This document shows positions 1 to 39,011 of a stretch of 39,011 nt of DNA, one piece after another. The position numbers and the translations under genes are program-made. The stretch comes from Candidatus Martarchaeota archaeon (GTDB lineage: Archaea; Micrarchaeota; Micrarchaeia; Micrarchaeales; Micrarchaeaceae). The notes below the pieces were generated by a model. The model did not search any database. It was not told the origin of the DNA and was given only the letters and a program-made list of their open reading frames with translations. Each line of letters opens with the position of its first letter. The stretch's first letter is position 1. The DNA lies in the NCBI GenBank assembly GCA_023473255.1, contig JAMCYW010000033.1, forward strand, positions 1 to 39,011. Direction: 5' to 3'.

Positions 1-22
1 GTATAAGACCTTATAATACTAA

Positions 23-145
23 TTAGCGCTTCTGGGCGTTTCTGTATTCCCTGTATGGATGGACGCATTGATTCTAGGCGCAATAGCGCTCGTTATGCTT
101 GCCCTAGGGGCCTATTCATTCTCCAAGGCAAAGGCTGTCGCATAA
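23..145 (+). pseudogene. Possible C-terminal remnant of an ABC-2 type transporter permease (LALLGVSVFPVWMDALILGAIALVMLALGAYSFSKAKAVA*)
   Basis: Open frame ending in TAA at 143-145. The hydrophobic C-terminus resembles the last TM segment of ABC-2 permeases. In-frame TAA stops at 14-16 and 20-22 interrupt it upstream. The window edge prevents a firm call. Confidence 0.35.
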
Positions 146-220
146 GCTGGCATGCATTGCGGATTCGGCCAATGTAACAAGCCCTATGAAGAATATGATG
201 CCTTAGGGACCATGAAAGAA

Positions 221-370
221 AATAACTATTACTTTAAGTGCTTTATAGTTTATAGTAACTTTATAGTTAATTTGCAGTTTTGCGCCAGTGCGCGAACAAA
301 TAACTATAAATAACTATTTATATCTAGTATTTTATAGTAACTTTATAGTAATTTTACAGAAACTTTATAC
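221..370. repeat. Cluster of AT-rich direct and inverted repeats (core TTTATAGTAACTTTATAGT / AACTATAAATAACTATTTA)
   Basis: Exact 19-bp direct repeat tttatagtaactttatagt at 249-267 and 331-349, with inverted-orientation aactataaataactattta at 302-320 and a related aataactatta near 220. Confidence 0.8.
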
Positions 371-392
371 AAAACCTGCATGGGTGCATAAG

Positions 393-1787
393 ATGCCGTA
401 TTCAGATGAAGACATAGAACGTTTAATAAGCGAATGGGAAACGCCCACTGTCGAAATAAAGCAAAGTCCAAGCGAAAGGATAGGGAAGACGATATCTGCA
501 TTTGCAAATTCCTTTGGAGGCATCATAGTACTTGGCATAAGCCCGGATAAGAAACCTAAGGGCATAAGCGATACCGATGCCGCTTCAAGGGAAATAAGGG
601 GGCTGATAGAAAAGTGCAGGCCCAAGCCGCACATATATCAGGAATTTGTGCAGTACCGCGGCCTTAAGCTTATAATAATAAAAGTAGAGCCGATACCTTA
701 TTCGGAAACTCCTTGCTTTTTCAACCGCAAATGCTTTATCAGGCAGGGCTCAACGGATCTGGAGCTTTACGGCGATGAACTTGTAGGGTTCCTCAAGAAC
801 AGGACTTTATTGGATTTTGAGGAACTGAGAAGCAGGATAAGGATAGACGAACTGGACAAGCGCGCTGTGGCCCGGATTCTAGCCTCTAGGAATACTTCCG
901 CCGAAATTCCCGAAATAAATACAGAGGAAGACATGAAAAAGCTGCTTTTCGGCCTCAGGGCGGCGAACTACAACGGCGACTTTTACTTGAAGAATGTCGC
1001 CGCAATGTTCTTCGCGAAGGAGCCTGAGCGATTCGTGCCCAACCTGGAAATAAGGGTAGTGAAATATAAGGGCAAAGAGGCAATGCTTGAAGAGCTTGAA
1101 TTTGACAAGCGCATAAGCGGCACGGTGCCTGAACTCATAGAAAAAGCATTCGCTACTCTTAAGGATCTTGTTGGCATGAGGTTTATTACTGAAGGCTTGG
1201 AAAGAATCAGCGCTCCGGAATACCCAGATAAAGTGCTCAGGGAGGTAATAACTAACGCTGTGGGCCATAGGGACTATTTTGATTCCAATTATGTACTTGC
1301 AGAGGTATATCTGGACAGGCTGCAGGTAACAAATCCTGGCGGATTGCTGCAGGGGCAAACAATATTGAATTTCTATAATATGCCCAAGCACAGAAACCCG
1401 CTGGTATACCAGTTTCTGCACGATTTGAAGTATGGGGAGGGCTTGGGCACCGGAGTTAAACGAGTAATAAAGTACATGAGAGAGGCAAACCTCCCGGATC
1501 CTGAGTTTCACAATCTAGGCAACTCATTCAGGGTAATCCTATATGGCGTATCCAGCTCGAAAACGAAAAAACCTTTCAATCAAATAAACAAGCGCCAGGC
1601 CGAAGCCCTGAGCTTCCTTAGGGCCAATAAGAGCTTCAATGCCAGGGATTATGCCAAGCTTGTCGGGATTTCGCAACCTACTGCAATTAAAGACCTGAAC
1701 GAGCTAATAGCGCAAGGCCTTGTGCGCAGAATAGGCAAGTTTAGGGGAGCATACTATGTCCTTGGAGATCAAAATGCCGAGCAATAA
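393..1787 (+). CDS. AlbA_2 (Schlafen-type) / HATPase_c_4 / winged-helix putative transcriptional regulator
   Basis: N-terminal AlbA_2-like region (ETPTVEIKQSPSERIGKTISAFANSFGGIIVLGI), ATPase-like EVITNAVGHRDYF...GTGVKRV, and C-terminal HTH (ARDYAKLVGISQPTAIKDLNELIAQGLVRR). ORF opens at 288, but the ATG at 393 fits the domain start. Confidence 0.85.
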   Translation: MPYSDEDIERLISEWETPTVEIKQSPSERIGKTISAFANSFGGIIVLGISPDKKPKGISDTDAASREIRGLIEKCRPKPHIYQEFVQYRGLKLIIIKVEPIPYSETPCFFNRKCFIRQGSTDLELYGDELVGFLKNRTLLDFEELRSRIRIDELDKRAVARILASRNTSAEIPEINTEEDMKKLLFGLRAANYNGDFYLKNVAAMFFAKEPERFVPNLEIRVVKYKGKEAMLEELEFDKRISGTVPELIEKAFATLKDLVGMRFITEGLERISAPEYPDKVLREVITNAVGHRDYFDSNYVLAEVYLDRLQVTNPGGLLQGQTILNFYNMPKHRNPLVYQFLHDLKYGEGLGTGVKRVIKYMREANLPDPEFHNLGNSFRVILYGVSSSKTKKPFNQINKRQAEALSFLRANKSFNARDYAKLVGISQPTAIKDLNELIAQGLVRRIGKFRGAYYVLGDQNAEQ

Positions 1788-1978
1788 GACCAAGCTCTTG
1801 GCAAGAACTGCTCTTGCAGATTGCGATATGCCTATGTTATGCTTTGGCTGATTCTGCACTGCGCAGCAAACCCAATGAAGAAGCCCTTACCTCATTTCAA
1901 TAGCGGGCATAAAATATTGAATAGGGGATTAAATAGTCGGCCGGCAAGGAATAATAATGTTAAAGCATAATCACCTGC

Positions 1979-2233
1979 ATGGAAGCATATTACATCATTG
2001 GGCTTGCCGGAAGCATACTCGTTACAATAGCGTATGTGCCACAAACCTTAAAAACTGTCTTGACAAAGCACACCAAAGACCTGTCACTTGCGTGGCTTCT
2101 CATACTTGCGGTTGGTTTATTCATGTATTCGGCATACGGCATCTGGATAAGCTCAATACCTGTGATATTTTCAAGCGGGTTTGGATTCATACTGGTTTTT
2201 ATACTACTTATATACAAACTGAGATACGGATAG
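1979..2233 (+). CDS. SemiSWEET / PQ-loop family transporter, 84 aa, 3 TM
   Basis: PQ-loop AYVPQTLKTVLTKHTKDLSLAWLL and hydrophobic three-helix pattern; TATA-like aggggattaaatag upstream. Confidence 0.85.
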   Translation: MEAYYIIGLAGSILVTIAYVPQTLKTVLTKHTKDLSLAWLLILAVGLFMYSAYGIWISSIPVIFSSGFGFILVFILLIYKLRYG

Positions 2234-2281
2234 CATCTGCCTTATAGATGAATGTTGCATATGCCAATGTTTCAAATGGCA

Positions 2282-5200
2282 TCAGCAGCTGTTCTCTATT
2301 GTTATATCCTGCGAATACGTGCCTGAAGGCGCGCCTCCAGGTATGCCAACACCGAAGTATATGCTGTTGCTCGAGCCCGAAGAAACCAGTATGGATGTGT
2401 TGTATGCCACGGGCGAAAGCCTGTTGGCAGGGAAGGCAACGCCAGCAGTCGGAGCCCAAGTAGTGTTGCTAACGCCAAAGCTTTGCGGCCCTATCCAGTT
2501 GCCCCCATAAACAAGCATGTATGCATTCGCGTTGCCTATATTATTGTCTGTTACTGAATAGGTTGTTGCAGTATTGCTGCCCGCATACATGCTGCGAAAT
2601 TCTATTGAATTCGGCGCAAGTGATATGGTGCACGCTTTTACCGAGGCAAATGTTATTGCAGTCGCATTTCCTGCACTCAAATACCCAGTAGAAGGGCTTG
2701 GTACATAAGTTGTACCGCTAACTATCTGGTTTGCAACTGTAAATAGGTAATTGCCAGGCAGGGTTGAAAACGAGATTGTGTTTGTCGACGAGGAGTTTAG
2801 CACATTATTATATATCACATTCCATGTAGTTGAGCTTGGCAATCCGCTCTCAGTGAACGTGCTTATGCCATTCCACGTTGCGGTTAATATTCCGTTGCCC
2901 GTAGCAGTTATTATAGTGTTCTGGGAAATTGCATTGCTTATTGTTATATTGGCGTTCGATGCCGTCCATCCATCGAAGACAAAATTCGATGATGCTGGGG
3001 CTATTGCATTTGCAGTAGTCTGTCCTATAAGTATTACATCGCTGCGATCAGATGAGGAGGTACCATTTATCACCATAGAAGCTGTTGAAGGCACATCGTC
3101 CAGATTTACATAGTTTGGAGGGAATATGTATGCACCTATTTCTGCCTTGCCAGCAGCGTTCGATACTGTTACGCTAGCAGTGTAAGAGCCTGCAGCAAGA
3201 GAGGTGCACACTGCCACATATGCAGATTCATAAGTATCTGCACCTGTCACTTTTTCCAGTTTTTTGCAGCCCGATGGTATTACAGGCGCGCCGGAAAAGC
3301 CATAATCTCCTGCGCTTATCATTATAGCAACAAGCGATCCCGGCTCAGTAACATTAAACGTAAGGGAAACCGAACCTTTGCCAGTTGAATCCTGGAGCGT
3401 ATACGTTGTATCATTTATGCCAAATATTGCCTCCGCTAGATCTGGATTGCTTGTTGTTTCTGTGCACCCGTTTACCGTCTGGTGGCCTATGTATGCATAA
3501 TCTCCTGCAGCATATTGGTCAACAGTGCCTGACGTATATGTTACAGCCCCATTGCCTGCGCCACCTGCACATAAATAAAAGGCGTACGTTGAAGAAGTAG
3601 ATACAGTAAGGGGCGAGGTAGTGCTTATTCCTGCATTGGCCGCATAATTTGCTATCGTTTTCGGCGGCGGAGGTTCTATGCTGAATGATTTTATTATATT
3701 CGCACTTGTATAGTTGCCGTTGCCCTGCGTTTCAGCAGTTACTACATAATTGCCTATTTCTGGGCCGACCTGCACGCTAGTCTGCGTGTTTGAAGTGGCA
3801 ACCAGCGCATTGTTAACATATAGGTCCAAAGGAAGCTGATTGTCATACGTTAATATATTTGCAGTAACTGTTGCCGTGTTGCCGTTGTAGAAGAAACTTG
3901 AAGGGAAGTTCGGCAGGGATATTGCTGGTGACGCCTTGGAAACGGTTAAATCAACTGTTGTAGACTCGAGGGTGTTTGTATCTAGGGCGTTAAGCGTATA
4001 CGTATCTACAGAAACGACAGGAAAGGCATAGCTCAGAGAGCTTTCTGTAGGCCCTGCAACTATGTTTGATGGCCCGAAGATGCCTCCCGATACATTAAGT
4101 TCTATATAGTCTGATGATGGTATGGCGTTTGCAGTAACTAAATCAGTATTGCCATATGCTTCTGGGTTCTTGCTTACCAGCAATGCTGGTTTTCCTTCAA
4201 GTGTGAAATTTATGTTGGTTATCTTGCCTGTCGAGGCGCTGCCTGAATTCGGAACTGGCACATATTTGTTTCCATTTATTATCTGATTCGATATGCTAAA
4301 CTGATATGTACCCGGAGCATTAACAAAGCTTATTGTATTAGCCGAAGAGCTTGCCAGCGCTCCATCATATATGACATTCCAGGTGAATGGCGCAGGCAAC
4401 CCGGTTTCAAGGAAAGTGGAGGTTTCATTTTCCCACGTTGCTGTTACCGTTCCGTTGCCTATTACAGTTAGAGTTGTGCTAGGGTCTAATGCGTTTGCGA
4501 CCGTGAGATTTAAGGAATTGCTGGAGAGCCATGAGTTGAACACCCAGTTGCCAGTTGATGGTAGGTTGGCAGTTATTGCATTGGTGCCTATGACCTGCAT
4601 AGCTTGGCCATTTGCATATGTATTGCCGTTGGTAGTTATTGTTGCTGTTGACGGATTGTCATCTAGAATAACATTTCCCGGCGGGAATACATAAGCTGCC
4701 ACGGCCATCGAAGTATCTGTAGTGTTGGCGTCGCTTGCGTCGACTATGTAATTACCGACCAACTGATTTTGGCAGACGCCAACAAAGGAATTGCTGTAAT
4801 TGCCGTAATATGTATTTGATGTGCATCCGGTTGGCGGGGTTACGGATTCGCCACCGGTATAACCTCCACCCTCCATTATCACGGTAAACGAGTTTGACGT
4901 AGTAACACTGTATGATAAAGATACACTGCCGGTATCTTCAGCAGAGGCAGTGTACAGCTTGTATTTAGTTGCATTTACTCCTATACCTGCAATAGTCATT
5001 CCATAGTAAGCAGCATTTGCCATTGTTGCGGTGCATGTGTTGCTTGTCTGATGCCCGACAGATGCATTTACTAAGTCGCTGCTAAATGCTATCCCCGGGG
5101 GCGCATTAACGTCGCTAGTCCAGGATGGTGCAGGAGTGGAGTTTATGGATACTGAAGCTCCAGCACTGCATAGATATAACTTATATCCGCTAGGTAAAGG

Positions 5201-6703
5201 AACACTTACGGTTAGAGAACTGCCGGAATTGCTGTGCGCTCCATCTTGAGTATACGAAACTAAGTAAGTGGATAGAGAGTCGGACAATGCACTGAAGTAA
5301 TATTCTGTAGAGTTGGAGCCAGTCAATGATGTTTGCAGTGGCACCCAAGTCTCATTTGCAACAATATATTTGTATAAAGTTATTTGTTGCGGGAACAGTC
5401 CTGCATTATTTATCCATGTCTTGCTAACAGAAAAATTGTACTCTGCGCCAATCACCTCAGAATCGCTCAAGGTACTATTCACTATGAACTCCAGATATGC
5501 TTGCTTTTTGAAGTTATGCACATGCACAGGATTAAGCACGAGCGATACATTTGTAGTCAATGCATTCTCGTTTTTAGCTGACTCCACCACTATGCTAGAG
5601 AGCATAGTTTTTGGGTTTACTAACAGCGGCGACCTAGCGTATTGCGGCATTAATGAAGAATAAGAAACGATAGTATTGCCTATGATTGCAGAATATAAAT
5701 TAGTCTCTACAGTTCTTGTAGAGATAATTCCTTGCGTAGTATTCTCATATGCAAGTATAACATTTTCGGCAAAAACGCTCTTTGCATCATTGAAGATCTC
5801 AATCCCTTTAGGCAAAGGGATTTTGTTTATGTCGCTGATATTGGTATGATTTGCATATGCTGCTTCGACAATGCTAAATATGCCAGGGATGGTCTTTTTT
5901 GGCCTGTTTTGGGTCACATTATCTAACTGCTTCTTGAGTTTGCTTATTAATACCTGATAGTTTTGCATTCCGGCAGCTATACTGCTGTCATTCAAGATGG
6001 TTGTGTTAGATGCATTGATGAGAATATTTGTTATTTTCTCTGGTTTGGCAGTATAATTAATGCTCTTTGCTATTTTTACATCTGATGAATCAGTTACTAT
6101 TACATTTGCGATGAAGTTGCCTGCGCCAAATGTGTTGCTCTGGTTGAAAGAGAAGGTGTTAGACGATAAGCTGCTTAAGTATATCGCATTTGCTATCACA
6201 GATCCAGTGCCATTATAAATTGAGTAATCGTATGCAAACGGAGCAGCTCCGCCCTTTACATTAACAGTTATACTTTGCTCCTGCCCTATCATTATGCTGT
6301 TGAACTTCAGAAGCGTGCTGTTGAACGATAACATAGGAGTAACATTAAACAGGACATTCTGCGACACTGTTTGATTGGAAACAGAATTGCTCTGTAATGA
6401 CACGTTCGCATAGAACTGCCCGGCACTCAATGCGTTCCAGCCAAATGTTGCGCTGCCATTGGTCGTATAAATCGAAGTAGAGTTAATAATGGAACCTGAT
6501 TTGTTTATTATGTTGAAGGTATAGCTGCTAGGCACTCCACCGATGGCGTTCGCTGTAATTGTCTCCGTATGCCCCACGTCTATCTGGCTATGCCCTACAG
6601 ACAAGCCCAGCGAAAGAGCGCCGGCAAAGGCTATGAACATAGAGAATAATACAACAAATCCAAAAGCTGCCGGGGCATTTAGCAATGCTGAATTTTTATT
6701 CAT
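2282..6703 (-). CDS. Very large secreted surface protein (~1,473 aa) with Ig-like repeats, a PGF-pre-PGF-like domain, two ~330-aa duplicated modules and a C-terminal module ending in ENSC
   Basis: Signal peptide-like MNKNSALLNAPAAFGFVVLFSMFIAFAGALS; many N-x-S/T sequons; internal repeats visible in translation. ATG at 6703 preferred over the ORF start at 6775. Confidence 0.85.
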   Translation of the reverse strand: MNKNSALLNAPAAFGFVVLFSMFIAFAGALSLGLSVGHSQIDVGHTETITANAIGGVPSSYTFNIINKSGSIINSTSIYTTNGSATFGWNALSAGQFYANVSLQSNSVSNQTVSQNVLFNVTPMLSFNSTLLKFNSIMIGQEQSITVNVKGGAAPFAYDYSIYNGTGSVIANAIYLSSLSSNTFSFNQSNTFGAGNFIANVIVTDSSDVKIAKSINYTAKPEKITNILINASNTTILNDSSIAAGMQNYQVLISKLKKQLDNVTQNRPKKTIPGIFSIVEAAYANHTNISDINKIPLPKGIEIFNDAKSVFAENVILAYENTTQGIISTRTVETNLYSAIIGNTIVSYSSLMPQYARSPLLVNPKTMLSSIVVESAKNENALTTNVSLVLNPVHVHNFKKQAYLEFIVNSTLSDSEVIGAEYNFSVSKTWINNAGLFPQQITLYKYIVANETWVPLQTSLTGSNSTEYYFSALSDSLSTYLVSYTQDGAHSNSGSSLTVSVPLPSGYKLYLCSAGASVSINSTPAPSWTSDVNAPPGIAFSSDLVNASVGHQTSNTCTATMANAAYYGMTIAGIGVNATKYKLYTASAEDTGSVSLSYSVTTSNSFTVIMEGGGYTGGESVTPPTGCTSNTYYGNYSNSFVGVCQNQLVGNYIVDASDANTTDTSMAVAAYVFPPGNVILDDNPSTATITTNGNTYANGQAMQVIGTNAITANLPSTGNWVFNSWLSSNSLNLTVANALDPSTTLTVIGNGTVTATWENETSTFLETGLPAPFTWNVIYDGALASSSANTISFVNAPGTYQFSISNQIINGNKYVPVPNSGSASTGKITNINFTLEGKPALLVSKNPEAYGNTDLVTANAIPSSDYIELNVSGGIFGPSNIVAGPTESSLSYAFPVVSVDTYTLNALDTNTLESTTVDLTVSKASPAISLPNFPSSFFYNGNTATVTANILTYDNQLPLDLYVNNALVATSNTQTSVQVGPEIGNYVVTAETQGNGNYTSANIIKSFSIEPPPPKTIANYAANAGISTTSPLTVSTSSTYAFYLCAGGAGNGAVTYTSGTVDQYAAGDYAYIGHQTVNGCTETTSNPDLAEAIFGINDTTYTLQDSTGKGSVSLTFNVTEPGSLVAIMISAGDYGFSGAPVIPSGCKKLEKVTGADTYESAYVAVCTSLAAGSYTASVTVSNAAGKAEIGAYIFPPNYVNLDDVPSTASMVINGTSSSDRSDVILIGQTTANAIAPASSNFVFDGWTASNANITISNAISQNTIITATGNGILTATWNGISTFTESGLPSSTTWNVIYNNVLNSSSTNTISFSTLPGNYLFTVANQIVSGTTYVPSPSTGYLSAGNATAITFASVKACTISLAPNSIEFRSMYAGSNTATTYSVTDNNIGNANAYMLVYGGNWIGPQSFGVSNTTWAPTAGVAFPANRLSPVAYNTSILVSSGSSNSIYFGVGIPGGAPSGTYSQDITIENSC
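2642..3583 (-). repeat. Internal duplicated module copy 2 of the giant surface protein (FYLCAGGAG...IFPPNYVNLDDVPSTA...TFTESGLPSSTTWNVIYNN...ITFAS)
   Basis: As for copy 1; conserved cysteine positions YLC, xxC, GC, VC in both copies. Confidence 0.85.
4193..5185 (-). repeat. Internal duplicated module copy 1 of the giant surface protein (YKLYLCSAGA...VFPPGNVILDDNPSTA...TFLETGLPAPFTWNVIYDG...NFTLEG)
   Basis: Aligns by eye with copy 2: YLC...IGHQT..., FPPxxVxLDDxPSTA, TFxExGLPxxxTWNVIY, PGxYxFxxxNQIxxGxxYVPxP. Confidence 0.85.
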
Positions 6704-6861
6704 GCTTTCAGTTGTGTATTTAACACCAAAGGATAAATAAATATCGCAATGCTTATTTGATGCAGAAGATTGCATGATTTGGAAGCATGCTTGCAGAATT
6801 CAGGCGCATACAAAATCTTTTAGCCGTTTATTACCATTTAAAAGCAGGCAGTGTGAGCTTT

Positions 6862-8958
6862 ATGCGCATATTGTATTATACAGCATTGGCATGTATACTG
6901 ACGTCATTAGCGATAGTTGCACTGCCGTATTTTTATGCATCGCCTTTGCCCAATTCGACATCGCTCGCGGCTAGCGTAAGCGTGGCATGCCCGTTCTACC
7001 TAAAATTTAATATACCGCCCTCGTATATACGCGGATTTAATGCAATTTTCAACTATACTGCCTACCCGCTGGAGAACTGCAGCCTGCCTTCTGCGTCAGG
7101 TTACTTCCAAGCAGTCAACAGCAGCGGCAACATTTCTATCAACAATAGCATAAGCAGCGTGTCTATAACGAACTCAATAAGAAATCACAACGTATCAATC
7201 GGAAATCTGACGCTTCCCAGAGGGCTATATACTGCACATATAAATCTTGATGATATCAGCACAAATTCCAGCAGTCAGGAATTTGCCGTGCTGCTACCTC
7301 CAGACATTATAATCATGGCGCATTTGATAAACCCTATAAACCAATATTCCATACAAACTGTATATATTAACTATACAAACATAGGGAATTTAACGGCTTT
7401 GAATGCATCGCTAAATGTGCACATAACTGGCCCAGTAAATCTGACATTGGATCGCAGCGTTGGCAATATAAGCACGAGCTCAGAGAATATATCCATAACG
7501 CTGCCGCAGAATGCAACCTCAAAACTAGGCGCTTATGCCCTAGAGGTCAATTTTACATACACCTTGCAAGGAAAGATATACCACTCTGCAAATTCACCTC
7601 TGCAATATACAGTTGTAGCGCCTCCAGTTTCTACCAAGCCTAGGGGTGCACCAATATCTAGCATAGTAACTCCAGTATATCCAATACCGTCGCTTAGTTT
7701 CACGTCAATGCCATTATACCTGACATTGCTGCAGGGAGGCTCGGCAACTTCATCAATAAGCTTGCTTAATACTGGCAACCTCGCTGAAATACTGAACATA
7801 AGCATCCCAAGGCAATTCTCCAGCATGTTAACCCTTTCATCAACCAACGTCACTCTGGCCCCCCACCAGAGCCTCAGCGACAGCATGTACCTGAATGTAA
7901 ATTCCACCCTTCCTGCATCTACATACATAATTCCGATAATGATAAACATAACTGCGCCATCTGGGCTAACAAGCACATACAAGGAATTCATTACATTAGA
8001 TGTTGCAGCTTCTGCGCCAGGCGAGCCTAGCGCTGACAGCCAGCTATATCTTGAGAACAACACGCATACCGCATACGGCATAGCGGAAATAACAGCGCCC
8101 AGCAATACGCAGCTTGATAACGCCACTATAGATACCATTATACCGATATATGCAACAAACAGCATGCAGAACATAAACGCATACGGCCTGCCAAACAAGA
8201 TCATAACGACCAACGCAGGATACGAAATACAGTGGTCGGTAAGCCATCTGCCTGAAGGGGAAAGCACATATGGGTACTACGGAATAAGAAGCGTAACGAA
8301 CCCACAGGCTCTTATGGCTGCTGAGCAATCCGTATCTTTTTACAGCCCTTCCGTTCAGCCTAAGTTCCTGAACGTGCTCTCAATCGATGTGCCGACTTTC
8401 TACGCCAATTCCATAAATAACATAACAGTCAATGTGCTTTATACTGGCAGCGCAGCGCAGGATGTCAGCTTGAGCTTATCTGGCCCCATAACTCAGAGAT
8501 TGGAGAACCCGAACGTACTGATAAACGCAACCCCCAACCAGGTGATAAGCTCGAACTTCCACATAAAGACGGGCAACTTCACAGGCACGCTGCTTCTTTA
8601 CCTGCATATATCGACTTTTGGAGAGAGCCTGAACTATTCATTGCCTGCGTTGGTCATGCCATTATCGACGAATGCAGCAAAGCCTCCGACCCATGCACCA
8701 ACTACCACATATGCAGTATTTAAAGGTTTTATTTCATATATAAATGCAAATATACACATGATTGCATATGCAGCTGCCATAATAGTTGTAATTGTTGCTT
8801 TGGCTGCTGCATCCAAGCGCTCGCATAAGAGGTACATGCAGAGATATAGCAAAGAGAGGGCAAAGCAGCTCGTAGAATTGCGCGAGCACATAAAAAGAGG
8901 TTATGACAGTGAAACCGTATATAATAAGAATCGCATCGCAAAAAGGAGGCGTGGGTAA
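6862..8958 (+). CDS. Membrane-anchored surface protein with NEW3-like beta domains, C-terminal TM and basic cytoplasmic tail
   Basis: N-terminal TM MRILYYTALACILTSLAIVALPYF; PLYLTLLQGGSATSSISLLNTGNLAEILNISI resembles NPCBM-associated/NEW3 domains; C-terminal TM AYAAAIIVVIVALAAA then KRSHKRYMQRYSKERAKQ...NRIAKRRRG. TATA-like ccatttaaaag at ~6835 fits leaderless initiation at 6862. Confidence 0.8.
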   Translation: MRILYYTALACILTSLAIVALPYFYASPLPNSTSLAASVSVACPFYLKFNIPPSYIRGFNAIFNYTAYPLENCSLPSASGYFQAVNSSGNISINNSISSVSITNSIRNHNVSIGNLTLPRGLYTAHINLDDISTNSSSQEFAVLLPPDIIIMAHLINPINQYSIQTVYINYTNIGNLTALNASLNVHITGPVNLTLDRSVGNISTSSENISITLPQNATSKLGAYALEVNFTYTLQGKIYHSANSPLQYTVVAPPVSTKPRGAPISSIVTPVYPIPSLSFTSMPLYLTLLQGGSATSSISLLNTGNLAEILNISIPRQFSSMLTLSSTNVTLAPHQSLSDSMYLNVNSTLPASTYIIPIMINITAPSGLTSTYKEFITLDVAASAPGEPSADSQLYLENNTHTAYGIAEITAPSNTQLDNATIDTIIPIYATNSMQNINAYGLPNKIITTNAGYEIQWSVSHLPEGESTYGYYGIRSVTNPQALMAAEQSVSFYSPSVQPKFLNVLSIDVPTFYANSINNITVNVLYTGSAAQDVSLSLSGPITQRLENPNVLINATPNQVISSNFHIKTGNFTGTLLLYLHISTFGESLNYSLPALVMPLSTNAAKPPTHAPTTTYAVFKGFISYINANIHMIAYAAAIIVVIVALAAASKRSHKRYMQRYSKERAKQLVELREHIKRGYDSETVYNKNRIAKRRRG

Positions 8959-9694
8959 GACAACCATAGCCGTAAACCTATCTGTAACGTTGGCGCAGAG
9001 GGGCTACGACGTCCTACTTGTAGATGCGGACACAACAAACCCTTCATGCGGCTTCCATTTGGGAATGGAAAATGCAAACAGGTGCTATCACGATGTGATA
9101 AAGAAAGGGTCTAACATAAAAGATGCGATAGGCATACATGCGCCAAGCGGCGTACATGTGCTCAACGGCAGGATAGATGCAATGCCGTTCGTAATATCAT
9201 ATGCAGAAGCTAAGCGATTTATAGCCTCTGCGTCTAAGCTTGCATACGATTTCATAATTCTGGATACACAACCTGGTTTCTACGATCCTGAGATAGTGGA
9301 ACTGGCAGATGAAGCGCTATTTATCACTACTCCGGACATGCCGAGTTGCAGCAGCGCAATAAAACTTTCAATCGAAGCTAACAACAGAAGGATCAAACAT
9401 ACGCTGCTCGTGAACAGGGCGCAGGGAAAGCGCTACGAGCTAAATGGGCGCGAGATTGCGAATATGTACGAGGGCAGAGTACTGGGCAAACTGCCAGAGG
9501 ATCCCATAGTACAGGAGGGCATAGCTTCGCAGATACCTGCGGCGCTCAACAAGAAGAAATCCCCATTCATCAAGGCGATCAGCACGCTCGCAGATACGTA
9601 CGTGCTCAACAAGCCCTCAAAAGAGCAGAGCCCTAGGCGCGGCGGCGTGCTGTCCATATTCAGGCGCAGAAATAAGGCAGTTAGAGATGCATGA
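8903..9694 (+). CDS. MinD/ParA-family P-loop ATPase with basic amphipathic-like C-terminus
   Basis: Deviant Walker A SQKGGVGKTTIAVNLS, VDADTTNPS, FIILDTQPGF; C-terminal RRGGVLSIFRRRNKAVRDA resembles a MinD membrane-targeting sequence. Confidence 0.92.
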   Translation: MTVKPYIIRIASQKGGVGKTTIAVNLSVTLAQRGYDVLLVDADTTNPSCGFHLGMENANRCYHDVIKKGSNIKDAIGIHAPSGVHVLNGRIDAMPFVISYAEAKRFIASASKLAYDFIILDTQPGFYDPEIVELADEALFITTPDMPSCSSAIKLSIEANNRRIKHTLLVNRAQGKRYELNGREIANMYEGRVLGKLPEDPIVQEGIASQIPAALNKKKSPFIKAISTLADTYVLNKPSKEQSPRRGGVLSIFRRRNKAVRDA

Positions 9695-9730
9695 AGCGAA
9701 TAACTTCCTAACTTTGCATTTTTAAGAACC

Positions 9731-9740
9731 TATTTAAATG
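9731..9740 (+). promoter_or_regulatory. Archaeal TATA box (tatttaaatg) upstream of the two-module secreted protein
   Basis: Sits 38-47 nt upstream of the ATG at 9778, which also has a purine-rich gaggaga leader. Confidence 0.6.
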
Positions 9741-9777
9741 TTCTTTACTTAATACACATTGTTCTGAGGAGACCACC

Positions 9778-10767
9778 ATGAAAGCAAAATTTTTCATAAC
9801 GTTAGGATTATTATTGGCAGTTCTGGCGACAATAGCTACATTTGGAATTTACATAGAGACGGCTAACGCTTCATCCAACAATAGCATAATAACTGCAAAC
9901 GTTGCAGTAGGCAACGTGATATACCTTAGTGTAGCTGCACAAGGAGGCAACACCATAAACTTCGGCAGTCTATTTACGCTTGACTCATATTATACTGACC
10001 TTCCCGTAACTGACACAGATAGCGGAGGCAACATAGGCGCCAACATACTGGTCTCAGGCACTTCGTGGGCGCTCACCTCAAATACGGCTGTGACGTTCTC
10101 TGTTGGCAACACCCTCTGGAACCCTACCTCTTTAACTTCATATGCTGGCAATGCACTCACAACCTCGTTCGTCAACACAAACGACATAATAGTTGCGCCT
10201 ACCCTTAGCAACCCTACAACGAGCAACAACATATACTTCGGTTTGTACATACCAGCAGGCACTGCGCCTGGAAACTATGTACAGACAATATCGTTTGAGG
10301 ATTACAATGCATCGCAGAACATATACAACAGCATTACTGCGAGCGGTAACGCCATTACTGCAATGGCAGATGTCCAGGGCACATGCTATATCGCATTAAG
10401 CACGAACACAATAAGCTTTGGATCCATTGTTTCAAATGCAGACGTCCCGACGAACGTTCTCGTCACTGATACGGATAATGGAGGAAACGTAGCATCGTCA
10501 TTGCTTGTAGAAGGAAACGACTGGACACAGACTTCAAACTCCCTTACTACCTTTGGGGTGGGCAATACGAAGTGGGATGCAACATCACAAGGCTCATACG
10601 CGGGCACTGCATTAACCAACAGCTTATTCACTACGGGCATATCAATAGCTGCTCCGAATACATTAGATACAACAACGAGCAACAACATATACTTCGGTTT
10701 GTACATACCAGGAGGAACACCCGCAGGCACGTATTCGCAGGATATAACGATAGAGAATAGCTGTTAA
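9778..10767 (+). CDS. Secreted protein with two tandem beta modules, the second ending GTYSQDITIENSC
   Basis: Signal peptide-like N-terminus MKAKFFITLGLLLAVLATIATFGIYIETANA; two repeats with shared TTSNNIYFGLYIP(A/G)GT motifs; C-terminus matches that of the giant surface protein. Confidence 0.85.
   Translation: MKAKFFITLGLLLAVLATIATFGIYIETANASSNNSIITANVAVGNVIYLSVAAQGGNTINFGSLFTLDSYYTDLPVTDTDSGGNIGANILVSGTSWALTSNTAVTFSVGNTLWNPTSLTSYAGNALTTSFVNTNDIIVAPTLSNPTTSNNIYFGLYIPAGTAPGNYVQTISFEDYNASQNIYNSITASGNAITAMADVQGTCYIALSTNTISFGSIVSNADVPTNVLVTDTDNGGNVASSLLVEGNDWTQTSNSLTTFGVGNTKWDATSQGSYAGTALTNSLFTTGISIAAPNTLDTTTSNNIYFGLYIPGGTPAGTYSQDITIENSC
10216..10255 (+). repeat. 40-bp exact direct repeat, copy 1 (acaacgagcaacaacatatacttcggtttgtacataccag)
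   Basis: Identical to 10672-10711; encodes the TTSNNIYFGLYIP motif. Confidence 0.95.
10672..10711 (+). repeat. 40-bp exact direct repeat, copy 2
   Basis: Identical to 10216-10255. Confidence 0.95.
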
Positions 10768-10775
10768 GTGTTGCG

Positions 10776-11495
10776 ATGAATGCCAGATACCTGCTATTGG
10801 CGATTTTTTCTTTGTTCATCGTGTCTGGCACATTAGCATACGCGCAGCTTGGCGAACAGGCAGGCCAGCCGTTTTTCAACATAAGCGTGGGAAGCAGCAG
10901 CACGTTCAACTACTCAATACTCAATTCTGGATCTGCACCTATAGGCTATAGCGTCGTACTTCCTACGCTCAACACAATACCCAACAATGCAACGCCAACA
11001 GTCGCGGTAACCCCTATGAATGGCACGCTTGCGCCGGATTCTCAGCAGGTTATAAGCATAAGAGCGAGCATTCCTTCTAGCGACAAGCCATATCTTAAAT
11101 GGCAGGGCGTCCTGTCGATAGTAGAAACGGCCCCGGCAGCCAATGTTACTGGAGGTGCCGGAGCGATAATAAGGGAAGGAGTCGCAAAGATAGTGACCAT
11201 AGAATCTGCCCCGCCCAAGGGCGTGCCTTTGATTTATTATATCATAGTTGTACTTGCCATAGTGATAGTTGCGGTTGCCGCAACATACGCAATGATCGCA
11301 AGGAAGAAGTCGCGCATGGCTGCAAAGAAGAGAGCCAATGCTGCCAAGATCAAGGCTAAACTGAAGAAGCGCGCACCTGCACGCACAAGAAAGGCAGTTA
11401 GAAAGAAGCCTGCAAAGGGCACAAGGGCGCGCAGCAGAAAGAAAAGCACTAAGAAAAGGACGACTTCTGCATCGCGCAAGAGGGCGAGGCGCTGA
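10776..11495 (+). CDS. Single-pass membrane protein with extracellular beta-like domain and 64-aa Lys/Arg-rich histone-H1-like cytoplasmic tail
   Basis: Signal/TM MNARYLLLAIFSLFIVSGTLAYA; TM VPLIYYIIVVLAIVIVAVAATYAMIA; tail RKKSRMAAKKRANAAKIKAKLKKRAPARTRKAVRKKPAKGTRARSRKKSTKKRTTSASRKRARR. Starts 8 nt after the previous stop. Confidence 0.85.
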   Translation: MNARYLLLAIFSLFIVSGTLAYAQLGEQAGQPFFNISVGSSSTFNYSILNSGSAPIGYSVVLPTLNTIPNNATPTVAVTPMNGTLAPDSQQVISIRASIPSSDKPYLKWQGVLSIVETAPAANVTGGAGAIIREGVAKIVTIESAPPKGVPLIYYIIVVLAIVIVAVAATYAMIARKKSRMAAKKRANAAKIKAKLKKRAPARTRKAVRKKPAKGTRARSRKKSTKKRTTSASRKRARR

Positions 11496-11600
11496 AAGCG
11501 CATCACCATAAGATGCTTCTTGCAAAAGCGAAAAGGTTAAAATGATTTACAGCCAAGTATGGAAGGGCAATATCTCCCTGATTGATGTGCAGGCGGGAAC

Positions 11601-11903
11601 ATGGCCAAAAAAGAACTAGCTTGGAATGAAATAACGTCGCCGACCGGCGATGGCAGCCTCTTTGCATTGAAAGGAAAGAAATATCGCATAATAGGGACGC
11701 TGAAGGAAGATCCTAGCTACGGTGAATGCAAGCAGCTGTGCAGAGTGTCTGAGATTAATTGTGATACTAGGGACAAATTTGCAGTCATTGTCTCTTACAT
11801 CAGAATCGATAGAGACTCGTTTGACGCTAAACGCGCAATACTTTCTAAACCAGTAAAGGACAAAGAATCTGCAATGGACATGTTCGAAAGCGCGAGGGGC
11901 TGA
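11601..11903 (+). CDS. Hypothetical protein, 100 aa
   Basis: Open frame from ATG with archaeal-like codon use; no family recognised. Confidence 0.6.
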   Translation: MAKKELAWNEITSPTGDGSLFALKGKKYRIIGTLKEDPSYGECKQLCRVSEINCDTRDKFAVIVSYIRIDRDSFDAKRAILSKPVKDKESAMDMFESARG

Positions 11904-11970
11904 ATGCATGCACGGCCAGTGCGGAGAACACATAGACAATAGATAGAACGATTGTTATCAAGATACTTCG

Positions 11971-11988
11971 GCAATGCATCAGCATTGC
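11971..11988. terminator. Perfect hairpin gcaatgc-atca-gcattgc between convergent genes
   Basis: 7-bp perfect stem with 4-nt loop in the convergent intergenic region; no strong T-run on either side. Confidence 0.35.
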
Positions 11989-12000
11989 AGAATTGGCAGC

Positions 12001-12603
12001 TTAATACAGCCTATGTGCCCGTATTGGTTTGCCGGCTATTGCGCGCGCATCTGAAACATAAAAGCAAAGGTTGGACAAAGAATAATCAGCAGACATGTTG
12101 AATGGGTATTCCCGCGATTTGCTGCCGTGATTTTGCTTTTTCCAAGCGGTAACTGTCGCTAATACGCTCCCGTCGGGATATTCCTCGAGCGCCTGCTTAA
12201 TCGCCTTTGCTTTTAATTCTGCTGTCCCTATGTCCATTCCGTTTATAAAAAAGGCAATTAGCTTGTTTTCACTGTTATTCTTATAATAAAAATCGGTCAT
12301 GAGGCAGAGCGTGGCTTCGTTGCTCGTCTGGCTTTTTATTGCCTTTATTGATGTTATGCGTATGCAGTATTGGCCCATCCTTCCGTAGCTTGAGGCACGC
12401 TCAAAGAATCCATCAGGCTCGATGCTCTGCCATGAAGATATCCGTAACCCATATTCTATTTCAGATAAATGATAGCTTGGCTCATTCCTTAGCATATGGG
12501 TTACATTATAGCTTGAACCCTGCTTAACACCATCAGCAATAGGCTTTGGCTTTGCCTCCTGAAAAAAGTCATCAAGCGCCTGTTGTTTGAGTTTTGTTGG
12601 CAT
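12001..12603 (-). CDS. Uncharacterised protein with N-terminal PCNA-interacting peptide (QQALDDFF)
   Basis: From ATG 12603: MPTKLKQQALDDFFQEAKPKP. Matches the PIP-box consensus QxxhxxFF. ORF extends upstream to 12672. No fold recognised in the remainder. Confidence 0.75.
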   Translation of the reverse strand: MPTKLKQQALDDFFQEAKPKPIADGVKQGSSYNVTHMLRNEPSYHLSEIEYGLRISSWQSIEPDGFFERASSYGRMGQYCIRITSIKAIKSQTSNEATLCLMTDFYYKNNSENKLIAFFINGMDIGTAELKAKAIKQALEEYPDGSVLATVTAWKKQNHGSKSREYPFNMSADYSLSNLCFYVSDARAIAGKPIRAHRLY

Positions 12604-12700
12604 CAGTATAATATTTTGATTTTCAGATATTAATATATTATGGTCCGCATGCCTTTCAGGCAAACTCTTCATTTGCTTGGTGTAAATATTTTATTTCACA

Positions 12701-13234
12701 TTATTTGTCTCCAGATGCCCTGCAGCTCATTTTCATATCTATTACAGTGTTGGAATCTCCAAAAAGGAAATGCGCATCCACGAATTTGCCGTTCATAACA
12801 TGTGGCAGCCAGTATTTGTCGTCATCCCACATCATATCCAAAGGTATGGAGCTTATTTCGAACCATTCTGGCTTCATCTCTTCGCTTTCTGATATTTCCC
12901 CACTCCATTCGTCTGCTATGTATACATGGACCCTCTGGTTGAATTCACTTTTAGGATTGCTCCCTCCGAAATAGAAGCAAAGGGTGGCTGCCTTGTAATA
13001 ACTTTTTGGCCTTGCTCCGACTTCCTCCATCGATTCCCTTATCATTGCATCTTCTACTGTTTCGCCTTGCTTGAGCTTGCCTCCGACGCCGTTTAGCTTG
13101 CCCTGCCCGAAGCCGCGCTTCTTCATTGCCAGCAGCACTTTCGAAGTCTTTTTATCTACGAAATAGCAAAGGGTTACGTCCCTAAGAGAATCTGAATATT
13201 TATCAATGTAGTCGCTTATTTTGTCTTCATCCAT
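12701..13234 (-). CDS. Nudix hydrolase, MTH1/NUDT1-like
   Basis: Nudix box GGKLKQGETVEDAMIRESMEEVGA; preceding MKKRGFGQGKLNGVGG resembles MTH1. Confidence 0.93.
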   Translation of the reverse strand: MDEDKISDYIDKYSDSLRDVTLCYFVDKKTSKVLLAMKKRGFGQGKLNGVGGKLKQGETVEDAMIRESMEEVGARPKSYYKAATLCFYFGGSNPKSEFNQRVHVYIADEWSGEISESEEMKPEWFEISSIPLDMMWDDDKYWLPHVMNGKFVDAHFLFGDSNTVIDMKMSCRASGDK

Positions 13235-13277
13235 AATATTGCACCCATATGACAATCATATAGAACGTTTACATTTA

Positions 13278-13955
13278 TTATTTATTTGTTTCCGCTTGAA
13301 GGGATTTTGCAGCATAATACCCTCGTGCTATAGTAGAGGCGACTTTGCTTGCGCCTTCCTCTACACTCGACATGTTGCTTATCACATTGAAATCGCTGCG
13401 CATGTATCTTTTCAGCAGTTCTATCTGCTTCGAATCGTCAATAGATATCATCTTTTTGTGTATTGTGTCCTTGCCATCTGCCCGGTTACGGAACCTTTCC
13501 TTAAGCGTTTCTGCACCTGCAGTCAGGTATATGAACATGTCAGGCTTCATTAGCCCTGCCCATGCTTTTATGGCGCCGTACAACAAGCCAGACGGCTCGT
13601 AGTTGCCCTCTTTTCCGGAAATGCTTTTCACTGCATCTAATGCGAACGAGAATGCATATGGGGACCTTTGAAGCAGCATCACGTCATATTTTTTATTGTT
13701 CTTCCGTGCAATCTCTTCCAGTGCAGCGTAGCTTATCGCATGGCGAACCGAGGAATGCACAAGGGTTTTGTAAGAGTCTATCTCTACGTCTGCTAACTTA
13801 TTAAGGAGCCTTGAGAAAAAGCCGTTTTCAAAAACGTGCGCCTTTGCATCAAATGCTTTTATGCCATAGGTATCGGATAGCTTTATTTCTACGGCTTTTG
13901 ATATTGTAGTCTTTCCGGCGCATGGCTTGCCATCTATTATAACTGTGAATGCCAT
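13278..13955 (-). CDS. P-loop nucleoside/nucleotide kinase, thymidylate-kinase-like
   Basis: Walker A DGKPCAGKTTISKAV; LLQRSPYAFSFAL; PDMFIYLTAGAETLKERFRNR. Start at MAFTVIIDGKP preferred. Confidence 0.75.
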   Translation of the reverse strand: MAFTVIIDGKPCAGKTTISKAVEIKLSDTYGIKAFDAKAHVFENGFFSRLLNKLADVEIDSYKTLVHSSVRHAISYAALEEIARKNNKKYDVMLLQRSPYAFSFALDAVKSISGKEGNYEPSGLLYGAIKAWAGLMKPDMFIYLTAGAETLKERFRNRADGKDTIHKKMISIDDSKQIELLKRYMRSDFNVISNMSSVEEGASKVASTIARGYYAAKSLQAETNK

Positions 13956-14070
13956 AAATGCAGTTTTCATATAAGATATTTATCACTTGTGCATTAAACG
14001 CCCTGGCACCCAAAAATACATCTTCAATGGGCAATGCATGCTTAAGCTACTCCCTCTTCCCTAAAGGCAG

Positions 14071-15282
14071 TCAAGAGAGCAATCCGCCTATAAGCGCTTT
14101 GTATGATGCAAGCATCTTCTTTATATTGAGTTCCTTTGATATCAATTTCTGAGCGTTGCTGCCAAGCCTTTCTGCAAGCTTCTTGTTGGAATACAGCAGG
14201 TAGAACTTTTCTGCAAAGTCAGCCATGTTTCCGTATTCGAACACCATGCCGTTCTGGTTTTCACGCACCAGGTATTTCCTTTTTTTATAGTCTATCATCC
14301 TGTTGTTCTTCGTATTTGCAAGCACGGGAAGGCCGCATGCCATGGCCTCAAGAAAGACTCTTGACAATCCTTCCCAATATGAAGATGAAACGAAGAACCC
14401 TGCATTGTTGTACGCATTCAGTAGCCTGCTTTCAAGGGCAAAGCCGCAGAACGATATGCTGCCTTCCAAAGCCAATTCCTTGACAAGCAGTTTATAGTAT
14501 CCTTCATCAGGGCCGGTGCCGTATATTCTGAGGAGCTCTTTGTTCTTCAGTTCTGGATGCATCCTCACGACTTCTTTTATGCCCCGTATGAGAAGGGATA
14601 CCCGCTTCTGAGTCTCTTCTAGCCTCCCTATGAAAAGTCCGCCCTCGAAATCTTTTTTTATATGCATATCTGTAAACTCCTCGTGGGGTGCTATAGGTAT
14701 GTACCTTACAATGGTTTTCTTGGTGAAAAACTTTTTTGCGCGCAGTTCCTGCTCTGCATTTATCGCTATGTAGCACGTGAGCCATTTACGCATCTCCCTG
14801 AAAAGGTACAGTCCATACCCCTTCGAAAAAAAGTCCCTTGCATGCTTAACGGCGTTGCTATCGGTCGATTTAGTTATGGATTTTGATATCGAATCCGACT
14901 TCTCGGCGCTTATGGGAAATATTTTTGCGAATCTTGATATAGCCCTGCTGCCCGCGAGAGTAGAATAGTGGTATACTACGTCCCCCCGATCAACATAGAT
15001 GGTTTTGGTGCGGGCATGTTTCTGCATGTATTTTTTGAGCAGAAGCACATCGCGCATTGAATTTATTATTATCAAATCGTAATCGATTTTGTACATTTCG
15101 TCCAATGTTATCGGAAGATGCTCCCCGAATTTGGAAAAATCCGCATAAAAATCGATCCTGTATCTGCCGAGGCTTTTTAAGTAGATGTAAAGCCTGTGCG
15201 AATCCTTCACTGCGCCCCCGAAAGTCTTGAACGACCCCGATTCGATTATCAATACGCGCTTCTTTCGCGAGCTTGCATGCAT
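14071..15282 (-). CDS. Glycosyltransferase, GT4-like
   Basis: GGLFIGRLEETQKRVSLLIRGIKEV...LRIYGTGPDEGYYKLL...YNNAGFFVSSSYWEGLSRVFLEAMACGLPVLAN. Confidence 0.92.
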   Translation of the reverse strand: MHASSRKKRVLIIESGSFKTFGGAVKDSHRLYIYLKSLGRYRIDFYADFSKFGEHLPITLDEMYKIDYDLIIINSMRDVLLLKKYMQKHARTKTIYVDRGDVVYHYSTLAGSRAISRFAKIFPISAEKSDSISKSITKSTDSNAVKHARDFFSKGYGLYLFREMRKWLTCYIAINAEQELRAKKFFTKKTIVRYIPIAPHEEFTDMHIKKDFEGGLFIGRLEETQKRVSLLIRGIKEVVRMHPELKNKELLRIYGTGPDEGYYKLLVKELALEGSISFCGFALESRLLNAYNNAGFFVSSSYWEGLSRVFLEAMACGLPVLANTKNNRMIDYKKRKYLVRENQNGMVFEYGNMADFAEKFYLLYSNKKLAERLGSNAQKLISKELNIKKMLASYKALIGGLLS

Positions 15283-15293
15283 TTAAAAACCTT

Positions 15294-15935
15294 CTATTTT
15301 TTGTTATGGGATTTCATGTATTTAAGCGAGTAGTGGTATACAGCATAGAGCGCGATGGCGAAAACGCCTATCGAAGCCAGTATGACCACTGCGCTGCTTG
15401 ATGACAGCGCTTTGTACCCGAAATATATGAGCACAAAATCGTATATTACGCATCCAGATATAGAGTACGCAAAGAATCTTCTTTGGGGCATGCGGGCAAA
15501 CCCGGCAGGGAAGCTCATCAAGGTCCTTAACAAAGGTATGAATCTTGAAAGGAAGACGGCGGCAAATCCGTTTCTTGAAAACCATTCGTCGAATGCATCA
15601 AGGGATTCCTTCTTTATGTGAAATGATTTAAGGTGCTTGTAGACGACATCCTTTCCCAAATAGTATCCTATGTAGTAATCGACGCCTAGCCCTACTATGC
15701 TGCCAAACAGCGCTGCAAGAAAGGCAAATGGAAGGTTGAGCATCCCCCTTGCTGCAAAGAGCCCTGCAAGCGGAAGCACGACTTCGCTAGGTATTGGCAA
15801 TGAAGAGCCTTCAAGGGCCATTAGGCCGAATATGGCAGCGTATCCGTAATGGCTTATGAAAGAGCTAAGAAGCGCATACGATGCACCTATAATTCCGAAT
15901 ATGCTAAGAACGTCAAGGCCCATATTATCAATCAA
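15294..15935 (-). CDS. DedA/SNARE-associated (VTT domain) membrane protein
   Basis: ISHYGYAAIFGLMALEGSSLPIPSEVVLPLAGLFA; GSIVGLGVDYYIGYYLG; FLSRFIPLLRTLMSFPAGFARM. Confidence 0.93.
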   Translation of the reverse strand: MIDNMGLDVLSIFGIIGASYALLSSFISHYGYAAIFGLMALEGSSLPIPSEVVLPLAGLFAARGMLNLPFAFLAALFGSIVGLGVDYYIGYYLGKDVVYKHLKSFHIKKESLDAFDEWFSRNGFAAVFLSRFIPLLRTLMSFPAGFARMPQRRFFAYSISGCVIYDFVLIYFGYKALSSSSAVVILASIGVFAIALYAVYHYSLKYMKSHNKK

Positions 15936-16038
15936 AGGTATTGAAAGCTATATTTATTTAGCTTTTGTTCGTTGAGATACATTCTAATTGAAATTCACAT
16001 TTAATGCGGAACGGCATTATGGCATGTGGTGCTTTAAT

Positions 16039-17070
16039 ATGAAGATAATAAAATTTTACAAGGATACTAATGCCCTAAAGCTCAGAATAGACGGGCTGGA
16101 GGATCTCTGGACCATACAGCGCATAATATTCCAGAACGATTTCGTAAAATCCGAAACCGAAAGAAGGTTCAGGGCCAGCGAGAGCGATGTAGGCGAACTC
16201 AAGAAGGTGGTCGTAAAGGTGCTTGTTGAGAAGACTGAACTTGACAAGAATGCGCTCAGGCTCAGGGTGCTCGGCAAGATAGTTGAAGGAAGGCCGCTCG
16301 ACTACATAAAGCTGAATAGCTACCACACCCTAAACATAGCTCCCGGAGATACAATAGAGATATTCAAAGCCGAATGGCCGGATTATCTGGTAGATGTCAT
16401 TAAGGACGCGGCGGCAAATTCCAAGAGGGCGCGCCTGGGCATAATAGTCATAGACGACGAGAAGTTCCTCCCAGCCTATATATTAGGGTATGGCGTGTCG
16501 TTCAGGAGCGAGGTTTACAGCAACCTGAGCAAGAAGCTCAGCCCAAAGGATTTCCAAGACCAGCAGAATAAATACTTCAAGGCAGCCGTAGACACGGCAG
16601 AAGGAATGGATGTAGATACTGTAATAATAGCAGGGCCGGGATTTACAAAGGATGATGTTAAAAAATATATGTCTGATTCGGGGACCGCAAGGAAGATAAC
16701 AAAAAGGATAATATTCGAAAGCGTTAGCAATGCTGAAAAGAGCGGAGTATACGAGCTTATAAAGAGCGACAGGATATCTTCCATACTCGAGAAGGAGACC
16801 ATCAGGTCAGAATTCATGCTTATGGAAAAGTTCCTTTCTGGGCTGGAATTAAAGGTGTCGTTCTATGGAGTGGATGGAGTTTTGAAGGCGATAGACGAAT
16901 ACAGCATAGATACGGTATTGGTCAACGACAGCGTTCTAGGGAATAGGGATGTCCAAGCCCTGCTCGACAATGCAGGGAAGCATAGAATAAACATAGTAAT
17001 ACTGAATTCATTGGACGAGGTAGGGCAACAACTTCATTTCTTCAAGGACATTGCAGGGCTCAGGGCATGA
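16039..17070 (+). CDS. pelA: mRNA surveillance protein Pelota (Dom34 homologue)
   Basis: MKIIKFYKDTNALKLRIDGLEDLWTIQRII; AAVDTAEGMDVDTVIIAGPGFTKDDVKKYM; C-terminal GLRA region. The true start is probably the ATG at 16039. Confidence 0.95.
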   Translation: MKIIKFYKDTNALKLRIDGLEDLWTIQRIIFQNDFVKSETERRFRASESDVGELKKVVVKVLVEKTELDKNALRLRVLGKIVEGRPLDYIKLNSYHTLNIAPGDTIEIFKAEWPDYLVDVIKDAAANSKRARLGIIVIDDEKFLPAYILGYGVSFRSEVYSNLSKKLSPKDFQDQQNKYFKAAVDTAEGMDVDTVIIAGPGFTKDDVKKYMSDSGTARKITKRIIFESVSNAEKSGVYELIKSDRISSILEKETIRSEFMLMEKFLSGLELKVSFYGVDGVLKAIDEYSIDTVLVNDSVLGNRDVQALLDNAGKHRINIVILNSLDEVGQQLHFFKDIAGLRA

Positions 17071-17089
17071 ACGCCAGTTAGGACAAAAG

Positions 17090-17099
17090 ATTTAAATAG
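17090..17099 (+). promoter_or_regulatory. Strong archaeal TATA box (atttaaatag) not directly serving an annotated ORF
   Basis: gatttaaatagg, about 230 nt upstream of the wHTH ATG, which has its own TATA at 17293-17302. Confidence 0.5.
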
Positions 17100-17168
17100 G
17101 TTTATTGGTTCAGTAATGATAGGTTCATGATGCTCAGGACCCTATGCTTTTTGAAGCATGTGATGTAA

Positions 17169-17282
17169 ATGAAAGGTTTGATGCTGCAAATATTGAGGCC
17201 ATTCTCATTCCTTAAGGGCAGCGGCAGCATCAGAAATAGCAAGTGGACAATCAATACATCATATGTCCATTTGGCTGCATAA
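17169..17282 (+). CDS. Candidate small ORF, 37 aa (MKGLMLQILRPFSFLKGSGSIRNSKWTINTSYVHLAA), abutting a 13-aa ORF at 17127-17168
   Basis: Open frames downstream of the 17090 TATA; ATG at 17169 directly follows the TAA at 17166-17168. Coding status unproven. Confidence 0.2.
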   Translation: MKGLMLQILRPFSFLKGSGSIRNSKWTINTSYVHLAA

Positions 17283-17320
17283 ATCAGTTATTTTTTAAAT
17301 AGGTGGTTTGTGTGCGCCAA

Positions 17321-17710
17321 ATGGTTGTTAGTAGAGATGATGCTAAATTTTCGAAACTTACCCTGCGAGAGCAGCTTGTAATCGTTGAGATAGGATTCGA
17401 TAAGATAGATTCAGCTTCAAGTTTCGTAGAATACATAAGCGAGAGCTACGGCTTCTCTAAAAGCTCGGTATGGTACACCCTTAACAGGCTCAAGGAGAAG
17501 AATCTAGTAGACTTTGCAACTAGGGAGGAGATAGGCAAGTCGCTTGAGCTTACAGATACTGGAGCTTCAGAATTCTTAATGCTGGAAAAATCTCAGAAGG
17601 AGATATTAGAGAGGTTCGGCACAGTTGGCATGCATGACGAAAAAGAGCATAAGTATGCTGCAGGCAGATACGGACTTCGTGGCGAGCATGAGATACTTTT
17701 CAGTATATGA
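17321..17710 (+). CDS. Winged-helix DNA-binding protein (MarR/PadR-like)
   Basis: FVEYISESYGFSKSSVWYTLNRLKEKNLVDFA...LELTDTGASEF; TATA ttttttaaatagg ~20-30 nt upstream fits a leaderless mRNA. Confidence 0.75.
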   Translation: MVVSRDDAKFSKLTLREQLVIVEIGFDKIDSASSFVEYISESYGFSKSSVWYTLNRLKEKNLVDFATREEIGKSLELTDTGASEFLMLEKSQKEILERFGTVGMHDEKEHKYAAGRYGLRGEHEILFSI

Positions 17711-17729
17711 GCCTTGGGTGGGATGACGT

Positions 17730-17769
17730 GGTTGGCCGATGTGCCAACCCCTCATATTTTTTTATTTTT
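17730..17769 (+). terminator. Hairpin plus T-tract terminator (ggttggc-cgatgt-gccaacc ... atttttttattttt)
   Basis: 7-bp perfect stem at 17730-17749 followed by a T-rich tract. Lies between convergent wHTH and ogt genes and overlaps the 3' end of ogt. Confidence 0.65.
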
Positions 17770-18084
17770 GGCATATGCCTTTTTTAGCGCGCCTTCTTTC
17801 AGCAGAAGGAGCCTCTTTTTGGCTTCTCCTCCGCCTGAGTACCTGCCCAATCTCCCGTCGCTTCTTATCACCCTATGGCATGGTATCGCAATAGGAAAGG
17901 GATTCTTTCTGAGTGCGGTGCCTACTGCCCTATATGCATTAGGCCTGCCGCATGCCGAGGCAATCTGCTTGTATGTGGAGGTTCGGCCGATTGGTATTTT
18001 AGACGTCTCAATAAGAACGCGCTTCTGAAATTCTGTAAGCTTTGACCTTTTCAGCTTTGACAACGCCAAGGCTTTGTTCATCAT
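17752..18084 (-). CDS. ogt: Methylated-DNA--[protein]-cysteine S-methyltransferase, short form
   Basis: IPIGRTSTYKQIASACGRPNAYRAVGTALRKNPFPIAIPCHRVIRSDGRLGRYSGG; active site PCHRV. Confidence 0.95.
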   Translation of the reverse strand: MMNKALALSKLKRSKLTEFQKRVLIETSKIPIGRTSTYKQIASACGRPNAYRAVGTALRKNPFPIAIPCHRVIRSDGRLGRYSGGGEAKKRLLLLKEGALKKAYAKNKKI

Positions 18085-18154
18085 GATATTACCCTGCTAA
18101 TGTATGAAAAGGCAAGTGTTTTATTTATCCTTTTCCATATCATTGTGTGGTTTT

Positions 18155-19078
18155 ATGGCAGCTAAATCAGCAAATATTAGATTGAAGGTATGGCTTAATG
18201 GCAAAAGCGTATGGTACGACAAAGCGACTGTGCCGATATTGACGCATTCACTCCAGTACGGCAGCGGAATTTTCGAAGGAATAAGGGCATATCCTGCAAA
18301 AAATGGCACTGCAATATTCAGGTTGAAGGATCACGTCAAGCGTTTCATTGAAAGTACAAAGATATATTCAATGAACATTAGGTATGATGCGCGCGAAATA
18401 GAAAGTGCAATAATAGAGACAGTAAGGATGAATAAGTTGAAATCGTGCTATATAAGGCCGTTTGCATTTTATTCGGACGACCATATAGGGCTTGATGTTT
18501 CTGGAAAAAAGACCAGCGTATTCGTAGCAGCCATACCTTTCTCAGATTATTTCGGAAATGGGGGAAAAGGCCTGAAGGCAAAGGTATCCTCGTGGAGGCG
18601 CATAAATTCTGATGTGCTTCCGGTTGAGGCAAAGGCATCCGGCAACTACCTGAATTCGATAATATCAAGCATTGAGGCAAAGGCATCCGGATTCGATGAA
18701 GCAATACTCCTTTCCAAAAACGGGTACATATCGGAAGGATCTGCGGAAAACATATTCATAGCAAAGAATGGCGCCATAGTTACGCCGCATAAGGCATCCG
18801 ACATATTATTAGGCATAACGCGCGATACGGTGATAAAGCTTGGAGAGGCATCAGGCATAGTTATAGAAGAGAGAGACATGCACAGGGAGGAGCTTTATAC
18901 TGCGGATGAAATATTCTTTTCCGGCACGGCTGCAGGTATTGCGCCGGTAGTAAATGTCGATGGCATAAGCATAGGCAAAGGAAAGATAGGCCCAATAACA
19001 AAGATGATTGCTGAAAAATATTTAGAAACGGTGAGCGGCAATAATCCGGACTTTGAGGAATGGATAACATATGTGTGA
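18155..19078 (+). CDS. ilvE: Branched-chain amino acid aminotransferase
   Basis: LTHSLQYGSGIFEGIRAY; VEAKASGNYLNSIISSIEAKASGFDEAILLSKNGYISEGSAENIF; FFSGTAAGIAPV. Confidence 0.95.
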   Translation: MAAKSANIRLKVWLNGKSVWYDKATVPILTHSLQYGSGIFEGIRAYPAKNGTAIFRLKDHVKRFIESTKIYSMNIRYDAREIESAIIETVRMNKLKSCYIRPFAFYSDDHIGLDVSGKKTSVFVAAIPFSDYFGNGGKGLKAKVSSWRRINSDVLPVEAKASGNYLNSIISSIEAKASGFDEAILLSKNGYISEGSAENIFIAKNGAIVTPHKASDILLGITRDTVIKLGEASGIVIEERDMHREELYTADEIFFSGTAAGIAPVVNVDGISIGKGKIGPITKMIAEKYLETVSGNNPDFEEWITYV

Positions 19079-19156
19079 CGCCATTTCTTATACGAAGGAT
19101 AGGCAAACGGCGTAGCCTTTGCGAATATGCCAGGGCGCTAAAGAAATAGGGAGATG

Positions 19157-19513
19157 TCAGAGCAATTTTAACCTATCAGTGAATGCGCCTATCTCGCGAC
19201 CGTCCCATGGGCCTATGCCAAGGGCAGTTTTGCTTCCTGGAGGTATCTCAGTCAGCCCTGCATCGGTCACTAGGGCGCATGGAATCTTCTTGAATTTAAA
19301 TGCGGTGTAGAGCTTTATCAGCGCTTCTTCGTTATCCACTTTAAGCACAATCTTTTTTTCCCCCGATTCAAGCCATTCCCTGGCTACAGACTTGTCAGTG
19401 CGTTCCACCTCGAAATAACTCATGAGCGATGCGTGCGCTGCCTGCGCAGCTATCTTGCCTTTGCTCATCTCCAAATCGGTGCGTATGATTATGGCCTGCT
19501 TTAGTTCCGCCAT
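19157..19513 (-). CDS. pth: Archaeal peptidyl-tRNA hydrolase (Pth2)
   Basis: MAELKQAIIIRTDLEMSKGKIAAQAAHASL; CALVTDAGLTEIPPGSKTALGIGP. Confidence 0.97.
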   Translation of the reverse strand: MAELKQAIIIRTDLEMSKGKIAAQAAHASLMSYFEVERTDKSVAREWLESGEKKIVLKVDNEEALIKLYTAFKFKKIPCALVTDAGLTEIPPGSKTALGIGPWDGREIGAFTDRLKLL

Positions 19514-19534
19514 GGTAGATTATCATAAAATAAG

Positions 19535-20143
19535 TTAATAAAGCAATGCCTTCCTTTTATCCGTGCTTTGATCCTTTCGCATGATCTCATTTATGGCGTC
19601 GGCAAAGCTCACAAACGATATGTTGCTGTGCATGCATTGTGCGATCCTTCCGCCTATGCGGTTGTAATCGCGCAATACCAGAAAGACCTTCGACCTGGCG
19701 CTGATGCCCATAGCTACGTCGTATTGGTCTTCAAATACCACTTCTGGCCTGATGCTGCTGTTTATGAAGGCGGCCTTGTTTTTGGGCACTATGTCAAGCT
19801 TCACGCTTGCATTTATGCCTGCATCGGCAATCATCTTGCCTATAAATTCTTTAGATGCCTGTTGATTTGATGTAACAAGACGCAATTCAAAGCCCTTTGA
19901 TAAAAGGAGCTTCATCGCCTCCACTGCTCCACAATCCAGCGCATTGCAGCGCTCCATTACGCCTTTGCCTGCATTGGGTATGATGCGCATCATGCTGAAG
20001 ATGGCCTCCTTGAACGACCTTTCTATTTTTGAATCCTTCCTTATGAAATGCCGGCCGAATTCCTCCTCTATATCGTTCAATAGCGCCCCATCAATGTCAA
20101 AAACAGCTATTTTTTTACTAAGGGATGAATTTTCTTGCACCAT
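19535..20143 (-). CDS. HAD-family hydrolase
   Basis: FDIDGALLNDIE; LVTSNQQASKEF; PKNKAAF; VFEDQYDVAMGI. Confidence 0.8.
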   Translation of the reverse strand: MVQENSSLSKKIAVFDIDGALLNDIEEEFGRHFIRKDSKIERSFKEAIFSMMRIIPNAGKGVMERCNALDCGAVEAMKLLLSKGFELRLVTSNQQASKEFIGKMIADAGINASVKLDIVPKNKAAFINSSIRPEVVFEDQYDVAMGISARSKVFLVLRDYNRIGGRIAQCMHSNISFVSFADAINEIMRKDQSTDKRKALLY

Positions 20144-20268
20144 GCTCTCGTAATATAAGAATTAGGCAATCATCTTTAAATGTCTATATACTACTACGTT
20201 GATTGTCTATTATAGTTATTCTTGCTATATTTTATATTTTTATTTTAAAAATGATTAACGTGCTTTAG

Positions 20269-21414
20269 ATGCTGGACGAAAATGCTGCAAGATTTGCATC
20301 CTCATTATTCAAGAGGTATTACCTGAAAAACAAGATAAGCGTAGACAGCGTTGCCAGCAGGGAATTTGGGTTCGGGGATTTCGAGAGCAAGATATCATAC
20401 AGGCATAAGGGGTTTGAATCCGATGCCGAACTGCAGAAGTATATGGCAGCGCAGGCGCCTGCTTTTGTTTCATATTCCGCTTCATTCTACCGCGTGCCGA
20501 CAGGCAGGCCTATGGAAAACAAGGGATGGTTCGGCGCGGAGTTGGTTTTTGACCTGGACGCCACGGACCTGCATCTTGAATGCCAAAATGTGCACGGCTC
20601 TTCATGGGTGTGCGAGAACTGCTTCTCTTCGATCAAAGACGAAACCATAAAGCTGGTGGAAGATTTTCTAATGCCTGATTTCGGGTTCTCGGAGAAGGAG
20701 ATAAAGATAAATTTCAGCGGTAACAGAGGATACCACATAAGGATAAAATCCGATGATATATTTGAACTCGGATCTGACGAAAGGAAGCAGATAAGCGATT
20801 ATATATCTGGTGGAGGGATAAAGATGGAAAACTTCTTCCCTGCCATAAATCAGAGGAACACGAAGCTCGAGGGGCCCAAACCTACGGATTATGGATGGGG
20901 CGGCAGGATAGCGAGGGGCATGATAGAGCTGCTCAACGGAGGGGAGGAAAGGATGGCAACGCTTGGGATAAAAAGGGCCGATGTGCGCATGCTTTTGAAG
21001 AACAAATCTGAGATAATAGCAGGAATATCGACGGGCAACTGGGACAAAGTAAAGATAAGCAAGAAGGCTGAATTTTGGAGCAGTATAGTTGAGAAGATGA
21101 CAATAAAGCAGAGCGATTCGATAGACAGGAATGTCACAAAGGATGTATACCATTTGCTCAGGGCGCCCAGCACACTGCATGGAGATACCGGGCTTGTTGC
21201 CAAAAGAATAGGATCGCTGCATTCCCTTGAAGCTTTCGACCCGATGAAAGACGGGGTTGTCTTCGGAGATAGAGACGTCAAAGTGCATATAGGAAAGGCC
21301 AATGCCTTTTACATGAGGGGCAGGCAGTTCGGGCCTTATGACAACATTGATGCTGAAGTGCCGCTGTATGCAGCCGTGTATATGGTGCTTAAGAGGGTGG
21401 CAACGCTGGCATAG
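20269..21414 (+). CDS. priS: DNA primase catalytic subunit PriS
   Basis: ELVFDLDATDL; INFSGNRGYHIRI; DRNVTKDVYHLLRAPSTLHGDTGL. Confidence 0.96.
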   Translation: MLDENAARFASSLFKRYYLKNKISVDSVASREFGFGDFESKISYRHKGFESDAELQKYMAAQAPAFVSYSASFYRVPTGRPMENKGWFGAELVFDLDATDLHLECQNVHGSSWVCENCFSSIKDETIKLVEDFLMPDFGFSEKEIKINFSGNRGYHIRIKSDDIFELGSDERKQISDYISGGGIKMENFFPAINQRNTKLEGPKPTDYGWGGRIARGMIELLNGGEERMATLGIKRADVRMLLKNKSEIIAGISTGNWDKVKISKKAEFWSSIVEKMTIKQSDSIDRNVTKDVYHLLRAPSTLHGDTGLVAKRIGSLHSLEAFDPMKDGVVFGDRDVKVHIGKANAFYMRGRQFGPYDNIDAEVPLYAAVYMVLKRVATLA

Positions 21415-21483
21415 AAATGGATGCATCTTTTGGAATGCGTGCAATAGAATAGATTTTTAATTTATGGCATGGTAAAATAATTG

Positions 21484-22704
21484 ATGACAGAACGCGTACT
21501 TATACTGGCAGTCGACATAGACAACGACCTCTACCGCAAGACAAGGATAACTGGCCCGGTAATCGGCAGGAGCGCCAACCTTAAAGCGGCGGCTAAACTC
21601 GTATTTGCAGACCCCCAGGATTCAGACGGCAACACCATGTTTGAAGCGGTGAGGAAATACGACGAACTGAAGAAGATGGATTATGCCGTAGGCATAGCCA
21701 CGATAACGGGCGCGGAAAACGAGGGGTATGTGGCTGATGCCGAGCTTTCGAGGCAGCTTGATAGGGTGCTGGATACGTTCAAGGCAGATTCGTGCGTGCT
21801 AGTCACCGATGGCGCAAGCGACAACAGGGTACTCCCCATATTGAAGACAAGAGTAAAGGTAAATAGCGTAGACATATTGAGGATGAAGCAGGCTGAGGAG
21901 TTCGAAAACACATATTTCACAATACTTGAAAAGCTCAAAGAGCCGCATTATGCAAGGATAGTATTTGGCATACCTGCCATACTGCTGCTGCTCTTCGCAA
22001 TAAGTTATTATCTGAATTTCGGATGGCAGCTGCCCGTTGCCATAATAGGCATATATCTGATAATAAAAGGATTCGGGCTTGAAGACGCATTGATGTCGTC
22101 TTTCCAGGGATTCGGCTTCAGCGTGCGCAGGTCAAGTTTCGTGCTTTACATAAGCTCCATACTTTTCTTCGTCATAAGCATCATACTTGGGTATGGGTAT
22201 TATGCACATGCGCTTGCCACGACAAACAATATTATAACGCTTTCGGCATCCGCGATTGAAGGATTCCTGCTCATATTCCCGATAAGCCTTGTGCTCTATT
22301 TCATAGGCAGGATAATGGATCTTGAAAACAGGCATATGCGGTTCAGGGCCATAAGCCAAGGGTCGTACGTCGGCTACATAATAATAGGGTTGGCCCTGCT
22401 CTACACGGCAGCTGCATGGTTCATAGGGCAGCTGTATTTTTGGGAGTTTCTGGTGCTTAGCGCGGCAGCCATAATGCTGGGTTATTTTGTATCATACATA
22501 AGCCTTGTGCTCAAGAAGCGCGCCATAGAGAAGGTAAATTTGAAGGACAAAAATGTCATAAACGACATTGGAGCATACATAGGAAAGATAACCAACGTAG
22601 ATACGAAGGGCGGCGTAATGATGATAAGGACAGACTACGGGCGCGTAATAAAATTCGATATAGACAGGATAACAAGCGTGTCAGACCGCGTCATAGTCAG
22701 ATAG
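21484..22704 (+). CDS. DUF373 family membrane protein
   Basis: TERVLILAVDIDNDLYRKTRITGPVIGRSANLKAAAKLVFADPQDSDGNTMFEAVRKYDEL followed by multiple TM helices. Confidence 0.92.
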   Translation: MTERVLILAVDIDNDLYRKTRITGPVIGRSANLKAAAKLVFADPQDSDGNTMFEAVRKYDELKKMDYAVGIATITGAENEGYVADAELSRQLDRVLDTFKADSCVLVTDGASDNRVLPILKTRVKVNSVDILRMKQAEEFENTYFTILEKLKEPHYARIVFGIPAILLLLFAISYYLNFGWQLPVAIIGIYLIIKGFGLEDALMSSFQGFGFSVRRSSFVLYISSILFFVISIILGYGYYAHALATTNNIITLSASAIEGFLLIFPISLVLYFIGRIMDLENRHMRFRAISQGSYVGYIIIGLALLYTAAAWFIGQLYFWEFLVLSAAAIMLGYFVSYISLVLKKRAIEKVNLKDKNVINDIGAYIGKITNVDTKGGVMMIRTDYGRVIKFDIDRITSVSDRVIVR

Positions 22705-22721
22705 CTTATCTGCATATGCGC

Positions 22722-22964
22722 TTAGAATTCGTTAGAGCCGTAAGGCAGTTTATTATTGTTTATCGTATTATACCTGAGTATCTTGTCTATCGTATTGATC
22801 GACTTCTCGCCCAATACCCTAGGTATGACTAGGTAGTAGTATTCCCTGAGCTTTATCGCCTTTATCAGTATATAGTCCTTCGTAAGCAGGAACCCGATTA
22901 CGTGGAATTCGTTGTCCCTGAGCTGCTTGCTTATGAAAGCGAGCTTGTCTTCCACCTGCATCAT
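22722..22964 (-). CDS. Hypothetical protein, 80 aa
   Basis: Open frame MMQVEDKLAFISKQLRDNEFHVIGFLLTKDYILIKAIKLREYYYLVIPRVL...; no family recognised. Confidence 0.55.
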   Translation of the reverse strand: MMQVEDKLAFISKQLRDNEFHVIGFLLTKDYILIKAIKLREYYYLVIPRVLGEKSINTIDKILRYNTINNNKLPYGSNEF

Positions 22965-23047
22965 ATCAAATTACTATTTGTTGCACTAACATATTTAAAT
23001 AGGGTTTCTAAATTAAAAACAAGCGAAGAAAAGAAAGGTTTAAATTT

Positions 23048-23368
23048 ATGCCCTATTATAATAATAACTACCGTGATTGCTACAATAACAAAAACATCGT
23101 GCTGCACGAGCTGATCGGCGCACAGGTGCGAGTCGTTGAGAGCAATGACGTTGCGCAGGAAGGTATCAAAGGAACGGTAGCAGACGAGACCAAGAATACA
23201 ATCCTAATAGAAACAGCGCAAGGTATAAAAATAGTTGTTAAGAAAACATCTGTGTTCAAATTCAGCATAGGACGGAAGAGCTTTATTGTTGAAGGCAGGG
23301 AAATAAACTTCAGGCCATATGAACGCATAGAGAAAGGCTTAAAGTTCTATAAACGAAGGCGCTTATAG
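23048..23368 (+). CDS. rnp1: Ribonuclease P protein component 1 (Rpp29/Pop4 family)
   Basis: [55 protein letters not shown]...[14 protein letters not shown]. The N-terminal start is uncertain (GTG at 23099 is possible). Confidence 0.92.
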
Positions 23369-23417
23369 CCAATTTAGGAATGCTGGATTCCGGTTATGTT
23401 TTAGAAGGAGTGATTTA

Positions 23418-23714
23418 TTGGAATGTAAAGATGAAAAATGCCCGATTCATGGGGGCCTCAAGACGCACGGCAGCGAAGTCGAGGGCGTAGTGGTCAGCGA
23501 TAAGGCTGCAAAGACGGTAATAATTGAGAGGCCGTATACTACCTTCCTTAAAAAATACGAGAGATCGTTGAGGAGAAATTCCAGGATAGCTGCGCATAAT
23601 CCAGAATGCATAAACGCAAAGGCAGGGGACCTAGTGCTCATCGCAGGATCCAGAAGGCTCAGCAAGAGCAAGTCTTTTGTAGTTACAAAGATAATCAAGA
23701 GTGATCGCAAATGA
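23418..23714 (+). CDS. rps17: 30S ribosomal protein S17 (uS17)
   Basis: [67 protein letters not shown] start. Confidence 0.96.
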
Positions 23715-24109
23715 AGTCAATTAATGGAAAGGTATCTAAGACGCTAATACCTGGCACTATACTTACATGCGCAGACAACAGCGGCGCTAAGACATTGATG
23801 ATAATAAACAAGATAGGAAAGGCAGGTGCGCATGGAAGGCTGGCAACGGTCGGAGTCGGCGACATAGTAATAGCGAGCGTCAAGAGCGGCACGCCGCAGT
23901 ACATAAAGAAGAAAGTCCGTGCGGTCATAATAAGGCAGAGAGCCACCATAAGGAGAGTGAGCGGCATGCGTGTGAGGTTCGAGGACAATGCAGCCATACT
24001 TATAACAGATACAAACCTACCCGTTGCTACTGAGGTAAAAGGCGCAATGGCAAGGGAAGTCGTCGAAAGGTTCATAAAGCTCGCAGGCATAGCGTCCAGG
24101 GTGATTTGA
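23711..24109 (+). CDS. rpl14: 50S ribosomal protein L14 (uL14)
   Basis: [23 protein letters not shown]...[30 protein letters not shown]. Confidence 0.97.
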
Positions 24110-24544
24110 ATGATAACAAGCAGCAAACCTAAGGTGCAGAGGCGTTTCAGGGACAATGCACCTATGCACATCAAACAGAAATTCGCGCATGCGCACATCG
24201 ACAAGACGCTGGCCAAGAAGCTCAAGATAAAAAAGAGAAGCGTGCAGTTGTCTAAAGGCGATACGATAAAGGTAGTAAGAGGCCAGAAAAAAGGGTCAAA
24301 CGGCAAAGTGACAAAAGTGGACCTTAGGAAAGGATTTATATATGTTGACGGGCTAACGAAAAAGAATGCCAGAGGCAAGGAATTCAATATACCTATAAAG
24401 GTAAACAACGTTTACATAACCGACCTTAACCTGTCAGACAAGGTAAGGGCAGCTAAATTGAATATGAAGCCTGTAATCCCGGAAGCAAAGGAATCCAATG
24501 AGGAGAAGCAGGTCATTGATGCTGAGGCGTCAAAGGTAGAGTGA
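24110..24544 (+). CDS. rpl24: 50S ribosomal protein L24 (uL24)
   Basis: KKRSVQLSKGDTIKVVRGQKKGSNGKVTKVDLRKGFIYVDGLTKKNARG; acidic C-terminal extension. Confidence 0.95.
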   Translation: MITSSKPKVQRRFRDNAPMHIKQKFAHAHIDKTLAKKLKIKKRSVQLSKGDTIKVVRGQKKGSNGKVTKVDLRKGFIYVDGLTKKNARGKEFNIPIKVNNVYITDLNLSDKVRAAKLNMKPVIPEAKESNEEKQVIDAEASKVE

Positions 24545-24549
24545 TATTT

Positions 24550-25239
24550 ATGGCAAAGAAAGGCAATGTTAGACACGTAAAAAGCATGAACGCTCCGGAT
24601 TATTATGGAATCCCGAAAAAGGAGAGCAAATATGTAATAAAGCCGGCAGCAGGAAGGCATAGCGCTTCTACAAGCATAGCGTTGCTCTTAGGAGTAAAGA
24701 AGATGGGCAATGCCAAGACATCAAGAGAGGCGCTTAAGATTATAAAGGGAGGCTTGATAACAGTAAACGGGAAGATAGTGAAGGACGTAAAATACCCGAT
24801 AGGATTCGGAGACGTTATAGGCACTTCAGATGGCAAGCTAGCCAAATATGTCAGCATAAACAAGCAGGGGCAGATAGCATTCGAGAACGCAGAAGGCAAG
24901 GATTATCAGCTGAGATACAAGATAATCAACAAATACAAATCCAGCAATGGCACGATCAGGGCAAGGCTGCATGATGGCAGGACATTGAAACTGGAATCGG
25001 CAAAGGACGTAAAAGTTGGCGATTCTGTAGAGATATCAAAAGAGGGAAAAATAAAAAAGATCCTGCATGCCGAGAAAGGTGCGCAGTGCTTTGTAATAGG
25101 CGGAGTGCACGTAGGAGAGGTTGGCAAGGTAGCTGCCATTACCCCTGGCACAATGCACATATCGGCTGCCGTACAGATAGAGCAGGAGAACGGCACAAAG
25201 TTTGAGACGCTGCTCAAGAATTTGATAGTTATAGGTTGA
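24550..25239 (+). CDS. rps4e: 30S ribosomal protein S4e
   Basis: MAKKGNVRHVKSMNAPDYYGIPKKESKYVIKPAAGRHSASTSIALLLGVKKMGNAKTSREA. Confidence 0.96.
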   Translation: MAKKGNVRHVKSMNAPDYYGIPKKESKYVIKPAAGRHSASTSIALLLGVKKMGNAKTSREALKIIKGGLITVNGKIVKDVKYPIGFGDVIGTSDGKLAKYVSINKQGQIAFENAEGKDYQLRYKIINKYKSSNGTIRARLHDGRTLKLESAKDVKVGDSVEISKEGKIKKILHAEKGAQCFVIGGVHVGEVGKVAAITPGTMHISAAVQIEQENGTKFETLLKNLIVIG

Positions 25240-25244
25240 CATTT

Positions 25245-25790
25245 ATGGCAGATAAACAGAAGAAGGACAAGGGAGCAAACCCTATGAAAGCCATAGGCAT
25301 AAGCACAGTCACAATAAATATAGGGACAGGCAATGACAGCCAGCAACAGGAAAATGCCAGAAAGCTGATAACGCTTATGACCGGAAGGAAGCCGGCTGAC
25401 GGGATATCAAAGAAGAGGATCCCGCAGTTTAAGATATCCCCAGGTAGCAAGATAGGCGCATTTGTGACTATAAGGGGAGAGGACGCACGAAAGCTTGCAG
25501 CCAAGCTGCTGGGAGCAGTTGATAACAAGATAAACGAGCGGTGCATAACCGATAACAGCCTAAGCTTTGGGATAAAGGAATACATAGATATAAACGGGAT
25601 AAAATACGATCCTAAGGTAGGCATGCTTGGGATGAACGTCAACATAGCATTCAAGAGGAAAGGCATAAGGACTGGGCTAAAGAAAAGAGCCAGAGGTGAA
25701 GTAGGCAGGGCGCAGCGCTTCGTCACTAAGGAAGACATAAAATCTTACATAGGCAAGGAGCTTGGTGTAAGCTTGATAGGTGCAGTTTGA
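25245..25790 (+). CDS. rpl5: 50S ribosomal protein L5 (uL5)
   Basis: KAIGISTVTINIGTGNDSQQQENARKLITLMTGRKPADGISKKRIPQFKISPGSKIGAFVTIRG. Confidence 0.96.
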   Translation: MADKQKKDKGANPMKAIGISTVTINIGTGNDSQQQENARKLITLMTGRKPADGISKKRIPQFKISPGSKIGAFVTIRGEDARKLAAKLLGAVDNKINERCITDNSLSFGIKEYIDINGIKYDPKVGMLGMNVNIAFKRKGIRTGLKKRARGEVGRAQRFVTKEDIKSYIGKELGVSLIGAV

Positions 25791-25948
25791 TGAAAGTAAG
25801 AAACGAGGAAAAATTCAAAGGAAGGGGAATGCGCATGTGCAGGATATGCGGCACCAGCAGGGGCCTTATAAGATCGCACAAGCTTTATATTTGCAGGAGA
25901 TGCTTCAGGGAAGCCGCAAAGAGCCTTAACTTCAAAAAATATGGATGA
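25790..25948 (+). CDS. rps14: 30S ribosomal protein S14 (uS14), zinc-ribbon type, 52 aa
   Basis: MKVRNEEKFKGRGMRMCRICGTSRGLIRSHKLYICRRCFREAAKSLNFKKYG; CxxC...CxxC; overlaps the L5 stop (TGATG). Missing from the ORF track because it is under 60 aa. Confidence 0.96.
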   Translation: MKVRNEEKFKGRGMRMCRICGTSRGLIRSHKLYICRRCFREAAKSLNFKKYG

Positions 25949-26334
25949 TTCGAATGGATAGATTCTCAGATGCTATAAACACAATAAAGACGTGCGAAAG
26001 GATAGGCAGGGCCGAATGCAAGCTGTATTCGACGAAAATGCTAAAGGCAGTACTTGACATAATGCAAAAATCAGGATACATAAAGGAGTACAGCGAACAT
26101 AGCGAAAGGTACATGAAGAAGCTTGACGTAAAGCTTTCAAACAACATAAATGGCATTGGAGTCATAAGGCCGCGATATGCAGTATCGAAGGACAATCTTC
26201 AAAAGTATGAAGAGACTTATATACCGAGCAAGGATTTCGGCATATTGATACTATCTACGCCTGAAGGCATAATGACCAACCAGGAAGCCAAATTGAAAGG
26301 CACAGGAGGAAGGCTGCTGGCTTACGTTTACTGA
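25945..26334 (+). CDS. rps8: 30S ribosomal protein S8 (uS8)
   Basis: DRFSDAINTIKTCERIGRAECKLYSTKMLKAVLDIMQKSGYIKEY...ILILSTPEGIMTNQEAKLKGTGGRLLAYVY. Confidence 0.96.
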   Translation: MIRMDRFSDAINTIKTCERIGRAECKLYSTKMLKAVLDIMQKSGYIKEYSEHSERYMKKLDVKLSNNINGIGVIRPRYAVSKDNLQKYEETYIPSKDFGILILSTPEGIMTNQEAKLKGTGGRLLAYVY

Positions 26335-26344
26335 AGTTGATATT

Positions 26345-26866
26345 ATGGCAGATATAGACATTCCAAAAGGCATAAGCGTCGAGATAAAACAGGACATGAT
26401 AATTGTCAGCGGCAGCCTCGGCAAGAACGAAAGGCTATTCAACAATGCGATTCTCAACGTCAAAAAAGAGGGCGAAAAGATATCCGTATGCACAGACACC
26501 TCGAAAAGGCTCCAGAAGAAAGCATCCAGCGCGGCTATTGCACTAGCAAAGGAGATAAAGAACGACATTGATGGCGTAAGCAAGCATTTTGAGATTAATA
26601 TGGAAAGCACATTTGCGCACTTTCCGATGACGCTTGAAGCAAAGGGAGACTCGCTCATCATAAAAAACATGCTGGGCGAAAGGGCAGCTAGAACGGCGCA
26701 CATCGTCGGGGACACAAAGATTGAGATAAAGGACAAGAAAGTCAGGGTATACGGCATAAAACTTGACGATGTCACGCAGACGGCGGCCAACATACGCATA
26801 GCTGTAAAGATAAGGAACAAGGACAACAGGGTATTCCAGGATGGCGTATATTATTCATTGGAGTGA
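26345..26866 (+). CDS. rpl6: 50S ribosomal protein L6 (uL6)
   Basis: DIPKGISVEIKQDMIIVSGSLGKNERLFN...HFPMTLEAKGDSLIIKNMLGERAARTAHIVGDTKIEIKDKKVRVYG. Confidence 0.96.
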   Translation: MADIDIPKGISVEIKQDMIIVSGSLGKNERLFNNAILNVKKEGEKISVCTDTSKRLQKKASSAAIALAKEIKNDIDGVSKHFEINMESTFAHFPMTLEAKGDSLIIKNMLGERAARTAHIVGDTKIEIKDKKVRVYGIKLDDVTQTAANIRIAVKIRNKDNRVFQDGVYYSLE

Positions 26867-26871
26867 TAATT

Positions 26872-27264
26872 ATGAAAAAAATAATCAAGAAGAACGGATT
26901 GTCGAAAAAGAAGCATCCGACTTTCAACGTCCCAGGTTATGGCATAAAAAACAGGAAGCACGTCATGGCCAGATGGAGGAAGCAGCGCGGCATAGACAAC
27001 AAGAAGAGGATAAAGAAAGATTTCATGGGTGCTGAGCCCACCATAGGCTACAAGACGCCAGATCCGCTCATAGGCATAAGGGCAAATGGAAGGAGGGCCA
27101 TACTCGTAAGGAATCAGGAAGACCTTAAATCCGCCCTCGAAAATCCAGATATCAATGATTTTGACGTGACTATAGCAAGCGCAGTAGGCAAGAAGAAGCG
27201 CATATCAATAATAGAGCTTGCCAGGAAAAACAATGTAAAAGTAACAAACGGTGCACACATATGA
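26872..27264 (+). CDS. rpl32e: 50S ribosomal protein L32e
   Basis: HPTFNVPGYGIKNRKHVMARWRKQRGIDNKKRIKKDFMGAEPTIGYKTPDPLIG. Confidence 0.94.
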   Translation: MKKIIKKNGLSKKKHPTFNVPGYGIKNRKHVMARWRKQRGIDNKKRIKKDFMGAEPTIGYKTPDPLIGIRANGRRAILVRNQEDLKSALENPDINDFDVTIASAVGKKKRISIIELARKNNVKVTNGAHI

Positions 27265-27734
27265 GCATAAAACTTACAAGAAGGATTGGCGCCTTGATAT
27301 TGAAGCGCGGCAAGAACAGCATCCGCATAAAGCCCGATTCCATCGACGATGCAAAGAAAGCAATTACTAGGGAGGACATAAGATCGCTAATAAGCAAGGG
27401 AGGCGTATACGCGCTCAAGGAGAAGCATAACGAAAGCAGGTATGCGAAGAATCTTGCAGAAAAGAAAATGGAGGGCAGGAGAAGGGGCCCTGGAAGAAGA
27501 AAGGGAACAGTCAAGGCAAGGACGGGCATGACATACAAGAAGAAGATAAGGGCCCAGCGCAGGATAATAAAGGAGCTCAAGGCCACCAAAGCCATAGACA
27601 ACGAGCTGTTCAAGGAGTTTTACGCCCTAGTGAAAGGAGGCACATTCCAGAACAAGGCATCGCTGATAAACCATATGAAGGGGAAGGGAGTTCAAATAGA
27701 CGATGAGCTGTTCAAGAAGCTAAAGCATATGTGA
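27261..27734 (+). CDS. rpl19e: 50S ribosomal protein L19e
   Basis: LTRRIGALILKRGKNSIRIKPDSIDDAKKAITREDIRSLISKGGVYALKEK...GRRRGPGRRKGTVKARTG. Confidence 0.95.
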   Translation: MSIKLTRRIGALILKRGKNSIRIKPDSIDDAKKAITREDIRSLISKGGVYALKEKHNESRYAKNLAEKKMEGRRRGPGRRKGTVKARTGMTYKKKIRAQRRIIKELKATKAIDNELFKEFYALVKGGTFQNKASLINHMKGKGVQIDDELFKKLKHM

Positions 27735-27739
27735 TATTG

Positions 27740-28285
27740 ATGTACAGCAAGATAAACAGGAGGCGCGCAAGCGCATTGACCAATTACGACAAGAGGCTAG
27801 CCTTATTGAAGAGCGGGCTCACCAGATTGGTAGTTAGGAAAACCAATAAGAGCATAATAGCACAGTTGGTGGGATACAAGAAGGACGGAGATTACATCAT
27901 AGCAAACGCGAATTCCAGCGAACTGAAAAAATTTGAGTGGATGCCGCATAGCAACATACCAACAGCATACCTGACTGGAGCATTGCTTGCAAAAAAAGCC
28001 AAGGACAAGAATGTAGGCGAGGTAGTGCTTGATATGGGAGTTTACAAGCCGGTCAAGTACAACGTCATATTTGCAGCAGCGAAGGGATGCAAGGACAACG
28101 GATTGAAGCTTAAGGAGAATATAGAGTTCAATGAGGATAGGCTGAATGGCAAGCACATATCCGAATATGCAAAGGCAAATAAGGAGAACAAAGTGCAATT
28201 CAGCAGTTATGCGAAGGCCAAGTTCGACGTATCTAAACTGGACGAGATATTTGATTCTGTTAAGAAAAAGATTATAAACGAGTGA
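27740..28285 (+). CDS. rpl18: 50S ribosomal protein L18 (uL18)
   Basis: NYDKRLALLKSGLTRLVVRKTNKSIIAQLVGYKKDGDYIIANANSSELKKF; NIPTAYLTGALLAKKAK. Confidence 0.94.
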   Translation: MYSKINRRRASALTNYDKRLALLKSGLTRLVVRKTNKSIIAQLVGYKKDGDYIIANANSSELKKFEWMPHSNIPTAYLTGALLAKKAKDKNVGEVVLDMGVYKPVKYNVIFAAAKGCKDNGLKLKENIEFNEDRLNGKHISEYAKANKENKVQFSSYAKAKFDVSKLDEIFDSVKKKIINE

Positions 28286-28289
28286 TTAT

Positions 28290-28964
28290 TTGGCAAACTT
28301 TAAAAGCAGACGCTACAACAACGAAGCACAGGCATTCGATGTGAATGGCTGGGAGCCGGTTACGCTGGTCGGCAAGATGGTCAAGGATAGAAGTGTGACC
28401 TCAGTAGAGCAGATATTCAGCATGGGCAAGAATATTGAAGAGGTCGGCATAGTAGAAGCGCTGCTGCCTGGCATGAAAAGCGAGGTTATAGAGATAAAAA
28501 GCGTACAGAGGATGACAAGAAACAACAGGAAGCAGAAGTACAGGGTAACATCTATAGTAGGGGACAGCAACGGCCACGTAGGCGTAGGCATAGCCAAGGA
28601 CGTAGAGGTCAAGGCTGCCATAGACAGCTCCATAAAGAATGCGAAAATGAACATAATGCCCGTAATATTCGGATGCGGATCGTGGCAGTGCACATGCGGC
28701 AAAGGGCACAGCCTTCCATTCACAGTCCAGGGAAAATGCGGAAGCGTAGAGGTAATACTTAAGCCGGCGCCGAGAGGCCTTGGCATAGCTGCAAGCAGGC
28801 CGGTGAGGATGATGCTTGAACTGGCTGGAGTTAAGGACATATGGAGTTTCTCAAGGGGAAGGACCAGGACCAAATTCAATACGCTTATGGCGGTATCTGG
28901 GGCGCTTTCAAGCACATTGAAGATGAAGAACCTTAAGGCTTCCAATATAGCTGAAGTAAAATGA
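28290..28964 (+). CDS. rps5: 30S ribosomal protein S5 (uS5)
   Basis: SVQRMTRNNRKQKYRVTSIVGDSNGHVGVGIAKDVEVKAAIDSSIKNAKMNIMPVIFGCGSWQC...LKPAPRGLGIAASRPVRMMLELAGVKDIWSFSRGRTRT; TTG start. Confidence 0.97.
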   Translation: MANFKSRRYNNEAQAFDVNGWEPVTLVGKMVKDRSVTSVEQIFSMGKNIEEVGIVEALLPGMKSEVIEIKSVQRMTRNNRKQKYRVTSIVGDSNGHVGVGIAKDVEVKAAIDSSIKNAKMNIMPVIFGCGSWQCTCGKGHSLPFTVQGKCGSVEVILKPAPRGLGIAASRPVRMMLELAGVKDIWSFSRGRTRTKFNTLMAVSGALSSTLKMKNLKASNIAEVK

Positions 28965-29049
28965 TTGTAGGCGCTGTGAAGTTTTTCATATATGCAATAT
29001 ATAATATTTTGTTCAGATTTACAATAGCAATTTATATTAGAGTGGTAAT

Positions 29050-29409
29050 ATGAAAGTTTACGTAGACAAGCCATTGTGCACAGGATGCCAGCATTGCAAG
29101 GATGTATGCCCGGTAGCTGTTTTCGAGATGAAGGACAGAAGCAAGCCGGATGAAGTCAATACGGATACCGCACCAGATAACATGAAATGGACAGGGGAGA
29201 GCAACCCACAGGTGCTTGCAAAATGGAAGGATGTCAATGATGGACACAAGCATTTTGCAGAGGCAAACGACGGCACCAGCGGAGGCATATCGGTAGGCGT
29301 AAACGGCGAAGCTTGCATATTATGCCAGGCATGCCTGATACAGTGCGAAGGCGAATGCATCCACATAATAGACGACACCAATGCAGAATATAAATCGATA
29401 TATGCATAA
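29050..29409 (+). CDS. 2x[4Fe-4S] ferredoxin with ~55-aa insertion between cluster motifs
   Basis: CTGCQHCKDVCP and CILCQACLIQCEGEC motifs. Confidence 0.93.
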   Translation: MKVYVDKPLCTGCQHCKDVCPVAVFEMKDRSKPDEVNTDTAPDNMKWTGESNPQVLAKWKDVNDGHKHFAEANDGTSGGISVGVNGEACILCQACLIQCEGECIHIIDDTNAEYKSIYA

Positions 29410-29465
29410 TCCCTTTTTATTCTGCTTCTTCTTTTCTTCTTCTTTATTTTTACTTTGCTTCAAAC
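29410..29465 (+). terminator. Polypyrimidine/T-rich transcription terminator
   Basis: tccctttttattctgcttcttcttttcttcttctttatttttactttgcttc immediately after the ferredoxin stop; T-runs are typical archaeal terminators. Confidence 0.6.
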
Positions 29466-29531
29466 TCTTCAATGCATGATTATTAATATTGCAGGCGCAT
29501 ATACCATAGCCTAGTTCTGCAGGTGTGCGAT

Positions 29532-32237
29532 ATGATAGAATTCGTCGACAAGCCGTTCAGCAATTCGGATAGCTTAGATGTGCTGAACAGCTATGTGAGG
29601 GAGTGGTTTACCAAAAACTTCAGCGAGCTTACGCCTCCGCAGAGATACAGTTTTAAGCTTATCAGCAAGAAAAAGAATATCCTTATCGCAGCTCCAACAG
29701 GCAGCGGTAAGACGATGTCTGCATTCCTATCGATACTCAACTCCTTATTTAACAAATCATTGGAAGGCAAGTTGGAGCGCAAGATATACTGCATATATGT
29801 ATCGCCGCTTAGGTCCCTGAACAATGACATATATAGGAATCTGGGCAAGCCTCTTGAAGAGATATATAAGGCCATAAAAAAGGATAAGGGCATTGACATA
29901 ATAAAGGGCAATATGGCTGAGGTAACAATAGGCGTAAGAACTGGAGACACAAGCCAAAAGGAGAGAAGGCAACAGCTTTCCAAGCCTCCCAATATACTTA
30001 TAACCACGCCTGAAAGCTTGGCCATACTAATAAACTCAGAAAAGTTTATGGAAAACATGAAAGATCTTGAATATATCGTAATAGACGAGATACACGAACT
30101 AGCAAACAACAAGCGCGGCGTCCACCTTTCCCTTTCGGTTGAAAGGCTCCAAAACATGGTGAAAAACGAGATTACCCGAATAGGATTAGGCGCTACGCTA
30201 TACCCTATGGAGGAGGCGGCAAAATTCTTGGTTGGATTTAGGGATGGAAAGCCGAAAGACTGCCTGATAGTGGATGCCTCATGGAGCAAGGAGCTTGACG
30301 TAAAGGCCATGAGTCCGGTTAAGGACATGATAAATTCAAGCAATGAAAAAATAGAGGACTCCATGTATAAGGAGATAAACGATATAATAAAGGCGAGCAA
30401 GACTACGCTCATATTTACCAATACCAGAAGCGGCACTGAACGCGTCGTATTCAACCTTAAAAGGAGGTTTAAGTACGGTGAAGATATAGCTGCACACCAT
30501 AGTTCGCTATCGAGGGATTCAAGGCTGGATGTTGAGGACCTGCTCAAGAAGGGTTCGCTAAAGTGCGCAGTGTCGTCGACAAGCTTGGAACTCGGCGTAG
30601 ATATAGGAACAATAGAGAACGTCATACAGCTTGGCTCGCCGAAGAGCGTCACTAGGGCAATACAGAGGATAGGCAGGGCAGGCCATTCCTTCAGGGCAAA
30701 GGCAAAAGGGGAGATGATAGTGCTTAATAGGGACGACCTTGTGGAATGCACAGTTATGCTTGATGCGGCCTTAAAAAAACATCTTGATTCGTTTACGGTG
30801 CCGATGAATGCGTTGGATGTGCTGGCGCAGCATATAGTCGGCATGTCGCTGAACAAAAAATGGAACGTCGATGAGGCATACGGAGTCGTAAGGTCAAGTT
30901 ATGCATATTCGGGCTTAGAAAAGCACGACTTCATGAGCCTTCTAGATTATTTGTCAGGAAAATACGTAGGATTGGAGAGCAGGCACGTATACGGCAAGAT
31001 ATGGTATGACGAAAGCGAGGGCGCATTTGGGAAGCGCGGGATGTATGCCAAGCCCATATATATGCTGAACCTTGGCACAATACCTGATGAAGTTGCGGTG
31101 AGCGTATTGCTCTCGTCTTCAAAGGCCTGGATAGGCAATATAGAGGAGGAATTCCTTACAAGGCTTAAGCCAGGCGATATCTTCTCATTGGGAGGCAGGC
31201 TTTACAGATTTGAATACGCAAGGGGCACCAAATGCTATGTTTCAGAGGCACATACAAATGCGCCGACCATACCGCCATGGTTCTCAGAGCAGCTGCCGTT
31301 AAGCTATGAGCTGGCAAACGAGATAGGTGAATTTAGGGCGAAGATGTCGGGCATGGTTTTGGAGCACACTGGGAAAAAAAGGAACAGCGCAAATAGAATG
31401 GCAAAAGACGGAGTATACAAGGCACTGAAAAGCGGCAAGATACCTAAGGATGTCTCCGATTTCCTGAGCCTTTATCCGATAGATTCAAACGCCAAACATG
31501 CGATATTCAGCTATTTCGCCGAACAGGCACTTTTCGCAGGGGCAATACCAAGCAATAGGTTCATAGTGATAGAAAGAGCAGATATGGAAAATGCAGATAC
31601 CAATAGCATCGTATTCCATTCGCTATTTGGCAGGAGGATTAATGACGCACTGTCAAGGCTGGCCGCCATCGAAGTTGGGAGGATGCTTGATGAGGACATA
31701 TCCATAATGGTGAATGACAATGGATTCATACTTTCCGTTGGAAAATCAGTAAAATTATCCGACAAGACCATACGCGATGCAATATCAAAGCTCTTGGATG
31801 ACGACATTGAACTCTTGCTAAAAGAGAACATACGCAAAACGGAACTTATGAAGAGGCGCTTCAGGCATGTTGCAGGAAGGAGCTTTATGATATTAAGGAA
31901 TTACAGAGGATGGAAGCAGCCGGTAGGGAGGCAGCAGGTGAATGCACAGATACTGCTCAAGGCAGTAGAGGAGATGGATCCGGGCTTTCCGGTTCTAAAA
32001 GAAACTTATAGGGAGATATTCAACGACGTAATGGATATGGAAAGGACAAAGGAGGTGTTAGGCAGGATAAAATCAGGCGCCATAAAATACGAAATCATAA
32101 AAACAGGCTCGCCTTCGCCTTTCGCACATGCGCTGTTCACTTTCGGGCATGCCGATGTAGTGCTTATGAAAGATAGGCAGGCTTATTTGAAATACCTCCA
32201 CGGATTGGTCATGAAAAGCATAGGTTTGGGTAAGTAA
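29532..32237 (+). CDS. lhr: Lhr-family ATP-dependent helicase
   Basis: AAPTGSGKTMSAFLSILNSL; VIDEIHELANNKRGVHLSLSVERLQ; AHHSSLSRDSRLDVEDLLKKGSLKCAVSSTSLELGVDIG; QRIGRAGH. Confidence 0.95.
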   Translation: MIEFVDKPFSNSDSLDVLNSYVREWFTKNFSELTPPQRYSFKLISKKKNILIAAPTGSGKTMSAFLSILNSLFNKSLEGKLERKIYCIYVSPLRSLNNDIYRNLGKPLEEIYKAIKKDKGIDIIKGNMAEVTIGVRTGDTSQKERRQQLSKPPNILITTPESLAILINSEKFMENMKDLEYIVIDEIHELANNKRGVHLSLSVERLQNMVKNEITRIGLGATLYPMEEAAKFLVGFRDGKPKDCLIVDASWSKELDVKAMSPVKDMINSSNEKIEDSMYKEINDIIKASKTTLIFTNTRSGTERVVFNLKRRFKYGEDIAAHHSSLSRDSRLDVEDLLKKGSLKCAVSSTSLELGVDIGTIENVIQLGSPKSVTRAIQRIGRAGHSFRAKAKGEMIVLNRDDLVECTVMLDAALKKHLDSFTVPMNALDVLAQHIVGMSLNKKWNVDEAYGVVRSSYAYSGLEKHDFMSLLDYLSGKYVGLESRHVYGKIWYDESEGAFGKRGMYAKPIYMLNLGTIPDEVAVSVLLSSSKAWIGNIEEEFLTRLKPGDIFSLGGRLYRFEYARGTKCYVSEAHTNAPTIPPWFSEQLPLSYELANEIGEFRAKMSGMVLEHTGKKRNSANRMAKDGVYKALKSGKIPKDVSDFLSLYPIDSNAKHAIFSYFAEQALFAGAIPSNRFIVIERADMENADTNSIVFHSLFGRRINDALSRLAAIEVGRMLDEDISIMVNDNGFILSVGKSVKLSDKTIRDAISKLLDDDIELLLKENIRKTELMKRRFRHVAGRSFMILRNYRGWKQPVGRQQVNAQILLKAVEEMDPGFPVLKETYREIFNDVMDMERTKEVLGRIKSGAIKYEIIKTGSPSPFAHALFTFGHADVVLMKDRQAYLKYLHGLVMKSIGLGK

Positions 32238-32984
32238 ATGATGCTTACTGATGATGTAGAGCTTTTGGACGGGATGCCAATAGCATACGTGAAAAGCATA
32301 AACGCGCTTGCAGTAGCTGATTTGCATTTAGGGTATGAAGGAGTCATGTCCGGAGGGGCTGCCCTGTTGCCCAAAGTGAACCTTTCAAATATAATTAAGG
32401 ACATATCGGCTGCAATAGAAATGACAGGGGCAAAAGAGGTCATAGTTGATGGCGACATTAAGAATGAGTTCTCCAAAGTAAATATTGAGGAATTCAACGA
32501 GCTTTACGATTTCATACAGTTTGGAAGGTCTGCGCACATATCGCTCATATTAATAAAAGGCAACCATGATAATTTTGTCGAGAGGTACAGGGAGCCATTC
32601 AAGCTTGATGTATATAGGCAGGAGGCGGACATCGGCGGATACTTGTTTTTCCATGGCGAAGAGCTCCCGAAGAAAATGACGGCAGGCATTAAGATGCTTG
32701 TAATGGGGCATGAACATCCAGCCATAGGCATATATAATCAGATAGGATTTAAGGAGAAATTAAAATGCTTCCTTTACGGAAAGTATATGGGCGTACCTCT
32801 GCTAATACTGCCGGCCATGAACTATTTTGCGGGAGGGACTGAGATCAATAATGAGCCAAGGGATTCGCTGCTTTCGCCGGTATTCGGAAAGGTGAACCCA
32901 GATAGCATGCACGCAATAGCGATAGGATACGGCTCAACCATGGATTTTGGAAAGGTTGGCAAACTGCGCAGGCTGAAAGCATAG
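32238..32984 (+). CDS. Metallophosphoesterase, Lhr-associated type
   Basis: VADLHLGYEG; VDGDIKNEF; LIKGNHDNF; VMGHEHPAIG; abuts lhr. Confidence 0.92.
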   Translation: MMLTDDVELLDGMPIAYVKSINALAVADLHLGYEGVMSGGAALLPKVNLSNIIKDISAAIEMTGAKEVIVDGDIKNEFSKVNIEEFNELYDFIQFGRSAHISLILIKGNHDNFVERYREPFKLDVYRQEADIGGYLFFHGEELPKKMTAGIKMLVMGHEHPAIGIYNQIGFKEKLKCFLYGKYMGVPLLILPAMNYFAGGTEINNEPRDSLLSPVFGKVNPDSMHAIAIGYGSTMDFGKVGKLRRLKA

Positions 32985-32998
32985 CGCATACTGGCTTT

Positions 32999-34486
32999 TC
33001 ATAACTGCGTAGTGGCCGGCAATAGGCTTATCAGCAAAGCAAGCACTACGACAACAGATAGCACATTAACAACACGCTTATTGTTTATTGAAAGCGTGAA
33101 TATTCTCCATCCGTCAAACCCAGGTATGGGAAGCAGGTTCATTATGCCTATAAGAAAATTTAACATGAACGATATTGCAAACACAGAATAGGCAAAATAC
33201 ATGATGCCCCAGAATGTGTTTGATGGAACCACCTTGCCGGACTCATATAGCGATACGCCTATCAAGCCTATGCGGGATGTTGCATTGAGCGCTTTGGCAG
33301 TGAATGAGTACTTTCCCGTATTTGTCACTACGTTGACGCGCGAACCTGCAAAATCAGAGGATGCAGCAGATATAAGACCGGTGACATTGGTGATATTGTG
33401 CCCATTCCATGAAATTATGTGCATTCCGGGCTTAAGCACCCCGTATGCAGGATAGCCGACAGATGTATTTTTTATGAATATGCCAGTATTGTATGAAATG
33501 CCATGCGTGGCATATCCGTTGTAGATTATAGGTATGGTAAGCACCATCAACATGAAGAATATCACAGTTGCTACAAAATTTGCAGATACGCCGGCTGACG
33601 ATATCTTGTTCTGCTTCAGTTTGCTTAGTGCAAGAACCTTCTTTTCGTCGGGTTCAACAAACGCGCCTACCGGGATGATGCCAAACATCAGGAGGCCTAT
33701 CTGCTTAAGCTTGACTTTTGACAGCGAGGATAGTATGCCATGCGAAAATTCGTGTATTATGAGCAGTATCGCAAGCGATACGATGCCTGCAAATAGCGGC
33801 AGCGTAACGCCAGGAAGCGCAATGGTTGCGCCAGCAGACTGGCTCGCTAGCGTAGCTACAGTAGGATGCAGAACAAGTAGGTAGATTATATATGATGCAT
33901 TATAGACAAGCGCAAATATCACAAACAGCGCAAACCCTCCGACCAAGGCAAGCAGCCTTATTATCTCCGAATATATAGGAACATTTGTTATGCTGCCGAT
34001 ATATGCAGTAAATGATGGCAGCGAATGTATGCCGGCAGGGAGAAGGCTTTGAAGTTGCGGGCTCCGTATAAATGCAAGAGAATAGCTTATAAACGGCAGC
34101 ACAAATATCATTATTGCCATTAGCGAGGCAAGGCTTGCAGCATAGAACTTCTTGCTCACCTGCTTGCCCAGTATAAAGTAGGACAGTACGCCGAAGCCGA
34201 GGATTATGCCCCATGTCGCCATCGCATTCCAGAATGCAGAATGGCTGCGCGCCAGCTTATGCACAGTGGTTATGCCTGCCTTTGTGCCTACAAGGTAAAA
34301 GCCGAAGCCTCCTGCCGTGCTTTTGATGCGCTTGATTGCTATGCCGCTCATAATAAGCAGAAAGATGGCTACAGCAAGCTTTGCAAGTATGCCAATGTAT
34401 GGCAGCAAGTATAAACCGTAGATGGCCATTATGGTTCCAAGGAACACCAATGCGAACCCAATGTTCGGATTATTTTTTTTATCCAT
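32999..34486 (-). CDS. Site-2 protease family (M50) intramembrane metalloprotease with PDZ-like segment
   Basis: LLIIHEFSHGILS (HExxH), NLLPIPGFDGWRIF, multiple TMs. Starts at 34516 or 34528 are also possible. Confidence 0.93.
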   Translation of the reverse strand: MDKKNNPNIGFALVFLGTIMAIYGLYLLPYIGILAKLAVAIFLLIMSGIAIKRIKSTAGGFGFYLVGTKAGITTVHKLARSHSAFWNAMATWGIILGFGVLSYFILGKQVSKKFYAASLASLMAIMIFVLPFISYSLAFIRSPQLQSLLPAGIHSLPSFTAYIGSITNVPIYSEIIRLLALVGGFALFVIFALVYNASYIIYLLVLHPTVATLASQSAGATIALPGVTLPLFAGIVSLAILLIIHEFSHGILSSLSKVKLKQIGLLMFGIIPVGAFVEPDEKKVLALSKLKQNKISSAGVSANFVATVIFFMLMVLTIPIIYNGYATHGISYNTGIFIKNTSVGYPAYGVLKPGMHIISWNGHNITNVTGLISAASSDFAGSRVNVVTNTGKYSFTAKALNATSRIGLIGVSLYESGKVVPSNTFWGIMYFAYSVFAISFMLNFLIGIMNLLPIPGFDGWRIFTLSINNKRVVNVLSVVVVLALLISLLPATTQL

Positions 34487-34585
34487 GTTTTTAGCACCAT
34501 CCGCTTGATTGCACATGCTTTGCCGCACGGATATATTATAAATACGTCGGTAAGCTAGACATTATAGGTATTGCATGCAAATGGT

Positions 34586-34607
34586 ATTTATAACTTGAAT
34601 TATAAAT
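34586..34607. promoter_or_regulatory. Perfect inverted repeat atttataa-cttgaa-ttataaat over the MBF1 promoter
   Basis: 8-bp perfect arms with 6-nt spacer, overlapping TATA-like sequence 16 nt before the MBF1 ATG. Confidence 0.6.
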
Positions 34608-34622
34608 GGTGTATGTGATTTC

Positions 34623-35072
34623 ATGGAGGATTGCGAACTTTGTGGGAGGCAGACCGAGATAGCATATGTTGCTTTGGTAGAGGATGTAGAACTTAGGGTT
34701 TGCCCCAAATGCGCAAAGGGCAAAAAGATAATATCGTCTGAAGGGCGGGGCAGGGCGCAGAAAGGCGCTGCGGCAGCAAAGGCTGAAAAAGGCGATGGGC
34801 CTGCATTGATTGAAGATTACGGGCGCACCATAAAGGAGGCGAGAGAGAGGCTGAAGATGCCGCTGAAGGTGCTTGCCGAGATGATAAACGAAAAGGAGAC
34901 GTTTCTCAACAGGGTAGAAGCGCAGCGCACTACGCCCCCTGAAGCGCTTGTAAGGAAGCTTGAAAAGACGCTCAGCATAAAGCTGATAGAGCAGGAAAAG
35001 ATCGGCGAAAGCAGGCGCCCCGGCATCAAGGGAGAAAAGGCTACGCTCGGAGACTTTATAGGCACAAAATGA
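34623..35072 (+). CDS. Archaeal MBF1-like protein (zinc ribbon + Xre HTH)
   Basis: CELCGRQTEIAYVALVEDVELRVCPKCAKG; DYGRTIKEARERLKMPLKVLAEMINEKETFLNRVEAQRTTPPEALVRKLEKTLSIKLIE. Confidence 0.94.
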   Translation: MEDCELCGRQTEIAYVALVEDVELRVCPKCAKGKKIISSEGRGRAQKGAAAAKAEKGDGPALIEDYGRTIKEARERLKMPLKVLAEMINEKETFLNRVEAQRTTPPEALVRKLEKTLSIKLIEQEKIGESRRPGIKGEKATLGDFIGTK

Positions 35073-35076
35073 TTCT

Positions 35077-36126
35077 ATGTCAGTAGACCTTAGCAAATTG
35101 ATAAGCAGGCGCAAGATAGATCTTGCCGAGCTGAACGGCAAAACAGTAGCCATAGACGCATACAACGTGCTCTATCAATTCCTTTCGATAATACGGCAGC
35201 CGGACGGCTCGCTGCTTATGGATTCCAAAGGCAGGGTCACAAGCCATCTTTCAGGGCTGTTTTACAGGACCATAGACATCATCGGGTATGGCATAAAGCC
35301 GATATATGTATTTGATGGGCTGCCTTCGGCACTTAAGCAGAAAACAATAGAGGCTAGGATGACTAGGCGGAATGATGCATATAAAGCATGGGAGAGCGCA
35401 AGAGAAGCTGGCAACCTTGAAGGCGCCAGGATGCATGCGCAGGCGAGCAGCAGGGTAGACAAGAATATAGTAGAATCATCCAAAAAGCTGCTTGATTATA
35501 TGGGCGTAGCATACATAAGCGCCCCAAGCGAAGGAGAGGGGCAGGCGAGCTACATGTGCAAAAACGGACAGGTATACGCTGTGGGCAGCCAGGACTATGA
35601 CACGCTGCTTTTCGGCGCTAAAAACGTAGTCAGGAATTTGACGTTTTCCGGAAGGAGGAAACTCCCCAAAAAAAACGTCTATGTAAATGTCGAGCCTGAG
35701 CTCGTTAACTTAGACGATACGCTCAATGCACTTGGAATAAGCAATAGGCAGTTGGTATGGATAGGCATAATGCTGGGAACCGATTTCAATGATGGAATTA
35801 AGGGAGTAGGTCCTAAAACTGCTTTGAAAATTGCCAAGGGCGCAAAATCGATAGACGACATAAAGGCATACATAATGCAAAAGTACAATCAAGAGTTTGA
35901 ATTGCCCATTGAAGATGTAGAAAGCCTTTTCTTAAACCCCGAAGTGGTTGATATAGACGATAAATTTATTGCAGACGCCAGGGCAATACACCCGGATGTT
36001 GAGGGCATAGTGGGCTTCATGTGCGGCGAACATGAATTTTTAGAGGATAGGATTAGGAAATTTGCTAACGTTCTGGTAGATAAGTCCAGCAAGGCAAAAC
36101 AATCAACAATAGGCACGTGGTTTTGA
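35077..36126 (+). CDS. fen: Flap endonuclease 1
   Basis: VAIDAYNVLYQFLSIIRQPDGSLLMDSKGRVTSHLSGLFYRT; APSEGEGQASYMCK; GTDFNDGIKGVGPKTALKI; C-terminal PIP box QSTIGTWF. Confidence 0.98.
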   Translation: MSVDLSKLISRRKIDLAELNGKTVAIDAYNVLYQFLSIIRQPDGSLLMDSKGRVTSHLSGLFYRTIDIIGYGIKPIYVFDGLPSALKQKTIEARMTRRNDAYKAWESAREAGNLEGARMHAQASSRVDKNIVESSKKLLDYMGVAYISAPSEGEGQASYMCKNGQVYAVGSQDYDTLLFGAKNVVRNLTFSGRRKLPKKNVYVNVEPELVNLDDTLNALGISNRQLVWIGIMLGTDFNDGIKGVGPKTALKIAKGAKSIDDIKAYIMQKYNQEFELPIEDVESLFLNPEVVDIDDKFIADARAIHPDVEGIVGFMCGEHEFLEDRIRKFANVLVDKSSKAKQSTIGTWF

Positions 36127-36231
36127 TTTATAGCACATGCCGTAAACTATCTGTAGATAAGGTAGGCTTTTACTACACAAGCTTTTTATTTATGCGCAGG
36201 GCAAAGAGATTGTCTTATTTTAGGTGATATT

Positions 36232-36732
36232 ATGGCGAAAAAAGGGCAAAACAATAATGATTTGCATGAACCTGATGATTTTGACGAATTGAACATCATA
36301 CTCAATAAGATGCTCAAGGAAGTGACAGGGGAGCTCATGAAGGAGGGGCAAAAGGATGGCAAGCCGCCCATAGTGTTGAATTTCAACCTTGAGATAGGCA
36401 ACCTTGGATATGGAAAGCCGCAAAAACGCTTGCAGGAACCCCAAGTACAGCCAGGCGAACCGCTGCAGCCAAATAGCGAGCCCATATTTGAGGTATCAAA
36501 TAGCAATGATAAGATAACAATAATAGCGGAGATGCAAAATTTCCGGAAGGAGGAGATAAAGGTAAGCGGCAAAAGCCGCAATATATCAATAGATGCAACA
36601 GGAAGGAACGGCACATACCATAGGGAGATAACCATTGATTTTAATGTAAAACCAAAAGATATAAAAACAAATTACAACAATGGAATACTTGAAATCATGG
36701 TCCAGAAAGGGCAGAATGGAAAAAAGAATTAA
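36232..36732 (+). CDS. Hsp20/alpha-crystallin-like small heat-shock protein
   Basis: PIFEVSNSNDKITIIAEMQNFRKEEIKVSGKSRNISIDATGRNGTYHREITIDFNVKPKDIKTNYNNGILEIMVQK; aggtgat SD before the ATG. Confidence 0.75.
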   Translation: MAKKGQNNNDLHEPDDFDELNIILNKMLKEVTGELMKEGQKDGKPPIVLNFNLEIGNLGYGKPQKRLQEPQVQPGEPLQPNSEPIFEVSNSNDKITIIAEMQNFRKEEIKVSGKSRNISIDATGRNGTYHREITIDFNVKPKDIKTNYNNGILEIMVQKGQNGKKN

Positions 36733-36734
36733 AC

Positions 36735-36869
36735 ATGGTGTTTATTTTGCAAAAAAAAGTCGCGAACTCGAAGAAGAAGGTAGGAAAGGAATATAGGAAC
36801 GTCAAGAAGATAAAGCGCTTGAGGAAAGAGCACAGGAAGAAACTCAATGCACAGCGACGCAAGCTTTGA
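36735..36869 (+). CDS. Small highly basic protein, 44 aa (MVFILQKKVANSKKKVGKEYRNVKKIKRLRKEHRKKLNAQRRKL)
   Basis: ORF begins 2 nt after the Hsp20-like stop; 19 of 44 residues are K/R. Below the ORF-track length cutoff. Confidence 0.5.
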   Translation: MVFILQKKVANSKKKVGKEYRNVKKIKRLRKEHRKKLNAQRRKL

Positions 36870-36913
36870 TGGCTTGCTAGGAATGTTGGCTGCTTATTCT
36901 CGCAGGGCTTTGC

Positions 36914-37513
36914 TTACATTATATCTATGTACATCTTGTCGTTGAATTCATATGCAACCGAATCGTCATCGGCATGCATGCTCTCAATCATTGAGTTCCT
37001 GCTGTCATATTCTGATATGCCGTCTTCCACATTCAGCACGTATATGCGGTTATTGAATTCATAATAGGTTATTACTTTCCGCAATTCGTTCTGTATCTTT
37101 ATAAGCACCTTTGCGCTTGGATTCCCGAGGCTTATAATCAAGCTGCATAAGAGCACATTCTTGTCTATGATATCTCCTGCCATGAACTGGAGCGTTTCTT
37201 CAGGCATGAGCCAGAACTGCAAGGGAAGCGATACGTATTCTATTTTATCCCTAACGAATTCGAATGCTGCCATACTTGCTTCAAAGAAATTATTTTCATA
37301 TGTATAAGCGGCGAATTTCGACTTCAATGCATCTGCTTTCTTGATTATTTCTGCGTTGGTAGGCGTCACTAGCGTAGGCAATTCTGCCACCGATATGCTC
37401 TCTTTTTCTTCTATATAGCTCACATACCGCATTATTATGGCCAGATATATCCTGTTCAGCCTATAAAGATGCTCGGATGGATCCTGCTGGCCCTGCATGG
37501 CACTTTCTTCCAT
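36914..37513 (-). CDS. Transglutaminase-like superfamily protein, probably catalytically degenerate
   Basis: AFEFVRDKIEYVSLPLQFWLMPEETLQFMAGDIIDKNVLLCSLIISLGNPSAKVLIKI resembles the TGase-like pattern W..pEeTL..g.GDCeDkavLL.sLl..lG, with GDI in place of GDC. Confidence 0.5.
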   Translation of the reverse strand: MEESAMQGQQDPSEHLYRLNRIYLAIIMRYVSYIEEKESISVAELPTLVTPTNAEIIKKADALKSKFAAYTYENNFFEASMAAFEFVRDKIEYVSLPLQFWLMPEETLQFMAGDIIDKNVLLCSLIISLGNPSAKVLIKIQNELRKVITYYEFNNRIYVLNVEDGISEYDSRNSMIESMHADDDSVAYEFNDKMYIDIM

Positions 37514-37572
37514 ATATAAGGTATTGTTAGAAAAGGATAAAAACTATTGTTTATCAGATTAAATTGGTGCAG

Positions 37573-39011
37573 ATGATAAACAAGCGCATTGCCGAAATGT
37601 TCAATGAGATAGCGCTAATGTTGCAGGTTAAAAATGAAAATGATTTCAAATTTGAGATAAGGGCTTATCAGAGAGCCGCCCTTACCATAGATTCACTGCA
37701 GCAGGATGTTGGGGAGATTTATGCTAAGCAAGGCTTGGGCGGGCTGATGGACCTCCCCGGAATAGGCGAGGGGCTTGCAAAGAAGATAGAGGAATTCGCA
37801 AAAACAGGAAGGATGAAGAAATATGAAGAATTGAAAAATGAATATCCAATAGATTTCAAGACTCTGACTTCGATAGAGGGGGTTGGGCCAAAGACTGCAA
37901 TTCAGCTTTACAATAGGCTTGGCGTTAAAAATCTTGAAGATTTGAAAAACGCAGTTGCATCCGAAAGCATTAGGAAGCTGCCAGGTTTTGGGGCCAAAAG
38001 CGAGCAGGTTATAAAGGAGAGCATAACCATGATGGAGTCCAGCAAAGGCAGGATAACGCTCGGCGAGGCACTTCCAGAAGCAGAGAGCATAATAAAAATG
38101 CTCATGGATACTGGGCTAGTTGAGAAGGCAATAATATCCGGATCGGCAAGGAGGATGAGGGAGACTGTCGGCGACATTGACATATTGGCGATATCGGACA
38201 AGCCCGAAATGGTAATGGACGCGTTCGCAAATTTCAATGGGGTGTCAGGCAACATAGTGAAAGGCCCGACTAAGACTTCAGTATGGCTCGATATAGGCAT
38301 AAGCTGCGACCTTCGCGTGATAGAACCAAAAAGTTTCGGTGCGGCGCTGCAGTACTTCACAGGCAGCAAAAGCCACAACATAAAGGTAAGAACCATTGCA
38401 ATAAAAAAAGGGTTCAAATTGAATGAATATGGATTGTTCGACAGAAATGATACATTAGCATCAAGCCTTGATGAAGAGGCCATATACAAAAACCTAGGCA
38501 TGCAATGGATGCCTCCTGAGATGCGTGAAGACAGAGGCGAGGTGGAGCTTGCAAAGAAGAACATGATTCCTAAATTGGTCGAATATGGCAATATACTTGG
38601 AGATTTGCATACTCACACAAAAGATACTGACGGGATAAACTCAATAGATGAGATGGCCGACGCCGCAATAAGAAATGGCCTTAAGTATTTTGCCGCAACC
38701 AACCATACGAAGAGCCTCAGAGTTGCGAAAGGCATGAATGAAATGCAGTTTTCGAAATTCTTCAAAAAGATAGACGCCCTGAACGCCGCGTTGGATGGCA
38801 GGATTAAGATACTGAAAGGCGCTGAGGTAGACATACTTAAGGACGGGAGCCTTGACTTAGACAGGAAAATGCTCGAGAGCATGGACTGCGTAGTCGGCGC
38901 AGTGCATTCGAATACCAATATGAGCGAGAAGGATATGACGGAAAGGATATCGAAGGCCATGAATTCTGGATTTATTGACATATTGGCGCATTCAGCAATC
39001 ACGTCTAAATC
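37573..39011 (+). CDS. polX: DNA polymerase/3'-5' exonuclease PolX (family X polymerase + PHP), truncated by window end
   Basis: LMDLPGIGEGLAKKIEEFAKTG; HhH SIEGVGPKTAIQLYNRLGVKNLEDL; SGSARRMRETVGDIDILAIS; CDLRVIEP; PHP motifs GDLHTHTKDTDG, GAEVDIL, VGAVHSN. Missing from the ORF track because no stop lies inside the window. Confidence 0.96.
   Translation, partial: MINKRIAEMFNEIALMLQVKNENDFKFEIRAYQRAALTIDSLQQDVGEIYAKQGLGGLMDLPGIGEGLAKKIEEFAKTGRMKKYEELKNEYPIDFKTLTSIEGVGPKTAIQLYNRLGVKNLEDLKNAVASESIRKLPGFGAKSEQVIKESITMMESSKGRITLGEALPEAESIIKMLMDTGLVEKAIISGSARRMRETVGDIDILAISDKPEMVMDAFANFNGVSGNIVKGPTKTSVWLDIGISCDLRVIEPKSFGAALQYFTGSKSHNIKVRTIAIKKGFKLNEYGLFDRNDTLASSLDEEAIYKNLGMQWMPPEMREDRGEVELAKKNMIPKLVEYGNILGDLHTHTKDTDGINSIDEMADAAIRNGLKYFAATNHTKSLRVAKGMNEMQFSKFFKKIDALNAALDGRIKILKGAEVDILKDGSLDLDRKMLESMDCVVGAVHSNTNMSEKDMTERISKAMNSGFIDILAHSAITSK

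Follow-up and report, generated by a model that had tools for sequence, protein, structure and literature searches.

The stretch of DNA analysed here (the window, 39,011 nucleotides) is contig 22 of a source genome of 618 kb that is 83% complete, and among named relatives the closest is Candidatus Micrarchaeota DX2.bin12, whose MinD protein is 82% identical. Five genes make up the set under study, namely a giant secreted protein, the membrane protein M1, a MinD-type ATPase, the secreted protein sec and the membrane protein M2. Open reading frames were assigned simply by taking the longest first, and transmembrane (TM) segments were taken from hydropathy, in genomes that are incomplete. The features are as follows.

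2282..6703, minus strand: giant secreted protein of about 1473 aa, with signal peptide, PGF-pre-PGF domain, repeats and a sec-like C-terminal module; divergent from M1
6862..8958, plus strand: M1, a secreted Ig-like rod with a C-terminal TM and a short cytoplasmic tail
8836..8898, plus strand: conserved motif in the cytoplasmic tail of M1 (residues 684-704, counted on the ORF starting at 6787)
8903..9694, plus strand: MinD-type ATPase with a deviant Walker A (SQKGGVGKTT) and a basic C-terminus
9731..9739, plus strand: TATA-like stretch tatttaaat ahead of sec, read by eye from the sequence
9778..10767, plus strand: sec, secreted, with two related modules
10776..11495, plus strand: M2, with a small ectodomain, a C-terminal TM and a polycationic cytoplasmic tail

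The original prediction had placed an ATPase between two single-pass membrane proteins with a secreted protein ahead of the second, and all of these parts were recovered where it had put them. The M1 reading frame opens at 6787; since Met26 (nucleotide 6862) is invariant in 24 homologues, 6862-8958 is the likely M1 gene. The frame of the giant protein spans 6775-2282 on the minus strand, with a start at 6703 more likely than one at 6775. The end of M1 and the start of MinD share 56 nt, an overlap found unchanged in the nearest relative (L059, in which M1 runs to 739 and MinD starts at 684); sec and M2 are separated by 8 nt. A promoter and terminator scan with sigma-70 patterns, which are not apt for archaea, gave nothing clearly above chance in the window. 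We found no description of the cluster in the literature searched, from which subscription journals were mostly absent.

The predicted divergent giant protein sharing a C-terminal module with sec was borne out by an alignment of the two modules (44% identity, E 9e-18). The PGF-pre-PGF domain of the giant scored above cut-off, and sec was its only match elsewhere in its own genome. In relatives, homologues of the giant are encoded downstream of MinD. The AlphaFold model of sec reached a mean pLDDT of 50 and returned no significant Foldseek matches, and a sequence search of the PDB with M1, sec and M2 as queries gave no meaningful match. The model of the M1 ectodomain is of good confidence (mean pLDDT 78.6) and beta-rich, with beta sandwiches arranged as a rod; CARDB and NEW3-like matches were obtained in M1 relatives, and Foldseek with M1 retrieved generic Ig rods only.

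Analysis of the ATPase places it, by its sequence, in the ParA/MinD superfamily, as it carries a deviant Walker A with the conserved signature lysine. K14, GGVGK at 15-19, T21 and D121 are invariant across 27 sequences, and the Pfam families CbiA and ParA both match above cut-off. The closest profiles and structures are those of archaeal MinD (TIGR01969; Haloferax MinD2 and MinD4), which share the deviant Walker A. In contrast to that family, however, the MinD of the window scores 140.8 bits against TIGR01969, below the cut-off of 201.75, and has fixed operon partners that include an extracellular giant. In Haloferax, MinD4 and MinD2 position surface machinery (PMC11588486). The C-terminus of the ATPase had been described as basic and amphipathic-looking; the first holds, but the tail of the window's own protein is no more amphipathic than its shuffles (p 0.40). 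Taken as a family, these tails exceed those of other proteins, to some degree in amphipathic character and clearly in basic charge. No ParB was found in the source genome (G000, 83% complete) or in 57 of 60 relatives, which makes chromosome partition of the ParABS type a weak reading.

The layout of the pair also resembles that of CapA/CapB, in which a membrane adaptor with a short cytoplasmic tail adjoins a P-loop ATPase, so that M1 could be an adaptor activating a BY-kinase-like tyrosine kinase. Profile matches of the MinD to CapB and Wzc, as well as a tyrosine conserved in 20 of 24 M1 motifs, agree with such a pair. The C-terminus of the ATPase nevertheless lacks a tyrosine cluster (one tyrosine in the last 35 residues, and a family median of one), no Wzz domain turned up when 24 M1 proteins were compared with Pfam, and the signature lysine of the MinD-type Walker A is invariant. 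On these grounds the kinase reading was set aside as very improbable.

To follow the cluster through relatives, MinD was searched in 60 of them, a search then widened with a profile to 295 Micrarchaeia genomes, and M1 was searched in 295 genomes of the class and 301 of the phylum. Among 111 M1 matches in the 295 Micrarchaeia genomes, at least 84 are followed immediately by a MinD gene of the same strand, with a median gap of 23.5 nt. This count is a lower bound because, for several M1 matches initially classed as unlinked, an adjacent MinD of weaker score came to light. M1 and MinD occur together in 89 genomes, M1 alone in seven and MinD alone in 16, counts which, like those of adjacency, include matches down to a chosen score and leave weaker ones uncounted. 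In most of the complete gene maps M1-MinD is followed by a giant secreted protein and, beyond it, by sec and M2. In more distant families (including those of L112, L113, L115 and L116) M1-MinD comes last, preceded in turn by a secreted protein that is large or unread, a small secreted one and a lipoprotein. A sec or giant homologue lies no more than six genes away from 55 of 83 M1-linked MinDs and from none of 20 truly unlinked ones (Fisher p 1.6e-8), the latter being what is left of 22 MinDs classed as unlinked once two linked loci cut by a stretch edge are removed. In a quick tree of 111 MinDs, which has several long branches, the unlinked label needs three changes against a shuffled mean of 21, and linked and unlinked proteins are strongly grouped. 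The M1-linked MinD keeps the same kinds of partner across the class, and the synteny goes beyond what chance would give. Neither outcome named beforehand as telling against the original prediction (absent synteny, or a MinD that regularly keeps other partners) was observed. The cluster, which occurs in dozens of species, is real and conserved, in its gene set as in the M1 motif described below.

Across the phylum, 96 of the 301 genomes have an M1 at E < 1e-20, a patchy presence, and the single-contig genome G032 carries three M1-MinD loci (L034, L070 and L168). Giant-type and M1 sequence are joined in one chain beside M1-MinD at L066/L198 and at L068; at L198 (G059:C5) the adjoining ORF is of about 5655 aa, part of which matches M1. 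A rival reading of the cluster is a coat. SlaA/SlaB S-layers consist of a giant secreted sheet protein and a stalk with a C-terminal TM, an architecture that a giant secreted protein with TM-anchored Ig rods would match, and the giant, M1 and M2 could thus be an S-layer or adhesin coat for which MinD serves growth or turnover rather than position. Unlike SlaA/SlaB, the cluster includes a MinD and a pair of membrane proteins whose cytoplasmic tails are conserved. The S-layer of Candidatus Micrarchaeum harzensis lacks a known mode of anchoring (PMC8975820). An accessory structure, however, would account better than a housekeeping coat for the patchy presence and for as many as three copies in one genome (G032), and we regard the coat reading as unlikely.

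Both membrane proteins had been credited with strongly basic cytoplasmic tails. The claim is correct for M2, while the tail of M1 is less basic and carries a conserved motif instead. In 24 aligned M1 proteins the motif is a charged stretch of 21 residues, roughly [RK]x[RK]Yxx[DE]R[AS]xxLxx[IL][RK]ExIKR. The strict pattern was found in 41 of 81 M1 tails as compared to 4.7 expected from shuffles and to seven of 105 other tails. A score matrix built from the 24 aligned rows was then applied to other tails. The 64 held-out MinD-adjacent tails reached a median of 16.5 bits versus -21 for 109 unrelated tails (p about 1e-26), the held-out tails being separated by sequence and not by ancestry. Eight M1s whose MinD lies elsewhere in the genome had a median of -2 bits. 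The motif is absent from five M1s whose genomes lack this MinD (median -33 bits). This is a small set, drawn from three genomes of which two are less than 80% complete; it includes some short tails, and its related sequences are not independent. It is also weak or divergent in several distant families (L117, L162, L164 and L187). The loss of the motif where MinD is missing is the strongest pointer, hinting that the motif serves the ATPase. Of the predicted role of the tails as ATPase partners that position a surface structure, the M1 part is the one that gains support: conservation of its tail motif, and the lack of that motif in genomes without the ATPase, make surface positioning the best-supported reading for M1.

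The M2 tail of the window contains 33 K/R and no D/E in 71 residues. Over 44 M2 proteins the tails have a median of 56 residues, 42% K/R, a net charge of +26 and almost no acidic residues, and are more basic than the tails of other proteins with one or two TM segments. M2 directly follows sec in most relatives, and because the two genes also adjoin in genomes without this MinD (L099, L100), sec-M2 is a module of its own. A polycationic tail of this kind could bind nucleic acid and tether the envelope to the nucleoid, or to ribosomes, with the contact regulated by MinD; a basic extension on the MinD of G037 would fit the same idea. The predicted link between envelope and nucleoid has the composition of the M2 tail as its one foothold, several relatives have short M2 tails, acidic lipids or other polyanions would suit the tail equally well, and the missing ParB again speaks against it. 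We judge a tether to be quite improbable.

Taken as a whole, the data make it somewhat probable that the cluster encodes a ParA/MinD positioning system with M1 as its membrane partner and an extracellular surface structure as its cargo. Conservation and linkage suggest a partner role as the most likely one for M1, while synteny and the fused chains suggest cargo as the most likely role of giant and sec. In the proposed mechanism, MinD would bind ATP, dimerise and sit on the inner face of the membrane, as family knowledge and the tail pattern would have it. Partners of ParA/MinD ATPases act via charged terminal peptides (PMC10241942), and the M1 motif may be such a peptide, comparable to those by which ParB, MinE and McdB act on ParA/MinD dimers, because it is conserved and lost where the ATPase is absent. 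Unlike in the ParB, MinE and McdB systems, which likewise pair an ATPase with a partner bearing a charged terminal peptide (PMC10241942), the candidate peptide of M1 lies at the C-terminus, after a TM, in a protein whose ectodomain is large. The extracellular Ig rod of M1 would hold or anchor the giant and sec subunits, a role suggested by synteny and by the single chains joining giant-type sequence to an M1 domain. M2 would anchor sec, judging from their constant adjacency, and may add a second, polycationic cytoplasmic contact. Membrane cycling of MinD could then set the position or spacing of the surface structure, or restrict it, for example at sites of contact between symbiont and host. 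The dynamics, namely binding, ATPase cycling and the place of the cargo, are what we infer by analogy. Against positioning stand the 16 genomes with MinD and no M1, the patchy presence and a MinD tail that in the window is not clearly amphipathic. A composite machine, in which MinD patterns the extracellular structure through a transmembrane partner and the M2 tail couples the same structure to nucleoid or ribosomes, seems to us a rather slim prospect.

Positioning ATPases are otherwise known for intracellular cargo or membrane machines, and if positioning holds, the pairing of MinD with a giant would extend them to the outer surface. Micrarchaeota are tiny symbiotic archaea attached to host cells, and the cluster would give a handle on their surface organisation. 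The M1 motif, as a short defined peptide, makes the positioning idea testable with purified parts.

MinD paralogues unlinked to M1 form a separate clade (L046, L047, L050, L073, L074 and L131:10517-11317). One region (L052, G059:C40:36000-50000) holds six MinD paralogues near one another and no M1. In a single case (L134:5743-7128) one uninterrupted ORF of 461 aa comprises MinD, a TM and a sec domain, being either an in-frame fusion or the result of a lost stop. Elsewhere in the window, a protein with Schlafen/AlbA_2 and RecG-type HATPase_c_4 domains is encoded upstream of the giant (288-1787), and positions 21481-22704 give a strong match to DUF373, a protein of unknown function.
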